Origin: Alicyclobacillus hesperidum
Lineage (GTDB): Bacteria > Bacillota > Bacilli > Alicyclobacillales > Alicyclobacillaceae
NCBI RefSeq assembly: GCF_900107035.1
Contig: NZ_FNOJ01000011.1
Coordinates: 1-64,000 of the forward strand
Length of the DNA: 64,000 bases
Direction: 5' to 3'
Part shown: one piece after another, positions 1 through 64,000 of the stretch
Numbering within the stretch: the stretch's first letter is position 1
Layout of the letters: each line of letters opens with the position of its first letter
The notes under the pieces: generated by a model
What the model was told of the DNA's origin: nothing
Databases searched by the model: none
What the model saw: only the letters and a program-made list of their open reading frames with translations
Translations under genes and position numbers: made by a program

Positions 1-147
1 AAAGCCAAAGCCACGTGAGCGCCAGGACAAACGAATATAGCGCAAGGGTTGCGTGAAACACCATCTGAAGCGAAGTTGGGTCCGAGCGAACACATCTTCA
101 GGCCGAAGGCCGAAGCCGTGTGAGCGAGGAGCAAACGAAGCATGATA
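1..147. other. Spacer upstream of 5S rRNA
   Basis: No coding frame or RNA gene is recognised here. It is probably the 23S-5S spacer of an rRNA operon whose larger genes lie outside the window. It contains an imperfect direct repeat at about 9-35 and 114-139, sharing agcc..gtgagcg...agga..aaacgaa. No tRNA-like cloverleaf was seen. Confidence 0.5.
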
Positions 148-265
148 GTCTGGTGACCATAGCGGAGGGGAAACACCCGTACCCATCCCGAACACGGACG
201 TGAAGACCTCCAGCGCCGAGAATACTTGTCTCGAGAGGGACTGGGAAGGTAGGTCGTTGCCAGGC
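148..265 (+). rRNA. rrf: 5S ribosomal RNA
   Basis: This is the 5S RNA of the large ribosomal subunit. It contains the conserved stretch cacccgtacccatcccgaac and the following acacgga. The ends pair over ten positions (148-157 with 256-265), giving the helix I expected of 5S. The length of about 118 nt is normal. A strong terminator follows at once, so this is the end of an rRNA operon. The exact ends are set from the helix, not from an alignment. Confidence 0.93.
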
Positions 266-274
266 AAGAGAGAA

Positions 275-306
275 CAGAGTCAGGCGAAGTTGCCTGGCTC
301 TGTTTT
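275..306 (+). terminator. Rho-independent terminator of the rRNA operon
   Basis: An 11-bp stem with one wobble or no mismatch (275-285 with 292-302, loop gaagtt) is followed by TTTT. It lies 10 bp after the 5S RNA and ends the rRNA transcript. Confidence 0.88.
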
Positions 307-464
307 GCTATATGCACCATTCCCCGCCCACATCCCCGAAAACGAAAAGCTCATCCCGGCCGAGTGCATCGAGAGGCAGCGTGAGGCTTGACACGTCGAC
401 GCGAAAGGTACGAGCGCTCTCCACATGCCAAACTCACATTTTGTTTAGACTACGCGAAGGAAAG

Positions 465-492
465 TTGCATTTGCCCTTCCCTGCTGTATAAT
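465..492 (+). promoter_or_regulatory. SigA-type promoter of the ctsR operon
   Basis: A -35 box TTGCAT (465-470) and a perfect -10 TATAAT (487-492) are separated by 16 bp. It is the only good promoter between the rRNA terminator and ctsR. The rest of 307-464 shows no gene. Confidence 0.8.
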
Positions 493-494
493 AT

Positions 495-517
495 GGTCAA
501 TAAAAGTCAAAGTCAAA
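495..517 (+). promoter_or_regulatory. CtsR operator (class III heat-shock box)
   Basis: GGTCAAT (495-501), a 3-bp gap, then AGTCAAA (505-511) matches the known CtsR heptad direct repeat RGTCAAA-N3-RGTCAAA. A third AGTCAAA overlaps at 511-517. The box starts 2 bp after the -10 hexamer, so bound CtsR should block transcription start. This indicates autoregulation of the operon. Confidence 0.85.
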
Positions 518-562
518 ATACGTTAAAGGGCGGTGCTGCCAAACAAATGGAGGTTGCGGCCA

Positions 563-1030
563 ATGGGCAATAACATTTCGGATATCATCGAACAGTACCT
601 GAAACGTATTTTAGAGGAAAGCGACTTCGATATGGTCGAAATTCAGCGCAGTGAATTGGCCGAGCAGTTCCATTGCGTTCCGTCTCAGATTAACTATGTG
701 ATCAGTACTCGTTTTACGGTCGATCACGGATATATCGTCGAGTCCAAACGAGGTGGCGGAGGTTACATCCGAATTCGGCGGGTGAAGTTGGATCGGGAAC
801 ACTTAGTGTTGGAAGTGCTGCGCTCTCTCGGGGACGAGATCAGTCAGGCGACAGGTGAGGCTCTCATCGAGCGGCTATATCGTGAGGGCTGGGTCACGCG
901 TCGTGAAGCGCAAATGCTTCAAAATATGTTGCGCCGCGAGGTTCTTGCTGTAGACCTTCCATTACGGGACAAATTGCGAGCCAAGCTATTGTATGGTGCG
1001 TTACAGGTGATCGCTGCTCATCGGGACTGA
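563..1030 (+). CDS. ctsR: CtsR, heat-shock transcriptional repressor
   Basis: CtsR is a dimeric DNA-binding repressor of class III heat-shock genes (clp genes and its own operon). The 155-residue length is typical. An N-terminal winged helix-turn-helix (about 1-75) ends in the glycine-rich wing RGGGG (63-67), which is known in the family as the heat-sensing loop. The C-terminal part (about 80-155) is the dimerisation domain, where McsB arginine phosphorylation and ClpCP degradation act. ATG 563 is chosen because ggagg (549-553) lies 9 bp upstream; the frame is open 30 bp further up but without a ribosome site there. It is the first gene of ctsR-mcsA-mcsB-clpC, under the promoter and operator at 465-517. 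Confidence 0.96.
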   Translation: MGNNISDIIEQYLKRILEESDFDMVEIQRSELAEQFHCVPSQINYVISTRFTVDHGYIVESKRGGGGYIRIRRVKLDREHLVLEVLRSLGDEISQATGEALIERLYREGWVTRREAQMLQNMLRREVLAVDLPLRDKLRAKLLYGALQVIAAHRD

Positions 1031-1049
1031 GGAAACGAGGTGTTCGGCT

Positions 1050-1568
1050 GTGTTGTGTGAGCGATGCCATGAGCGTCCGGCGACGGTTCATGTGACGAAA
1101 ATTATCAATGGTGAAAAGACGGGTTATCATTTGTGTGAGGTTTGTGCAAAAGAGCAAGGAGAGGTGATGAACCCATTCCTTGCAGGCAATGCGTTCGATT
1201 TTAACAAGTTGTTAAGTGGACTTCTCAGCATGGATTCATCGCCTGGATTTGCGCCTGTGCAGGCGCAGGTTCAGCCTCGATGTGGAACCTGCGGAATGAC
1301 CTACAACCAGTTCACGCAGGTCGGTAGGTTTGGCTGCCCGGACTGCTACGATAGCTTTGCGGCCAGATTGGAGCCTCTTCTACGAAGAATTCAGACTGGA
1401 AACCGTCATACGGGTAAGGTGCCCGTGAAGTCAGGAGCAAAGATTAAGAGACTACGTCAATTGGACGCTTTGCGCCGTGAATTGCAGCAAGCCGTCGCTC
1501 AGGAACAGTTTGAACGGGCCGCAGAGTTGCGGGATCAAATTCGCATGTTGGAGCAGACGTCGGAATAA
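1050..1568 (+). CDS. mcsA: McsA, zinc-finger activator of the McsB arginine kinase
   Basis: McsA is a cytosolic partner that activates McsB and so controls CtsR release and targeting of proteins to ClpCP. The 172-residue protein shows CxxC pairs at C3/C6, C29/C32, C78/C81 and C96/C99, enough for two zinc-binding units. A C-terminal UVR-type coiled coil (about 133-168) includes the stretch QFERAAELRDQI. The start is GTG at 1050, with TTG at 1053 also possible; acgaggtg upstream acts as the ribosome site. The gene sits 19 bp after ctsR and 12 bp before mcsB. Confidence 0.93.
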   Translation: MLCERCHERPATVHVTKIINGEKTGYHLCEVCAKEQGEVMNPFLAGNAFDFNKLLSGLLSMDSSPGFAPVQAQVQPRCGTCGMTYNQFTQVGRFGCPDCYDSFAARLEPLLRRIQTGNRHTGKVPVKSGAKIKRLRQLDALRRELQQAVAQEQFERAAELRDQIRMLEQTSE

Positions 1569-1580
1569 GGAGGAAGTGGT

Positions 1581-2660
1581 ATGTCACTCAGCGACTTTTT
1601 GCAGAGGGCAGTCAGCAAATGGATGCGGGAGGGCGGCCCCGAAGACGACATTGTGCTCACGAGCCGCATTCGCGTTGCCCGCAACCTGCAGGGTTACCCA
1701 TTTCCCATTCTGCAGACCGACAGCCATGCGGATGAGATCGTGCGGTTGATGGAACAGGCCATACAGTCGCCGGTTATGCAACAACTCGGGAACTATGAAA
1801 TGGTTCGCTGTCGCGAATTATCGCCGCTGGATCGGCAGGTCTTTGTGGAGAAGCACTTGATCAGTCCCGATCTAGCACAGCAAGAAAAGCATGGGGCGAT
1901 GGTGATTCGTGAAGATGAGCTCGTGAGCATCATGGTGAACGAAGAAGATCACTTGCGAATCCAGTGTATTTTACCGGGATTGCAACTGCTCGATGGCTGG
2001 CGGATGGCTAGTGCCATTGACGACGCGTTAGAGCAACATCTCACATATGCATTTCACGACCAATATGGCTATTTGACGGCATGTCCTACGAATGTCGGCA
2101 CTGGGATTCGAGCTTCGGTGATGATGCATCTGCCAGGACTGGCGTTGACGGGAAGTATCAACCGCATGTTGACTGCTGTGTCACAGGTCGGTTTGGCAGT
2201 ACGAGGGATTTATGGGGAAGGTTCTGAATCATACGGGAATCTGTACCAGGTATCAAACCAAATTACGCTCGGCGAGACTGAAGAAGAGATTGTTGCCAAT
2301 TTGCAGAGTGTCGTTTATCAACTGATTGAACATGAGCGCAATGCGAGAAAGGCGTTGTTAGCTAGGAATCGTACACAGCTCGAAGACAGAGTTAGCCGCT
2401 CGTTTGGCATTCTGGCATACGCCCGTCGCATCGACACGAAGGAGACCATGGAGCGCTTATCGGATGTTCGCTTGGGCATTGATCTGGGCATTATTCAAGG
2501 CGTGTCCGCCGGCATTTTAAAAGAGTTGATGGTCATGACACAGCCGGCCTTTTTACAAAAGTATTATCATCGTGAACTTGCGGCGACAGAACGAGATATT
2601 CGCAGGGCGGCGCTGATTCGCGAAAGGTTACGTTTGGACGACTCGGAGGTGCATCGATAA
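1581..2660 (+). CDS. mcsB: McsB, protein arginine kinase
   Basis: McsB phosphorylates arginine residues on CtsR and on misfolded proteins, marking them for ClpCP. The 359-residue protein is a phosphagen-kinase-like ATP:guanido phosphotransferase. Seen motifs are the early substrate-loop region [15 protein letters not shown], the catalytic core [17 protein letters not shown], and [14 protein letters not shown]. The C-terminal RDIRRA matches the RDxxRA phosphoarginine-sensing motif of McsB, which creatine kinases lack. The start follows aaggaggaagtgg. Its stop codon shares one base with the clpC start, so the two are translationally coupled. Confidence 0.95.
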
Positions 2661-5092
2661 TGTACGCAAGATTTACGGAGCGAGCGCAAAGAGTGTTAGC
2701 CTTGGCGCAAGAAGAAGCGACAAGACTGAGTCATCCAGGAGTGGGCACTGAACATATTCTGCTAGGTCTTGTCCGCGAAGGTGAGGGTATCGCCGCGCGC
2801 GCTTTGCAAATGTTGGGCGTTCAAGCAGATAAAGTGCAACAGGAAGTCGAGCGGATCATCGGCAAAGGCCAGGGTCAAGTCAGCGCGATGACCTACACGC
2901 CGCGCGCCAAAAAGGTGATTGAGCTGTCCATTGATGAGGCTCGCAAGCTCAACCATTCTTATGTCGGCACTGAACATATTCTGCTCGGTCTTATCCGCGA
3001 GGGTGAAGGGGTTGCGGCGCGGGTTTTGGCAAACATGAACGTCAGCTTGAATAAAGCCCGCCAACAGGTGCTGCAACTCCTTGGTGGTGACGCGGTCGAT
3101 CTCGCAGGGGATAAAGACAGCTCAGTAGGTACTCCGACACTCGACAGCCTCGCTCGCGACTTAACGCAGATGGCGCGTGATGGCAAGCTCGATCCGGTGA
3201 TTGGACGCGCCAACGAGATCGAACGCGTGATTCAAGTGTTGTCTCGGCGTACAAAAAACAATCCCGTTCTGATTGGCGAACCTGGCGTCGGTAAGACGGC
3301 TATCGCCGAGGGCCTAGCACAGCGTATTGTGGCCGGAGACATTCCGGAGACGCTGCGCAACAAGCGCGTGATGGTGCTCGATATGGGGACAGTCGTCGCG
3401 GGAACGAAGTATCGCGGTGAATTTGAAGATCGCCTAAAGAAAATCATGGACGAAATTCGGCAGGCGGGTAACATCATTTTGTTTATCGACGAGTTGCACA
3501 CGTTAATTGGTGCGGGCGGCGCCGAGGGTGCAATTGATGCATCCAATATCCTGAAGCCAGCATTAGCCCGTGGGGAACTTCAGTGCATTGGTGCAACCAC
3601 CTTAGATGAGTACCGCAAACATATTGAAAAGGACGCGGCACTGGAACGCCGCTTTCAGCCCATCACGGTCGATCAACCGTCTCCAGAAGAGGCCTTGGAG
3701 ATACTTCGTGGGTTGCGCGATCGTTATGAGGCCCATCATCGCGTAAAAATTACCGATGAGGCTTTGGAAGCCGCTGTGCGGATGTCGGATCGGTACATTT
3801 CGGATCGTTTCTTGCCAGATAAGGCCATCGACCTGATTGATGAGGCAGGTTCGCGCGTGCGCTTGCGGACGCACACTGCACCGCCGAATCTCAAGGAACT
3901 CGAGCAGAAGTTAGAAAAGGTTCGCAGTGAGAAAGATGCTGCTGTGCAAAGTCAGGAGTTTGAACAAGCGGCCAGCTTGCGCGATCAGGAGCAAAAGATT
4001 AAGCAGGAGCTTGAACAATTGAAGGAGCGCTGGCAGCAGACGCAGCAACACGATGATGTCCGGGTTACGGCGGATGACATCGCGCATGTGGTGGCGGCTT
4101 GGACCGGTATACCCGTGAAGCAGTTGGCGCAAGAGGAATCGGAGCGGCTGTTGCATATGGAACAACTTCTGCACGAGCGCGTGATTGGTCAAGATGAGGC
4201 GGTGCAAGCCGTATCGCGTGCCATCAGGAGGGCGCGTGCCGGCTTAAAGGATCCGAAGCGCCCAATTGGCTCTTTCATTTTCCTTGGTCCAACCGGCGTG
4301 GGTAAGACGGAATTGGCACGTGCCTTGGCCGAATCTATGTTTGGCGATGAAGATGCTCTTATTCGCATCGACATGTCCGAGTTTATGGAGCGCCACACGA
4401 CCTCCCGTCTCGTAGGTTCACCCCCGGGATATGTCGGCTACGAGGAGGGCGGGCAACTCACGGAAAAGGTACGCCGTAAGCCCTATTCGGTCGTGTTGCT
4501 CGACGAGATCGAAAAGGCACATCCAGAGGTGTTTAATATCTTGCTGCAAGTGCTGGATGATGGCCGCTTGACCGATGGTAAAGGTAGGACGGTCGATTTT
4601 CGCAACACGGTCATCATCATGACGTCGAACGTCGGAGCTGAGGAGTTGCGCAAAGGTGGAAGTGTGGGTTTCAAGCGCGACGAAAGCAGTCGCTATCTCG
4701 ATATGAAAGACAAGGTCATGCAAGATTTGAAGAAGACGTTTCGCCCTGAGTTTCTCAATCGCATTGACGAAATCATCGTCTTCCACTCACTTGATGAAGA
4801 CCATATCGGCAGGATTGTCGACATGATGGTGCATAACCTCCAGCGTCGCTTGAAGGAACAAGAGATCGAATTTACGCTGACTGACGAGGCTAAGAAATTC
4901 TTGTCCAAGGAAGGATTCGATCCGCAGTATGGCGCACGCCCATTGCAACGGGCGATTGTCCGCCATATCGAGGACCGGCTATCGGAGGCCTTATTGTCCG
5001 GCCAAATTAAGAAAGGCGACAGCGTCGTGTTGGGCCTCGATGGCGATCACCTGCGCATCGAACAGGTCAATCAGCATCCTGTAGGCGTATAA
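2660..5092 (+). CDS. clpC: ClpC, AAA+ unfoldase of the ClpCP protease
   Basis: ClpC is a cytosolic class I Hsp100 ATPase that unfolds substrates for the ClpP peptidase. The 810-residue length is typical. Two Clp-N repeats (about 1-145, each with GTEHILLGL) precede AAA domain 1 with Walker A GEPGVGKT (206-213). A middle coiled coil with a UVR motif (about 420-460) is the McsB/MecA adaptor site. AAA domain 2 carries Walker A GPTGVGKT and the sensor region NRIDEIIVF, and a Clp D2-small domain ends the protein. It starts with TAATG overlap on mcsB and is followed by a terminator at 5115-5154. Confidence 0.97.
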
Positions 5093-5114
5093 CAGGCGAC
5101 AGGCTGAATGAAAG

Positions 5115-5154
5115 CAGCCGCCCAGCTCTATTGGGGCATGTGGGCGGCTGTTTT
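5115..5154 (+). terminator. Terminator after clpC
   Basis: A 10-bp perfect stem (5115-5124 with 5141-5150, CAGCCGCCCA and its complement) is followed by TTTT. It ends the ctsR operon 22 bp after the clpC stop, and it rules out the long open start at 5131 for radA. Confidence 0.85.
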
Positions 5155-5262
5155 CGTGTGAACAATGATTGTGTTGGATCACCGGATCATCTCCTGTCCG
5201 CCATGGACGAATCTCCAGAGTTCTGTATCATGTGTGGTGAGGAAGAGGAAGGCGGGAAGGTA

Positions 5263-6615
5263 TTGCCGAAGACGAAAACACAGTACGTGTGTCAGTCCTG
5301 TGGACATGTCGAGGTCAAATGGATGGGGCGCTGTCCCGGGTGCGGCGAATGGAATACGCTTATCGAGGAAGTCACTACATCGGCCCCGCATCGGGTAGCG
5401 GGAAGTCCTACGCGCAGTCAGGCGTTACCTATTTTATCGATTCCAGCACAAGGAGAACGGCGCTTTCAGACGGGCGTTCAGGAATGTGATTATGTCCTTG
5501 GCGGTGGTGTTGTACCGGGATCGCTTGTCCTGATTGGTGGTGACCCGGGCATTGGCAAGTCGACATTGTTGCTTCAGGTGTCACATGCCATCGCCCGCTC
5601 CGGTAGACGGGTTTTGTATATATCAGGTGAGGAAAGCGCCACGCAAATTCGGCTGCGAGCCGAGCGATTGGGAACGGTGCATGATGATCTCTTTGTGCTA
5701 GCAGAAACGGATCTTGATCTCGCCATTGAAGCTGCGGGACAGTTGCGTCCTGACTTTTTAATTGTCGACTCGATTCAAACTGTCTTTCGGCCGGGATTGA
5801 CGTCGGCTCCTGGTAGTGTTGCGCAGGTGCGCGAATGTACTGGGGTTTTGTTGCGCTTTGCAAAGTCACAGAATATCGCCACGTTCATTGTTGGCCACGT
5901 CACCAAAGACGGTGCCATCGCTGGACCGCGCATGTTGGAGCACATGGTCGATGCCGTTTTATACTTTGAAGGCGAGCGACATCATATGTATAGAGTATTG
6001 CGCGCTGTGAAGAATCGGTTCGGGTCGACGAATGAGTTAGCGGTCTTCGAAATGCGGGACGATGGCTTGCGCGAAGTCGCAAATCCCTCTTTGTTGTTTT
6101 TATCAGAGAGGCGGGTCATGGCACCCGGATCCGCCGTGGTCGCAGCGATGGAGGGCAGGCGTCCGTTGTTGCTTGAAGTGCAGGCGTTAGTGGCACCTAC
6201 CAGTTTCGGTACACCACGCCGCATGACGACAGGGGCAGATCTGCAGCGTGTGAATATGTTGCTCGCCGTATTGGAGAGGCGGCTTGGCCTGCAAGTCGGG
6301 GCATCGGATGCATATGTCAATGTCGCTGGCGGCGTTCGAGTCGACGAACCTGCGGTCGATCTCGGCATCGCCCTCGCACTTGTGTCAAGTCATCGCGATA
6401 GGCCGCTGGCACATGGCGACCTGTATATTGGCGAGATCGGGTTGACCGCGGAAGTAAGAGCTGTGACGAGGCTTTCGGAACGACTTCGCGAGGCGCGTAA
6501 GCTCGGGTTCGAGCGCTGTTTTGTACCCGCGGCGCAGACGATGACCGATTCAGTTGCCGGTCTCGAGGTTGTTCCGGTCCAATCAGTTCAAGACGCAATA
6601 CAGAAGGCCTTTTGA
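5263..6615 (+). CDS. radA: RadA/Sms, DNA repair ATPase
   Basis: RadA is a RecA-like hexameric helicase that helps branch migration and processing of recombination intermediates. An N-terminal C4 zinc finger (C10, C13, C24, C27) precedes the RecA core with Walker A GDPGIGKST, the family signature KNRFG, and a C-terminal Lon-protease-like domain (about 290-450). TTG 5263 is chosen because agaggaagg lies about 10 bp upstream and because M-P-K-T-K-T-x-Y-V-C matches the usual RadA N-terminus. ATG 5230 would add 11 residues but has no ribosome site. The resulting 450 residues is close to the family norm. Confidence 0.94.
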   Translation: MPKTKTQYVCQSCGHVEVKWMGRCPGCGEWNTLIEEVTTSAPHRVAGSPTRSQALPILSIPAQGERRFQTGVQECDYVLGGGVVPGSLVLIGGDPGIGKSTLLLQVSHAIARSGRRVLYISGEESATQIRLRAERLGTVHDDLFVLAETDLDLAIEAAGQLRPDFLIVDSIQTVFRPGLTSAPGSVAQVRECTGVLLRFAKSQNIATFIVGHVTKDGAIAGPRMLEHMVDAVLYFEGERHHMYRVLRAVKNRFGSTNELAVFEMRDDGLREVANPSLLFLSERRVMAPGSAVVAAMEGRRPLLLEVQALVAPTSFGTPRRMTTGADLQRVNMLLAVLERRLGLQVGASDAYVNVAGGVRVDEPAVDLGIALALVSSHRDRPLAHGDLYIGEIGLTAEVRAVTRLSERLREARKLGFERCFVPAAQTMTDSVAGLEVVPVQSVQDAIQKAF

Positions 6616-6624
6616 GGTGACATT

Positions 6625-7704
6625 GTGAAAGAAGACGCGAAACGAGAAGCCGCAATTAATAAAATTCTCCGTATGGTGGCACCTGGGACCGTGTTGCGCG
6701 AGGGGATAGAGAACATTCTTCGAGCCAAGACGGGGGGGTTAATTGTCGTCGGCGCATCGGACACAGTTCTGTCGATCATGGACGGAGGTTTCTCCATCCA
6801 ATGCGAATTGACGCCGTCCCATCTCTACGAGTTGGCCAAGATGGACGGTGCGATTATCATCAGTGAGGACGCTCGGCGGGTGCATTATGCCAATACAAAT
6901 CTGAATCCAGATCACACCATACCAACCTCGGAGACGGGTACGCGCCATCGAACGGCTGAACGCGTCGCCCGGCAGAGCGGGCATCTGGTCATCTGCATTT
7001 CCCAGCGTAGAAATGTGATAACCCTGTATCAAGGCAACTTCAAATATGTCTTGCGCGACATTGGCGTCATCTTGACGAAAGCAAATCAAGCATTGCAGAC
7101 CCTGGAAAAATATAAGACGGTATTAGAACAAGAGCTGACGGATCTCACTGCACTGGAATTCGAAGAGGCCGTAACGCTGGACGAAGTGACGACGGTGTTA
7201 CAGCGATTCGAAACAGTATTGCGTGTGACGGCTGAAATTCGGCGCTACATCATTGAGCTGGGCAGCGAGGGGCGTCTCGTCAGCATGCAACTTGAGGAGT
7301 TGGTAGCCAACCTCGACGAGCAGGCGTACCTTCTTCTTAAAGACTTTGTAAGTCCTGAATCGACGCATACGCCGCATCAAATTATGTCGCAAATCCACAG
7401 CATGTCGGCGGAAGAGTTACTCGATGGCAGTCTCATGGCACGTGCACTCGGTTATTCACCAAGTGCAAATCAACTAGAGGAGACCGTTTCATCGCGCGGC
7501 TACCGAGTGTTGAACAAAATTAGCCGGCTTCCACAACCAGTTATTGAGAACCTTGTTGAGCATTTCGGCGTCCTTTCTAACATATTGAAAGCCAGTATTG
7601 CCGATCTCGACAAAGTGGAGGGGGTGGGGCCGGTTCGGGCGCGGATGATCCGCAACGGACTCAGCCGCATACAGGAACAAGTTCTGATTGAACGGCAGAT
7701 TTGA
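6625..7704 (+). CDS. disA: DisA, DNA-integrity-scanning diadenylate cyclase
   Basis: DisA makes cyclic di-AMP from two ATP and pauses at branched DNA, linking DNA damage to sporulation. The 359-residue protein has the DAC domain with DGA (74-76) and RHR (107-109) catalytic motifs. A helical spine follows, then a C-terminal helix-hairpin-helix DNA-binding domain (LDKVEGVGPVRARMIRNGL). It starts with GTG at 6625, nine bp after radA, with gaggtgac as ribosome site. The radA-disA pair is a conserved neighbourhood in Bacilli. A second diadenylate cyclase, CdaA, is encoded at 55292. Confidence 0.96.
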   Translation: MKEDAKREAAINKILRMVAPGTVLREGIENILRAKTGGLIVVGASDTVLSIMDGGFSIQCELTPSHLYELAKMDGAIIISEDARRVHYANTNLNPDHTIPTSETGTRHRTAERVARQSGHLVICISQRRNVITLYQGNFKYVLRDIGVILTKANQALQTLEKYKTVLEQELTDLTALEFEEAVTLDEVTTVLQRFETVLRVTAEIRRYIIELGSEGRLVSMQLEELVANLDEQAYLLLKDFVSPESTHTPHQIMSQIHSMSAEELLDGSLMARALGYSPSANQLEETVSSRGYRVLNKISRLPQPVIENLVEHFGVLSNILKASIADLDKVEGVGPVRARMIRNGLSRIQEQVLIERQI

Positions 7705-7725
7705 CATCATGGGAGGCGTCTTCGG

Positions 7726-8457
7726 TTGTTCATTCGCGCGATTCCAAACGCGTTGACGTTGTTCAATCTCGTGGTCGGTGTCGCCGCTGCGTTAGTTGCT
7801 TTACATGGGCGATTGGACGAAGCGGCACTTCTTGTTGTCTTGGGCATGTTGCTCGACGGTCTCGATGGAAGAGCCGCGCGCTTGCTCCACGCCGAAAGTG
7901 AGTTTGGTAAGCAACTTGATTCCTTGTCGGATATGGTCACGTTTGGTGTTGCACCCGTCGTGGTCATGTACCAGGTGCAATTGCGACAGTTAGGTTTGCT
8001 GGGAGACTTGCTGGCTGTGTTATTTCCGATTTGTGGTGCCTTACGCTTAGCGCGTTTCAACACGCAAACGAAGGTACGCAACTACTTCGTTGGTCTTCCC
8101 ATTACCGCTGCCGGTGGCGTGCTTGCGACCATGGCCTTGATGAAACCTGTTCTCCATCCAGCACAGGTGATCCTACCGGCGGGCCTGTTCATTTTGTCGC
8201 TATTAATGGTCAGTTCCGTACGCTACCCGAATTTTAAACGGGTGTCGTATCCTAAGTCGGTGTTTGTGCTTGTGCCCGTGTTTGCCATGACTATTTTCGT
8301 ATTGATCAGGTGTCACATCGTGCGCACCGATTGGCTGGCGTTCGGAATTCTCGGCCTTTACGCATTGTATGGTGTTATGCGTTCCATCCGATATAGGCTA
8401 CTGACCGCAAGACGACGTTCGACGCCAACAGATATGGCGACGAGGTCTAAAGATTAA
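7726..8457 (+). CDS. pssA: CDP-diacylglycerol--serine O-phosphatidyltransferase
   Basis: This is a membrane enzyme that makes phosphatidylserine from CDP-diacylglycerol and L-serine, the first step to phosphatidylethanolamine. It shows the CDP-alcohol phosphatidyltransferase signature DGLDGRAARLLHAESEFGKQ followed by LDSLSD, with the aspartates that bind metal and CDP. Several hydrophobic segments follow through to residue 225. The 243-residue length fits class II PssA. The start is TTG 7726, with gggagg (7711-7716) 9 bp upstream. The sister class phosphatidylglycerophosphate synthase was considered, but the motif spacing and N-terminus (IPNALTLFNL) look more like PssA. No psd gene is next to it. 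Confidence 0.88.
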   Translation: MFIRAIPNALTLFNLVVGVAAALVALHGRLDEAALLVVLGMLLDGLDGRAARLLHAESEFGKQLDSLSDMVTFGVAPVVVMYQVQLRQLGLLGDLLAVLFPICGALRLARFNTQTKVRNYFVGLPITAAGGVLATMALMKPVLHPAQVILPAGLFILSLLMVSSVRYPNFKRVSYPKSVFVLVPVFAMTIFVLIRCHIVRTDWLAFGILGLYALYGVMRSIRYRLLTARRRSTPTDMATRSKD

Positions 8458-8659
8458 TGTGCATACTTCGATAACTGTGGGACGCAGCGCCCCTGAATCG
8501 GCTTTTGACGAGCTGTCGGGGCAATGGTACACTGGAACTAGCACCCCAATATTTGCAAGGCTACTTGTGTTTTTTCATTATACTTTCCATCGTTTTTCAT
8601 CAATTTTGATTAGGCTTGGATAAAGGAAGTGCATACTAACGGTAGGAGGTGACGCCGCC

Positions 8660-9748
8660 ATGATGAAGAAGGTCGTCCATCTGTTTTTTATCGTATTGGG
8701 AGTCGTTCTAGGTTATCAGCTTTGCCCGGACTTATTCATTCACGTATTTCATCTTCATCACTCGCTGCTGACGTCAAATTGGTTTGGCGCCGCCATTGGC
8801 GGGGCGCTACTCTTGGTTGCGACCATTTCCTTGGCAGGCTACGTTTCGGCGCTTTTGCGCTGGCTGGAGGAACGTTTGAAAAGTGCACCGCTCGCCGACA
8901 TTCTCGGTGGAACCATCGGGATGGTGATTGGTCTCGTTGTGGCTTACCTGTTTTCTCCTGAAATTCGTTCCATCCCGGTGGTTGGGGTGGCCGTTCAGTT
9001 TTTCGTGGCGGTCTTTTTTGCGTATCTGGGATTGCGCATTGGTTTTACCAAGCGAGAAGAACTCTTCAATTTGTTTTCCGGACGTTTGTCACTGAAAGAA
9101 CGCGGTGAAGCCCGAGATAAAAAGGGAGCATTGCGCCCGGGCGACGCCAAACTGCTCGATACATCGGTCATCATCGATGGCCGAATCGCTGATTTGGTGG
9201 ATACGGGCTTCGTCGACGGCACGTTGATTATTGCCTCGTTTGTGCTTGAGGAGCTGCAACATATTGCAGATTCGTCAGACGTGCTCAAACGCAATCGAGG
9301 GCGCCGTGGCCTCGATGTGCTGAATCGAATTCAGAAGGAGTCCAAAGCGACAGTTCAAATCGTCGAGATCGACTTCGACGATATACAGGAAGTGGACTCC
9401 AAACTGGTGCGGCTTGCAAAGCAAATGCACGGTAAGGTGATGACAAACGATTTTAACTTGAATAAGGTCTGTGAATTGCAGGGTGTACCCGTGCTCAATA
9501 TCAATGATCTTGCGAATGCGCTGAAACCTGTCGTGTTGCCCGGCGAAGAATTGCACGTACAGGTGATTAAAGACGGCAAGGAATACAATCAAGGTGTGGC
9601 GTATTTAGATGATGGTACGATGATTGTCATCGAAGGCGGTCGTGAATACATTGGCGGCAGGGTGACCGTTTTGGTAACGAGTGTTTTGCAGACGTCGGCG
9701 GGTCGAATGATTTTTGCTAAACCGAAATTACTAGAGAAGGCTTTGTGA
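8660..9748 (+). CDS. PIN and TRAM domain membrane protein (YacL-like)
   Basis: The N-terminal quarter (about 1-120) has four hydrophobic segments. A PIN-type nuclease domain follows (about 165-290), with acidic residues in LLDTSVIIDGRIADL, VLEELQHI and MTNDFNLNK. A TRAM RNA-binding domain (about 300-355) ends the protein. This is the architecture of B. subtilis YacL, whose RNase activity is presumed from the fold. aggaggt (8644-8650) lies 9 bp before ATG 8660. A 200-bp gap upstream contains no clear promoter. In B. subtilis this gene precedes ispD, as here. Confidence 0.9.
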   Translation: MMKKVVHLFFIVLGVVLGYQLCPDLFIHVFHLHHSLLTSNWFGAAIGGALLLVATISLAGYVSALLRWLEERLKSAPLADILGGTIGMVIGLVVAYLFSPEIRSIPVVGVAVQFFVAVFFAYLGLRIGFTKREELFNLFSGRLSLKERGEARDKKGALRPGDAKLLDTSVIIDGRIADLVDTGFVDGTLIIASFVLEELQHIADSSDVLKRNRGRRGLDVLNRIQKESKATVQIVEIDFDDIQEVDSKLVRLAKQMHGKVMTNDFNLNKVCELQGVPVLNINDLANALKPVVLPGEELHVQVIKDGKEYNQGVAYLDDGTMIVIEGGREYIGGRVTVLVTSVLQTSAGRMIFAKPKLLEKAL

Positions 9749-9874
9749 TGAGATCAAGCCTAAATTGCACAGCACGCAGTTCGAAAAGGCGAGGGGTACC
9801 TGACGAAAGTCGGTGCTCCTCGGCTTTTCCATGCTTGGACATGGTATTCCAGGATGGAAAGGTAGGAGGCAAAC

Positions 9875-10606
9875 ATGTATCTTGCAATTGTCGTCGCCGC
9901 GGGCGAAGGCCGGCGCATGGGTTTTAAGAAGCAGTTTCTCGATCTCGCGGGAAGGCCTATGTGGTTACGCTCCGCAGAAGCTATGCTGGCTGGCGGTGCG
10001 GAGCGCGTGGTTGTCGTTACAGGAGAAGCTGATGTGACACGCATGCGTGAAGAATGGGCTGTCTATGGCTGTGATGATCGTATTTCTTTTGTACAGGGGG
10101 GCGCGACGCGCCACGAATCCGTGACGGCAGGCATGCGTGCGCTATTGGCCATGGTAAGCGAGACGGGCTTTTACATTCGTGAAACCGTCGCTGCGGTACA
10201 CGATGGCGCGCGCCCGTTCGTACAAGCTGAAGATGTGGTTCGCGTCTACACAGCTGCGGCCGAGCATGGTGGAGCGGTACTCGGCAAACCGTGCCGAGAT
10301 ACGGTAAAGTGGGTGGAAGGGCAGCACGTGGAACGTACCATCTCGCGGGACAAGCTGTTTTTGGCGGAAACTCCACAGGCCATCCGCGGAGATTGGATTC
10401 AGCAGGCGTACTTTGGGGATTTACCCCTGGCATCGCCTACGGATGACAGCTCGCTCATGGAGGCGCTTGGCATTCCGGTTGCGGCTGTCGAATCGAACAG
10501 TTATAACGGGAAAGTGACGACGCCAGCGGATCTTGCATATGCGGAGTGGCTGGCAAATCGGTTGTGGGGGAGTCTGGAAGACCATGCGAATCGGATTCGG
10601 ATATGA
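9875..10606 (+). CDS. ispD: IspD, 2-C-methyl-D-erythritol 4-phosphate cytidylyltransferase
   Basis: IspD is the third step of the non-mevalonate isoprenoid pathway: MEP plus CTP gives CDP-methylerythritol. The nucleotide-binding N-terminus AAGEGRRMGFKKQF carries the family Gly-rich loop with Arg and Lys, and VHDGARPFV is the conserved central motif. The 243-residue length is close to normal. ATG 9875 follows taggaggc. The 3' end overlaps ispF by 23 bp, so the two sequential pathway enzymes are co-translated. Confidence 0.95.
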   Translation: MYLAIVVAAGEGRRMGFKKQFLDLAGRPMWLRSAEAMLAGGAERVVVVTGEADVTRMREEWAVYGCDDRISFVQGGATRHESVTAGMRALLAMVSETGFYIRETVAAVHDGARPFVQAEDVVRVYTAAAEHGGAVLGKPCRDTVKWVEGQHVERTISRDKLFLAETPQAIRGDWIQQAYFGDLPLASPTDDSSLMEALGIPVAAVESNSYNGKVTTPADLAYAEWLANRLWGSLEDHANRIRI

Positions 10607-11084
10607 CGTGCATCCCATCGGTTCAGATCGGCCTTTGGTGCTTGGGGGCGTGCATATCGAGGCGCCTTTTGGCCTGGTTGGGCACTCGGATGCGGACGTG
10701 ATTGCGCATGCGGTTATGGACGCGATGTTGGGCGCGCTCGCGCTGGGTGATATCGGTGCCCATTTTCCGCCTGGCGATGAGACGTATCGCGGTGCGGATA
10801 GCATGGAGTTGATGGCGCACGTAGTCGCACTCATCGCGAAGGAAGGCTATGGTCTGGGCAACGTTGACGTCATGGTTTTGGCGGAGAAACCCAAGCTGTT
10901 ACCTCACGTGCCTGCCATGCGGGAAAACATTGCACGCGTCTGTGGGGTCGATCCCGGACAGGTATCAATCAAAGCGACAACGACCGAGAAACTTGGATTC
11001 GTCGGGCGAGGGGAAGGTATCGCAGCTCAAGCCGTCGCTTTGCTGGTCAAGGCTGATGAATCTATCAGGGAGGTGGCAAGATGA
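10584..11084 (+). CDS. ispF: IspF, 2-C-methyl-D-erythritol 2,4-cyclodiphosphate synthase
   Basis: IspF is the fifth step of the non-mevalonate pathway, cyclising the CDP-ME phosphate product with loss of CMP. Zinc-site residues are visible in GFGYDVH and GHSDADVIAHAVMDA, and TTTEKLGFVGRGEGIAA is the conserved C-terminal nucleotide loop. ATG 10584 gives 166 residues, slightly above the usual 155-160; a start 51 bp upstream in frame lacks a family match. It overlaps ispD by 23 bp and its stop overlaps the gltX start (ATGA). Confidence 0.95.
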   Translation: MRIGFGYDVHPIGSDRPLVLGGVHIEAPFGLVGHSDADVIAHAVMDAMLGALALGDIGAHFPPGDETYRGADSMELMAHVVALIAKEGYGLGNVDVMVLAEKPKLLPHVPAMRENIARVCGVDPGQVSIKATTTEKLGFVGRGEGIAAQAVALLVKADESIREVAR

Positions 11085-12529
11085 CTGTACGGGTGCGCTT
11101 TGCGCCAAGTCCCACGGGACATTTACATATCGGCAGCGTACGCACAGCGCTGTTTAACTTTTTGTTTGCGCGCCATCACGGCGGCCAATTTATCTTGCGT
11201 CTTGAGGACACGGACACAAATCGAAATGTAGAGGGGGCGGACATTCAATTTCTCGATGGGTTCCGCTGGCTCGGGATCAAGTGGGACGAAGGTTTCGACG
11301 TCGGCGGTCCCTATACCCCGTATCGCTGTATGGAGCGGCTTGACATCTATCGCCAGTACATCGATCGGTTACTCCGGGAAGGCAAGGCTTACCCATGTTT
11401 TTGTACGGATGACGATCTCGCAGCAGAGCGCAATCAAGCGGAACGGGAAGGGAGGATCCCGCGCTACAGTGGGCGCTGCCGCCATTTACCCGAGGCCCTG
11501 CGCGAGTCGAGAATGGCCAGCGGCGAACCCTACAGCATTCGCTTCATCGTGGAACCTGGTCGCGAACTGGTGGTACACGACTTGATTCGCGGTGACGTGT
11601 CATTCCAGTCGGATGATATCGGCGACTTTGTCATTGTGAAGTCGAACGGTATTCCCACGTACAATTTCCAGGTAGTCATCGACGATATTGAGATGCACAT
11701 CACACATGTCATTCGTGCAGAAGAGCACTTATCCAACACGCCGCGGCAGTTGCTTGTTTATGAAGCCTTTGGCGCAACTCCGCCTGCATTCGCTCATCTG
11801 CCCATCGTCCTTGACGAGCAACGCAAAAAGTTGAGCAAGCGGGATCCGAATGTGCTGCCTATTGCGACGTATCAATCGCTAGGGTATCTGCCTGAGGCAT
11901 TCATCAACTTCCTTGCTTTGCTCGGTTGGTCTCCTGGCGGCGAGCAGGAGTTGTTTACAGTCGATGAGCTTTGTCGGCTGTTTGATCTCGATCGCGTTGG
12001 GAAGTCGGGGGCTGTCTTTGATGTCGAAAAGCTAAACTGGATGGCGAATCAGTATTTTAAGGCCCTGCCCGTCGCACAAGCCGCACGCATGGTTCGGGAA
12101 CAGTTGGATCGAGCAGGCATTGGGCTTCCTGCACATGCCGATGACACGTGGTTGGAGGAGGTTGTGTCGCTATATCAAGATGGGATGCGCTGTGCACATG
12201 ATTTTATTGAGATGAGCAAGACGTTTTTCACGCGGCAGGTCGAGTGGGAGGACGACGCCATTGTATTGTTGCGGGATCCAACTGCGCGATCGGTCGTTGA
12301 GGCGTACTTGGCGCACTGCCGTGAGGCTGGCGAAGCATGGACCGCAGAGGCGAGTCGCGAGCGGTTCAAACGTGTGCAAGCGGATCTTGGTGTTAAAGGG
12401 CGGCAGTTGTTTATGCCTGTCCGGGCGGCCTTGACGGGGCAACTTCATGGCCCGGATCTTCAAAAGACGATTGCGCTATTGTCGCAGAAGGTTGTCATCG
12501 AGAGGTTGAGCGCAGCACTTGCTGGTTAG
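11081..12529 (+). CDS. gltX: Glutamyl-tRNA synthetase
   Basis: This is a class I aminoacyl-tRNA synthetase that charges tRNA-Glu. In many Firmicutes it also mischarges tRNA-Gln for later amidation. The HIGH-type motif HLHIGSVR is near residue 15 and the KMSKS-type motif is KLSKRD. The Rossmann catalytic domain spans about 1-310 and the anticodon-binding helical domain follows. The 482 residues is the normal length. The four-base ATGA overlap with ispF indicates coupling. cysE, which follows gltX in B. subtilis, is not here. Confidence 0.97.
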   Translation: MTVRVRFAPSPTGHLHIGSVRTALFNFLFARHHGGQFILRLEDTDTNRNVEGADIQFLDGFRWLGIKWDEGFDVGGPYTPYRCMERLDIYRQYIDRLLREGKAYPCFCTDDDLAAERNQAEREGRIPRYSGRCRHLPEALRESRMASGEPYSIRFIVEPGRELVVHDLIRGDVSFQSDDIGDFVIVKSNGIPTYNFQVVIDDIEMHITHVIRAEEHLSNTPRQLLVYEAFGATPPAFAHLPIVLDEQRKKLSKRDPNVLPIATYQSLGYLPEAFINFLALLGWSPGGEQELFTVDELCRLFDLDRVGKSGAVFDVEKLNWMANQYFKALPVAQAARMVREQLDRAGIGLPAHADDTWLEEVVSLYQDGMRCAHDFIEMSKTFFTRQVEWEDDAIVLLRDPTARSVVEAYLAHCREAGEAWTAEASRERFKRVQADLGVKGRQLFMPVRAALTGQLHGPDLQKTIALLSQKVVIERLSAALAG

Positions 12530-12556
12530 GAATCGGTTGGGAAAGGGTGGACGAGA

Positions 12557-13981
12557 TTGAGTATCGTTCTTTACAACAGCATGAGCGGGGAAAAGGAACC
12601 ACTGCAGACCATCGAGCCTGGTAAGGTGAGATTCTACGCCTGTGGACCAACCGTCTATCACTATTTTCACCTGGGCAATGCTCGCATGTTCGTCGCCTTT
12701 GACACCATTCGCCGATATCTGGAGTATCGAGGTTACGACGTTCGGTTTGTGCAGAACTTCACTGACGTCGACGACCGCATCATTCAGCGTGCCAATGAAC
12801 TCGGTGTAAATCCGCGTGAACTGGCAAAACAGAATATCGCGGACTACTTTGCGGATGCAGAGGCGCTGTTTATCAGGCCGGCAACGGTACACCCACGGGT
12901 GACGGAATGCATACCGGAGATCATCCGGTTTATTGAAGATTTGATTCGAGATGGTCACGCCTACGAGCGGAACGGCAGCGTTTACTTTGATACCTCGTCG
13001 TTTCCGGAATACGGGAAGCTATCGCATCAGTCCCCGGACGACATGCGCGCTGGCTACCGGATCGATATTCAAGACGAAAAAGACGACCCAACCGACTTCG
13101 CCTTATGGAAGGCGGCGAAGCCCGGTGAAGAGTTTTGGCAGAGCCCTTGGGGTGTTGGGCGCCCAGGATGGCACATCGAGTGCTCGGTTATGAATTTGTT
13201 GTATCTTGGCGAACAAATTGACATTCACGCCGGCGGTCGTGATTTGATTTTTCCGCATCACGAAAACGAGATCGCGCAGAGTGAGGCTCACTCAGGCAAG
13301 GTGTTCGCGCGCTACTGGTTGCATAATGGCACATTGAATATCAATGGTGAGAAGATGTCGAAGTCGACAGGAAACTTCATCATGACGCGGGACTTGTTGG
13401 CTCGCCGCGACGGTCGCAGTGTACGCTTTTTTCTACTCAGCGCTCACTATAGGCATCCGCTCAATTATACGGAAGAAGCCTTAACCCAGGCTGAGCAGGG
13501 GTTGGGGCGGATCGATCGCCTGCTTCGCAGCATCGATCACCATCTTGCTGCGCTGACCGAACGCGCTGATGTCGTACCTGTTACCGGGGCGTTGCCCGGG
13601 ACAACCGCAACAGGTGATTGTGCCAAGATCCGTACAGCCTTTGTGGCGGCGATGGATGACGATTTTAATACAGCCGATGCAATTTCTGCGATTTTCGACG
13701 GCGTGCGTCTAATCAACACGCGACTCGAGTCCGAGCGATTGACAATGGCGGATTTGGAAGCTTACCGCAACTTGATCGTAGAGTTGCTTGATGTCCTTGG
13801 GATTCCAGAACAGCATGCGGCGCAGCTTGAGGCTGAGGTGGAGGCGCTGATTCAGGAGCGGCAGTCTGCGCGGGCTCGACGGGATTTTGCGAGAGCCGAC
13901 GAGATTCGGGATATTTTAAAGCACCGTGGCATTATTCTCGAAGATACGCCGCAGGGTACGCGTTGGAGCTTTGAGTCATGA
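12557..13981 (+). CDS. cysS: Cysteinyl-tRNA synthetase
   Basis: This is a class I synthetase that charges tRNA-Cys. The zinc-ligand cysteine C29 lies in YACGPTVY, the HIGH-like motif is HLGNAR (38-43), a further zinc region is WHIECSVMN, and the KMSKS loop is [10 protein letters not shown]. The 474 residues is normal. The start is TTG 12557, preceded by aaagggtgga. It is 27 bp after gltX and overlaps mrnC by four bases. Confidence 0.96.
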
Positions 13982-14376
13982 AACAGTTGTGGCGAGTCGA
14001 GGATATTTCGCCACTTGGACTGGCGTTCATCGGGGATGCAATCTGGGAGATTTATGCGCGCAATCACTGCCTTAATTTAGGTGTCCGCAGGCCACGCGAT
14101 TTGCATCTGCGTTGCACTCGCTACGTTGCCGCCTCGGCGCAGGCTGAGGCCCTGAAGATGCTGGAACCCGTGCTGAATGAGGCGGAATTGGAGATGGTCC
14201 GGCGTGGGCGAAATCAGAAGTCGGCGCACGTCAGGCGCAATGTCGATGTCCTCGTCTATCGCTACAGCACCGGCTTTGAAGCTTTGATTGGCTATTTACA
14301 TGCGACAGACCAAATTGAGCGGCTACACGAATTGGCGGCCTTGGCGCTGGCGTATTTGGACGAGATCGAACGGTGA
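13978..14376 (+). CDS. mrnC: Mini-ribonuclease III (MrnC)
   Basis: Mini-III is a dimeric double-strand RNase lacking a dsRNA-binding domain. It matures 23S rRNA in Bacilli. The 132-residue protein has the RNase III-like signature LGLAFIGDAIWEIYARNH with its acidic residue, and a second helix pair RRGRNQKSAHVRRN typical of MrnC. It overlaps cysS (ATGA) and is followed by rlmB, another 23S-processing gene. That neighbourhood is conserved in B. subtilis. Confidence 0.93.
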   Translation: MKQLWRVEDISPLGLAFIGDAIWEIYARNHCLNLGVRRPRDLHLRCTRYVAASAQAEALKMLEPVLNEAELEMVRRGRNQKSAHVRRNVDVLVYRYSTGFEALIGYLHATDQIERLHELAALALAYLDEIER

Positions 14377-14390
14377 GGGAGTGTATGCCG

Positions 14391-15173
14391 ATGAATCGCA
14401 ACAAGGGACGGCGCTTGCAACAGGTACCCCGGAGCGCATCAGAACATGTGGAAGCAGGGACAGCGCTGATTAAAGGGCGTCACCCTGTGGCGACGGCTTT
14501 GTCAGAAGGCCGTCCGGTGAACAAAGTGCTGATTGCGGAAGGTACCGAAGGACTGCAACATGTTGTGGCACGAGCGCGCGAACAGGGGGTGCTCGTACAA
14601 TTTGTTCCGCGATCGCGCCTCGATGTCATAGCGGGTGATCATCACCAAGGTGTTGTAGCATTTGTCGCTCCGTACGCCTATGTCGATCTCGATACGGTCG
14701 TCGCGCGCAACACGGGGCACGCGCCGTTGGTCGTGGTCATCGACGGGGTAACGGATCCCCACAACCTAGGCGCCATTGCCCGTACTGCCGAGGCGGCAGG
14801 CAGTCAAGGCATTGTGATCAGCAAACATCGGGCTAGCCCACTGACAGAGACGGTGGCCAAGGCGGCAGCTGGTGCGCTCGAGTATTTGCCGGTCGCGCGT
14901 GTTGCGAACCTCGTTCAGGCGCTGAAAGAATTGAAGGAGCGCGGATATTGGGTGGTCGGGACCGACGTGGAGGCCAAGACTAGTCTGACAAGCGTGGATT
15001 ATTCAGGCCCCACGGTTGTGGTCATTGGTTCGGAAGGTGAAGGTATGCATCGGTTGGTCCGCGAAACGTGTGACTTTCTTGTCTCGATCCCGATTCTTGG
15101 ACAGGTGCAAAGTCTAAACGCATCGGTCGCGGCGGGGGTCATGCTGTATGAAGTCGTCCGTCAGCGCACGTAA
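14391..15173 (+). CDS. rlmB: 23S rRNA 2'-O-ribose methyltransferase, RlmB-like (SpoU family)
   Basis: This SAM-dependent SPOUT-class enzyme probably methylates the ribose of G2251-equivalent in 23S rRNA. It has an N-terminal substrate-binding domain (about 20-95) and a C-terminal knotted domain with motifs DPHNLGAIARTAEAAG, VIGSEGEGM and PILGQVQSLNASVA. The frame opens at GTG 14373, which overlaps the mrnC stop. ATG 14391 is preferred because gaggga lies about 9-10 bp upstream. It overlaps the next gene by 26 bp. Confidence 0.92.
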   Translation: MNRNKGRRLQQVPRSASEHVEAGTALIKGRHPVATALSEGRPVNKVLIAEGTEGLQHVVARAREQGVLVQFVPRSRLDVIAGDHHQGVVAFVAPYAYVDLDTVVARNTGHAPLVVVIDGVTDPHNLGAIARTAEAAGSQGIVISKHRASPLTETVAKAAAGALEYLPVARVANLVQALKELKERGYWVVGTDVEAKTSLTSVDYSGPTVVVIGSEGEGMHRLVRETCDFLVSIPILGQVQSLNASVAAGVMLYEVVRQRT

Positions 15174-15690
15174 GCGGAAAGGCCAGCGCTGTCTGATTGT
15201 CGATGGATACAACGTCATCGCGCGGCGGGCGGGCAGGGCCCTGGCACAAATTGTCGATCTCGAGCAAGCTCGGCGGGATATGGAAGATCTGCTGAGCCAG
15301 TATCGCGCTATCTACGACGAGGATGTGGTCTTGGTCTATGACGCCCATCAGCGAGATGGGTTAGGGGCGCTTGAGGAGCGCAGCGGCATTCGCATCGTAT
15401 ACACGGACACAGGCGAAACGGCCGACGCTCGAATCGAACGCTTGGTCTACGACATGCGCGACGACTACCGCGAGATCACAGTCGCGACGTCCGACGCGGC
15501 GGAACAGCAAGTTTCCTTCGGGGGAGGAGCCTTGCGTATTTCGGCCAACGAGCTACTGCGGCGGATCGATAGAATGCAAGATTATATCATTCGACAGACG
15601 CAGCAGGAAAACGGCAAATTGCGACATACGCTCGCAGATACGCTGGGTACGGATGTGGCGAAGCAGCTCGACAAATGGCGAAGAACATAG
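15148..15690 (+). CDS. NYN domain protein, YacP/Rae1-like ribosome-associated RNase
   Basis: The 180-residue protein has an NYN (PIN-like) domain: LIVDGYNVIA with its metal-binding Asp, VLVYDAHQ, ADARIERLVYDM and ITVATSDAAEQ. Its relative in B. subtilis, YacP (Rae1), cuts mRNA in the ribosomal A site; that activity is taken from the family, not shown here. The gene lies between rlmB and sigH, the same place as yacP. ATG 15148 lies inside the end of rlmB. Confidence 0.88.
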   Translation: MKSSVSARKRKGQRCLIVDGYNVIARRAGRALAQIVDLEQARRDMEDLLSQYRAIYDEDVVLVYDAHQRDGLGALEERSGIRIVYTDTGETADARIERLVYDMRDDYREITVATSDAAEQQVSFGGGALRISANELLRRIDRMQDYIIRQTQQENGKLRHTLADTLGTDVAKQLDKWRRT

Positions 15691-15743
15691 TGACGAAGGC
15701 TGAAGATCGCCGTCAGAATGCATATTTTTCTGCTCTATCACAA

Positions 15744-15773
15744 TTGCTTCTCGTAGATTACATAATGTATAAT
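15744..15773 (+). promoter_or_regulatory. SigA-type promoter of sigH
   Basis: TTGCTT (15744-15749), an 18-bp spacer and a perfect TATAAT (15768-15773) lie 33 bp before the sigH start. An AbrB site, known upstream of B. subtilis sigH, cannot be judged by eye. Confidence 0.72.
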
Positions 15774-15805
15774 GGCGTCATTCACGAGGCTCGGGGTGAT
15801 ACAGT

Positions 15806-16462
15806 TTGTCGACACAGCCGACACAGTTGGACGCCGATGTAACGCTATACGAAGAGCAAACCGACGAAGAACTGGTAGAAGCGGTTCGTCAAGGTGACAC
15901 CGACGCGCTCGAGTATCTTATCCAGAAATACAAAAACTTTGTGCGGGCAAAGGCGAGATCCTACTTTCTAATTGGCGCGGATCGTGAAGATATTGTTCAG
16001 GAAGGTATGATTGGGCTGTACAAGTCCATTCGTGACTTTCGTGGGGACAAGCTTTCCTCCTTCAAGGCGTTCGCTGAACTGTGTATCACGCGCCAAATTA
16101 TTACCGCTATTAAAACTGCAACGAGGCAAAAGCACATTCCTCTCAATTCTTATGTCTCGCTTGACAAGCCGATTTACGACGAGGATTCAGATAGAACTCT
16201 GCTCGACGTGATTTGTACGGTAAGAGTAGCGGATCCGGAAGAATTGATTATAAACCAGGAAGAGTTTGACGATATTGAAGATAAGATGTCAGAGTTGTTG
16301 AGTGATTTAGAAAGAAAGGTCCTGATGCTTTACCTGGATGGGAGATCGTATCAGGAGATTGCTGTTGACTTGGCGAGACATGTCAAATCGATTGACAACG
16401 CACTACAACGTGTCAAACGCAAACTTGAGAAATACTTGACGGTTCGCAATGTCATATGCTAA
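15806..16462 (+). CDS. sigH: RNA polymerase sigma-H factor
   Basis: SigH directs transcription at entry into sporulation and competence. The 218-residue protein has region 2 (about 22-95), with IVQEGMIGLYKSIRDFRG for core binding and -10 recognition, and region 4 (about 165-215), with LERKVLMLYLDGRSYQEIA as the helix-turn-helix. The start is TTG 15806 after ggggtgat. The position before rpmG-secE-nusG matches Bacilli. A short stem (16481-16495) follows the gene. Confidence 0.95.
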   Translation: MSTQPTQLDADVTLYEEQTDEELVEAVRQGDTDALEYLIQKYKNFVRAKARSYFLIGADREDIVQEGMIGLYKSIRDFRGDKLSSFKAFAELCITRQIITAIKTATRQKHIPLNSYVSLDKPIYDEDSDRTLLDVICTVRVADPEELIINQEEFDDIEDKMSELLSDLERKVLMLYLDGRSYQEIAVDLARHVKSIDNALQRVKRKLEKYLTVRNVIC

Positions 16463-16480
16463 TGTGATGCAGGTATGAGT

Positions 16481-16505
16481 CCCCGGTTTCGGGGGTTCTT
16501 CTGTT
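16481..16505 (+). terminator. Possible weak terminator or attenuator after sigH
   Basis: A 5-bp CCCCG stem with its complement is followed by a T-rich run (ttcttctgttttt). The stem is short, so read-through into rpmG is likely. Confidence 0.35.
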
Positions 16506-16548
16506 TTTGTGTCGCCAATTCGTTTCGCTGTTCGGGGAGGTGCTTGGG

Positions 16549-16698
16549 ATGCGCGAAATTATCACCCTTGCTTGCACAGATTGCAAACAGAGAAACTACA
16601 CCACGATGAAGAACAAGAAGAATGATCCAGACCGGATCGAACTGAAGAAGTATTGTCCGACCTGCAATTCGCACACGACGCACCGTGAAACCCGCTAA
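16549..16698 (+). CDS. rpmG: 50S ribosomal protein L33
   Basis: This is a small large-subunit protein near the E site. The 49-residue chain carries two CxxC pairs (C9/C12 and C36/C39), so this is the zinc-binding C+ form of L33. ATG 16549 follows ggggaggtg. It is the first gene of the rpmG-secE-nusG-rplK cluster. Confidence 0.95.
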
Positions 16699-16740
16699 TT
16701 CCTGCGGCTGAGCGAACGGCGATAGAAGGAGCATCCGAAC

Positions 16741-16971
16741 GTGGCAAAGCCAAACGATACGTTGGTGGAAGTGAACGAGCAAAAGAGATCCGGTTTTATC
16801 GCCTTTTTTGCGGAATCGTTTCGCGAATTGCGGCGCGTCCGCTGGCCCAAGCGCCGTGACGTCGTCGTATATACGACTGCCTCGCTTTTGGTGTGCGCCA
16901 TTCTGGGGTTGTTGATATGGGGATTCGACATCGGCGTTGCGCGTCTGATGTCGGTAATCGGTGTAGATTAA
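16741..16971 (+). CDS. secE: SecE, preprotein translocase subunit
   Basis: SecE clamps SecY in the membrane translocon. This 76-residue single-span form is typical of Gram-positives. The amphipathic helix FFAESFRELRRVRWPKRRDV precedes the transmembrane segment (about 43-64). The start is GTG 16741 after agaaggagc. It is 42 bp after rpmG and 37 bp before nusG. Confidence 0.95.
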   Translation: MAKPNDTLVEVNEQKRSGFIAFFAESFRELRRVRWPKRRDVVVYTTASLLVCAILGLLIWGFDIGVARLMSVIGVD

Positions 16972-17008
16972 GGCGTCTTGGGGGTGTCCGGGCCTACGGC
17001 CTGTGCTG

Positions 17009-17554
17009 ATGGAAAACCTCGAAAAGAACTGGTACGTCATCCACACGTATTCTGGCTACGAAAACAAGGTCAAAAGCAACTTGGAGAGCCGCGTGCAGAC
17101 GATGGGTATGGAGGATCGCATCTTTACGATTCTCGTACCGACGGAAGAAGAGCTTGAGATCAAGAATGGCAAAAAGCGCGTGGTGCAGCGCAAGACGTAT
17201 CCGGGTTACGTCTTGGTCGAGATGATCATGACAGATGACTCTTGGTATGTTGTTCGCAATACGCCGGGTGTAACTGGGTTTGTCGGGTCGACTGGCGCTG
17301 GTTCGAAGCCTGTTCCGCTTATGCCGCATGAAGTGCAGGCAATTCTGAAGTCGATGGGCGTCAATCAACCGCGTCCAATTGTGTCGTTTGACGTCGGTGA
17401 AGTTGTGCGCCTTGTTGAAGGGCCATTTGCCGATATGGTGGGTACCGTCGAAGAGGTTGAGCCGGAACACCAGAAACTAAAGGTGCTGGTGTCGATGTTT
17501 GGGCGGGAGACACCGCTCGAGGTCGATTATACGCAAGTTGAGCACCTGACATGA
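17009..17554 (+). CDS. nusG: NusG, transcription elongation and antitermination factor
   Basis: NusG binds the RNA polymerase clamp and couples it to ribosomes or Rho. The NGN domain (about 1-115) starts ENLEKNWYVIHTYSGYENKV and includes YPGYVLVEM. A C-terminal KOW domain (about 128-181) has GPFADMVGTVEEVEPE. ATG 17009 is preferred over the in-frame GTG at 17003 because NusG proteins begin close to the EKNWYV motif; no strong ribosome site marks either. Length is 181 residues. Confidence 0.94.
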   Translation: MENLEKNWYVIHTYSGYENKVKSNLESRVQTMGMEDRIFTILVPTEEELEIKNGKKRVVQRKTYPGYVLVEMIMTDDSWYVVRNTPGVTGFVGSTGAGSKPVPLMPHEVQAILKSMGVNQPRPIVSFDVGEVVRLVEGPFADMVGTVEEVEPEHQKLKVLVSMFGRETPLEVDYTQVEHLT

Positions 17555-17568
17555 CATGGGCAGCAAGT

Positions 17569-17612
17569 TGGGTGGTTCGCCATCCACTTTCTGTGGCTCG
17601 CTGTGCGAGTCG
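17569..17612 (+). other. Two tandem small hairpins between nusG and rplK
   Basis: The first stem (17569-17575 with 17580-17586) has a TTCG tetraloop. The second stem (17594-17601 with 17605-17612) has a 3-base loop. Neither has a T tract. They may form a processing or regulatory element before the L11 gene; the function is unknown. Confidence 0.4.
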
Positions 17613-17680
17613 TATAGATGGTTTCAAGTGGGAGGGCTATGCCCGAAACACCACATTCTGAAGTGAAGGAGGTGGCTGTG

Positions 17681-18109
17681 TTGCCGAAAAAGGTTATCAA
17701 GGTTGTGAAATTGCAAATTCCAGCCGGGAAAGCAACACCTGCGCCGCCGGTAGGTCCTGCGCTTGGTCAAGCGCAAGTTGGCAACATCATGGGGTTTTGT
17801 AAGGAATTCAATGCGCGCACTGCAGATCAGGTCGGTCTGATCATCCCGGTGGTGCTGTACGTCTACGAAGATCGTTCGTACACGTTTGACCTCAAGACTC
17901 CGCCCGCTGCTGTCCTGCTGAAAAAGGCTGCCGGTATCGAATCTGGTTCGGCTGAGCCCAACCGCAATAAGGTTGCGACATTGACTCGTGACAAGGTGCG
18001 CGAGATTGCCGAGCAGAAGATGCCCGACTTAAACGCTTCGTCGATTGAAGCGGCGATGCGGATGGTCGAAGGGACGGCTCGCAGCATGGGCATCACGATT
18101 ACCGACTGA
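17681..18109 (+). CDS. rplK: 50S ribosomal protein L11
   Basis: L11 forms the stalk-base GTPase centre with 23S helices 43/44 and is the thiostrepton-binding protein. The N-terminal part has [19 protein letters not shown] and the C-terminal RNA-binding domain ends [11 protein letters not shown] 17681 is chosen, 7 bp after aaggaggt (17666-17673), giving the usual 142 residues. The long frame opening at 17618 would give a tail never seen in L11. Confidence 0.96.
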
Positions 18110-18163
18110 TTGGCGGCGGATCGTGGGAGGTTGTAAAACCGAATACCACATGGAGGTGAAACG

Positions 18164-18865
18164 ATGGCGAAGTTGAGCAAGCGTGCCCAAGAGTTGGCGA
18201 AGCTCGTGGAGCGCGATAAATTGTACGAAGTTGACGAAGCTTTCTCGTTGGTGAAGCAAACGGCGAAGGCGAAGTTTGACGAAACGGTTGAAGTCGCTGT
18301 CCGTCTGGGTGTGGACCCGAAGAAGCAGGATCAGCAGGTGCGCGGTGCGGTCGTTCTTCCGCACGGTACTGGTAAAACAGCTCGCGTCTTGGTTTTTGCG
18401 AAGGGTGATAAGGCCCGCGAAGCCACGGAAGCCGGCGCTGATTATGTGGGTGACGAGGATTTAATCCAGAGGGTTTCGCAAGGTTGGTTCGACTTTGATG
18501 TTGTCGTGGCAACGCCTGATATGATGGCGTCGGTCAGCCGATTGGGTCGTATCCTTGGTCCTCGTGGTTTGATGCCAAATCCCAAGACGGGAACGGTTAC
18601 TTTTGAGGTTGCTCGCGCTGTGAATGAGATTAAAGCGGGTAAGATTGAGTACCGTTTGGACAAGGCTGGGATTATTCACTGTCCAATTGGAAAGGCTTCC
18701 TTCGGGGTTGACCAATTGGCTGGCAATTTCCGTGCGTTGATTGGTGCATTGATTAAGGCGAAGCCTTCGGGTGCCAAGGGTGTATATGTACGCGGCATCA
18801 CGATTTCATCGACGATGGGGCCTGGTATTCGCGTCAATACACAACGTGCGGTAGCTGGCGAATAA
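18164..18865 (+). CDS. rplA: 50S ribosomal protein L1
   Basis: L1 forms the mobile stalk at the E site and often represses its own operon. The 233-residue protein has the typical start ([13 protein letters not shown]), the RNA-binding [16 protein letters not shown], and [15 protein letters not shown]. ggaggtg lies just before ATG 18164. It is 54 bp after rplK. An L10 leader follows, so rplJL are under separate control. Confidence 0.97.
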
Positions 18866-18884
18866 CGCATTGTAAACAAGCGAA

Positions 18885-19000
18885 ATACGACCGTAGACAG
18901 CAGGTCCTTGGATAGTGCCGAGGTTAAAGTTGCCTGCCGAGGTGTTGCAGATAGCCTTTGTGGCTGATGGGCGCCTCGTGCTGTCGAGGCGCCTTTCGTG
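18885..19000 (+). ncRNA. Ribosomal protein L10 leader with terminator-like hairpin
   Basis: The segment between rplA and rplJ contains the conserved accgtagacagcagg and tgcctgccgaggt blocks of the Firmicute L10 leader, to which the L10-L12 complex binds. It ends in a perfect 9-bp hairpin (18970-18978 with 18985-18993) followed by TTT, which can act as an attenuator. Excess L10(L12)4 should favour the terminator and lower rplJL expression. Confidence 0.82.
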
Positions 19001-19024
19001 TATCCGTTGGAGGAGGTGGATGGT

Positions 19025-19552
19025 TTGGCTGTACGCGCAGAAAAAGAACAGTTGGTTCAGAGTGTCGCGGAACGCCTCGAGCGCAGCAAGAGCGTGGTGC
19101 TTGCGGATTACCGCGGTTTGAATGTCGCTGAAGACACAGAACTCCGGACGCGGTTGCGCGCTGCTGGTGTGGAATATGCGGTCATTAAGAACACGATGAC
19201 CAGTCGCGCTGCGAAGCAGGTAAATCTCGAAGGGTTAGATGAGTTCCTCTCTGGCCCGACGGCCATTGCATTTGGTTACGAAGATGCCGTGACGCCTGCA
19301 AAGATTTTGCATGAGTTCGCGCGTGAGCACAAAGCGCTGGAACTCAAGGGTGGCGTTGTCGAAGGGCGGATCGTCTCAGGTGCGGAGCTCGCAGAGATTG
19401 CGAAATTGCCTTCCCGTGAAGGTTTGCTCTCGATGTTGCTCAGCGTTTTGCAAGCGCCAATGCGCAATCTTGCGTACGTGGTCTCGCAGGTTGCCGAGAA
19501 GAATGGCGGAGCTGGTGCTGCATCTGAGGTCGAAGCCGCTCCTGCCGAGTAA
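19025..19552 (+). CDS. rplJ: 50S ribosomal protein L10
   Basis: L10 anchors the L7/L12 dimers to the stalk base. The N-terminal RNA-binding part has [11 protein letters not shown] and the central part [12 protein letters not shown]. The C-terminal helix binds L12 dimers; an Ala/Glu-rich tail closes the 175-residue chain. TTG 19025 is chosen, right after aggaggtgg; the frame opens 27 bp earlier without a family match. It is preceded by its own regulatory leader. Confidence 0.95.
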
Positions 19553-19630
19553 TGCGCGCCCTGTGCGCTTGTGGTTATAAAAATCGACTTGTAGACCGGT
19601 TAGGAATGTATATCTAAGGAGGTTATCTCA

Positions 19631-19999
19631 TTGACAACAGCAGAAATCTTGGAAGCCGTTAAAAATATGACGGTGCTCGAATTGAACGAATTGGTCAAGG
19701 CTATTGAAGAGGAGTTTGGCGTTACAGCGGCGGCTCCTGTTGCTATCGCTGGTGCTGGTGCGGTTGCTGACGGCGGTGCCGCTGAGCAAACGGAATTTGA
19801 TGTCATCCTTGCAAACGCAGGTGCTTCGAAGATTGGCGTTATCAAGGTTGTTCGTGAAATCACTGGTCTCGGCTTGAAGGAAGCTAAGGACCTTGTTGAC
19901 AATGCTCCGAAGCCGCTTAAGGAGAAGGTTTCGAAGGAAGAGGCGGAAAGCATCAAGGCTAAGCTCGAAGAGGCTGGCGCTTCCGTCGAAATCAAGTAA
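19631..19999 (+). CDS. rplL: 50S ribosomal protein L7/L12
   Basis: L7/L12 forms multiple-copy stalk dimers that recruit and stimulate translational GTPases. An N-terminal dimerisation helix, an Ala/Gly-rich hinge (about 35-52) and the C-terminal factor-binding domain ([20 protein letters not shown]) are all visible. The 122-residue length is normal. The start is TTG 19631 after taaggaggt. A strong terminator follows. Confidence 0.97.
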
Positions 20000-20013
20000 G
20001 CTTCCCTTTCGTG

Positions 20014-20043
20014 AGGGTGCCCGTTTCTTGGGCACCCTTTTTG
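20014..20043 (+). terminator. Terminator after rplL
   Basis: A perfect 9-bp stem (20014-20022 with 20030-20038, AGGGTGCCC) with loop gtttctt is followed by a T run. It ends the rplJL transcript 14 bp after the stop. Confidence 0.9.
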
Positions 20044-20062
20044 TTATCGTGGGGGTGTGAAC

Positions 20063-20659
20063 ATGACGGATCATTACTATAGCCAAAGGCCATCCGTTGC
20101 GAGTGATGAACGTAAGATTCATATCGATGTGCGTGGCGTGTCGATCGATCTTGTTACGGATCGCGGCGTGTTTGCCAAGGGTGGATTGGATGAAGCGACG
20201 CGCCGATTGATTGAAACGGTAGATTTGGCTGGTGCTACTGAGGCCTTGGATCTGGGGACTGGGTACGGTGTGGTAACGGCGGTGCTGGGCAGGGTGTATC
20301 CAGGGATACAGTGGACGCTTATTGACATCAATGAGCGAGCCATCGACCTTGCCGTGCGCAATACGGTAGGTTTGCTCAGAAAGCCGGTGGCCCTCGTGAA
20401 TGACGGCATACCGGACGACATGGAAGCTGTTTTCGATCACGTCTTGCTGAATCCGCCTATCCGTGCTGGGAAATTGGTGATGTATCGTTTGTATGAGCAG
20501 TCGAAACGCGCTTTGCGAAAGCGAGGTAAGTTGTGGGTTGTCATTCAGAAAAAACATGGAGCGCCTTCGACCTTGGAGGAATTGCGGAGACGCTTCGGTG
20601 TTGTCGAGATCGTCTATAAAAAATCTGGTTATTTCATTTTCTGCGCAGAAAAAGATTGA
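20063..20659 (+). CDS. Class I SAM methyltransferase, RsmC-like (YbxB family)
   Basis: The 198-residue protein has a Rossmann methyltransferase fold. LDLGTGYG is the SAM-binding loop, followed by IDINERAIDLA, and NPPIRAGK is the catalytic motif of the N2-guanine RsmC/RlmG group. The likely target is a guanosine of 16S rRNA, by family only. Its place between rplL and rpoB is the same as ybxB of B. subtilis. ATG 20063 is preferred to GTG 20057 because of the spacing to tggggg. Confidence 0.9.
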   Translation: MTDHYYSQRPSVASDERKIHIDVRGVSIDLVTDRGVFAKGGLDEATRRLIETVDLAGATEALDLGTGYGVVTAVLGRVYPGIQWTLIDINERAIDLAVRNTVGLLRKPVALVNDGIPDDMEAVFDHVLLNPPIRAGKLVMYRLYEQSKRALRKRGKLWVVIQKKHGAPSTLEELRRRFGVVEIVYKKSGYFIFCAEKD

Positions 20660-21008
20660 TCAGCTTACGCAGTTGTGATAACCTTATCCAATGCAAACTG
20701 TGATGATTGGACGGATGCGCACCTCTTTACTGAATAAACTCCATGGTTTTTGGAAATAGGTGAATACGAACCGACGTGTCCATGAACGTCTAGTATGGCG
20801 ATGTGCAAAGAGAAGATTCTGCATGTATGTGTTGCTTGCGGCGATGTGGACTCCTTTTTGGGAGACTCACGCGCATGCGTGGCGCAGCATGTCAGAGGTC
20901 GTCTCTTCGTCGTCTGTGGGCGCTAGTCCGAGAGTCAACAGGCCTCATCTTCTATAAGCCTCACAAAGTATCGCATCGTCCAACAAATCCGCTTGAGGGG
21001 TGACGGTT
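20660..21008 (+). other. Long leader region upstream of rpoB
   Basis: This 349-bp gap is the longest in the central part of the window. No convincing SigA promoter was found. It contains a small GC hairpin near 20870-20883 and a 43-codon open frame at 20795-20926 (separate entry). It may hold an RNA leader controlling rpoBC, as regulation of beta subunits is common in bacteria, but nothing here matches a family I can name. Confidence 0.4.
20795..20926 (+). CDS. Possible small Cys-rich ORF in the rpoB leader
   Basis: A 43-codon frame starts with ATG GCG ATG and encodes five cysteines (C4, C12, C15, C28, C41), including a CVACG pair that could bind zinc. No good ribosome site precedes it (the upstream bases are gaacgtctagt), so translation is doubtful. 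A leader peptide or chance are the alternatives. It is not recognised as any family. Confidence 0.22.
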   Translation: MAMCKEKILHVCVACGDVDSFLGDSRACVAQHVRGRLFVVCGR

Positions 21009-24000
21009 TTGCAGGGACATATGGTCAAGTACGGATGGGCGGAGCGTCGTAGCTACTCGCGCATTCGTGAAGTCCTCGATCTTCCCAACCTGATTGAAAT
21101 CCAGCAAAAATCGTATGAATGGTTCTTGCGTGAAGGACTCCGTGAAATGTTTGCCGACATTTCCCCGATTCAGGACTTCACGGGCAATCTAGTGCTCGAA
21201 TTCATCGACTACAGTCTCGGCGAGCCGAAATATGACGTCGAAGAGTCGAAGGAACGCGATGTCACGTATGCTGCTCCGCTTCGTGTCAAGGTGCGTTTGC
21301 TGAATAAAGAGACCGGGGAAGTGAAGGAACAGGAAGTGTTCCTTGGTGACTTTCCGCTGATGACAGACACGGGAACGTTCATTATCAACGGAGCCGAGCG
21401 CGTGATTGTCAGCCAGTTGGTCCGGTCGCCTAGTGTCTATTATAGCAGTAAGATCGACAAAAATGGCAAACGTACGTTCGCTGCTACTGTAATTCCAAAC
21501 CGCGGTGCTTGGTTGGAATTCGAAACCGATGCGAAGGACGTCGTCTATGTCAGGATCGACCGTACGCGCAAATTGCCGATCACGGTGTTGCTGCGTGCGC
21601 TTGGCCTTTCGTCTGATCACGAAATCATCGACCTGTTGGGTGAGGATGAGTACCTGCAGAACACTCTCGATAAAGACACGACCGATTCGACGGAACGAGC
21701 TTTGGTGGAGATCTACGAGCGCCTGCGACCGGGCGAGCCGCCGACGGTGGAAAATGCCCGGGCGTTGTTGGCGTCGCGTTTCTTTGATCCAAAGCGCTAC
21801 GATTTGGCGAGTGTCGGTCGCTATAAAATCAATAAGAAACTGCATTTGAAAAACCGGCTTTTAAATCAACGGTTGGCTGAGACGCTCGTCGATGCGGACA
21901 CCGGTGAGATCATTGCAGAGGCAGGGGCGGTGCTCGATCGCCGGACGTTGGACCGGGTGATTCCGCATTTGAACGGCAACGTGGGCCGTTTCACGATTCG
22001 TGCCACACGGGATCTGCTTGAGGACGAAGTTGTGCCGTTGCAGATGATCAAGATTTTTAGCCCATCCGAGGACGGGCGCGTATTGCATGTGATCAGCAAC
22101 GGTGAATTGCCGTCTGACGTGAAATACATCACGCCGTCCGATATCTTGGCGGCTGTGTCGTATTTCTTTAACTTGTTGCGTGGGGTTGGTACGACTGACG
22201 ATATCGATCATTTGGGGAATCGTCGTCTGCGCTCCGTTGGCGAGTTGCTACAGAATCAGTTTCGCATCGGGTTGTCGCGCATGGAACGGGTCGTTCGTGA
22301 GCGAATGTCCATTCAGGATGCGAGTGCTATCACTCCACAGGCACTGATCAACATTCGTCCGGTGATCGCGGCTATTAAGGAATTCTTTGGTTCTAGCCAG
22401 TTGTCACAATTTATGGATCAAACCAACCCGTTGGCGGAGTTGACGCACAAGCGTCGTCTGTCTGCCTTGGGGCCGGGTGGCTTGACGCGCGAGCGTGCCG
22501 GTTTCGAAGTGCGCGACGTTCACTATTCCCACTACGGGCGCATGTGTCCGATTGAAACTCCCGAAGGCCCAAACATCGGGCTTATCAACTCGTTATCGAC
22601 GTATGCCCGGATCAATGAGTATGGCTTTATTGAAACGCCGTATCGTCGAGTTGATCCTGAGACCGGTGTCGTCACGGATCAAATTGATTATTTGACGGCT
22701 GATGAGGAAGAGAACTATGTCATTGCGCAGGCAAACGAGCCGCTGACAGAAGATGGCCGTCTCGCTTCGGAAGAAATCACGGTTCGATCCCGCGAAGACG
22801 TGATTACGGTCAATCGGGATCGCATCGATTATATGGACGTGTCTCCGAAGCAAGTCGTGTCGGTTGCGACGGCTTTGATCCCGTTCCTCGAAAATGACGA
22901 TGCGAACCGTGCTTTGATGGGCTCGAACATGCAACGCCAAGCGGTTCCGCTGTTGGTGACCGACTCGCCGTATGTCGGCACAGGTATGGAACATCAGGCT
23001 GCGAAAGACTCCGGCGTTTGCGTCGTCTCGCGTCATAACGGTGTGGTCGAACGCGCGACGGCTCGTGAGGTCTGGGTCCGCCAAGAAGCGGAAGTCGATG
23101 GCAAGGTCGTCAAGGGCGATCTCGCTAAGTACCGGTTGATTAAGTTTGCGAGATCGAACCAAAACACATGCATTAACCAGCGGCCAATTGTGCGTGAGGG
23201 CCAGCGAGTCAAGGTTGGCGATATTTTGGCCGATGGACCTGCAACTCAGAACGGCGAGCTGGCGCTTGGACGCAATGTGCTTGTCGCGTTCATGACGTGG
23301 GAGGGCTACAACTACGAAGACGCCATCCTGCTATCTGAAAAGATGGTCAAGGAAGACGTCTATACGTCAATTCACATCGAGGAGTACGAAATCGAGGCGC
23401 GCGATACGAAGTTGGGGCCAGAGGAGATCACGCGTGACATTCCGAATGTCGGCGAAGATGCTCTGAAAAACCTCGACGAGCGCGGCATCATCCGGATTGG
23501 CGCAGAAATCCGCACGGGCGATATCTTGGTTGGTAAAGTGACGCCCAAAGGCGTGACGGAGCTGACAGCGGAAGAACGCTTGTTGCATGCCATCTTCGGA
23601 GAAAAGGCGCGCGAGGTGCGCGATACCTCGTTGCGCGTCCCACATGGTGGCGCCGGGATCGTGGTGGATGTCAAAGTGTTCACCCGTGAAAATGGGGACG
23701 AACTGCCGGCGGGTGTCAATGAACTGGTGCGCGTGTACATCGCACAGAAACGCAAGATTTCGGAAGGCGACAAAATGGCTGGTCGACATGGTAACAAGGG
23801 TGTTGTCGCCCGCATTTTGCCGGAGGAAGACATGCCGTTCCTAGAAGATGGAACACCGGTCGAAATCGTGCTGAATCCGCTCGGCGTTCCGTCCCGTATG
23901 AATATCGGACAGGTGCTTGAGACTCACTTGGGCATGGCAGCGAAGGTGCTCGGGCTGAAAATGGCGACGCCTGTCTTCGATGGGGCGCATCCTGAAGATG

Positions 24001-24539
24001 TGTTTTCGACGCTGAAAGAAGCTGGGTTGCCTGAGGATGGAAAGCAGGTTCTGTACGACGGGCGCAGCGGTGAGCCATTTGAGAACCGTGTTACGGTTGG
24101 CTACGTCTATATGCTGAAGTTGCACCACCTCGTTGACGATAAGATTCATGCTCGTTCGACGGGCCCGTATTCTTTGGTGACTCAGCAACCGTTGGGTGGT
24201 AAGGCGCAGTTCGGTGGCCAGAGGTTCGGTGAGATGGAGGTTTGGGCGCTCGAAGCGTATGGCGCTGCATACACCTTGCAAGAAATTCTCACGGTCAAAT
24301 CCGACGACGTCGTTGGTCGCGTAAAGACGTACGAAGCCATTGTGAAGGGTGAAAACGTACCGGAACCAGGCGTGCCGGAGTCTTTCAAGGTCTTGATCAA
24401 GGAGCTGCAAAGCCTTGGTATGGATGTGAAGATCCTCAGTGGTGACGAACGCGAGATCGAGATGAAGGAGATCGACGAGGACGACGACGGGTCGGAAAAG
24501 CTCAACTTGAATCTCGAATACAACGAAGTCGGCGATTGA
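21009..24539 (+). CDS. rpoB: RNA polymerase beta subunit
   Basis: RpoB forms one half of the RNA polymerase active-site cleft. The 1176-residue length is typical of Bacilli. The rifampicin pocket [20 protein letters not shown] then [11 protein letters not shown] has the usual sensitive-type residues. Later motifs are [37 protein letters not shown], and the C-terminal [24 protein letters not shown] 21009 is chosen because gaggggtga lies 6-7 bp upstream and the N-terminus LQGHMVKYG matches the known TTG-started Bacillus form. rpoC follows after 48 bp. Confidence 0.98.
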
Positions 24540-24587
24540 CCAGACGGTGTCCGTTGAAGCAGGCGCTACGATTGGAGGGTGCACGAT

Positions 24588-27500
24588 TTGCTGGATGTGA
24601 ACAACTTTGAGTTCATGAAAATCGGCCTCGCATCGCCGGAAAAGATCCGCTCGTGGTCGCACGGCGAAGTGAAAAAACCGGAGACCATTAACTACCGGAC
24701 GCTCCGCCCGGAAAAGGAGGGCCTGTTCTGTGAAAAGATTTTTGGCCCGACTCGCGACTGGGAGTGTCACTGCGGCAAATATAAGCGCATCCGCTATAAA
24801 GGTGTCGTTTGTGACCGATGTGGTGTCGAGGTAACGCGTGCGAAGGTCCGTCGCGAGCGGATGGGCCATATTGAGCTGGCCGCTCCAGTCTCGCACATTT
24901 GGTACTTCAAAGGGATTCCGAGCCGGATGGGGCTTGTGCTCGACATGTCTCCGCGCGCGCTTGAGGAAGTTATCTATTTCGCGTCCTATGTCGTGACCGA
25001 TCCGGGTGATACGCCACTTGAGAAAAAGCAACTGCTTTCGGAAAAGGAGTATCGCTCGTATCGAGAAAAGTACGGCTACGCGTTCCAAGCGGGCATGGGT
25101 GCAGAAGCTATTCGTACGCTTCTGCAAGAGATCGATCTCGATCGCGAAGTCGAGTTGTTGCGCGAAGAACTGCGCACAGCTCAAGGTCAACGACGCAATC
25201 GGGCCATTAAACGGCTTGAGGTTGTCGAGGCGTTTCGTCAGTCCGGTAACAAGCCGAGCTGGATGATTCTTGAGGCGCTTCCGGTTATTCCGCCTGATTT
25301 GCGCCCAATGGTACAACTGGATGGTGGCCGTTTCGCGACTTCTGATTTGAACGATTTATATCGGCGTGTGATTAACCGCAACAATCGTTTGAAGAGATTG
25401 CTCGATCTCGGTGCGCCCGACATCATCGTGCAAAATGAGAAACGCATGTTGCAGGAGGCGGTTGATGCTCTGATCGACAATGGTCGTCGCGGTCGACCTG
25501 TCACAGGGCCAGGCAATCGTCCGTTGAAGAGTCTTTCGCACATGCTGAAAGGTAAACAAGGGCGATTCCGTCAGAACTTGCTTGGTAAACGTGTCGATTA
25601 TTCAGGGCGCTCCGTTATCGTTGTCGGTCCGGAACTGCGGATGTACCAGTGTGGATTGCCGAAGGAAATGGCCTTAGAGCTATTCAAGCCATTCGTCATG
25701 AAGGAGCTCGTCGCGCGTGGCTTGGCGCACAACATTAAGAGTGCGAAGCGCAAGGTGGAGCGCGTCTCAGATGAGGTTTGGGATGTCGTCGAGGACGTGA
25801 TCAAACAGCATCCGGTACTGTTGAACCGTGCACCAACCTTGCACCGTCTGGGTATTCAGGCTTTCGAACCCACCTTGGTCGAGGGGCGTGCCATTAAGTT
25901 GCACCCGCTCGTATGTACGGCGTACAACGCCGACTTTGATGGCGACCAAATGGCTGTGCACGTGCCACTTTCCGCCGAGGCACAGGCAGAAGCTCGGTTG
26001 CTGATGTTGGCGGCGCATAACATCCTGAATCCGAAGGATGGCAAACCGGTCGTCACGCCGACCCAGGATATGGTCCTTGGTCCATACTACTTGACCATCG
26101 AGCGCGAAGGAGCCCAGGGCGAAGGAACGGTCTACTCGTCGATCTCGGAAATGGAATACGCGTTGCACCAGCGGTTGATCACCTTGCAAACGCGCATCGT
26201 CATCCCGGCGAGGGCATTGAATAAGACGAGTTTTACGGAACGTCAACAGCGTGCTTTGTTGATTACGACGCCTGGCAAGGTGATTTTCAACAGCATTTTC
26301 CCTGCGGATTTCCCGTATCTCAATTCGGCTGCCAAGTCGAACTTGCTGGAAGGTCCGGCTGACGACACGTTCATCTATGATAAGGGCGTCAATCCGATGG
26401 ACGCCATCGCACAGCGCAAGGTGCCAAAGGCGGTCATCAAGAAGGACCTTGGGAACATTCTCGCGGAGTGCTTCCGACGCTACGGTACGACGATGACTGC
26501 CGAAATTCTCGATCGCGTAAAGCGCCTTGGCTTCAACTACTCGACGAAGGCAGGCATTACGATTGCCGTCAGCGATATCATCGTGCCTGAAGAGAAACAC
26601 CGCGTCGTTGCGGAGGCAGAAGCCAAGGAACACAAGCTGAAGCAGCAGTACAGGCGCGGTTTGATCACAGAAGAAGAGCAGTATATCACGTTCAGCCAAA
26701 TCTGGTCTGAGGCGAAAGAAAAGATTTCGTCGACCCTGATGGACAGTATGGATCAGTTCAATCCGATTTACATGATGGCGACATCAGGGGCCCGCGGTAG
26801 TAACTCGCAGATCACGCAGCTGGCGGGTATGCGCGGCTTAATGGCTAATCCTTCAGGCGAAATCATTCAGTTGGCGATTAAATCCAACTTCCGTGAAGGT
26901 TTGTCCGTGTTGGAATACTTCATTTCGACGCACGGAGCACGTAAGGGCTTGGCTGATACGGCGTTGCGTACCGCTGACTCGGGTTATCTGACGCGCCGCT
27001 TGGTCGACGTGGCGCAGGACACGATTGTTCGTGAGCATGACTGCGGTACTGACAAGGGCTTGCGCGTTGCTGAAATCCGCGACGGGCGGGAAGTCATTGA
27101 GGATCTGCGCGATCGCCTGGAAGGCCGCGTCTCCTTCCAAGACGTCTTCCATCCGGAGACAGGTGAGAAGATTGTCGGGAAGAATGAAATGATCGACGAG
27201 GAAGCTGCCGAAAAGATTGTTGCGGCAGGTATCAAAGAAATGTACATTCGATCCGTCTTGACTTGTCGTACGCGCCACGGCGTGTGCATTCAGTGCTATG
27301 GACGCAACTTGGCGACGGGCAAGATGGTTGAGATCGGCGAAGCGGTCGGAATTATTGCCGCCCAGTCCATTGGTGAACCGGGAACACAGTTGACGATGCG
27401 TACGTTCCATACGGGAGGCGTCGCGGGCGATGACATCACGCAAGGTTTGCCGCGCGTACAAGAGTTGTTTGAGGCTCGAAATCCGAAAGGTCAGGCTGTC

Positions 27501-28223
27501 ATCGCTGAGTTTGACGGCACCATCACCGATATTCGTGAAGGGAAAGACAAGCGCGAGATCGAGTTGACTGGTGAAAGTGAGACGAAGACCTATCAAATTC
27601 CGTACGGATCGCGTATTCGCGTGTCTGTCGGCCAAGTGTTAGAAGCCGGAGAGGAACTCACGGAAGGCTCGGTCGATCCGAAGGAAATGCTGCGCGTCAA
27701 GGGCCTGCAAGGTGTGCAGAATTACCTGTTACGTGAGGTACAGCGCGTTTATCGCCTGCAAGGTGTCGATATTAACGACAAGCACATCGAAGTCATGATC
27801 CGCCAAATGCTGCGCAAAGTTCGCATTCTCGACGCTGGGGACACCGAACTGTTGCCCGGTACCTATGTGGATCTGTTCGATTACGAAGCTGCGAACCGTG
27901 AAGCGTTGTTGTCCGATCACGAACCTGCCGTTGCGCGTCCGGCGTTGCTCGGCATCACCAAGGCTTCGTTGGAAACTGACTCGTTCCTGTCGGCTGCCTC
28001 CTTCCAGGAGACAACTCGCGTGTTGACTGAAGCTGCGATCAAGGGCAAGGTCGACAGGTTATTAGGCCTGAAGGAGAACGTGATCATCGGCAAGCTGATC
28101 CCGGCGGGCACGGGAATGGCGCGGTATCGTCAGGTGGCGCCCATTTCCGGTGCGGAAGCAGGGGTCGAGGTCGCCGTTGGTGTGAACGAAGAGGAACATC
28201 AAGCTCTCGAGACGGTGGAATAA
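24588..28223 (+). CDS. rpoC: RNA polymerase beta' subunit
   Basis: RpoC carries the catalytic magnesium site [12 protein letters not shown]. The N-terminal zinc site is CHCGKYKR...VCDRCG, the clamp region includes [20 protein letters not shown], and the second zinc site is [13 protein letters not shown]. The trigger-loop and bridge-helix stretches [19 protein letters not shown] and [11 protein letters not shown]-like TMRTFHTGG are intact. TTG 24588 with tggaggg 8 bp upstream gives the [10 protein letters not shown] start known in Bacillus. 1211 residues. Confidence 0.98.
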
Positions 28224-28239
28224 CGACTCTGGGAAATTT

Positions 28240-28270
28240 GGGCTGTCGACAGTGATTTGGTTGACAGCCC
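28240..28270 (+). repeat. Inverted repeat after rpoC overlapping the next promoter
   Basis: GGGCTGTC (28240-28247) and GACAGCCC (28263-28270) form an 8-bp perfect inverted repeat with a 15-base gap. The right arm overlaps the -35 box of the promoter at 28261. There is no T tract, so a simple terminator is unlikely. Confidence 0.6.
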
Positions 28271-28290
28271 GGAAATCTCGGTGATAGAAT
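28261..28290 (+). promoter_or_regulatory. SigA-type promoter upstream of the str operon
   Basis: A perfect -35 TTGACA (28261-28266), an 18-bp spacer and TAGAAT (28285-28290) lie 49 bp before the L7Ae-like gene. It should drive that gene and rpsL-rpsG-fusA-tuf independently of rpoBC. Confidence 0.72.
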
Positions 28291-28338
28291 TCCGTAGTGT
28301 GCGTCAGCACGATGTTTTCCCCTAAGGAGGATCGTGCG

Positions 28339-28596
28339 GTGTCCATTGACGACATACGCCAAGCGAAAAGGAAGACCATAGGCACGAACCAAACGCTGAA
28401 AGCTCTCAAGCAGCCTTCAGGACGAGTCCTCTGCGTATATGTTGCAAAGGATGCGGAGCCTCGTGTGACGGAGCCTGTCGTTCAATTGGCGTCCAAGCTC
28501 GGAGTTCCAATCGAGTGGGTCGACACGATGCGGCAGTTGGGCAAAGCTTGTGGTATTGAAGTGGGGGCAGCCACGGCAAGCATTCTCGCCGAGTGA
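28339..28596 (+). CDS. L7Ae-family RNA-binding protein (YbxF-like)
   Basis: This small cytosolic protein of the L7Ae/L30e/Gadd45 superfamily binds kink-turn RNA; its B. subtilis counterpart YbxF associates with ribosomes. The 85-residue chain shows the fold pattern GTNQTLKAL, VLCVYVAKDA, VPIEWVDTMRQLGKACGI. GTG 28339 follows aaggagg by 8 bp. It sits just before rpsL, as ybxF does in B. subtilis. The exact ribosomal role is not shown by sequence. Confidence 0.9.
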   Translation: MSIDDIRQAKRKTIGTNQTLKALKQPSGRVLCVYVAKDAEPRVTEPVVQLASKLGVPIEWVDTMRQLGKACGIEVGAATASILAE

Positions 28597-28715
28597 TGCT
28601 GTCTAGTTTGGTGTGACGTCTGTGGATTTTTGTTTGCGTATCGATGAACCACCAGGCTCTGTGAGCTTGCAACGGACACGGGATGGGACGTTCAACAGTG
28701 AGAGGAGGTGCAGAT

Positions 28716-29135
28716 ATGCCGACAATCAACCAATTGGTGCGCAAGGGCCGTAAGGACATCGAGAAGAAATCTACGGCACCTGCGTTGCAAAAGGGTTATA
28801 ACAGCCACGAGAAGTCGCTGACCGACTTGCCGTCCCCACAAAAGCGCGGCGTGTGCACGCGCGTTGGCACGATGACCCCGAAGAAGCCGAACTCGGCACT
28901 GCGCAAATATGCGCGTGTTCGTTTGACGAACACCATCGAAGTCACGGCTTATATTCCGGGCATCGGGCACAACCTGCAAGAGCACTCCGTCGTATTGGTG
29001 CGCGGTGGGCGCGTTAAGGACTTGCCGGGTGTGCGCTATCACATTGTTCGCGGTGCCCTTGATACAGCGGGTGTGAAAGACCGCATGCAAGGTCGCTCTA
29101 AGTACGGTGCGAAGCGCCCGAAGGCGAAGTCGTAA
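28716..29135 (+). CDS. rpsL: 30S ribosomal protein S12
   Basis: S12 is part of the decoding centre and controls accuracy. The 139-residue chain has [11 protein letters not shown] and [12 protein letters not shown], with the lysine where streptomycin-resistance changes occur unaltered. [20 protein letters not shown] is the second conserved loop. agaggagg precedes ATG 28716; the longer frame start at 28683 is not needed. First ribosomal gene of the str operon. Confidence 0.97.
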
Positions 29136-29183
29136 TAGAGCGATAACGTCCTCGTGCGGGGATGAATGGAAGGAGGGTGTTCA

Positions 29184-29654
29184 GTGCCGAGAAAAGGCCC
29201 GGTTCCGAAGCGTGATGTGCTTCCGGACCCGATTTACGGGAATAAGTTGGTCACTCGTTTGATCAACAAAGTTATGCTGGACGGCAAAAAAGGTGTGTCA
29301 CAGCGCATCGTCTACGGTGCGTTCGATTTAATTCGCGAGCGGTCTGGGAAAGATCCTATGGAAGTCTTCGAGACTGCAATGCGGAACGTGATGCCGGTGT
29401 TGGAAGTCAAGGCACGTCGTGTTGGCGGTTCGAACTATCAGGTTCCTGTTGAAGTTCGCAACGACCGTCGCATTACGCTAGGCCTTCGCTGGTTGGTCAA
29501 CTACGCGCGCATGCGCAGTGAGAAGACCATGGAGGAGAAGCTTGCAAACGAGCTTCTTGATGCAGCGAACAATACTGGCGGTGCGGTGCGTAAGCGCGAA
29601 GACACGCATCGCATGGCGGAGGCGAACAAGGCGTTCGCGCATTACCGCTGGTAA
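29184..29654 (+). CDS. rpsG: 30S ribosomal protein S7
   Basis: S7 organises the 3' major domain of 16S rRNA at the E site and often represses the str operon. The 156-residue chain starts [20 protein letters not shown] and ends with the helical [20 protein letters not shown] tail. GTG 29184 has aaggaggg 6 bp upstream. It lies between rpsL and fusA as usual. Confidence 0.97.
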
Positions 29655-29687
29655 CCATTATCCTTTAATTAGGAAGGAGGCGGCGCG

Positions 29688-31763
29688 ATGGCACGCGAAT
29701 TCCCGCTCGAAAAAACGAGGAACATCGGTATTATCGCACATATCGATGCCGGTAAAACCACGACGACCGAGCGCATTCTGTTCTATACTGGCCGTGTTCA
29801 CAAGATTGGCGAAGTCCATGACGGTGCGGCTACCATGGACTGGATGGTGCAAGAGCAGGAACGCGGTATTACCATCACGTCCGCCGCTACAACTGCTCAG
29901 TGGAAAGGGCATCGCATCAATATCATTGACACGCCGGGTCACGTCGACTTCACGGTTGAAGTGGAACGCTCTCTACGCGTGCTCGATGGTGCTTGTGCGG
30001 TGTTTGATGCCAAGGGCGGCGTCGAACCTCAGTCTGAGACGGTGTGGCGGCAGGCGGACAAATATCATGTCCCGCGCATTGCCTATGTCAACAAGATGGA
30101 CATCATTGGAGCCGACTTCCTCGCTTGCGTTGACCAAATGAAAGAACGCCTTGGCGCGAAAGCGGTGCCGATTCAATTGCCCATCGGTGCAGAAGATGAG
30201 TTCCGTGGCATGATTGACCTTGTTGAAATGAAGGCTATCATTTACACGGATGACCTCGGCACGCAGGCGCAGAATACTGAGATTCCGGAAGAATTGAAGG
30301 ATCTTGCGGAGGAGAAGCGGGCAGAGTTGATCGAGGCGGTAGCCGAGGTCAACGAAGAGCTGATGATGAAGTACCTCGAAGGCGAGGAGCTTACGGTCGA
30401 CGAGATCAAAGCTGGCTTGCGTGAGGGTACGTGTAAGGTACAACTCTTCCCGGTCCTGTGCGGCTCATCCTACCGGAACAAAGGTGTTCAGCTCATGTTG
30501 GATGCGGTTGTGGATTACCTGCCAGCTCCGACCGACGTGCCTGCTATTAAAGGCGTGACGCCCGATGGTGAAGAAATTGAGCGTCATTCTTCGGACGAGG
30601 AACCCTTCTCGGCTCTGGCCTTCAAGATTATGACGGATCCGTTCGTCGGTAAGCTCGCGTTCTTCCGTGTGTACTCCGGTATTTTGGAGAGCGGATCGTA
30701 CGTCTTGAATTCGACCAAGGGCAAGCGGGAACGCATTGGCCGTATCTTGCAGATGCACGCAAACCACCGCGAAGAAATCTCCCGGGTATATGCGGGTGAC
30801 ATCGCGGCTGCGGTAGGCCTAAAAGATACGACCACTGGCGATACCTTGTGTGACGAAAAGAATGTCGTTCTTCTCGAGTCGATGGAATTTCCGGAACCTG
30901 TTATTTCGGTTTCCATTGAGCCGAAGACAAAAGCCGACCAAGACAAGATGGGTATTGCTTTGTCGAAGTTGGCGGAAGAAGATCCGACGTTCAAGACGTA
31001 CACCGACCCCGAGACCGGACAAACCATCATCCAGGGCATGGGTGAGCTGCACCTGGAGGTCATTGTCGACCGCATGCAACGCGAGTTTAAGGTCGAGTGC
31101 AACGTAGGTATGCCGCAGGTTGCTTACCGTGAGACGATTACCAAGCGTGTCGACCAAGAAGGCAAGTTCGTTCGCCAATCTGGTGGCCGCGGGCAGTATG
31201 GCCACGTCAAGGTCATCTTCGAACCGTTGGAACGTGGACAAGGCTTCGTCTTCGAAAACAAGATCGTCGGCGGTGTGATTCCGAAGGAATACATCCCTGC
31301 GGTCGAAGAGGGTATTCAGGAAGCTATGCGTAACGGCGTGTTGGCTGGCTATCCACTTGTCGACGTCAAGGCGACGTTGTATGACGGTTCGTATCACGAT
31401 GTCGACTCGAGTGAAATGGCGTTCAAAATCGCTGGTTCGATGGCCCTGAAGGCCGGTGCCGAAAAGGCTGCACCCGTTCTGCTGGAGCCTATCATGCGTG
31501 TAGAGGTAACGGTCCCCGAGGAGTACATGGGTGATATCCTGGGTGACATCAACTCGCGCCGTGGTCGTGTTGAAGGCATGGATACGCGCAATAACGCAAG
31601 CATCGTCCGCGGATTCGTTCCGCTGTCCGAGATGTTTGGTTATTCGACCTCGCTACGCTCACGTACTCAAGGTCGCGGCACCTATTCCATGGAGCTCGCC
31701 GCCTATGAAGAAGTTCCGAAGAGTGTTGCTGAGGGCATCATTAAGAAGAGCAAAGGCGAATAA
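29688..31763 (+). CDS. fusA: Elongation factor G
   Basis: EF-G is the translocation GTPase. G1 [10 protein letters not shown]3 DTPGHVDF and G4 NKMD motifs are intact in domain I. Domains II-V follow, with domain IV containing the GQYGHVKV loop. The 691-residue length is normal. aggaggcggcg precedes ATG 29688. It is followed after 13 bp by tuf. Confidence 0.98.
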
Positions 31764-31776
31764 GGAGTGATCTCTC

Positions 31777-32964
31777 GTGGCAAAGGAAAAATTTGATCGC
31801 AGCAAACCGCACGTCAATATTGGTACCATCGGTCACGTCGACCACGGTAAGACGACTTTGACGGCGGCTATTACGTCCGTACAGGCTGCTAAGGGTAAGG
31901 CGAAGGCTCAGAAGTACGACGAAATCGATAAGGCTCCGGAAGAGCGCGAGCGCGGTATCACCATCAATACCGCTCACGTCGAGTACGAAACCGACAATCG
32001 TCACTATGCACACGTGGACTGCCCAGGACACGCGGACTACGTGAAGAACATGATCACCGGTGCTGCTCAGATGGACGGTGCTATCTTGGTCGTATCTGCT
32101 GCTGACGGTCCGATGCCACAAACGCGTGAGCACATCCTGCTCTCCCGTCAGGTCGGCGTTCCGTACTTGGTGGTCTTCCTGAACAAGTGCGACATGGTCG
32201 ACGATGAAGAATTGCTCGAACTCGTCGAAATGGAAGTTCGCGAATTGCTTAGCGAGTATGAGTTCCCTGGAGACGATATCCCGGTCATCCGCGGCTCCGC
32301 TCTGAAGGCTCTCGAGGGCGATCCGGAATACGTCAAGAAGATTGAAGAGCTCATGGATGCGGTCGACAGCTACATCCCAACGCCAGAGCGCGACACGACC
32401 AAGCCATTCCTGATGCCGGTCGAGGACGTGTTCACCATCACGGGTCGCGGTACGGTTGCTACAGGCCGTGTTGAACGCGGTACTTTGAAGGTTGGCGACG
32501 AAGTTGAAATCGTCGGTCTGCGTGAAGAGCGCCGTAAGACGGTTGCCACCGGTATCGAGATGTTCCGCAAGCTTCTCGACCAAGCTGAAGCTGGTGACAA
32601 CATTGGTGCGCTGTTGCGTGGTGTGGAGCGTAAAGACATCGAGCGTGGCCAAGTTGTCTGCAAGCCTGGCAGCATCAATCCGCATACTCAGTTCACCGCT
32701 GAAGTGTATGTCTTGACGAAGGAAGAAGGCGGCCGTCACACCCCGTTCTTCAACGGGTATCGTCCGCAGTTCTACTTCCGTACCACGGACGTTACCGGTG
32801 TTGTTCAATTGCCGGAAGGTACAGAAATGGTGATGCCTGGCGATAACGTTTCCATGACGGTTGAATTGATCGCCCCCATCGCTGTTGAAGAAGGCACCCG
32901 TTTCTCCATTCGCGAAGGTGGCCGCACGGTTGGTGCTGGTGTCGTCGCGTCGGTCATCAAGTAA
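31777..32964 (+). CDS. tuf: Elongation factor Tu
   Basis: EF-Tu delivers aminoacyl-tRNA to the ribosome. G1 GHVDHGKTT, the G2 effector region [11 protein letters not shown]3 DCPGHADY and G4 NKCD are all present; domains 2 and 3 follow. 395 residues is normal. The start is GTG 31777 after aaggagtg. Codon use is strongly biased, as expected of a highly expressed gene. A terminator closes the str operon downstream. Confidence 0.98.
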
Positions 32965-32993
32965 TATGACTTCACGCAAGTGATGGTTAGATC

Positions 32994-33020
32994 AGGCGGC
33001 CCATTGTGGCCGCCTTGTTT
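32994..33020 (+). terminator. Terminator after tuf
   Basis: A 7-bp stem AGGCGGC (32994-33000) with its complement at 33009-33015 is followed by a T-rich tail (tgttt). It separates the str operon from the S10 operon. Confidence 0.72.
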
Positions 33021-33030
33021 CATGGCCGAG

Positions 33031-33046
33031 TTTGCGAATTCGCAAA
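33031..33046. promoter_or_regulatory. Perfect 16-bp palindrome next to the S10 promoter
   Basis: TTTGCGAATTCGCAAA is a perfect palindrome that ends 5 bp before the -35 box. It has the form of a dimeric regulator operator, or of a small stem ending in an A run on the plus strand. The binding protein, if any, is unknown. Confidence 0.5.
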
Positions 33047-33051
33047 AAACC

Positions 33052-33080
33052 TTGCCACGTAGATGCTGGTCTAGTATAAT
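33052..33080 (+). promoter_or_regulatory. SigA-type promoter of the S10-spc-alpha superoperon
   Basis: TTGCCA (33052-33057), a 17-bp spacer and a perfect TATAAT (33075-33080) lie 129 bp before rpsJ. The long 5' leader could hold regulatory RNA; no known family was recognised in it. Confidence 0.82.
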
Positions 33081-33208
33081 ATCGGACGTTGGTCTCAAAT
33101 AGCGATGAAGCGGAAGGTTGCCTATGTGTCCATAAGCCATATGGGATACCGATGGGGGAATTTCTGCGGAGTATGTCCAACGAATTGGGCGAAAAGGAGG
33201 GAAAACAT

Positions 33209-33517
33209 ATGGCGAAGCAAAAGATTCGGATTCGATTGAAGGCGTATGATCACACGATTTTGGATCAGTCGGCAGAACGCATTGTTGATACGGCGAAGCG
33301 CTCGGGCGCTAAGGTGGCCGGGCCAATTCCGCTTCCGACGGAGCGCGAGGTGTACACCATCCTGCGTGCACCGCACAAATATAAGGATTCGCGTGAACAA
33401 TTCGAGATTCGTACACATAAACGCTTGATCGATATCCACAATCCGACGCCGCAAACAGTCGACTCGTTGATGCGTCTCGACTTGCCGTCTGGTGTTGATA
33501 TCGAGATTAAGTTGTAA
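33209..33517 (+). CDS. rpsJ: 30S ribosomal protein S10 (NusE)
   Basis: S10 is a small-subunit head protein that also binds NusB and NusG in antitermination. The 102-residue chain starts [20 protein letters not shown] and contains [19 protein letters not shown] 33209 has aaggaggg 7 bp upstream; the longer frame from 33089 crosses the leader and is not used. First gene of the S10 operon. Confidence 0.97.
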
Positions 33518-33574
33518 TTGGGATACGGCACACCAGGTGCCGTTGTATTGTATGTGTTTGAGGAGGTGCACACT

Positions 33575-34207
33575 TTGAAGGGGATTCTCGGGCGCAAGCT
33601 TGGCATGACACAAGTCTTTACGGAAGACGGTGAAGTTGTGCCGGTAACGGTCATTGAGGCTGGTCCGTGCGTCGTGCTGCAAAAGCGCGAAGAGGCAGTC
33701 GATGGCTATGAAGCGATTCAGGTGGGCTTTGCTGACCAAAAGCCCAATCGGGCGACGAAAGCGGAAAAGGGACACGCCGAAAAGGCGGGTACCGCACCAA
33801 AGCGTTTTGTACGTGAATTTCGCGGTGTGAACTTGGCGGACTACGAGGTTGGTCAACAGCTGAAGGCTGACGTGTTTGCCGTTGGGGATGTCGTTGACGT
33901 GATTGGCGTGTCTAAGGGTAAGGGTTATGCAGGTCCTATTAAACGCCATAATCAGCATCGTGGTCCTATGGCGCACGGCTCGAAATATCACCGTGGCGTT
34001 GGTTCGCTCGGTTCTATTGCCGCAAACCGTACGTTTAAGGGTCAGACCATGGCGGGACGTATGGGTGGAGAACGTGTGACGGTCCAGAACTTGGAGGTTG
34101 TCCGCGTCGACGTCGAAAAGAATGTGTTGCTGATTAAGGGTTCTGTTCCGGGACCGAAAAATTCGTTTGTGACGATTCGTTCCGCCGTGAAGGCGCAACA
34201 GAAGTAA
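33575..34207 (+). CDS. rplC: 50S ribosomal protein L3
   Basis: L3 is an early-assembly protein reaching to the peptidyl-transferase centre. The 210-residue chain starts [15 protein letters not shown] and has the conserved [13 protein letters not shown] and [18 protein letters not shown] 33575 has aggaggtg 6 bp upstream, and an earlier frame opening is rejected on family length. Confidence 0.96.
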
Positions 34208-34235
34208 GGATCTGTGTTTGAAAGGAGGCAGAGTC

Positions 34236-34856
34236 ATGCCGACAGTGGCAGTTTTGAATACAGCCGGTCAACAGGTTTCCGAGTTGCAGCTTAGCGACAA
34301 GATTTTCGGTGCGCCTGTACGGCTGGATCTCATGCACCAAGTCGTGTTGCAGTATTTGGCTGCACGCCGTGCCGGTACGCACAAGGTTAAGAACCGTGCG
34401 GCGGTATCCGGTGGTGGCCGTAAGCCGTGGCGTCAAAAGGGGACGGGCCGTGCCCGTCAAGGTAGTATTCGCGCTCCGCAATGGAAGGGCGGTGGCGTTG
34501 TGTTTGGGCCGACGCCTCGCTCGTACGCCTTCTCTGTGCCTAAGAAAGTGCGTCGTCTTGCGCTGTACAGTGCACTTTCCTCCAAGGTTGCAGAAGGTAA
34601 AATCATCGTGCTGGATGATTTGCAATTGAACCAGCCGAAGACCAAGGAAATGGTTTCCGTTTTGAAGAACCTCAACGTCGGTAAAGCGCTGATTGTCGAC
34701 GGTGAAAAGAAGGAACCTCTATATCGCTCTTCGCGGAACATTCCTGGAGTGAAATACATGGATGCGGCCGGCATCAATGTCTATGAACTGCTCCGTCACG
34801 ATCACCTCGTACTGACGAAGGATGCGGTTGCGAAGGTAGAGGAGGTGTTCGCCTGA
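34236..34856 (+). CDS. rplD: 50S ribosomal protein L4
   Basis: L4 lines the nascent-peptide tunnel and in some bacteria represses the S10 operon. The extended loop [20 protein letters not shown] with GGGVVFGP is present. The 206-residue length is normal. ATG 34236 follows aaaggaggc. The stop overlaps the rplW start (TGATG). Confidence 0.96.
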
Positions 34857-35143
34857 TGGATCCGCGGGATTTGATTAAACGTCCGGTCATCACTGAACGC
34901 TCCACTGAGCTCATGGAAGAAAACAAGTACGTGTTTGAGGTCGACCGCCGCGCGAACAAGGTTGAGATTCGCAAGGCGATTGAGAAGTTGTTCGACGTGA
35001 AGGTCGTTTCCGTAAACACGCTGAACCAGACCGGTAAGGTCAAGCGGGTTGGCAAGTATGTTGGCCGTACGCAGGATCGCAAAAAGGCCATCGTCAAGCT
35101 TGCTCCGGATTCGAAGCCGATCAATTTCTTTGGCGAGTCGTGA
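34856..35143 (+). CDS. rplW: 50S ribosomal protein L23
   Basis: L23 sits at the tunnel exit, where trigger factor and SRP dock. The 95-residue chain has [20 protein letters not shown] and [20 protein letters not shown]. It is coupled to rplD by a one-base overlap. Confidence 0.96.
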
Positions 35144-35184
35144 TCGGACTGCCTCGAACGCAATAAACAAAGGAGGTCGTCGAT

Positions 35185-36015
35185 ATGGCGATTAAGAAGT
35201 ATCGTCCGACTTCTCCTGGACGCCGCTTTATGTCGGTCTCGACGTTCGAAGAGATCACGACCGACAAACCGGAGAAGTCGTTGCTGGTTCCGCTCAAAAA
35301 CCGTGCGGGCCGCAACAATCAAGGTAAGATAACCGTTCGTCACCAAGGCGGCGGGCACAAGCGCCAATACCGCTTGATTGACTTTAAGCGGAACAAAGAC
35401 GGCGTGCCGGCCAAGGTGGCAACGATTGAGTATGATCCCAATCGCTCAGCTCGCATTGCGCTGCTGCACTACCGTGACGGTGAGAAGCGTTACATCATTG
35501 CTCCGCATGGACTAAAGGTCGGGGACATTATTGTTAGCGGTGAAAATGCGGATATTCGCGTTGGGAATGCACTGCCGTTGTCGTCGATCCCTGTTGGTAC
35601 GGTTATTCACAACATAGAGTTGAAACCCGGTAAGGGTGGTCAGTTGGCTCGTGCGGCTGGCGCGTCTGCGCAGCTTATGGCAAAGGAAGGCGATTATGCG
35701 CAAGTTCGTCTCGCCTCTGGCGAAGTGCGCAAGGTTCGCGTCGAGTGCCGTGCGACCATTGGTCAAGTCGGTAATCTCGATCACGAAAATATCAACATCG
35801 GTAAGGCTGGACGTAGTCGCTGGTTGAATCGACGTCCAACCGTTCGTGGTTCCGTCATGAACCCTGTGGATCACCCGCACGGTGGTGGTGAGGGTCGCGC
35901 ACCGATCGGTCGCAAGTCGCCGATGTCCCCTTGGGGCAAGCCGACTCTTGGTAAAAAGACGCGGAAGAAGAACCATCCGACTGATAAGTACATCGTTCGT
36001 CGGCGGACGAAGTAA
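35185..36015 (+). CDS. rplB: 50S ribosomal protein L2
   Basis: L2 is needed for subunit joining and peptidyl transfer. The 276-residue chain has the RNA-binding [18 protein letters not shown] and the C-terminal [14 protein letters not shown], with the catalytically important histidine of the family. acaaaggaggt precedes ATG 35185. Confidence 0.98.
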
Positions 36016-36059
36016 TACGGATCACGTCTGGGTTGTTTGAAGAAGGGAGGCGACTGACG

Positions 36060-36341
36060 TTGGGTCGTTCATTGAAGAAGGGGCCGTTCTGCGACGACCA
36101 CCTCATGAAAAAGGTGGAGGCGTTGAATGAGTCGGGCGAAAAGAAGGTTATTAAAACCTGGTCGCGGCGTTCTACCATTTTCCCTCAGTTTGTCGGACAT
36201 ACGTTCGCGGTTCATGACGGGAGAAAGCACGTGCCGGTGTACGTAACTGAGGATATGGTCGGTCACAAGTTGGGCGAGTTCGTCCCGACGCGGACGTTCA
36301 AAGGTCACGCCGGTGATGAGAAGTCTTCTCGATCCCGCTAA
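36060..36341 (+). CDS. rpsS: 30S ribosomal protein S19
   Basis: S19 is in the small-subunit head and contacts the A-site finger. The 93-residue chain has [19 protein letters not shown] and [23 protein letters not shown] 36060 follows gggagg by 9 bp; the frame opens 27 bp earlier. Confidence 0.96.
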
Positions 36342-36419
36342 GCGGTTGTTGGAGTACCTGATATAGGCGTCGTCGCAGTTTTCGCTCGTCGGCGCCAGTC
36401 TCGTGGAGGAGGTAGCAGG

Positions 36420-36761
36420 ATGGAGGCAACGCAAACGCGTGCTGTTGCGAAGTATATTCGCATCGCTCCGCGCAAGATGCGCCTGGTGGTCGACTTGATT
36501 CGCGGCAAAGGTGTGCAAGAAGCTCTCGCGATATTGAAGTTCACGCCTCGCGCTGGTTCGCCGGTCGTTGAAAAGGTGCTGCGGTCTGCGATCGCGAATG
36601 CGGAGAACAATCACAATATGAACGTTGATCGGCTTTACGTAAAGGAGATTTACGTAGACGAGGGTCCGACGCTAAAGAGGTTCCGGCCTCGTGCGCAAGG
36701 GCGTGCATTCAGTATTTTTAAGCGGACGAGTCATGTGACGGTCGTCGTCGCTGAAAAGTAA
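36420..36761 (+). CDS. rplV: 50S ribosomal protein L22
   Basis: L22 has a beta-hairpin lining the exit tunnel, a macrolide-resistance site. The 113-residue chain has [20 protein letters not shown] and the hairpin [15 protein letters not shown], without insertions. gtggaggaggt precedes ATG 36420. Confidence 0.97.
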
Positions 36762-36777
36762 GGGAGGGATTTGCTGC

Positions 36778-37461
36778 ATGGGTCAAAAGGTTAACCCTGT
36801 TGGTCTCCGAATTGGCATCATTCGCGATTGGGAGGCGAAGTGGTTCGCGAATAAGAAGGACTATCAAGACCTGTTGCTTGAGGACTTAAAGATTCGGAAC
36901 TATGTTTCGCGTCGTCTGAAGGATGCTGCTGTGGCATCGATTGACATCGAACGTGCGGCTAACCGCATTAATGTGACGGTTCACACCGCGAAACCAGGTA
37001 TGGTCATCGGCAAGGGCGGTGCAGAAGTCGATGCGCTGCGCAATCAGTTGAACGCACTTACCGGGAAGCGTGTCCACATCTCCATTTCGGAGATCAAGTC
37101 GCCAGATTTGTCGGCGAAACTGGTCGCTGAAGGGATCGCACAGCAACTGGAGCGCCGTGTTTCCTTCCGTCGCGCGATGAAGCAGGCAATTCAACGCTCG
37201 ATGCGCGCGGGCGCTAAGGGTGTTCGCGTTCAGGTTTCTGGTCGTCTTGGTGGTGCTGAAATTGCACGTACCGAAGGTTATTCCGAAGGTACGGTTCCGT
37301 TGCACACCCTGCGTGCGGATATCGATTATGCGTTGGCTGAAGCGCATACCACCTACGGCCGAATCGGCGTTAAGGTTTGGATCTATCGCGGTGAAGTGCT
37401 CCCGCAGCGGAAGAATCAGTCTGCGGAGACCGCAGAGGACGCTGTTCAAGGAGGTCGGTAA
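36778..37461 (+). CDS. rpsC: 30S ribosomal protein S3
   Basis: S3 is at the mRNA entry channel. [20 protein letters not shown] is the conserved N-terminus, with the KH domain [12 protein letters not shown] in the middle and the C-terminal [20 protein letters not shown]. 227 residues, normal length. gggaggg precedes ATG 36778. Confidence 0.97.
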
Positions 37462-37464
37462 ACC

Positions 37465-37902
37465 ATGTTGATGCCAAAGCGCGTAAAGCACAGAAAAGAA
37501 TTCCGTGGCCGCATGAAGGGTCATTCCAAAGGTGGCAACGAAGTGACGTTTGGCCAGTATGGCCTGGTTGCTCTCGAGCCTGCCTGGATCACAAACCGCC
37601 AAATCGAAGCGGCTCGTATCGCAATGACGCGCTATATGCGTCGTGGCGGCAAGGTGTGGATTAAAATCTTCCCGAGCAAACCCGTGACGCAAAAGCCTGC
37701 GGAAACTCGTATGGGCAGTGGTAAGGGTTCGCCGGAGAAGTGGGTGGCTGTCGTAAAGCCTGGTCGCGTGATGTTTGAGGTGGCCGGCGTTAGTGAAGAA
37801 ATTGCGCGTGAGGCTATGCGCTTGGCGGCAATGAAGCTACCGATCAAGTCGAAGTTTGTGACTCGTGAAGAAGTGGGTGGTGACGCAAATGAAGGCAACT
37901 GA
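37465..37902 (+). CDS. rplP: 50S ribosomal protein L16
   Basis: L16 stabilises the A-site region of the large subunit. The 145-residue chain has [32 protein letters not shown] and [23 protein letters not shown] 37465 follows aaggaggtcgg, inside the gap of only 3 bp after rpsC. It overlaps rpmC by 14 bp. Confidence 0.97.
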
Positions 37903-38086
37903 GTTGCGGGAACTGAGCAGCGAGGAGCTGGCGTCCCGCATTGAGGGGCTGAAGGACGAGCTGTTCAACCTCCGCTTCCAACTGGCAACGGGGCAATTGG
38001 AAAACCCGATGCGTATTCGCCAGGTGCGCAAGGATATTGCACGCGCAAAGACGATTTTGCGTCAGCGTGAGCTTGGTATTGGCTAA
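37889..38086 (+). CDS. rpmC: 50S ribosomal protein L29
   Basis: L29 lies near the tunnel exit beside L23. The 65-residue helical-hairpin protein has [20 protein letters not shown] and [19 protein letters not shown] 37889 lies inside the end of rplP after gggtggtg, indicating coupling. Confidence 0.95.
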
Positions 38087-38106
38087 TTCGGAAGGGAGGT
38101 CATTTC

Positions 38107-38367
38107 ATGGAACGCAATGAACGCAAAGAGCGTGTTGGCAAGGTCGTCAGCGACAAGATGGATAAGACGATCGTCGTTGCTGTAGAGGAGAACGTGAAGC
38201 ACCGCCTCTATAACAAGACAGTGCGCCGGACCAAGAAGTTTAAGGCTCACGATGAAAACAATGAGGCGAAGATCGGCGACGTTGTGCGGATTATGGAAAC
38301 CCGACCGCTCAGCAAAGATAAGCGTTGGCGGTTGGTCGAAATCGTCGAGAAGGCCGTTATTATCTAA
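38107..38367 (+). CDS. rpsQ: 30S ribosomal protein S17
   Basis: S17 binds 16S rRNA early in assembly. The 86-residue OB-fold has [20 protein letters not shown] and [20 protein letters not shown]. ggaagggaggt precedes ATG 38107. Confidence 0.96.
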
Positions 38368-38398
38368 GTTTCATTAGTCGGAAGGGAGGAAACCTAGG

Positions 38399-38767
38399 AT
38401 GATTCAACCGCAAACACGTTTGACCGTGGCAGACAACTCTGGGGCGAAGGAAATTATGTGCTTCCGCGTGCTCGGTGGTTCGAACCGGAAGACGGCCAAC
38501 ATCGGTGATATCATCGTTGCGTCTGTTAAGAGTGCAACACCCGGGGGCGTTGTCAAGAAGGGTGACGTCGTCAAGGCTGTTATCGTTCGCAGCAAGCGCG
38601 GTCTTCGCCGCAATGATGGATCGCATATTCGCTTCGACGAGAACGCAGCGGTCATCATTCGCGAAGACAAGAGCCCACGAGGCACGCGAATTTTTGGGCC
38701 AGTCGCGCGCGAATTGCGCGATCGCGATTTTATGAAGATTATCTCCTTGGCGCCTGAAGTGCTCTAA
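38399..38767 (+). CDS. rplN: 50S ribosomal protein L14
   Basis: L14 forms intersubunit bridges. The 122-residue chain has [20 protein letters not shown] and [20 protein letters not shown], both typical and complete. gaagggagg precedes ATG 38399. First of the genes often called the spc operon. Confidence 0.97.
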
Positions 38768-38799
38768 GGAGTCGGGATTTGAACGCAGGAGGTGGCAAC

Positions 38800-39120
38800 G
38801 TGACGAAGTTGCGAGTGAAGACCGGAGATAAAGTCGTCGTCATCGCAGGCAAGGACAAGACGAAGACAGGCCGCATTTTGAAGGTGTTCCCGAGTGAGGG
38901 CCGTGTAATCGTCGAGGGCGTGAACATTGTAAAGCGCCATTCAAAGCCAAGCCCGGCACATCCGGAGGGCGGCATCATCGAGAAGGAAGCACCGATTCAC
39001 GTTTCGAATATCGCGATTGCGGATCCGAAGACGGGTGAGGCTTCGCGTATCGGATATAAGTTCCTGGAAGACGGGCGCAAAGTGCGTTACTCGAAAAAGT
39101 CTGGCGAAGTTCTCGACTGA
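38800..39120 (+). CDS. rplX: 50S ribosomal protein L24
   Basis: L24 nucleates large-subunit assembly near the tunnel exit. The KOW motif [19 protein letters not shown] is at the N-terminus, followed by [17 protein letters not shown] 38800 follows caggaggtgg, giving 106 residues. An in-frame TTG at 38779 is ignored. Confidence 0.95.
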
Positions 39121-39147
39121 GTAGCCAGGTGAAAGGAGGTTTTGTCG

Positions 39148-39687
39148 TTGACTCGATTGCAAGATATGTACCGGGCGCAGGTCGTACCGGCGTTGATGAA
39201 GGAGTTCCAATACAAGAATGCGATGCAGGTTCCGCGCGTCGAGAAAGTCGTCATTAACATGGGTCTCGGCGAAGCGACGCAGAATCCAAAAGTGATTGAT
39301 GCTGCGGTTGAGGATTTGCAGGCTATTGCGGGACAACGTCCTGTTGTTACGCGTGCGAAGAAGTCCATCGCGGGCTTTCGTCTTCGTCAAGGTATGCCAA
39401 TTGGTGTAAAGGTGACGTTGCGCGGCGAACGGATGTACCACTTCCTCGACAAGCTGATGAACGTTGCGCTTCCTCGTGTGCGCGACTTCCGCGGCGTTTC
39501 ACCAAAGGCGTTTGATGGCCGTGGCAACTACACGTTAGGCTTGCGGGAACAGTTGATCTTCCCTGAAATCGATTATGACAAGATCGATAAAGTTCGCGGC
39601 ATGGAAGTGGTTGTCGTGACGACGGCGAACACAGATGAAGAAGCTCGTGCGCTGCTCACGGAGATGGGCATGCCATTCCGGAAGTAA
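39148..39687 (+). CDS. rplE: 50S ribosomal protein L5
   Basis: L5 binds 5S rRNA and contacts P-site tRNA. The 179-residue chain has [33 protein letters not shown], and [22 protein letters not shown] 39148 is chosen because ggaggt (39135-39140) is 7 bp away; the TTG at 39142 is too close. Confidence 0.95.
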
Positions 39688-39713
39688 AAGTCCTTGACGA
39701 GGAGGTCGAGACC

Positions 39714-39899
39714 GTGGCAAAGAAGTCGATGATTATCAAGGCGCAGCGGAAACCGAAGTTCAGCACGCGTGCCTACACTCGTTGCCGCGTGTGCGGGCGT
39801 CCGCACTCGGTGTATCGTAAGTTCGGTATTTGCCGCATTTGCTTCCGCGAGTTGGCCTATAAAGGGCAGCTTCCGGGCGTGAAGAAGGCAAGCTGGTAA
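39714..39899 (+). CDS. rpsN: 30S ribosomal protein S14, zinc type (S14Z)
   Basis: S14 is a late-assembly small-subunit head protein. This short 61-residue form has two CxxC pairs (C24/C27 and C40/C43) and is therefore the zinc-binding type. GTG 39714 follows gaggaggtcg. Confidence 0.96.
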
Positions 39900-39925
39900 T
39901 TCGTTCGGAAGGAGGTTTTGTACAG

Positions 39926-40324
39926 ATGATGACATCCGATCCGATTGCGGATATGCTCACTCGCATCCGCAACGCGAATCAGGTACGGCATGAAAAGGTG
40001 GAGATCCCGGCGTCGAACATCAAGCGTGCGATTGCTGAGATTTTGAAAAATGAGGGTTATGTGCGCGACGCGGAGTTCGTTCAAGACGGACCACAGGGTA
40101 CTATCCGCCTCTTCCTAAAGTATGGCAAGGGTCAAGAGCGCGTAATCACAGGGCTGAAGCGCATCAGTAAGCCGGGTTTGCGCGTGTATGTTGGGCATGA
40201 CAACATTCCGCGCGTACTTGGCGGGCTTGGTGTGGCGATTCTTTCGACTTCTAAGGGGATCATGACCGATCGCGAAGCTCGTAAACAGGGCGTCGGCGGC
40301 GAAGTCCTTTGCTACGTTTGGTAA
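39926..40324 (+). CDS. rpsH: 30S ribosomal protein S8
   Basis: S8 binds the central domain of 16S rRNA and in E. coli represses the spc operon. The 132-residue chain has [20 protein letters not shown] and the C-terminal [20 protein letters not shown]. ggaaggagg precedes ATG 39926; the next ATG at 39929 is also possible. Confidence 0.97.
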
Positions 40325-40350
40325 GTTCTCTTCGATTGGAGGTGTAGCAC

Positions 40351-40890
40351 ATGTCCCGTACAGGGCGTAAGCCGATCCCGGTTCCGGCTGGGGTCGAAGT
40401 GACGGTAAACGGCACGCATTTGGTCGTGAAGGGGCCGAAGGGCCAGCTTGAGCGCCATTTGCATCCTGATATGAAACTTGTCGTGAATGACGGCGTGATC
40501 GTCGTTGAGCGGCCATCCGATGAAAAGAAGCACAAAGCCTTGCATGGTACCACGCGCAGCGTCGTGGCGAACATGGTGGAAGGCGTGACCAACGGATTTG
40601 CGAAGAATCTTGAGTTGGTTGGCGTTGGTTACCGCGCAAACAAGGCAGGTAACAAAGTGACGCTGTCGCTCGGGTTTTCACATCCGGTTGAGTTGCCCGA
40701 GGTGCCTGGCATTGAGGTCGAAGTTCCTGCTCAAACGAAGCTGATTGTCCGTGGTATCGATAAGGAATTAGTCGGTTCGTATGCTGCGAAGGTGCGCGAG
40801 TTGCGTCCGCCTGAGCCGTACAAGGGCAAGGGTATTCGTTATGAAGGCGAGAACGTGCGCCGTAAGGTCGGTAAGACTGGTAAGAAGTAA
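40351..40890 (+). CDS. rplF: 50S ribosomal protein L6
   Basis: L6 sits near the factor-binding site and sarcin-ricin loop. The 179-residue chain has the start [20 protein letters not shown] and the C-terminal signature [19 protein letters not shown]. tggaggtg precedes ATG 40351. Confidence 0.97.
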
Positions 40891-40924
40891 GAATCGTGAT
40901 CGATTGCGGGCAAAGGAGTGAGTC

Positions 40925-41287
40925 TTGGTGATTACGAAGGTGAATCGCAACGAAGCGCGCAAGCGGCGCCATGTTCGTGTGCGTGCGCGCGTTTCCGGTA
41001 CGCCGGAGCGTCCGCGGTTGAATGTCTACCGTTCAAACAAGCACATTTATGTGCAGTTGATCGACGATACGACCGGCCGCACGTTGACGAGCGCTTCGAC
41101 GGCGGAAAAGGGCTACGAAGGCAACGGTGGCAATGTGGAGGCGGCTCGCAAAGTTGGACAGTTGATTGCAGAGCGGTCGCTTGCTAAGGGTTATAAGGCA
41201 GTCGTATTTGATCGCGGTGGTTACCTCTATCACGGCCGCATTCAGGCGTTAGCCGATGCAGCGCGTGAGGCAGGTCTCGAGTTCTAA
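40925..41287 (+). CDS. rplR: 50S ribosomal protein L18
   Basis: L18 binds 5S rRNA with L5. The 120-residue chain has [20 protein letters not shown] and [17 protein letters not shown], then [23 protein letters not shown] 40925 or GTG 40928 could start; caaaggag fits either. Confidence 0.95.
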
Positions 41288-41308
41288 TTTAGAGAGGAAG
41301 GTGTTCAC

Positions 41309-41806
41309 GTGCGCATAGATCCGAATCAGCTCGAACTGACCGAGCGCGTCGTCCATGTGAATCGCGTTGCGAAGGTCGTCAAGGGTGGTCGTCGTTTCTC
41401 GTTCTCCGCGTTGGTGGTTGTCGGTGACGGCAATGGTTACGTTGGCGCTGGTCTTGGCAAAGCGCAGGAAGTCCCTGATGCGATTCGCAAGGCCATCGAT
41501 GACGCGAAGAAGCATTTGATTCACGTTCCTATGAAGCGCACTACGATTCCGCATGAGGCGTTGGGGCGGTTTGGCGCCGGCCAGGTCCTGATTAAGCCGG
41601 CTCCTACAGGTAGCGGCGTAATTGCTGGTGGCCCTGCACGCGCGGTGCTGGAGTTGGCTGGGATTAAGGATATCGTGACGAAGTCGCTCGGGTCGAACAA
41701 CCCTATCAACATGGTGCATGCGACACTCGACGCGTTAAAGCAATTGAAGCGTGCCGACGAAGTGGCGCGTTTGCGCGGTAAGTCGTTGGAAGAGATTCTG
41801 GGATAA
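41309..41806 (+). CDS. rpsE: 30S ribosomal protein S5
   Basis: S5 is at the mRNA entry side and takes part in accuracy and spectinomycin response. The 165-residue chain has the dsRNA-binding N-domain ([20 protein letters not shown]) and [19 protein letters not shown]. The start is GTG 41309 after gaggaaggtg. Confidence 0.97.
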
Positions 41807-41819
41807 GGAGGCGTACAAC

Positions 41820-42008
41820 GTGGCAAAAAAGCTGGCGATCACGCTGAAGAAAAGCCCCTTTGGGCGCCCAGAGAATCAGCGCAAGACTGCAGCTGCGCTG
41901 GGATTGCGCAAGTTGCAACAGACGGTTGTCCGCGAGGATACCCCTGTTATTCGAGGCATGATTAACCGCATCAGCCATCTGGTTGAAGTGGTGGAACAAG
42001 ACGCATAA
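41820..42008 (+). CDS. rpmD: 50S ribosomal protein L30
   Basis: L30 is a small large-subunit protein. The 62-residue chain has [20 protein letters not shown] and [23 protein letters not shown] 41820 follows aaggaggcg; a longer open frame from 41751 overlaps rpsE and is not used. Confidence 0.95.
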
Positions 42009-42029
42009 TCGCGAGGGAGGTGTACGTAC

Positions 42030-42473
42030 ATGCAATTGCACGAGTTAAAGGCGCAGCCGGGTGCTCGCCGCGGCAAGAAGCGCGTGGGTCGCGGCACAAG
42101 CTCCGGTCACGGTAAGACCTCAACGCGGGGTCATAAGGGGCAGTGGGCGCGTTCGGGCGGTGGTGTGCGGATTGGCTTTGAAGGCGGTCAGACGCCATTG
42201 TTCCGCCGGCTCCCGAAGCGTGGCTTCAACAACAGTCGGTTCGCGAAGGTATATGCGACGGTGAACGTGGAAGCCCTGAATGACTTCCCGGCTGGCACGG
42301 TCGTAACGCCAGAATTGTTGCTCGAACAACGTTTGATCCGTGAGCCTTTGGATGGGCTGAAGGTTCTGGGTACGGGTGAGTTGCAGGTGAAGTTGACGGT
42401 GAAGGCGCACGCGTTCTCGGCTGCGGCGAAGGAGAAGATCGAAGCCGCAGGCGGAACCGCCGAGGTGATTTGA
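42030..42473 (+). CDS. rplO: 50S ribosomal protein L15
   Basis: L15 helps late large-subunit assembly. The basic N-terminus ([20 protein letters not shown]) and [18 protein letters not shown] are conserved; 147 residues. The stop is one base before the secY start, so secY is coupled. Confidence 0.96.
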
Positions 42474-42474
42474 C

Positions 42475-43770
42475 GTGTTGCAGGCCATTGCGAATCTGTG
42501 GCGCCTCAAGCACCTTCGCAATCGGATTTTGTTTACCCTGATGGTGCTTGCCGTCTACCGGATTGGCACGTACATTCCGGTACCCGGCATGAACGTCAGT
42601 GCTTTGAATGCTGGACAGGGCAATAATGCATTGTTCAGTTTGTTGAATATGTTTTCCGGGGGCGCGTTTTATCGCTTCTCGATTTTTGCGATGAGTGTGA
42701 CGCCGTATATTACGGCGTCGATCATCGTCCAGTTGCTTCAATCCGGTGTCATTCCGAGGTTTGAGGAGTGGCAAAAGGAAGGCGAGTCAGGGCGTCAGCG
42801 GTTGACGCAAGTGACGAGGTATCTCACGGTAGGACTAGGCTGCTTACAGGCGATTGGGTTTACCTATATGTTCGCTCGGTCGGGCCTTTTGTTGGCGAGT
42901 GCTAACAACTGGTGGTCATATATCGTGATCGTCGTGACTTTGACCGCCGGAGATACGCTATTGATGTGGTTTGGTGAGATGATCACCGAAAAAGGCGTGG
43001 GTAACGGTATTTCACTGCTAATCTTTGTCGGTATTCTGTCTCGATTTTCGACGCTCGGGCAAGAGGTATACTCGAGTTGGTACATGGGACAGTCGAGTCA
43101 CCTGTTTCTCGCCATCTTGAAGACCCTGCTTTTAATTGCCGGGATCGTGGTGATTTTTGCACTCATTGTGCTGGTTCAGCAGGCTGAGCGCAAGGTGCCA
43201 ATTCAATATGCGAAGCGGGTGGTAGGGCGTACCGTGTACAGCGGGCAGCAGTCCTACATTCCGATCAAGGTCATTGCAGCCGGCGTGATTCCCGTGATCT
43301 TCGCTGTTTCGCTGCTCATTTTGCCATATACGATTGCCTCGTATTTTCAATCGCATCATTGGGCGGCTTTCATTCTGCGGTATCTCAGTCCGCAGACGGG
43401 CTGGTACATGGCTCTGGAAGTCCTCTTGATCATCGTGTTTTCGTTCTTCTACACGCATGTACAGATCAACCCGCAGCAGTTGGCCGAGCAATTGCAGAAG
43501 CATGCGGGTTTCATTCCGGGTGTGCGTCCGGGGCGCGATACGGAGATGTACATTATCAAGGTCATCAATCGGATTACGGTATTCGGTTCGGTGTTCTTGG
43601 GCGTAATCTCCATCTTGCCTTTCTTGCTGCTGGGGGCCATTAACTTGACCGATTACAACATTCAGGGAACGTCGCTGATTATCTTGGTCGGCGTAGCGTT
43701 GCAGACGATGCAGCAGATGGAAGGGCAATTGTTGCAGCGCCAGTATCGAGGCTTTCTACGAGAGTCGTGA
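42475..43770 (+). CDS. secY: SecY, preprotein translocase channel
   Basis: SecY is the membrane pore for protein export, working with SecE (16741) and SecA. The 431-residue protein has about ten hydrophobic segments. Motifs include MFSGGAFYRFSIFAMSVTPY, ITEKGVGNGISLLIFVGI and the cytosolic C-terminal region MEGQLLQRQYRGFLRES. GTG 42475 starts one base after the rplO stop. Ends 61 bp before adk. Confidence 0.97.
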   Translation: MLQAIANLWRLKHLRNRILFTLMVLAVYRIGTYIPVPGMNVSALNAGQGNNALFSLLNMFSGGAFYRFSIFAMSVTPYITASIIVQLLQSGVIPRFEEWQKEGESGRQRLTQVTRYLTVGLGCLQAIGFTYMFARSGLLLASANNWWSYIVIVVTLTAGDTLLMWFGEMITEKGVGNGISLLIFVGILSRFSTLGQEVYSSWYMGQSSHLFLAILKTLLLIAGIVVIFALIVLVQQAERKVPIQYAKRVVGRTVYSGQQSYIPIKVIAAGVIPVIFAVSLLILPYTIASYFQSHHWAAFILRYLSPQTGWYMALEVLLIIVFSFFYTHVQINPQQLAEQLQKHAGFIPGVRPGRDTEMYIIKVINRITVFGSVFLGVISILPFLLLGAINLTDYNIQGTSLIILVGVALQTMQQMEGQLLQRQYRGFLRES

Positions 43771-43798
43771 CAAGGACGCCGTCCGCGGCGGTTGGTAG

Positions 43799-44482
<684 letters not shown>

Positions 44483-44493
44483 GAGTGCAAGCG

Positions 44494-44815
44494 ATGAGCG
44501 TACCTCGGGAATTGCCGCCTCTTGGTTCTCTCGTCGAAGTGATGCAGGGGCGCGACGCCGGACTCGTGGCAGTAGTTATCGGGCATCTGGAGGATCGGTT
44601 CATCCTTGTCGCGGACGGCAGCGTCCGCCGTGCCGATAAGCCCAAAAAGAAGAATGTGCTCCACGTACGGCGCTTGTCGCACATCGCAGGCGAGGTTGCA
44701 GAAAAACTTCGCATCGATGGCAAGGTGACGAATGCGTTGTTGCGTCACACGGTCAGAATGTTTCTGGAAGAACGTCTGGCAGCAGCGAACCAACGTGATC
44801 AAGGAGGGGCGTTCC

Positions 44816-44829
<14 letters not shown>
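44494..44829 (+). CDS. KOW-domain protein between adk and infA (YbzG-like)
   Basis: The protein of about 111 residues has an N-terminal KOW-like element ([20 protein letters not shown]) similar to L14e-type RNA-binding proteins. It contains [13 protein letters not shown] in the middle and a helical C-terminal tail. In Bacilli a short KOW protein of unknown role lies here. The frame opens at GTG 44479 overlapping adk; ATG 44494 is preferred, after gaggtgag. The 3' end overlaps infA by 14 bp. Confidence 0.75.
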
Positions 44830-45209
<380 letters not shown>

Positions 45210-45452
45210 GGCTTTGGGTTCGTGCACGGTGCTTGTGATAGATGTAATGGATGTAGTGTTAGAACATATCGCGTGTCGTAGGTGTTATCACGAAGGCAGC
45301 GCGGCTGTTTCCTTGTGTACTCGTCCGGAGGTGCGTTTTTCGCATTTCTGTTGATGGTGCAGAGGGACTGTCTTCGTGTTTTCATAAAGTGTGCCGGGGG
45401 CTTGTCCCTTGGCAGTGAATTTGCAGCTCACACGTGGAGGTGGAGTCTTTAC

Positions 45453-45821
45453 ATGGCACGTATTGCCGGTGTCGATTTGCCGCGCGACAAGCGCGTCGAA
45501 ATCGGGTTGACCTATATTTTTGGCATCGGCCGGACGACCGCTAATAAGATTTTGGCGACGACTGGCATTGATCCGAACCGTCGAGTGAAGGACCTCACGG
45601 AAGAAGAAGTCGTACGTTTGCGTGACGAGATTGAGCGCTCCCATAAGGTTGAGGGCGATCTCCGTCGTGAAATCGCGCTGAACATCAAGCGTCTGACGGA
45701 AATCGGCTGTTATCGTGGTATTCGCCATCGCCGTGGCTTGCCAGTTCGTGGTCAACGCACGAAGACCAATGCTCGTACGCGCAAGGGTCCGCGTCGTACG
45801 GTTGCGGGTAAGAAGAAGTAA
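45453..45821 (+). CDS. rpsM: 30S ribosomal protein S13
   Basis: S13 forms bridges to the large subunit and contacts the P-site tRNA. The 122-residue chain has [20 protein letters not shown] and the basic C-tail [23 protein letters not shown] 45453 follows tggaggtggag. The 243-bp gap after rpmJ shows no clear promoter; it may carry a leader. Confidence 0.96.
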
Positions 45822-45841
45822 TCTTTCAGGGGGTGTAATTG

Positions 45842-46255
45842 TTGGCGAAAGTGAAGCAACGTCGTGGGGCGGGTTCTACTGCGCGTCCGCGTCGTCGTGA
45901 TCGTAAAAATGTGGAGGCTGGCGTCGCGCATATCCGTTCGACGTTTAACAATACAATTGTCAGCATCACAGATCCGAGTGGTGCTGTGATTTCGTGGTCG
46001 TCGGCTGGTAATGTCGGGTTTAAAGGATCGCGTAAGAGCACCCCGTATGCGGCCCAAATGGCTGCCGAAGCGGCTGCTCGCACGGCCATGGAACATGGTA
46101 TGAAGACTGTCGAAGTCATGGTCAAGGGTCCTGGTGCGGGCCGTGAAGCGGCTATTCGGGCTCTCCAAGCTGCTGGCTTGGAAGTTGCGGGTATCCGTGA
46201 TGTGACGCCGATTCCGCATAACGGTTGCCGGCCGCCGAAGCGCCGTCGCGTATAA
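45842..46255 (+). CDS. rpsK: 30S ribosomal protein S11
   Basis: S11 is on the small-subunit platform near the E site. The 137-residue chain has [19 protein letters not shown] and the C-terminal [21 protein letters not shown] 45842 is preferred over TTG 45839 by spacing to agggggtg. Confidence 0.96.
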
Positions 46256-46378
46256 TCGACTGCGGATGGGGTGGTTGCCAGCGATGTTCGCTGGTCGTAC
46301 TGAATTTCTTACGGTGTGCATTGTCACGCCGTTTTATGTGATACGGGTATACAAGAAATTGGAGGTGTCAATCCTAGA

Positions 46379-47005
46379 ATGGCAAGATATACAGGGCCAG
46401 TGTGCCGTCTGTGCCGCCGCGAGGGTATTAAGTTGTACCTGAAGGGTGAGCGCTGCTTCAGTGAAAAGTGTGCCATCGACAAGCGGCCGTACGCACCTGG
46501 ACAACATGGACAAGGTCGCAAGCGCAACTCGGAGTATGGCAGCCAGCTGCGCGAAAAGCAAAAGGCTCGCCGTTACTATGGAGTATTGGAAAGCCAGTTT
46601 GAGCGTTACTACGAAGAGGCTGCGCGCCGTCGTGGGATTACCGGTGAGACGCTGTTGTCTTTGCTCGAAAGCCGTTTGGACAACGTCGTCTATCGCTTGG
46701 GCTTCGCGGCTTCGCGTGCGGAGGCTCGTCAGATCGTGCGTCATGGTCACATCGAAGTGAATGGCCGGCGCGTTGATATTCCTTCGTTCCTCGTGCGTGA
46801 AGGCGATGTGGTCGCTGTTCGCGAGAAGAGCCGCGACAATGGCCGTATCAAGGAATTGGCCGAGGTCATTGGAAATCGGACGATCCCGGCATGGCTCCAG
46901 CTCGACGCCGAGAAGTTGAGCGGTAAGGTTCTGCGTAAGCCTGAGCGTGAAGAAATCGACACGCCAGTGGCTGAGCAGATGATCGTCGAGTACTATTCGC
47001 GGTAA
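46379..47005 (+). CDS. rpsD: 30S ribosomal protein S4, zinc-binding form
   Basis: S4 starts small-subunit assembly and is a translational repressor in many bacteria. Four cysteines (C9, C12, C26, C31) form an N-terminal zinc site. An S4 RNA-binding domain follows (about 98-160; [20 protein letters not shown]). 208 residues. It lies between rpsK and rpoA, unlike B. subtilis, where rpsD is unlinked. A short hairpin (46278-46283 with 46289-46294) lies in the 123-bp leader. Confidence 0.96.
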
Positions 47006-47078
47006 CCCTTAGCGCAGGCTGACCAGCTTCCGGTCAGCTCCGAGCGTCGACTAGTACCACTCCCAAGGAGGATTAGGA

Positions 47079-48017
47079 ATGATTGAAATAGAGAAGCCGC
47101 GAATCGAGATTGTGGAACAAACCGAAGACTACGGCAAGTTCGTATGCGAACCGCTGGAGCGCGGCTATGGCACGACGTTCGGCAATTCACTGCGGCGCAT
47201 CCTATTGTCCTCCATTCCGGGGGCAGCGGTGCGCTCCGTCAAGATTGAGGGCGTCCTTCACGAGTTTGCGACGATTCCTGGTGTGGTCGAGGATGTCACA
47301 GAAATTATCCTCAATCTCAAACGGCTCTCGCTGAAAATTCATTCCGACGAAGAGAAGATCCTTGTCATCGACGCCGATCGCCCTGGGGTTATCACTGCTG
47401 CGGACATTCGAGCCGATTCGGACGTGGACATCATGAATCCGGATTTGCATATCGCGACTCTGACCGAAGGCGGGCGCGTGTACATGGAAATGCGCGCCGG
47501 CCGCGGTCGTGGGTACGTTCCAGCGCATCGCAACAAGCCGGAAGAACAGGAAATTGGGCTGATTCCAATCGACTCACTGTACTCGCCGATCTCGCGCGTC
47601 AACTTCTCTGTAGAGAATACACGTGTGGGTCAGGTCACCGACTACGACAAGCTGACGCTTGAAGTGTGGACGGATGGCAGCGTCGCTCCCGACGAGGCGG
47701 TGAGCGTCGGTGCGAAAATCCTGACGGATCACTTGATGCTTTTCGTCGGACTGACGGATCGTGGTAAGGACACAGACATGATGGTTGAGAAAGAGAGCAG
47801 CCAAAATGATCGTGTTCTCGACATGCCGATTGAGGAACTCGACCTGTCGGTGCGTTCTTACAATTGCCTGAAGCGGGCTGGTATTAACACGGTCGCTGAA
47901 CTGTGTGACAAGTCCGAAGAAGAGATGATGAAAGTGCGAAATCTCGGGCGTAAGTCTCTTGAGGAAGTCATTGAGAAGCTCGAGGGCTTGGGGTTGGGTT
48001 TGCGTCAGGAAGACTGA
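47079..48017 (+). CDS. rpoA: RNA polymerase alpha subunit
   Basis: RpoA dimerises to start RNA polymerase assembly. The N-terminal domain has [20 protein letters not shown]. The C-terminal DNA- and activator-binding domain (about 245-312) has [19 protein letters not shown] and [15 protein letters not shown]. 312 residues. caaggagg precedes ATG 47079. Confidence 0.98.
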
Positions 48018-48068
48018 CTGCCTGGATAGCTATCGATGACGGATGACGTTTGAAGGAGGGATAACGGA

Positions 48069-48434
48069 ATGGCTTACCGCAAGTTGAATCGTACGTCGTC
48101 GAACCGGAAGGCTCTGTTCCGCAGTTTGGTGACGGATCTCGTGCTGTACGAACGTATTCAGACGACAGAAGCGAAAGCGAAGGAGCTTCGTTCCATCGCT
48201 GAGAAAATGATTACCCTCGCAAAGCGTGGGGATCTGCATGCTCGTCGTTTGGTTGCACAGTACGTACGTCGTGAGTCTTTGGGACTGGATGGAGAAGGTC
48301 CGGACGCCATTCAGAAGCTGTTTAGCGATATCGCACAGCGGTACCAAGACCGGAACGGCGGTTACACCCGTATTGTGAAGATTGGGCCACGCCGCGGCGA
48401 TGCTGCGCCGATGGTCGTCATTGAGCTTGTTTGA
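48069..48434 (+). CDS. rplQ: 50S ribosomal protein L17
   Basis: L17 is a tunnel-exit protein. The 121-residue chain has [20 protein letters not shown] and the C-terminal [20 protein letters not shown]. gaaggaggg precedes ATG 48069. The stop overlaps the truA start (TGATG). Confidence 0.97.
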
Positions 48435-49240
48435 TGGCCGATAGCATTAGGGAAAGCCGTGGGAACCGGATACGCCTTGTCGTCGCATACGATGGCGCCG
48501 GTTTTCACGGCTTTGCCCGTCAGGATGGGTTGCGTACCGTGCAGGCCACGTTAGAAGAAACGTTGACACGCATGCTGAGTACGCCCATCGAGGTGCACGG
48601 GTCTGGACGCACGGATAAGGGTGTGCACGCGCGGGCGCAAGTCGTTCATTTCGATTTGCCTTATGGACCACCTGCGGAGCGGATGGTTTATGTTCTACGG
48701 CGCCGTTTACCAGCAGACGTCATACCGCTATGGGCGGATCAGGTGGACACCGGGTTCCACGCGCGGTTTTCCGTGGTTCGTAAAACCTATCGCTACCTGT
48801 TATATCGAGGTGCGGCACCAAATCTGTTTTTGTACCGTTTCAGCTGGCACGTTCCAGGTGTGCTCGCTGTCGAGGCCATGCGGGAAGCAGCGGTACATTT
48901 GCTTGGCCGCCATGATTTTACGTCGTTTTGCGCCAGCGCGACGCCGCAAGAGGACAAGGTTCGATCCCTCTATCGGATCGATTTCGTCGAGTCACCCAAT
49001 CGGTTGGCGATTGAGGTTGAAGGAAGCGGCTTTTTGCAGTACATGGTGCGGATCATTGTCGGTACGCTGGTGAAGGTTGGCCAAGGTCGTGAGGCAGCGG
49101 ATCGCATACCGGCCATTCTCGCGGCGAGGGATCGTCGGTTGGCGGGCGAGACCGCGCCACCACATGGCCTGTGTCTTTGGAATGTCGAGTATCCGCCAGA
49201 GTACGGTGGGAAAGTTGTTGATCCGGAAGCGGATTTGTAA
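48434..49240 (+). CDS. truA: tRNA pseudouridine synthase A
   Basis: TruA converts uridines 38-40 of tRNAs to pseudouridine. The catalytic aspartate lies in GSGRTDKGVHARAQVVHF; other motifs are FHGFARQDGLRTVQ and GSGFLQYMVRIIVGTLVKVG. 268 residues. ATG 48434 overlaps the rplQ stop by one base. In B. subtilis the ecf transporter genes separate rplQ and truA; here they do not. Confidence 0.95.
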   Translation: MADSIRESRGNRIRLVVAYDGAGFHGFARQDGLRTVQATLEETLTRMLSTPIEVHGSGRTDKGVHARAQVVHFDLPYGPPAERMVYVLRRRLPADVIPLWADQVDTGFHARFSVVRKTYRYLLYRGAAPNLFLYRFSWHVPGVLAVEAMREAAVHLLGRHDFTSFCASATPQEDKVRSLYRIDFVESPNRLAIEVEGSGFLQYMVRIIVGTLVKVGQGREAADRIPAILAARDRRLAGETAPPHGLCLWNVEYPPEYGGKVVDPEADL

Positions 49241-49257
49241 TAAAATTGTGCAGGTAT

Positions 49258-49298
49258 ATTTGACCCACTGACTCCCCCGTTACACCAGTTGGTCAAAT
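49258..49298 (+). ncRNA. Leader hairpin before rplM (possible L13 leader)
   Basis: ATTTGACC-C-ACTG (49258-49270) pairs with CAGT-T-GGTCAAAT (49286-49298): twelve base pairs with one mismatch and a 15-base loop. There is no T tract. It lies 10 bp before the ribosome site of rplM. An L13-binding leader is known upstream of rplM-rpsI in Firmicutes, so the position fits. The identity is not confirmed. Confidence 0.5.
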
Positions 49299-49320
49299 TG
49301 AGGATCCGGAGGGAATCTGA

Positions 49321-49764
49321 ATGCGTACGACGTACATGGCAAAGCCCGGCGCGGTTGAGCGCAAGTGGTATGTCATTGACGCCGCTGGCTGGCGCGTGGG
49401 CCGTTTGGCTACACATATTGCGTCCATTCTTCGCGGCAAGCATAAACCTGAATTTACACCGCACGTTGATACGGGTGATTTCGTCATTGTCATCAATGCG
49501 GACAAAGTCGAATTCTCGGGTAAAAAGCTGCAGGACAAGAAGTATTATCGCCACTCTGGTTATCCAGGTGGTTTGAAGGTCACGACGGCTCAGGATATGT
49601 TACAAAAACATCCCGAGCGCGTGTTGTATTACGCGGTTCGTGGTATGCTGCCGCACAATACACTTGGACGCGCGCAACTGAAGAAGCTGAAAGTGTATGC
49701 TGGTCCGGAACATCCACATGCTGCACAGCAGCCCATTCCACTCGTACCCGGTACGAAGGAATAA
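49321..49764 (+). CDS. rplM: 50S ribosomal protein L13
   Basis: L13 is an early large-subunit assembly protein. The 147-residue chain has [40 protein letters not shown] and [19 protein letters not shown]. ggaggg lies 7 bp before ATG 49321. It is 80 bp after truA and 15 bp before rpsI. Confidence 0.97.
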
Positions 49765-49779
49765 AGGAGGGACAGAACC

Positions 49780-50172
49780 TTGGCACGTTTGCAATACATG
49801 GCAACTGGACGCCGTAAGACGTCTGTCGCTCGCGTACGTCTTCTCCCGGGCGACGGCAATATCGTGGTCAATAAGCGCTCGATGGACGAGTATTTTGGTT
49901 TGGAAACGCTAAAGTTGATTGTAAAACAGCCGCTTTTGTTGACGGAGACGCTGAGTCAGTATGACGTTTATGCTAACGTCTATGGCGGCGGTATCTCTGG
50001 ACAGGCCGGTGCTATCCGTCACGGCATTGCACGCGCACTGCTGAAAGTGGATCCGGAATTGCGTCCGACCCTGAAGAAAGCTGGTCTGTTGACGCGCGAC
50101 GCACGCATGAAGGAACGTAAGAAGTATGGCTTGAAGGCCGCTCGGCGTGCACCTCAGTTCTCGAAGCGCTAA
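49780..50172 (+). CDS. rpsI: 30S ribosomal protein S9
   Basis: The S9 C-terminal tail contacts the P-site tRNA. The 130-residue chain has [20 protein letters not shown] and ends with RRAPQFSKR, the conserved basic tail. TTG 49780 has aaggaggg 8 bp upstream. A strong terminator follows. Confidence 0.97.
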
Positions 50173-50195
50173 CCGAGTTTGTATCGATTATCCGC

Positions 50196-50231
50196 GCTGT
50201 CTGCATGTATTTCGTGCAGGCAGCTTTTTTG
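50196..50231 (+). terminator. Terminator after rpsI
   Basis: A stem of about 12 bp (50196-50207 with 50213-50224, with two wobbles) is followed by TTTTTT. It ends the rplM-rpsI transcript. Confidence 0.9.
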
Positions 50232-50310
50232 TTGTTCTCTTCGTTCATGGTTTCCGGTTCGTCTGCACAAACTGAGCAGAGCGAGCATTTCTGACGAAGG
50301 GAGTAGGAGA

Positions 50311-51075
50311 ATGTTTAGCAAACAGAGACATCTGCCAGTGTTGATTGGCGCGATGGCATGCATGATCTCCGCCTCCGCAGTCGTGCCAATGACACAGGCA
50401 AGTGCATGGTTTCATAAACATGCGCATACCGTCAACAGTGAGGCTGCTCCTTCGGGTATTGCTGGCAAGACCATTGTCGTGGACGCCGGGCATGGGGGCA
50501 AAGACTCCGGGGCACGCGGCATAGACGGTCTCCAGGAAAAGGACATTACATTGGCAGTCGCGCAACGTTTGATTGCCTACTTGCAGCAGGCTGGCGCTAT
50601 CGTGGTAGCGACCCGGACGACAGATGTCGATCTCGCCACTGACGAGGATCGCGCAAACCGACGTCGTCACCTTGGAGACTTACGAGGGCGGATGAACGTG
50701 GTCCGCAAGCAGAAGATTGACGCATTTGTTTCCATTCACTGCAATGCTGCACCATCTGCGGACTGGCATGGTGCACAGGTGCTCTATTTTGCGACAAACG
50801 ATCACGCTAAAACGCTTGCTAGCCTCATGCAATCCGAATTTCGCGAAGAGTTGTTGCCGACCAAACGCGAGATCGAATCCAATCGCTCGCTGTATCTGTT
50901 GAAGCGCATTGAAGGACCAACGGTACTGGCGGAGATTGGTTTTCTCACAAATCCGCAAGAAGCCATGGCGATGCGTACGGCGTCCTACCAAGATAAAGTT
51001 GCCTTCGCGATGTACCAGGCACTGGTTCGGTACTTTAGCGATCCATCTGTGGCCAAGGCGGCTGAGAAATTCTGA
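50311..51075 (+). CDS. cwlD: CwlD, N-acetylmuramoyl-L-alanine amidase of spore cortex
   Basis: CwlD helps make muramic-delta-lactam in spore cortex peptidoglycan, together with PdaA. The 254-residue protein has an N-terminal signal peptide (about 1-32). The Amidase_3 zinc motif VDAGHGGKDSGARG holds H61, followed by E76 in LQEKD. SIHCNAAPSADW carries the second histidine and VLAEIGFLTNPQEA the catalytic glutamate. ATG 50311 follows gggagtaggag. No SigE/SigG promoter could be read with confidence. Confidence 0.92.
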   Translation: MFSKQRHLPVLIGAMACMISASAVVPMTQASAWFHKHAHTVNSEAAPSGIAGKTIVVDAGHGGKDSGARGIDGLQEKDITLAVAQRLIAYLQQAGAIVVATRTTDVDLATDEDRANRRRHLGDLRGRMNVVRKQKIDAFVSIHCNAAPSADWHGAQVLYFATNDHAKTLASLMQSEFREELLPTKREIESNRSLYLLKRIEGPTVLAEIGFLTNPQEAMAMRTASYQDKVAFAMYQALVRYFSDPSVAKAAEKF

Positions 51076-51095
51076 GGAGCCAAGGGGGCGTGGAT

Positions 51096-51572
51096 ATGAG
51101 GCGTCGGCGCAGATCAAGGTCTTGGGTGTATTGGCTGATGCTTATGTCTGTGTTCTTCGTAGTCATTCGCGTCATGGGCCCACTCTCGGCCGACGTCGCG
51201 GGACGTCCCCATTCAGCGGTGCGTGATTCGGTCAGCCAAAACGCTGCGCCGGTGCTTGAACTATCTGCGACTGGCTGGACCTGGAACGGCAGGCCGGTCT
51301 ACCGCGTACAGAATCTCTCCAATCGCGTGCTTTCTCATGTAAGTATCACAAGCTGGCAGGGAGATCTTCTGCCGCTATTGGCCATTTCCCGAGAATCCCC
51401 GAAGAGTATGCCGGAACAGCCGCTGGCTCAGCCACCGTATCAAGTTCCTCCTGGTAATTCTGCTTGGTTTGTGGGCGAGGATGAGGGGCGACCCCGCTAT
51501 GTCGTTTCGTGGCTCGCGAACGGCGAGGAAGCGTACGAAGTAGTGACCACACGTTTGGTTTCGCCCGCCTGA
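51096..51572 (+). CDS. Hypothetical membrane-anchored protein
   Basis: The 158-residue protein begins MRRRRRSRSW and has one hydrophobic segment (about 11-30, WVYWLMLMSVFFVVIRVMG), so it is a signal-anchored or exported protein. The rest is an extracellular domain with TGWTWNGRPVYRVQNLSNRV and PPYQVPPGNSAWFVGEDEGR, possibly a beta-rich fold. No family is recognised. It lies between cwlD and mrp in a sporulation-linked region, so a role at the spore envelope is conceivable but unsupported. ATG 51096 is preferred to GTG 51090 because of the spacing to gggggcg. Confidence 0.75.
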   Translation: MRRRRRSRSWVYWLMLMSVFFVVIRVMGPLSADVAGRPHSAVRDSVSQNAAPVLELSATGWTWNGRPVYRVQNLSNRVLSHVSITSWQGDLLPLLAISRESPKSMPEQPLAQPPYQVPPGNSAWFVGEDEGRPRYVVSWLANGEEAYEVVTTRLVSPA

Positions 51573-51635
51573 TGATGTACACTAATGCTGTTGGAATAGG
51601 TAGTGCGCAAACATACTTGGGAGGTTGTCGCACGA

Positions 51636-52736
51636 GTGGTTACACGTGAGCAAATCATAGAAGCGCTCCGGGACGTACAGGATCCCGAGGTTCATAGAAG
51701 CATCGTCGAGTTGGATATGGTACAAGCTGTTGAAATCGTCGGCGGTCGAGTGAGTGTTGAAATCTTGCTGACCATTCGCGGTTGTCCACTAAGTCATGTC
51801 ATTGAGGACGAGGTGAAAAAGCGGCTGCTCGCTGTTGCTGGCGTCGAGCAGGTCGAGGTTCGCATCAGCCACATGACGGACGAGCAACGCGCTGCCTTTG
51901 CCGCAAAAGTTCGCAGTGTCGGCCAAGCCGCTGGTGCCAACGCCGGGCAGGCTGCACTTCCGCCACTTTTGCAGGGGAAAGGCACACAATTTCTCGCGAT
52001 CGCGTCCGGCAAGGGCGGTGTTGGCAAGTCGACGGTTACGGCGAATCTTGCTGTGGCCTTGGCGAGGCGAGGTGTCAGAGTGGCACTCATCGACGCCGAC
52101 ATTTACGGTTTCAGCATACCCGTCATCTTTGGCATTCAAGACCAGAAACCGGCCACGATTGAGGATTTGATCATGCCGGTCCAGGTTGAGGGCGTCAAAG
52201 TGATTTCGATGCAGTTCTTCGTTCCAAAGGACACGCCTGTCGTCTGGCGCGGTCCGATGCTTGGGAAAACTCTACGTAGCTTTTTTGGCCAGGTTCATTG
52301 GGGTGACGTGGATCTTGTATTGCTTGATTTGCCACCCGGAACAGGGGACGTAGCGCTTGATATTCACACGCTGTTACCGCAAAGCAAGCAATTGATTGTC
52401 ACGACGCCACAGGCTGCGGCTGCAGAGGTCGCAGTTCGAGCAGGTCTGATGGGCGTGCGCACCAATCATGAGGTGATTGGTGTCGTCGAGAATATGGCGT
52501 ATTACGTCTGCGATTCGTGTGGAGATCCGGCATACATCTTTGGTCGGGGCGGTGGTGAGCGCGTTGCATCGCAACTGAACACAACCTTACTAGCCGAAAT
52601 CCCCATTGCCAATCTCGACGTTCAAACGCCGGGTATTTTCGCGCAGGATTCGTTGCAAGGGCAGGTCTTCGACAAGCTCGCGAGCCGCGTCGCCGAGGCG
52701 ATGGGTATTGGCCAAGTACAGCAGTCGCACGCGTAA
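51636..52736 (+). CDS. Mrp/ApbC-family P-loop ATPase (SalA-like)
   Basis: This is an iron-sulfur-cluster carrier type ATPase. The N-terminal MIP18/DUF59 domain (about 1-85, RDVQDPEVHRSIVELDMV) is followed by a MinD-like ATPase with the deviant Walker A ASGKGGVGKSTVTANL. The cluster-binding CxxC is YVCDSCGDPAY. In B. subtilis the gene here, salA, acts as a regulator of AprE and is a homologue of this family. The protein is 366 residues with GTG 51636 as start, after gggagg at 11 bp; the in-frame GTG 51603 is also possible. Ends before a bidirectional terminator. Confidence 0.88.
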   Translation: MVTREQIIEALRDVQDPEVHRSIVELDMVQAVEIVGGRVSVEILLTIRGCPLSHVIEDEVKKRLLAVAGVEQVEVRISHMTDEQRAAFAAKVRSVGQAAGANAGQAALPPLLQGKGTQFLAIASGKGGVGKSTVTANLAVALARRGVRVALIDADIYGFSIPVIFGIQDQKPATIEDLIMPVQVEGVKVISMQFFVPKDTPVVWRGPMLGKTLRSFFGQVHWGDVDLVLLDLPPGTGDVALDIHTLLPQSKQLIVTTPQAAAAEVAVRAGLMGVRTNHEVIGVVENMAYYVCDSCGDPAYIFGRGGGERVASQLNTTLLAEIPIANLDVQTPGIFAQDSLQGQVFDKLASRVAEAMGIGQVQQSHA

Positions 52737-52755
52737 TTCCCCTCCAGCAACATAA

Positions 52756-52801
52756 ACGGCCGTCACGAGGGCACAGGTGCTCTCAGCGACGGCCGTATTT
52801 T
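52756..52801. terminator. Bidirectional terminator between mrp and gerD
   Basis: A long hairpin has an outer stem ACGGCCGTC (52756-52764 with 52788-52796) and an inner stem (52767-52773 with 52778-52784). T-rich flanks lie on the plus side (atttt). It serves the converging mrp (+) and gerD (-). Confidence 0.85.
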
Positions 52802-52812
52802 GTATCGAATCG

Positions 52813-53475
52813 TCAACTGCCGGATGATTCGCCCTGACTATTTTCCGATCCCGATTTACCTTGTTCACCACCGCCTTCGCCTCCAGCCGTTGCTTGTCCC
52901 GCTTGCATGGCCTTTTGCACGGCTTGTTGAACCGTTTCCTGAAACTGGACTTGAAAGGTCGGCGAAGTCATCGTTTGTAAAATAACTTTTTGCAAGTCGG
53001 AACGAAATTGGGGCCCTTGCATCATCGTCTGCAGGTTTTTCGTAAAATCATCCGATTGTAGAAGTACCAGCATATCCTGCTGAAAGCTGGGATCCTTCAT
53101 CAGGTTTTGCACGGTGGACTTCAGTTCCGGTTGCGCAGCCTTTGCAAGTGCTGCCGCAAAAGCAGGATCCTTTGCGGCCTCGGTCAAGAATGTCTGGCTT
53201 TGTTGCGACTGGATAAACTGCGTCAATGCTTGCTTCACGTCGTCTGGAGAAGCAATCAATTGATTTTTAAACTCGGGATTCTTCAATGTATCGAGAAGTG
53301 CTTGCTGGCCTTCTTTGGAATTCAGTATATCGACGACCATTTGTTTGGTTTGGCTATAGTTGCCGCCGCCATCGGTCGCACCGGTGACGTCAGCGCCCGC
53401 ATTGGTCATACCGCATCCAGTGACAATTAGGGCGCATAGCCCGATTCCGGCCAAGCGCACAGCTTTTCCGCTCAC
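52813..53475 (-). CDS. gerD: GerD, spore germination lipoprotein
   Basis: GerD is an inner-spore-membrane lipoprotein that clusters germinant receptors. A signal peptide ends in a lipobox VTGC with C21 as the lipidated cysteine. The remainder is helical and Gln-rich (AKDPAFAAALAKAAQ, VQNLMKDPSFQQDML) with repeated D-P-x-F motifs as in GerD, then a Gly/Ser tail. 220 residues. A possible SigG-type promoter lies upstream at about 53508-53537. pdaB lies upstream on the same strand, 84 bp away. Confidence 0.9.
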   Translation of the reverse strand: MSGKAVRLAGIGLCALIVTGCGMTNAGADVTGATDGGGNYSQTKQMVVDILNSKEGQQALLDTLKNPEFKNQLIASPDDVKQALTQFIQSQQSQTFLTEAAKDPAFAAALAKAAQPELKSTVQNLMKDPSFQQDMLVLLQSDDFTKNLQTMMQGPQFRSDLQKVILQTMTSPTFQVQFQETVQQAVQKAMQAGQATAGGEGGGEQGKSGSENSQGESSGS

Positions 53476-53507
53476 GGCAGCCCCTCCCCGCGACAGGTTT
53501 GTACAGT

Positions 53508-53537
53508 CAGTATGTGACTTGCACCGCCGGGCTATCC
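53508..53537 (-). promoter_or_regulatory. Possible SigG-type promoter of gerD
   Basis: Read on the minus strand, GGATA (53537-53533), an 18-bp gap and CATACTG (53514-53508) resemble the SigG consensus (GMATA, CATNHTA) with one mismatch in each box. gerD is SigG-controlled in B. subtilis. Confidence 0.38.
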
Positions 53538-53559
53538 CATGATTTCGACTTCTGTCTGC

Positions 53560-54294
53560 TCAGCGGACGTTCGAGGAGACGTTTGCCCCTGCTAACAATT
53601 CTGAAACCGTTACAAACTGGTACCCTTGGTTACGCAGTTGAGTGATAATTTGAGGAAGTGCCTCGACAATTTGCTTCGATGAATCACTCGCATGCATTAG
53701 AATGATGTCACCTGGAACGGCGCGCTTCGTCACACGGCTGACAATGTTTTGCACACCAGGATTCTTCCAGTCGAGTGAGTCGGTATTCCATTGGATGACC
53801 GTGTAGCCCATGTTGTTCAGGCAACGCAAGACGCGCGGATTGAAATCGCCGTTCGGAGTGCGAATGAGCTTCGTCTTGACGCCAGTCACTTGATAGATGG
53901 ATTTTTCGGACAAGGCAACTTGTTCGCGAATCCAGCTGTCGGGGTAATTCGAGAAATCTTTGTGCAGGTTTCCGTGGTTGCCAATTTCATACCCCATGTC
54001 TTTGATTTTCTTCGCTATTTCCGGATGATGCAGGGTCCACGGCCCGCTCAAAAAGAATGTCGCCTTTTTCACGTTCTGTTGTTTAAGAACGTTCAGAACC
54101 GGTTCTGGCACTTTGTTTCCCCATGAAATATCAAACGTCAAAGCGACAACCTTTTCTTTCGTATCCACCTTATAGATGGCCTTTGGCTGGTTGGCCTGCG
54201 TACTTGCCGCGAAAACCTGGGGACCAATACCGCACCCAAACGCGACAAGACACGCTGCTAGTGCGCTCATGAGCCAGCGCCGAATCGATTTCAT
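53560..54294 (-). CDS. pdaB: PdaB, sporulation polysaccharide deacetylase family protein
   Basis: PdaB is required for spore stability in B. subtilis. The 244-residue protein has a signal peptide (about 1-33). The NodB homology domain has TFDISWGNK, which lacks the second Asp of the usual TFDDG, then GNHGNLHKDFSN, IRTPNGDFNPRVL and DIILMHASDSS. A D-D to D-I change is typical of PdaB-like proteins, so deacetylase activity is uncertain. ATG 54294 follows aaaggagg (read on the minus strand). Confidence 0.9.
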   Translation of the reverse strand: MKSIRRWLMSALAACLVAFGCGIGPQVFAASTQANQPKAIYKVDTKEKVVALTFDISWGNKVPEPVLNVLKQQNVKKATFFLSGPWTLHHPEIAKKIKDMGYEIGNHGNLHKDFSNYPDSWIREQVALSEKSIYQVTGVKTKLIRTPNGDFNPRVLRCLNNMGYTVIQWNTDSLDWKNPGVQNIVSRVTKRAVPGDIILMHASDSSKQIVEALPQIITQLRNQGYQFVTVSELLAGANVSSNVR

Positions 54295-54515
54295 ATGCGG
54301 TTCAACCTCCTTTAATTCTCTGGGAAGTGTTTGCACTCGTCGCGGCGGATATACCGCATCGCGCGTGCCGAGGGCCGGATGGCAACTGGTATAGCATGAC
54401 CTGTGCGAACAGATTGATGTGTTACGCGAGGACTGCATTTTCTGGGCGACTTTTGTGACCACTTCACGCGTAAGCCCATAGCTTACATCAGTACACGATG
54501 CTGGGGGGGCTACCA

Positions 54516-55208
54516 ATGCTCATGCTTGCGCTCGGAGATTCCATTACATATGGATACGGCGCCACGACGCCCGAGCACAGTTTTGCGAAACTCCTGCAGA
54601 AACAGTTTGCCAAAAACGTTCGCGCAACCTTGCACGTGCAAGCGAAACCAGGTTGGACATCACGTCAGTTAAACCGTTCCTTGCGCGAGTTGCCCGCATG
54701 TATATTTGACGAGGCCGAGATCGTCACGTTGATGATTGGTGGAAATGACTTGTTAAAGGCAGCTCCATTCTTGTTGACTGGCAGTGCGGACAGAATTGCA
54801 CAGGTTTGTGAGCGATCGCGAGAGGAGATCGAGGAAATTGTCGAGTGTGCGAACCGCTCGTACAATACATTTGCACTCGCGACGTTGTATAATCCGTTTC
54901 CAAACTTCGGTTTAGCTGAACAAATCACGAATCAATACAATGACATGCTGCGCGCAGTCGCAGCGCGCAATGGCCTGGTGCTGGTCGAGTCGCAAAAGTC
55001 GTTCCGTGGTCGCGAACACGACTACGTCGAAAATTACCGAAACGGACTATTCCGCGACATTCGCCTTTTCCGCAATCCGATTCATCCAACCGATGCAGGC
55101 CATCACGCGTTGTATCAGGCTTTTTACCGGGCTCTGCAGCGCGCGCGAGCACGCGAGCGCGCCAAGGCCCAGCGCCGGCGCCTCAATCGGCAAACGCGTC
55201 GCGCTTAA
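54516..55208 (+). CDS. SGNH/GDSL hydrolase
   Basis: The 230-residue protein has block I LALGDSITYGYG (Ser9 nucleophile), block III IGGND and block V NPIHPTDAGHHALYQ with Asp and His. These complete the SGNH catalytic triad. No signal peptide or membrane segment is seen, so it is probably cytosolic or spore-associated. A basic C-terminal tail of about 25 residues (RARERAKAQRRRLNRQTRRA) is unusual and may bind nucleic acid or anionic lipid. ATG 54516 follows a run of seven G. It diverges from pdaB across a 221-bp gap. The substrate is unknown. Confidence 0.85.
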   Translation: MLMLALGDSITYGYGATTPEHSFAKLLQKQFAKNVRATLHVQAKPGWTSRQLNRSLRELPACIFDEAEIVTLMIGGNDLLKAAPFLLTGSADRIAQVCERSREEIEEIVECANRSYNTFALATLYNPFPNFGLAEQITNQYNDMLRAVAARNGLVLVESQKSFRGREHDYVENYRNGLFRDIRLFRNPIHPTDAGHHALYQAFYRALQRARARERAKAQRRRLNRQTRRA

Positions 55209-55227
55209 CACACAACGAGGGATGGAC

Positions 55228-55256
55228 TTGACTCGTTCCTGCTTGTAGGAAACAAT
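55228..55256 (+). promoter_or_regulatory. Possible promoter of cdaA
   Basis: TTGACT (55228-55233), a 17-bp spacer and AACAAT (55251-55256) lie 36 bp before the cdaA start. The -10 box matches 4 of 6. Confidence 0.42.
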
Positions 55257-55291
55257 GGGTAGGAGAATCCCCGATCGTTGGGTGGATGGTT

Positions 55292-56113
55292 ATGGACGCA
55301 TGGCTCTCGGCAATCCGCGGTTTCGGGTTTAAAGACGTGATCGATATCGTCTTTGTCGCCTTTATGATCTATTATCTCCTGTTGCTCATCCGCGGTACGC
55401 GAGCGGTGCAACTGCTCAAAGGCGTGATCATTGTCATCATGGTGACGATGATCAGCAGTCTTCTCAATCTCTCTGCATCCAATTGGTTGCTGAACAAAAT
55501 CATCGAAATCGGCCTGTTTGCGATCCCGGTCGTATTTCAGCCTGAACTTCGTCGCGCGCTCGAACAACTCGGGCGCGGCGGCCTGTGGAATATCAACCTG
55601 TTGCAGCAGGAAAACGACCACATGGCGCATACAGTCAACGAGATTGTCAAAGCGGCGCAGGTTCTGGCCAAGACGAGGACGGGAGCGCTCATCGTGATCG
55701 AGCGGCAGACGGGTTTGAACGAATATATTGAGACGGGCACGACGCTGGAAGCGCGTGTGAGTTCTGAACTTTTTATCAACCTGTTTATTCCGAACACACC
55801 GCTGCACGATGGCGCAGTCATCGTGCGCGGCATGCAGATTGTCGCGGCGGGATGCTTTTTGCCATTGACGGAGAATCGCTCTTTGGACAAGCAACTCGGT
55901 ACGCGCCACCGAGCAGGTATTGGGATTACCGAGCAATCGGATGGCGTTGCCGTGATTGTGTCGGAGGAGACGGGAGGCGTTTCGGTCGGTGTCGACGGTG
56001 TCCTGCATAGCCATCTTGACGAAGGTGCGCTGAAGGAGTTGTTAACAGAACTACTCGTACCTCGCCGCAACGGTGCGCTTTCGTTTTGGAGCAGAAAGGC
56101 GGAGTCGCGATGA
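55292..56113 (+). CDS. cdaA: CdaA, membrane diadenylate cyclase
   Basis: CdaA makes c-di-AMP, an essential second messenger for osmolyte and potassium balance. The 273-residue protein has three hydrophobic segments (about 15-35, 40-60, 68-82). The DAC domain has DGA (173-175) and RHR (205-207). It is in the conserved cdaA-cdaR-glmM arrangement. The start is ATG 55292 after gggtgg; an in-frame ATG at 55286 is closer to that site than expected. Its end overlaps cdaR (ATGATGG). Confidence 0.95.
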   Translation: MDAWLSAIRGFGFKDVIDIVFVAFMIYYLLLLIRGTRAVQLLKGVIIVIMVTMISSLLNLSASNWLLNKIIEIGLFAIPVVFQPELRRALEQLGRGGLWNINLLQQENDHMAHTVNEIVKAAQVLAKTRTGALIVIERQTGLNEYIETGTTLEARVSSELFINLFIPNTPLHDGAVIVRGMQIVAAGCFLPLTENRSLDKQLGTRHRAGIGITEQSDGVAVIVSEETGGVSVGVDGVLHSHLDEGALKELLTELLVPRRNGALSFWSRKAESR

Positions 56114-57312
56114 TGGATCGGTTTTTGCGCAATACCACCGCGCTTCGCATTCTCGCGCTCGTGCTTGCATGTATATTATGGCTGGCGGTGCACGCGCCGC
56201 AAGGCGGATCGAATCAGGACAAAGGCGGCGTTACGCAAACATATCCGCTCTCGGTGCATATCGAAACCAGCAACGATATGGTTGTTACCTCACCAGAACC
56301 CTCGGCGACAGTGCGGGTGACGACGAGCTTGTTGCGTGTGCCCTCACTGCCAGCGGATATGCTTAAAGCTCAATTGGTGGCAAACGCACAAGGCCTTGGT
56401 CCTGGCACGGAAACGCTGCATGTTGCCGCGATTAACATGCCAAGTGGCATCCGCTCATATAGCATTTCGCCAGCGACTATCACGGTCGTCCTCGAGCAGA
56501 AGGAAACCGTGCAACGCTCTGTTTCGCTTCAGGTGATTGGTACGCCGCAGGTTGGGTATACACTGGGCCAGTTCAACCCTGGAGCCATTGCGGCGAACAT
56601 CAGTGGAGCGGCGTCGGCCGTACGCTCGGTCAAACATATTGTTGGCACCGTCGATATCACGGGCCTCAGTCAAACTACAACGAAAGTCGTGCAGTTGGAA
56701 CCTGTCGATGCGTCTGGCCGGGTGGTGCAGTCCGTGAGCGTGAGTCCGGCATCGATTTCGGTGACTGTGCCTATTGCAGCATCGACGGAAGCCGTCAACC
56801 TCACGCCCGTCATTACGGGCACACCTGCGCCTGGGTATGCAGTTGCAGGGGTAACGCTTGCAACGACTCAGGTGACGGAAGTCGGGCTTTCAGCAGCTCA
56901 ACTTCCCAAGGCGGGGCTCGACGTACCGGTCGACGTGAACAATCTCTCACATGATGTTTCCATATCTGTACCTGTTCCGCTCAAACAGGGCATGACGAGC
57001 GTTTCACCGCCGACAGTGACGGCGGTTGTGCAAATTGAGCCGTCCGCCACGCTTACCTTACAGAAGCTTCCGATTCAAGTGCAGGGAGGGAACCAGGCGT
57101 CGCTCACAGGGGTAAATTCTGTCGATGTCGTACTCAGCGGCCCGGAGAGTGTGTTGCGTGCCATCTCGCAAAATCCGTCGCAAGTATATGCCTATGTCGA
57201 CGCAAGTAAGGCGAAAAGCGGAACAGCTTCGTTGCCCATCCAAGTCCATGTACCAGCCTATGTCGACGTTGTGAACTTGTCGGTGCGCTCTGCACAGGTT
57301 GCCATACAGTGA
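56110..57312 (+). CDS. cdaR: CdaR (YbbR-domain regulator of CdaA)
   Basis: CdaR is an exported membrane-anchored regulator that binds CdaA. The 400-residue protein has one N-terminal hydrophobic anchor (about 10-28). About four YbbR repeats follow, each a beta-rich unit with Pro-Ala-Thr/Val-Val stretches such as ISPATITVVLEQ and VSPASISVTVPI. Start ATG 56110 or 56113 overlaps the cdaA stop. The number of repeats was read by eye. Confidence 0.93.
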   Translation: MMDRFLRNTTALRILALVLACILWLAVHAPQGGSNQDKGGVTQTYPLSVHIETSNDMVVTSPEPSATVRVTTSLLRVPSLPADMLKAQLVANAQGLGPGTETLHVAAINMPSGIRSYSISPATITVVLEQKETVQRSVSLQVIGTPQVGYTLGQFNPGAIAANISGAASAVRSVKHIVGTVDITGLSQTTTKVVQLEPVDASGRVVQSVSVSPASISVTVPIAASTEAVNLTPVITGTPAPGYAVAGVTLATTQVTEVGLSAAQLPKAGLDVPVDVNNLSHDVSISVPVPLKQGMTSVSPPTVTAVVQIEPSATLTLQKLPIQVQGGNQASLTGVNSVDVVLSGPESVLRAISQNPSQVYAYVDASKAKSGTASLPIQVHVPAYVDVVNLSVRSAQVAIQ

Positions 57313-57375
57313 GTCTTTGCACTTCAAACGTTCTGTGGCACAATGTTGAGGTCATAAGAGAGGAGCGTATGGTCG

Positions 57376-58716
57376 TTGGGACGTTTGTTTGGTACGGACG
57401 GTGTCCGAGGTGTAGCAAACAGCGAGTTGACGCCAGAGTTGGCGTTTCGCCTCGGCCGCGCGGGCGCGTATGTATTGACCAGTCGTCGGCCTGGGGCGCG
57501 CATCGTCGTCGGCAAGGATACGCGGATTTCGGGCGATATGCTCGAAACAGCCCTGGTCAGCGGCATTCTGTCCATGGGCGTCGATGCGTTGCGTCTAGGG
57601 GTCATCAGTACGCCAGGCGTGGCTTACTTAACCAAGCACCTGCGGGCGGATGCGGGTGTGATGATTTCAGCTTCACACAACCCAGTTGCGGACAACGGTA
57701 TTAAGTTTTTCGGCGGCGATGGATTTAAGCTGCTGGACGAGACGGAAGACCGGATCGAACAATTGCTTGAGGACGGCGCACGGGATCTGCCCCGACCGAC
57801 GGGTGACAAGATTGGCCGCATGTACGATGAACCTGCTGTGGAGACATATATTCGCTTTCTGCTCAGCACAGTTCAGGTGCGCTTCGACGGTTTGCACATC
57901 GTCCTCGACTGCGCCAACGGAGCAGCATCGGCCATCGCGCCGGAGGTCTTTCGCAGGCTGGGGGCGAACGTCACGGTCATCCACGCTATGCCTGACGGAG
58001 TCAATATCAACGTCGGCTGCGGTTCGACGCATCCGTATATCGTCCAACGCGCTGTCTTAGCACATGGCGCGGATGTTGGTCTCTCGTTTGATGGAGATGC
58101 CGACCGACTCATTGCAGTAGATGCAAGTGGCGAAGTCATTGACGGTGACTTTATTATGGCTATCTGTGCCCGTGCGATGAAGGCAAAGGGCCTGCTCCAG
58201 GGGAACAAGCTCGTCGCAACCGTCATGAGCAATTTGGGTTTTGTCAAGGCGATGGAGGCCGAGGGCATCGACGTATTGCGAACTGCCGTGGGAGATCGCT
58301 ACGTCATGGAACGCATGCGCGAAGACAATGCCGTGCTTGGCGGCGAGCAAAGCGGGCATATCATCTTCCTTAATCACACGACGACGGGCGACGGCATTTT
58401 GACGGCAGTGCAATTGGTGCAAGTGATGGTCGAGGCTCAGCAGCCGCTGTCGCAATTGCGGCAGGTCATGAAGCGCTATCCGCAGTTGTTGGAGAACGTT
58501 CAGGTTCGAGACAAGCGGGCTTGGCGCGAGAATGAGAAAATCCAAAGTGCTTTGCGGGCAGCCGAAGAGGCACTCGGCGAGAGCGGGCGCGTGTTGGTGC
58601 GCGAATCCGGAACGGAACAACTTGTACGTGTCATGGTCGAAGGCCCAGATGACAAGCTGCTGCGTAAAGTCTGTGGCGAGATCGTCAAAGTAGTCGAGGC
58701 GGAGTTGGGGGTTTAA
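57376..58716 (+). CDS. glmM: Phosphoglucosamine mutase
   Basis: GlmM converts glucosamine-6-phosphate to glucosamine-1-phosphate for peptidoglycan precursor synthesis. The active serine S100 lies in MISASHNPVADNG. The metal loop is SFDGDADRL (about 238-246), the sugar loop GGEQSGH and the phosphate loop RESGTEQLVRVM. 446 residues. TTG 57376 follows gaggagcg at about 11 bp. CdaA-CdaR-GlmM is a known linkage of c-di-AMP and cell wall synthesis; GlmM binds CdaA in some species. GlmS (59040) makes its substrate. Confidence 0.96.
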   Translation: MGRLFGTDGVRGVANSELTPELAFRLGRAGAYVLTSRRPGARIVVGKDTRISGDMLETALVSGILSMGVDALRLGVISTPGVAYLTKHLRADAGVMISASHNPVADNGIKFFGGDGFKLLDETEDRIEQLLEDGARDLPRPTGDKIGRMYDEPAVETYIRFLLSTVQVRFDGLHIVLDCANGAASAIAPEVFRRLGANVTVIHAMPDGVNINVGCGSTHPYIVQRAVLAHGADVGLSFDGDADRLIAVDASGEVIDGDFIMAICARAMKAKGLLQGNKLVATVMSNLGFVKAMEAEGIDVLRTAVGDRYVMERMREDNAVLGGEQSGHIIFLNHTTTGDGILTAVQLVQVMVEAQQPLSQLRQVMKRYPQLLENVQVRDKRAWRENEKIQSALRAAEEALGESGRVLVRESGTEQLVRVMVEGPDDKLLRKVCGEIVKVVEAELGV

Positions 58717-58860
58717 GCCATGGGCTGGGGCTTGTCATGGGCCCCGCCGCTTATCCTTCATATCCGTGAAAGGGGGAATGTGGGGCGAACTAAGTAGCAC
58801 ATCCGAGATAGGCGAGTAAAATGTCGCATGCACCTGTGAATCTTTGCACGCAGGGGCATC
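58717..58860 (+). other. Region between glmM and the glmS ribozyme
   Basis: No gene is seen. A short GGGGC/GCCCC pairing (58727-58731 with 58741-58745) lacks a good T tract. A promoter for glmS should lie here or glmS could be read from glmM; no convincing hexamers were found. Confidence 0.5.
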
Positions 58861-58864
58861 GTCC

Positions 58865-59020
58865 AACAGCGCCTGGACTGCAGCTGCAAATGCGGTGCAG
58901 TTGACGCGGAGGAGGTTGGCGAAGCATTCGGCGGGTGCCTCCCGGCGTTTTCCGATCACGCCGCAAGCAAAGCCTGAAAACCATCGGGCGACCGGTGCGA
59001 CAAGGGTGAGCAGATCGGCT
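58865..59020 (+). ncRNA. glmS ribozyme (glucosamine-6-phosphate riboswitch)
   Basis: This is a self-cleaving ribozyme in the 5' leader of glmS, activated by GlcN6P. The conserved core AGCGCCTGGACT is at 58868-58879, and the P2 hairpin, gttgacg and cggcgggtgcc blocks follow the B. subtilis pattern in the same order. Cleavage should fall between A58868 and G58869. It closes with gagcagatcgg just before the ribosome site aaggagg. Cleavage of the mRNA lowers GlmS when GlcN6P is abundant. Confidence 0.92.
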
Positions 59021-59039
59021 AAGGAGGATATGACTATTC

Positions 59040-60869
59040 ATGTGTGGGATTGTCGGCTATATCGGCCCGAGGAATGTTAAGAATGTCGTCGTCGGCGGAT
59101 TGGCGAAGCTCGAGTACCGTGGATATGATTCTGCGGGTATTGCGGCCATCGACAACGGCAACATCAAGGTTGTGAAGTCTGTCGGGCGGCTCGCGAATCT
59201 CGAAGCGAAGCTCGCAGACAGCCCTGTCGATGGCCAGGCGGCAATTGGCCATACGCGCTGGGCGACACATGGCAAACCTTCGGACGAAAACGCACATCCG
59301 CACCAGGACTGTAGCGGTAGGTTCGCGATTGTGCACAATGGTATCGTTGAAAACTACCTGTCCTTACGGGAAGAATTAGTAGCGGCTGGTCACGAATTTC
59401 GCTCTGAAACGGACACGGAAGTCGTGGCACACCTGATTGAAGAAATGTACAATGGCGATTTGTTTCAGACGATGATCGCTGTCGGCAAACGTATTCGCGG
59501 CGCCTACGCGCTCGTCGTGATCGCAAAAGATCATCCTGACGAGATGATTGCGATCCGCAAGGCCAGCCCGATGATTATTGGGCTTGGCGACAAGGAAAAC
59601 TTTGTTGCCTCCGACATTCCAGCGATTCTCGAATACACGCGTGACATTTACGTGATGGAAGATGGCGAAATGGCCATCCTGCGGCGCGACGGTGTCGAGT
59701 GCTTTACACTGAATGGTGAACCTGTCAGCAAAGAGGTCTATCGCGTCACTTGGGATGCAGTGAGCGCAGAGCGCGGGGGTTATCCGCACTTCATGCTCAA
59801 GGAAATCCACGAACAGCCAAAGGCTGTCCGCGACACGCTGCGCGGCCGTGTCTCCGATGACTTAAACCGGGTGACGCTATCTGAGATTGGGCTCGACGAG
59901 GAGCAAATCCGCAATATTGACCGGATTCACATTGTTGCCTGCGGTACGTCGTGGCATGCTGGCCTCGTCGGTAAGGTAGCCATCGAGCAGTTTGCGCGGA
60001 TTCCGGTCGATGTTGAGATTGCATCTGAATATCGCTATGCAGATCCAATTGCAACGGAGAACACGCTGATTATTGCGATCACGCAATCGGGTGAGACGGC
60101 TGACACGCTAGCGGCGATGCGCGAGATGAAGAAGCGCGGATTGCGCGTATTGGCCATCACGAACGTCGTGGGCAGCTCGGCGGCGCGCGAAGCGGACAGC
60201 GTGATCGTCACATGGGCCGGGCCGGAAATCGCGGTTGCGTCAACCAAGGCATACACGACACAGCTTGCGGCACTGTACTTGCTGGCTGTGCACTTTGGAC
60301 AGGTGCGCGGGCAAATTGACGAAGCAACGGCGCACGAAATGATCGAAGCACTTGACAACCTGCCGCAGGTGGTAGAAGCGGTGCTTGATACGGCGCCGCA
60401 AATCGAGTCGTTTGCGCAGCGGTATGCACATGCGCACGACACGTTCTTCATTGGCCGTGGCATTGACTATGCGGTATCGCTTGAAGGTGCCTTGAAATTG
60501 AAAGAGATCTCGTACATCCACGCAGAGGCCTATGCCGCGGGTGAGTTAAAACACGGCACGCTCGCCCTCATCACCGATGGCGTGCCAGTCGTCGCGATCG
60601 CGATGCAGCCAGATCTGTACGAGAAGACAGTGAGCAACATTGTCGAGGTCAAGGCCCGCGGTGCGTTCGTTTTGGCCTTGACTTGGGTGGGTAACGAGGA
60701 CTTGGAGAAGGCGGTGGATGAAGTCATTTACCTGCCGAAGACATTGCCTGCGTTGGCACCGATGGCAGCGGTCATTCCGCTTCAGTTGTTGGCCTATTAC
60801 GCAGCGGTGGCTCGCGGTAATGACGTCGATAAACCGCGGAACCTCGCCAAGAGTGTGACGGTCGAATAA
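59040..60869 (+). CDS. glmS: Glutamine--fructose-6-phosphate aminotransferase (isomerizing)
   Basis: GlmS makes glucosamine-6-phosphate from fructose-6-phosphate and glutamine, the entry to UDP-GlcNAc. The N-terminal Ntn glutaminase starts at Cys2 (MCGIVGYIGPRN), with HTRWATHGKP and HPHQDC. Two SIS sugar-isomerase domains follow (about 285-450 and 455-605). 609 residues. ATG 59040 follows aaggagg by 12 bp, which is long; ATG 59030 is out of frame. The ribozyme at 58865-59020 controls expression. It supplies substrate for GlmM. Confidence 0.97.
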   Translation: MCGIVGYIGPRNVKNVVVGGLAKLEYRGYDSAGIAAIDNGNIKVVKSVGRLANLEAKLADSPVDGQAAIGHTRWATHGKPSDENAHPHQDCSGRFAIVHNGIVENYLSLREELVAAGHEFRSETDTEVVAHLIEEMYNGDLFQTMIAVGKRIRGAYALVVIAKDHPDEMIAIRKASPMIIGLGDKENFVASDIPAILEYTRDIYVMEDGEMAILRRDGVECFTLNGEPVSKEVYRVTWDAVSAERGGYPHFMLKEIHEQPKAVRDTLRGRVSDDLNRVTLSEIGLDEEQIRNIDRIHIVACGTSWHAGLVGKVAIEQFARIPVDVEIASEYRYADPIATENTLIIAITQSGETADTLAAMREMKKRGLRVLAITNVVGSSAAREADSVIVTWAGPEIAVASTKAYTTQLAALYLLAVHFGQVRGQIDEATAHEMIEALDNLPQVVEAVLDTAPQIESFAQRYAHAHDTFFIGRGIDYAVSLEGALKLKEISYIHAEAYAAGELKHGTLALITDGVPVVAIAMQPDLYEKTVSNIVEVKARGAFVLALTWVGNEDLEKAVDEVIYLPKTLPALAPMAAVIPLQLLAYYAAVARGNDVDKPRNLAKSVTVE

Positions 60870-60903
60870 GGCCATTGATTTGGGGGATGGTTGTTGTGTT
60901 CGC

Positions 60904-60962
60904 AAAATGAAGTTCTTCCCCAGTAAAATAAGTTCTTCCCTGAGTAAAATAAGTTGTTCCCT
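60904..60962 (+). repeat. Three tandem 20-21 bp direct repeats after glmS
   Basis: Three near-identical units contain AAAAT-(G/A)-AAGTT-(C/G)-TTCCC: copies at 60904-60921, 60924-60941 and 60945-60962, with period 20 and 21 bp. They lie between the glmS stop and a terminator. The form resembles serial transposase-binding sites at a transposon end. A single inverted copy occurs at about 61189-61206. No transposase gene is adjacent. Confidence 0.72.
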
Positions 60963-60967
60963 ACAGC

Positions 60968-61011
60968 ACGGGTGGGTTCGGGTCAAAAGCCTGAATTCGC
61001 CCGTCTTTTTT
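60968..61011 (+). terminator. Terminator after glmS
   Basis: A 15-bp stem with a few wobbles (60968-60982 with 60990-61004, loop tcaaaag) is followed by TTTTTT. It lies 100 bp past the glmS stop, with the 20-bp repeats in between. Confidence 0.85.
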
Positions 61012-61602
61012 AATGCCTGAGAGCGATGGGCGGGGGAAACTCAGAGCAAAATTTTGAGAGCTACCAGACGCGAAAGAGCCCGACAAATCAAGGATTCCTC
61101 GACCATTTCCGTTCAAAAATACGAAAAAATACATTCCAAAATCTGTTTTCCCTTTACCCTCAAACTCTGCCTTTCCTCCTCGCGCCAGCGAACAACTTCA
61201 TTTTACGCAAAATCGATGAATCTGGAAAAAATTATGGAGAAAAACGGGTGGGAAAAGGCGTGATCTACGGAAGAAATTCATTTGACGATTACATAGTACA
61301 GGGAGCTAAATTTGATTTCAGAAGTCATGGGTTGGATTTGAAGTGGGTGAAAGGGCTAAGGGAGAGTACGGCTCGGCATATAGCCTACTTCTGTGGGGAC
61401 ATGTGATACGGATGGATGGAAGAAATGATCAGAACAGTCGTCAAGGTATCGTGGAGTATGAATCTCCCCTGATTTTCGACATCATTAGCATTGTGATCGG
61501 ATCCCTTGTGCCAAATCAACGTCATTGGAACCAACACAGACTCAAGGGCCAGCGGCTGACACCGGAACCTTCAATTTACGTGTAGTTGGTCATTGTCAGA
61601 GC
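61012..61602. other. Region without a recognisable gene after glmS
   Basis: Short frames are open on the plus strand (for example 61026-61406 and 61343-61585) but none has a ribosome site, a family match or coding-like codon use. The segment looks more AT-rich than neighbouring genes. It contains an inverted copy of the glmS-side repeat (about 61189-61206). It could be decayed mobile DNA. Confidence 0.5.
61189..61206 (-). repeat. Inverted copy of the AAAATGAAGTT repeat
   Basis: Read on the minus strand this is AAAATGAAGTTGTTCGC. It matches the 60904 repeat over about 14 bases. It sits about 285 bp from the first copy and in opposite orientation. Chance is possible for such a short match. Confidence 0.5.
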
Positions 61603-61632
61603 ACGAAAACGCCCCTCGGAATTCCAAGGGGC
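61603..61632 (-). terminator. Terminator of the hsp20 gene
   Basis: On the minus strand GCCCCTTGGAATTCCGAGG then GGC forms a hairpin followed by GTTTTCG. It lies just after the hsp20 stop. The arms (61611-61617 and 61626-61632) pair with one mismatch or wobble. Confidence 0.75.
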
Positions 61633-61648
61633 ATATTGTGCAAGGCGT

Positions 61649-62083
61649 TCAATGAAAATCTACGTCAATCTGTCGACCCATTTGTTTCTGGCTCTTCGGA
61701 ATCCTGACTTCCAGTATTCCGTTCCTGTATGTCGCCTTTGCTCCCGTATCATCTACCGCTGTTGGTAATGGCACCGTGCGCGAGAATTGTCCATAGTATC
61801 GTTCCATACGATGTACGTTTTCGTCCTTGTGCTCGCCCATCCGTTCGATTTTGCCGCTGAGGTGAAGGTGGTTGTCGTGGACAGTGATATTCACGTCTTC
61901 CTTCTTCTCCAACCCAGGGATTTCGGCTGTCACAATCACTTCGTTTTGTGTTTCACGAACATCACAGCGAACCCGTGGCATGTTTGCAAAGTGGTTGTCA
62001 AACCAGTCGTCATCGAACAGTCGGGGAAACGAGCCGAAGTCGCGTCTCATGATGCCAAATGGGTCATAAGGGACTAAGGTCAT
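61649..62083 (-). CDS. Hsp20/alpha-crystallin small heat-shock protein
   Basis: A cytosolic holdase chaperone. The 144-residue protein has a short N-terminal arm. The alpha-crystallin domain (about 38-128) runs from RCDVRETQNEVIVTAEIPGL to the A-x-x-x-N-G-I-L-E-V motif (KATYRNGILEVRIPK), and a short C-tail follows. Start at 62083, with ggaggtg 7 bp upstream on the minus strand. An inverted repeat GTTTCC-N9-GGAAAC overlaps the likely -10 region (TATACT, 62132-62127). No CtsR box was seen. Confidence 0.93.
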   Translation of the reverse strand: MTLVPYDPFGIMRRDFGSFPRLFDDDWFDNHFANMPRVRCDVRETQNEVIVTAEIPGLEKKEDVNITVHDNHLHLSGKIERMGEHKDENVHRMERYYGQFSRTVPLPTAVDDTGAKATYRNGILEVRIPKSQKQMGRQIDVDFH

Positions 62084-62120
62084 GTTGTTTACACCTCCAG
62101 TTGAAATGTCCGTTTATATC

Positions 62121-62141
62121 GTTTCCAGTATAATGGGAAAC
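62121..62141. promoter_or_regulatory. Inverted repeat GTTTCC-N9-GGAAAC at the hsp20 promoter
   Basis: The arms at 62121-62126 and 62136-62141 are perfect, and a minus-strand TATACT (62132-62127) lies between them. It could be an operator, but the binding protein is unknown. The -35 (TGATTT at 17 bp) is weak. Confidence 0.45.
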
Positions 62142-62203
62142 TTACATGAAAATCATATCCGAGTGGTTCCTCGGGTGTTTCGGTGTAACGCCCAATGTGG
62201 GGC

Positions 62204-62232
62204 TTGACGTATTGCACAGCACGCCTTAATAT
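62204..62232 (+). promoter_or_regulatory. SigA-type promoter of the padR operon
   Basis: TTGACG (62204-62209), a 17-bp spacer and TAATAT (62227-62232) lie 49 bp before the padR start. PadR regulators usually bind near their own promoter. Confidence 0.7.
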
Positions 62233-62280
62233 TCAGTTGCACTTAATAAGAATAACGTAATACAAATTGGGGAGATTCCA

Positions 62281-62601
62281 ATGCGGAAAAATGAATCAGG
62301 ACGGTTTTCGGATGCATCGTTCTTGATCCTTTCAAGTTTGGCGAATGGAGCGAAACATGGATACGCGATGATGGAGGACATTTTGGCGTTCAGTGGTACA
62401 CAACTGGAGCCTGGGACGCTTTATGGTGCGATCACGCGGTTGGAAAAACAAGGTTGGATCGAAGCCCTCCCAACAGAGGATAGGCGCAGACCTTATCGTA
62501 TTACTGCCGAGGGTGTGATGGCACTCCGTAAGCAAGTTGCGACACTGGAGCAGGTTGCTTCGGTCGGGAGAAAGCGATTGGCATCGTTGGAGGGGTTCTA
62601 A
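62281..62601 (+). CDS. PadR-family transcriptional regulator
   Basis: The 106-residue winged-helix protein has the PadR pattern LILSSLANGAKHGYAMMEDI, LEPGTLYGAITRLEKQGWIE and RRRPYRITAEGVMALRK, with a short C-terminal dimer helix. Its stop overlaps the start of the next gene (TAATG), so the two form a regulator-membrane protein pair. The ligand is unknown. Confidence 0.92.
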   Translation: MRKNESGRFSDASFLILSSLANGAKHGYAMMEDILAFSGTQLEPGTLYGAITRLEKQGWIEALPTEDRRRPYRITAEGVMALRKQVATLEQVASVGRKRLASLEGF

Positions 62602-63465
62602 TGCATTGGCTATTACGACTGTATCCTCGCGCCTGGCGGGAGCGGTATGAAGAGGAGATGTTAGCACTTCTTGAACAGCACAAGATTACGCCCGCGACAG
62701 TGGTCGATTTATTGATTGGGGCAATCGACGCAAACCTGAATTACAGTGGAATGGTAGAAGGAGTGGCAGGTATGGTCAATCGGCTCCGCACGAGTGTCGT
62801 GATGGTTTTCTGCGCTTTCATGTTATTCGGAGTCGGGTGGAGTATGCTCCAACGATTGACGGATCCGCTGAATCAGTTCAATGCAGTGGCAACCTACCAC
62901 CCAGAGTTCAGGGTTCTTTTTGATGCAGATTTCGTTGCTGGATGTATATCATTCCTGGCGTTTTTGATTGGTGGATTGCCTGTGTTCTTTATCTCCCTAA
63001 GACGTGCTATCAAACGCAAGCAAAAAAACGTTTTGATAGCCTTTTGGGGTCGCGCTATCGTGTTTGCTGGTAAGCATCCTTGCTACGGCGGCATTGGCGA
63101 ATTGGCATCATGTCGCGTATGCATTGACACACATTGATGTGTTCTTGGGTGGATATGTTGTTTTGATAGCCTTGATGCTGATGATCGGTACGGTTGCAGT
63201 CTCCCTCATGATTACCAGGACAGACTTCCAACTTTCAGAACTCAAGTTCGTATTCTATCCAGAAGTGGTGATCTTGTTCTGCATGGGTGTAGCAGTTGTG
63301 ATGTCAACGATCCTTATTATCGCGATTACCGCTTATGCACCGCAATTGTTTAACACGCAGGATGTAGGTAGTCCCATGTTCATAACAGGTCTGTTCTGCA
63401 TGGCTCTTGGAACCATCTTTGGGACGATGGGAATGAGACGTGGGATGGTTGCTCATATCAACTGA
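62601..63465 (+). pseudogene. Frameshifted membrane protein linked to PadR
   Basis: The first frame (62601-63137) encodes a short soluble head (RLYPRAWRERYEEEMLALLE, the type found beside PadR genes) and two hydrophobic segments. The last meaningful residues are KRKQKNVLIAF. The next frame, open from 63040 to 63465, continues with hydrophobic segments (GVALSCLLVSILATAALAN and further) and ends at a normal stop. The shift of one base falls in TTTTGGGG (63042-63049). Joined, the product would be about 287 residues with about five or six membrane segments. It is either a true inactivation or a base-call error. Confidence 0.8.
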
Positions 63466-63488
63466 TACTCGTAGAGGACGAAAAACTA

Positions 63489-63515
63489 CACCCCTTGGCG
63501 TGGGCTCAAGGGGTG
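63489..63515 (-). terminator. Terminator for the minus-strand genes at the right end
   Basis: A perfect 9-bp stem CACCCCTTG (63489-63497 with 63507-63515) is followed, on the minus strand, by TAGTTTTT. It lies 10 bp past the stop of the small remnant at 63526. Confidence 0.7.
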
Positions 63516-63525
63516 CGCCACATCG

Positions 63526-63606
63526 TCATTCAATCGGGATATATAGATCGACTTCCGATGTTTCACTTTGCGGATCTACAAACTTTCTGCGACGCTCCAT
63601 TCTCAT
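63526..63606 (-). pseudogene. Remnant resembling the C-terminus of a GyrI-like domain protein
   Basis: A minus-strand frame encodes MERRRKFVDPQSETSEVDLY then IPIE and a stop (26 residues from the upstream Met at 63606). The D-P-x-x-x-x-S-E-V-D-L-Y-I-P-I ending is characteristic of GyrI-like effector-binding domains of AraC/MerR regulators. The frame is open only a little further up (to 63648) without a start and no upstream part of such a protein exists. A terminator follows it. It looks like the leftover 3' end of a deleted gene; it could also be a small protein. Confidence 0.45.
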
Positions 63607-63664
63607 TAAATGTTGTTTTCGAAAATCTAAAGAAGCGAGAGGTGATTCCTTCTTGGGCAGTTAT

Positions 63665-64000
63665 TTAAAATCCAACCTTCCAATCGTGTACGAGCATTCC
63701 GTAAATAATGTGGTCTACATAATGGTCATATAACCATTCGGCTTGTCGTCTGCATCCTTCGTTTTGAAAACCCAAACGCTCAGGTATTGCCCTGCTTTTC
63801 AGATTTTGAGGAGCAACTCGTATTTCTACTCGGTTCAGTTCATATTCCTTGAAAAGAATGTCAATGAGTGTTCGACATGAATTTGTCATGATGCCGTTGC
63901 CTTGAAACCTCTCACCAATCCAATACCCGACGCTTGTCAATCGGTGCGACCAATTGATGTAGTGGAGACCGAGAACCCCTGCGAGTTCACCACGATACCA
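63665..64000 (-). CDS. GNAT N-acetyltransferase, RimJ/RimL type (partial)
   Basis: The minus-strand frame runs off the right edge of the window, so only the last 111 or so residues are present. Seen motifs are GVLGLHYINWSHRLTSVGYW, the acetyl-CoA site IGERFQGNGIMTNSC, ELNRVEIRVAPQNLKSRAI and LGFQNEGCRRQAEWLYDHYV. These are typical of the RimJ/RimL group acting on protein N-termini or small amines. A TTG at 63940 is only an internal codon. Substrate unknown. Confidence 0.9.
   Translation of the reverse strand, partial: WYRGELAGVLGLHYINWSHRLTSVGYWIGERFQGNGIMTNSCRTLIDILFKEYELNRVEIRVAPQNLKSRAIPERLGFQNEGCRRQAEWLYDHYVDHIIYGMLVHDWKVGF

Follow-up and report, generated by a model that had tools for sequence, protein, structure and literature searches.

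A Gene-Free Tn7-Like Unit Downstream of glmS in Alicyclobacillus hesperidum and Its Possible Part in the Integration of Genomic Islands

Introduction

Why does the DNA between the glmS gene of Alicyclobacillus hesperidum and the following terminator carry a series of regularly spaced repeats, and to what did they belong? The analysed stretch of DNA, designated below as the window, comprises 64,000 nucleotides of contig C34 of a 2.86-Mb genome assembled in 53 contigs (G000). The initial annotation of this stretch had described three direct copies of a repeat of about 20 bp and one distant inverted copy, had interpreted them as a possible relic of a transposon end, and had named IS21-, Mu-, and Tn7-like elements as its possible sources. 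According to the sections on Tn7 in PMC2918618 this transposon inserts about 20 bp behind glmS, and the corresponding sections of PMC11406308 and PMC2918618 describe a right end with closely set sites, a left end with spaced sites, and a 5-bp duplication of the target. The present analysis concerns the structure of the repeat region, its occurrence in relatives, the genes that accompany it there, and the way in which it may have moved.

The Unit behind glmS

The glmS gene (59040–60869, forward strand) is a 609-aa open reading frame that is 64–99% identical to the gene in relatives, and its 3' end is the attachment site of TnsD in Tn7. After the stop at 60869 and a spacer of 25 bp (60870–60894, forward strand) a left terminus TGTGTTCGC begins at 60895. 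Three direct copies of the AAAAT(G/A)AAGTT(C/G)TTCCC type then follow at 60905, 60925, and 60946 with the described spacing of 20–21 bp, and their triple-repeat score was 42 out of 48, where the best of 300 dinucleotide shuffles scored 31; a sliding scan of the window gave no further place with a score of at least 36. The distant inverted copy was also recovered, at 61190–61207 (18 nt, 89%), together with a second inverted match at 61269–61293 which had been absent from the initial annotation and which is the far end: the right terminus ...ATTTGACGATTACA ends at 61293 and is complementary to the left terminus over 25 nt (80%).

The repeats belong to a unit of 399 bp with both ends, designated as A (60895–61293, forward strand), a miniature Tn7-like element whose full-length copies measure about 502 bp. 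Its TGT...ACA termini and its arrays of about 20-bp TnsB-type sites, predicted from sequence, are those of Tn7-like ends. The glmS-proximal end (60895–60961, forward strand) is compact and Tn7R-like, consisting of TGTGTTCGC and three serial TnsB-type sites at 60904–60920, 60924–60940, and 60945–60961; the distal end (61188–61293, reverse strand) is spread and Tn7L-like, with inverted sites at 61188–61204 and 61268–61284 and the terminus ...TTACA. One of the three distal sites of full-length copies, which in the copy of locus L040 lie at 3146, 3225, and 3329, is missing in the window. A deletion peculiar to the window was rejected as the reason of the 399-bp length, since a copy in A. montanus that a later insertion has split ends alike, and this form of A looks like a shared subtype.

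Between the ends the unit contains a terminator, considered below, and a conserved inner block (61067–61145, forward strand, as mapped onto the window). Over 18 rows used out of 29 aligned A copies the mean conservation at A positions of about 172–260 was up to 0.95, like that of the end sites and the terminator, against 0.72–0.79 in the flanking spacers, and by this conservation the block may be a site of resolution. The 126-aa open reading frame at 61026–61406 was rejected as a gene because its tblastn matches fall on A copies, and the 80-aa frame in the adjoining segment B was rejected as a gene remnant because its good matches are other B copies. No transposase gene was recognised in the list of open reading frames for 55–64 kb, as had been stated for the window.

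Occurrence of the Unit and Its Terminator in Relatives

When the region downstream of glmS was searched in 41 genomes, 60895–61287 was met again as one block, not only behind glmS but also at other places. A full-length A (502 bp, L040:2853–3354) used as the query gave whole or partial matches in 31 genomes, that of the window included, out of 59 searched in the order. Among the named records carrying A, 11 of 13 stretches come from Alicyclobacillus. At 39 glmS loci an A-type end was situated 21–26 bp past the stop in 17, at exactly 25 bp in seven of these, and was absent in G009, G010, G013, G014, and others. One of the 17, in G008, is chimeric: at L070:1706–1750 the native glmS terminator is fused to an A-type end at a common TTCGC, as if by microhomology rejoining. 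The A block of G031 is 85% identical, compared to 65% for its GlmS protein, which points to transfer.

A comparison of the glmS site with an empty relative had been suggested by the initial annotation as a way to find a target duplication. Relatives without the A-type end exist; the window copy, flanked by GTTGT and TAGTA, has no target duplication, its right flank being island interior. The single A at glmS in G017 has none either. Solo copies of A bounded by perfect 5-bp target duplications were found in G003 (CCGAC) and G025 (CAAAC). Among 37 listed A copies the 5-bp flanks matched in 6 of 83 within-genome left/right pairs (0.08 expected) versus 1 of 897 between-genome pairs, where both pair counts include copies with boundaries a few bases off (a second left copy of G043, the G044 copies, and two A. 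montanus copies, namely the right part of an old copy and a short copy), none of them among the six matches.

The terminator noticed behind the repeats, at 60967–61010 (forward strand), folds into a strong hairpin (-26.4 kcal/mol, z -6.47) followed by a run of T; it is carried by A itself just inside its glmS-proximal end and now follows glmS. Other end families at the glmS site also carry a terminator (G001, G003, G005, and G006), and in G018, G020, G029, and G032 a similar terminator follows glmS with sites that are no longer recognisable (G018 and G032 were folded). The retention of the terminator beside decayed sites suggests that glmS needs one. In G009, G010, G013, and G014 a native terminator-like hairpin spans the insertion point (G010 and G013 by folding; G009 and G014 by eye), and the terminator of A would replace the disrupted glmS terminator; glmS probably uses the element-borne one. 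Such elements would thereby bring a replacement terminator for the gene behind which they land.

The glmS site is also occupied by further Tn7-like end families with serial sites and a terminator, partly interrelated (L043, L049, L050, and L075). In G016 (L083:4300–4430) another end family stands beside an A-like copy and shows three AATAAAGT(T/C)GGTAACC repeats followed by terminator-like sequence.

Transposition Genes and the Decayed Island of the Window

A search of relatives for the repeat unit beside tns genes had been proposed, and A was indeed found on islands carrying such genes. The A. acidiphilus contig with a copy of A contains tnsA, tnsB, tnsC, and tnsD. The TnsB of this contig matches Tn7 TnsB (PDB 7pik) with E 6e-108, its TnsA matches Tn7 TnsA with E 2e-41, its TnsD matches the Pfam TnsD family with E 3e-123, and the third protein matches TniB/AAA; TnsB and TnsD of the relatives' islands, as represented by these proteins, are thus homologous to those of Tn7. 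IS21 or Mu ends were set aside as not needed once a Tn7-type TnsB had been found with unit A. Together with the position 25 bp behind glmS and the 5-bp duplications elsewhere, these islands support the idea of a transposon-end relic of the Tn7-like kind.

TnsB of this family occurs in 7 of 17 genomes searched (76–100% identical over aligned parts), and all seven carry A. In the same set of 17, A or its end is present without the family TnsB in G000, G002, G003, G005, G011, G017, G018, and G025, and neither is present in G009 and G013. The TnsB proteins of A. acidiphilus (G004:C77:2528–4705) and A. montanus (G050:C18:53397–55574) are 100% identical, a sequence similarity pointing to recent transfer. 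Behind glmS and directly before tnsA, the genomes G022, G035, and G037 have serial sites whose core is AAA(T/C)AAAGTTGTAT or similar.

In the window genome no TniQ, TnsA, or family TnsB was found by searches that were positive in 12 of 41, 12 of 41, and 10 of 17 genomes, respectively, and its three rve-domain matches are all on contigs other than that of the window. A is therefore without such machinery of its own there: by these searches it is not an autonomous Tn7-like transposon with tns genes in the same genome, and the unit is a relic in G000.

The DNA to the right of A indicates what has been lost. The segment designated as B (61294–61640, forward strand) starts with TAGTACAGGG, is the first segment of the island beside the left A, and also accompanies A in G004, G007, G011, and G012. 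It is followed by hsp20, a probable cargo gene (61649–62083, reverse strand; Pfam HSP20 3.7e-21), and by a padR regulator with its neighbours (62281–63465, forward strand; PadR 4.1e-13), collinear with the island cargo of G012. Compared with this cargo, the window genome shows three collinear blocks, hsp20 and padR included, reaching to about 68.4 kb of C34 with 82–89% DNA identity and separated by unmatched gaps, for example, at 63.5–64.6 kb; most of the last 2.7 kb of the window has its counterpart in the cargo of the related island. Near 70.1 kb genes set in again that G002, G008, and G014 also have around glmS. Since matches to island cargo follow A and are succeeded by the resumed neighbourhood genes, A reads as a left end unit whose tns genes and right end are gone, and the window almost certainly contains the left A and the beginning of the first 7 kb or so of cargo of a decayed Tn7-like island behind glmS. 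As a separate observation, hsp20 accompanies the G012 island on either side and is also found close to A in several genomes, once as a fragment cut by A (L038:16700–16805).

TnsA Substitution and the Tyrosine Recombinase

The residues E63, D114, and K132 are catalytic in Tn7 TnsA. In alignment to this protein every one of the 8 family TnsA copies, which come from 7 genomes, carries Thr in place of D114 and keeps the E63 and K132 positions, so that the residue set of Tn7 cut-and-paste is incomplete. In a sister group of five TnsA copies, one of them partial (L103, L100, L167, L102, and L097), D114 is replaced by Ser or Asn, and the four copies that show the E63 position have Gln there; the glmS-adjacent TnsA proteins of G022, G035, and G037, which belong to the same order, keep both E63 and D114. 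Judging from these sequences, the relatives of the window element seem to have lost an enzyme activity needed for cut-and-paste.

The substitution is accompanied by a particular gene order. A tyrosine recombinase gene is located upstream of tnsA at 8 of 8 family loci and at 3 of 5 sister loci, the other two being L097, which ends inside tnsA, and L102, which showed none. At the three loci with intact TnsA the position upstream of tnsA is held by glmS in place of the tyrosine recombinase. The recombinase could alternatively be a target selector like TnsF.

When the TnsA active site of a related system was mutated, more than 95% of the products were cointegrates (PMC8188705), and in the relevant part of PMC8649781 mutations of the catalytic site are stated to abolish cut-and-paste but not replicative transposition, with a replicative route predicted for branches that possess a resolvase and are devoid of tnsA. 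A TnsA active-site mutation made in the laboratory thus switches a Tn7-type system to cointegrates, and nature appears to have fixed a similar change throughout a lineage together with a recombinase.

Structure of the Islands

Islands in relatives carry A on both sides in the same orientation, that is, as direct copies. Outer A copies with a matching 5-bp duplication were found in four islands: G012 (CCAAG), G043 (ACATA, at glmS), G050 (TTTTA), and G052 (GCTAG). The islands of G012 (65.3 kb) and G052 (73,439 bp) each lie on one contig with the tns genes inside, and the left flank of G052 was read before its right flank was fetched, which then matched GCTAG. The outer A copies sharing a duplication are identical in all four islands, over 502/502, 501/501, 259/259, and 142/142 bp (1,404 bp in total), where the comparable 259 and 142 bp of G043 and G050 reflect left copies cut by later insertions, with the island ends on separate contigs. 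The identity of A between genomes had a median of 80.5% and a maximum of 95.8% in 380 pairs, drawn from 29 aligned copies, several of them truncated, with pairs of more than 120 common columns and with same-genome copies not being independent.

Nonpartner copies inside one genome are 81.7%–97.8% identical in G004, G005, G043, and G050, and the identity between the inner A and the right A is 87.7% in G043 and 85.2% in G050. The four A copies of G012, inner as well as outer, do not differ from one another. G007 contains two identical A copies (501/501 bp) with unmatched flanks (ACTGT and GCTTT), and the A copies of G004 differ by at least 2.2% and show no matching duplication; these two genomes speak against a perfect rule.

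The inner borders of the islands are also recurrent. Of the 28 right flanks of A that could be read, 11 (9 genomes) begin with TAGTA, and of the 35 readable left flanks 11 (9 genomes) end with TTCTA; the two junctions were never met at one A copy, and no circular form was seen. The inverted TAGTACAGGG and CCCTGTTCTA junctions were considered as the ends of a second transposon and set aside, since a fixed position of A in a circle would explain them more simply. The tns genes are situated outside A towards the glmS-distal side in G007, G012, and G052; for G050 the family TnsB was located on contig C18, and contig C32 with the right A carries tns genes of the sister group.

Stacking of islands at glmS is a feature of Tn7-like transposons, and nested or tandem A copies were observed in G004, G005, G012, G043, and G050. 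Near glmS, islands lie inside an older A in G012 (L034:1302–1511 with L037:6836–7135) and in G050 (L122:2020–2137 with L120:3470–3762); insertion into older copies suggests weak target immunity.

The cargo of the G052 island, for which 20 of 62 open reading frames of at least 120 aa were searched against Pfam, includes AbiJ-type and TIR-domain defence proteins, a FokI-like nuclease, a C5 methylase, GmrSD, and a heavy-metal ATPase, and the title of PMC8649781 presents defence genes as common cargo of Tn7-like elements. No replication or conjugation module was recognised in these 20 of 62 frames. One actin-like gene with weak ParM similarity (L169:2624–3613) is located inside this 73-kb island, and its product possibly contributes to keeping a circular form. 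A plasmid collection searched with A gave no match, and an exact-pattern scan of viral contigs gave none.

Possible Mechanism of Island Integration

Replicative cointegration of the island via A is the best explanation of these data and, on balance, a probable one. From what was observed, namely the build and positions of A, the duplications, the identical outer copies, the substitution in TnsA, and the gene order, it can be proposed that the island, designated as T (tnsABCD, the tyrosine recombinase gene, and cargo), would exist as a circle with one A. TnsABC and TnsD would join A to the target, and they would do so by replicative transposition because TnsA is without its catalytic Asp. The product would be a cointegrate A-T-A, in which T lies between identical A copies and a single 5-bp duplication encloses the whole. 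If the two A copies then recombined, for which the tyrosine recombinase acting at the inner block is a candidate, the circle would be set free and one A would stay behind alone. Published descriptions of this reaction, PMC8188705 among them, explain how cutting of one strand at each transposon end places the whole circular donor between two transposon copies with one outer duplication, and the A-T-A picture fits this scheme if A is what transposes and T is the donor. Against cointegration stand the unmatched flanks of the identical G007 copies, the differing G004 copies, the single A of G017 without a duplication, and the failure to see a circular form among the A junctions, the plasmid collection, and the viral contigs.

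Three other readings were weighed against cointegration. Movement of A-T-A as one composite Tn7-like transposon by cut-and-paste through its outer ends, with gene conversion keeping the A copies identical, would fit the outer ends and duplications equally well, and the retained E63 and K132 positions of TnsA are in its favour. The four identical A copies of G012 also agree with it and tell against cointegration, because the inner copies are identical too, as gene conversion or a recent tandem duplication would give. However, the catalytic D114 position is occupied by Thr throughout the family, and in G043 and G050 the longer inner A was not homogenised with the right copy, although the truncated outer partner is identical to it; these inner copies argue against simple gene conversion, and those of G012 do not. 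Composite cut-and-paste is consequently considered rather unlikely. The reading of A as a plain MITE, a mini-Tn7 that spreads alone and that islands entered by homologous recombination of a circle's A with a resident A, draws on the duplication-bounded solo copies of G003 and G025 and on the nested or tandem copies of five genomes. It would require a prior insertion of A for each of the four islands with outer matching duplications, and identical outer copies would be unexpected, since copies within a genome differ by 2–18% apart from those of G012 and the partner pairs, which makes it improbable.

The reading that the repeats are an immobile part of the glmS terminator region can practically be dismissed. 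It would account for their place between glmS and a strong terminator and for the persistence of a similar terminator without the sites in some relatives. Nevertheless, the initial annotation had itself named repeats present at glmS in all relatives and never mobile as the case against a transposon end, and the opposite was found: they are absent behind glmS in G009, G010, G013, G014, and others, A occurs away from glmS with 5-bp duplications and on tns islands, and the A block of G031 exceeds its GlmS in identity. A native terminator part was already contradicted by the target duplications and was rejected.

Replicative cointegration can be extended to a wider reading, which we regard as possible rather than probable. 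The Tn7 lineage of Alicyclobacillus and relatives, deprived of strand cutting by TnsA, would then be an LTR-like integrating element in which the gene-free 0.5-kb A is the sole transposing part; each insertion would copy A to both sides of a circle of 65–73 kb, often behind glmS, site-specific excision would leave a solo A, and the window copy would be a left unit whose right side was lost. If true, a transposon can shrink its moving part to a gene-free unit of 0.5 kb, the accumulation behind glmS of large islands with defence and metal-transport genes would be explained in part, and natural material would be available for testing cointegrate resolution.

Comparison with Known Systems

Earlier work has described MITEs as well as Tn7-like elements that sit at glmS or that transpose replicatively. 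In the literature search, which covered few subscription papers and is weak evidence, no gene-free bipartite 0.5-kb end units flanking a Tn7-like island and no lineage keeping TnsA with a substituted catalytic position were found described, nor was a description found of Tn7 MITEs, composite Tn7 elements, or Tn7-like elements of Alicyclobacillus. The MITE review PMC10969869 names Tn7 in two places, neither of which deals with a MITE of the Tn7 type.

With Tn7 of E. coli and other attTn7 elements the islands share homologues of TnsA, TnsB, and TnsD, insertion just behind glmS, and, in relatives, the 5-bp duplication, and A resembles Tn7 in its compact glmS-proximal end and spread distal end. 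They differ from Tn7 in Thr at TnsA D114, in both ends being enclosed in one unit of 0.4–0.5 kb that stands on both island sides, and in tns genes lying outside this end unit.

IS26-type translocatable units are circles that carry a single copy of the end element and, once integrated, are flanked by direct copies of it; IS26 encodes its own transposase. The integration of a one-copy circle to direct copies on both sides is the point of likeness to A, which in contrast is devoid of a transposase gene, has ends of the Tn7 type, and prefers a particular target.

Bacterial MITEs, as treated in the relevant places of PMC10969869, are likewise small and non-coding with both ends present, and terminator-like elements are mentioned there; unlike them, A also forms both sides of tns-carrying islands. 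A parallel in route is given by the replicative Tn7-like elements with a tyrosine resolvase (branches of clades 2 and 3, as presented in parts of PMC8649781) and by the Tn5053 family, in which a cointegrate route is predicted from TnsA loss and the presence of a resolvase. In those replicative elements tnsA is missing, whereas here tnsA is kept with its catalytic position substituted, and the proposed transposing unit is gene-free.
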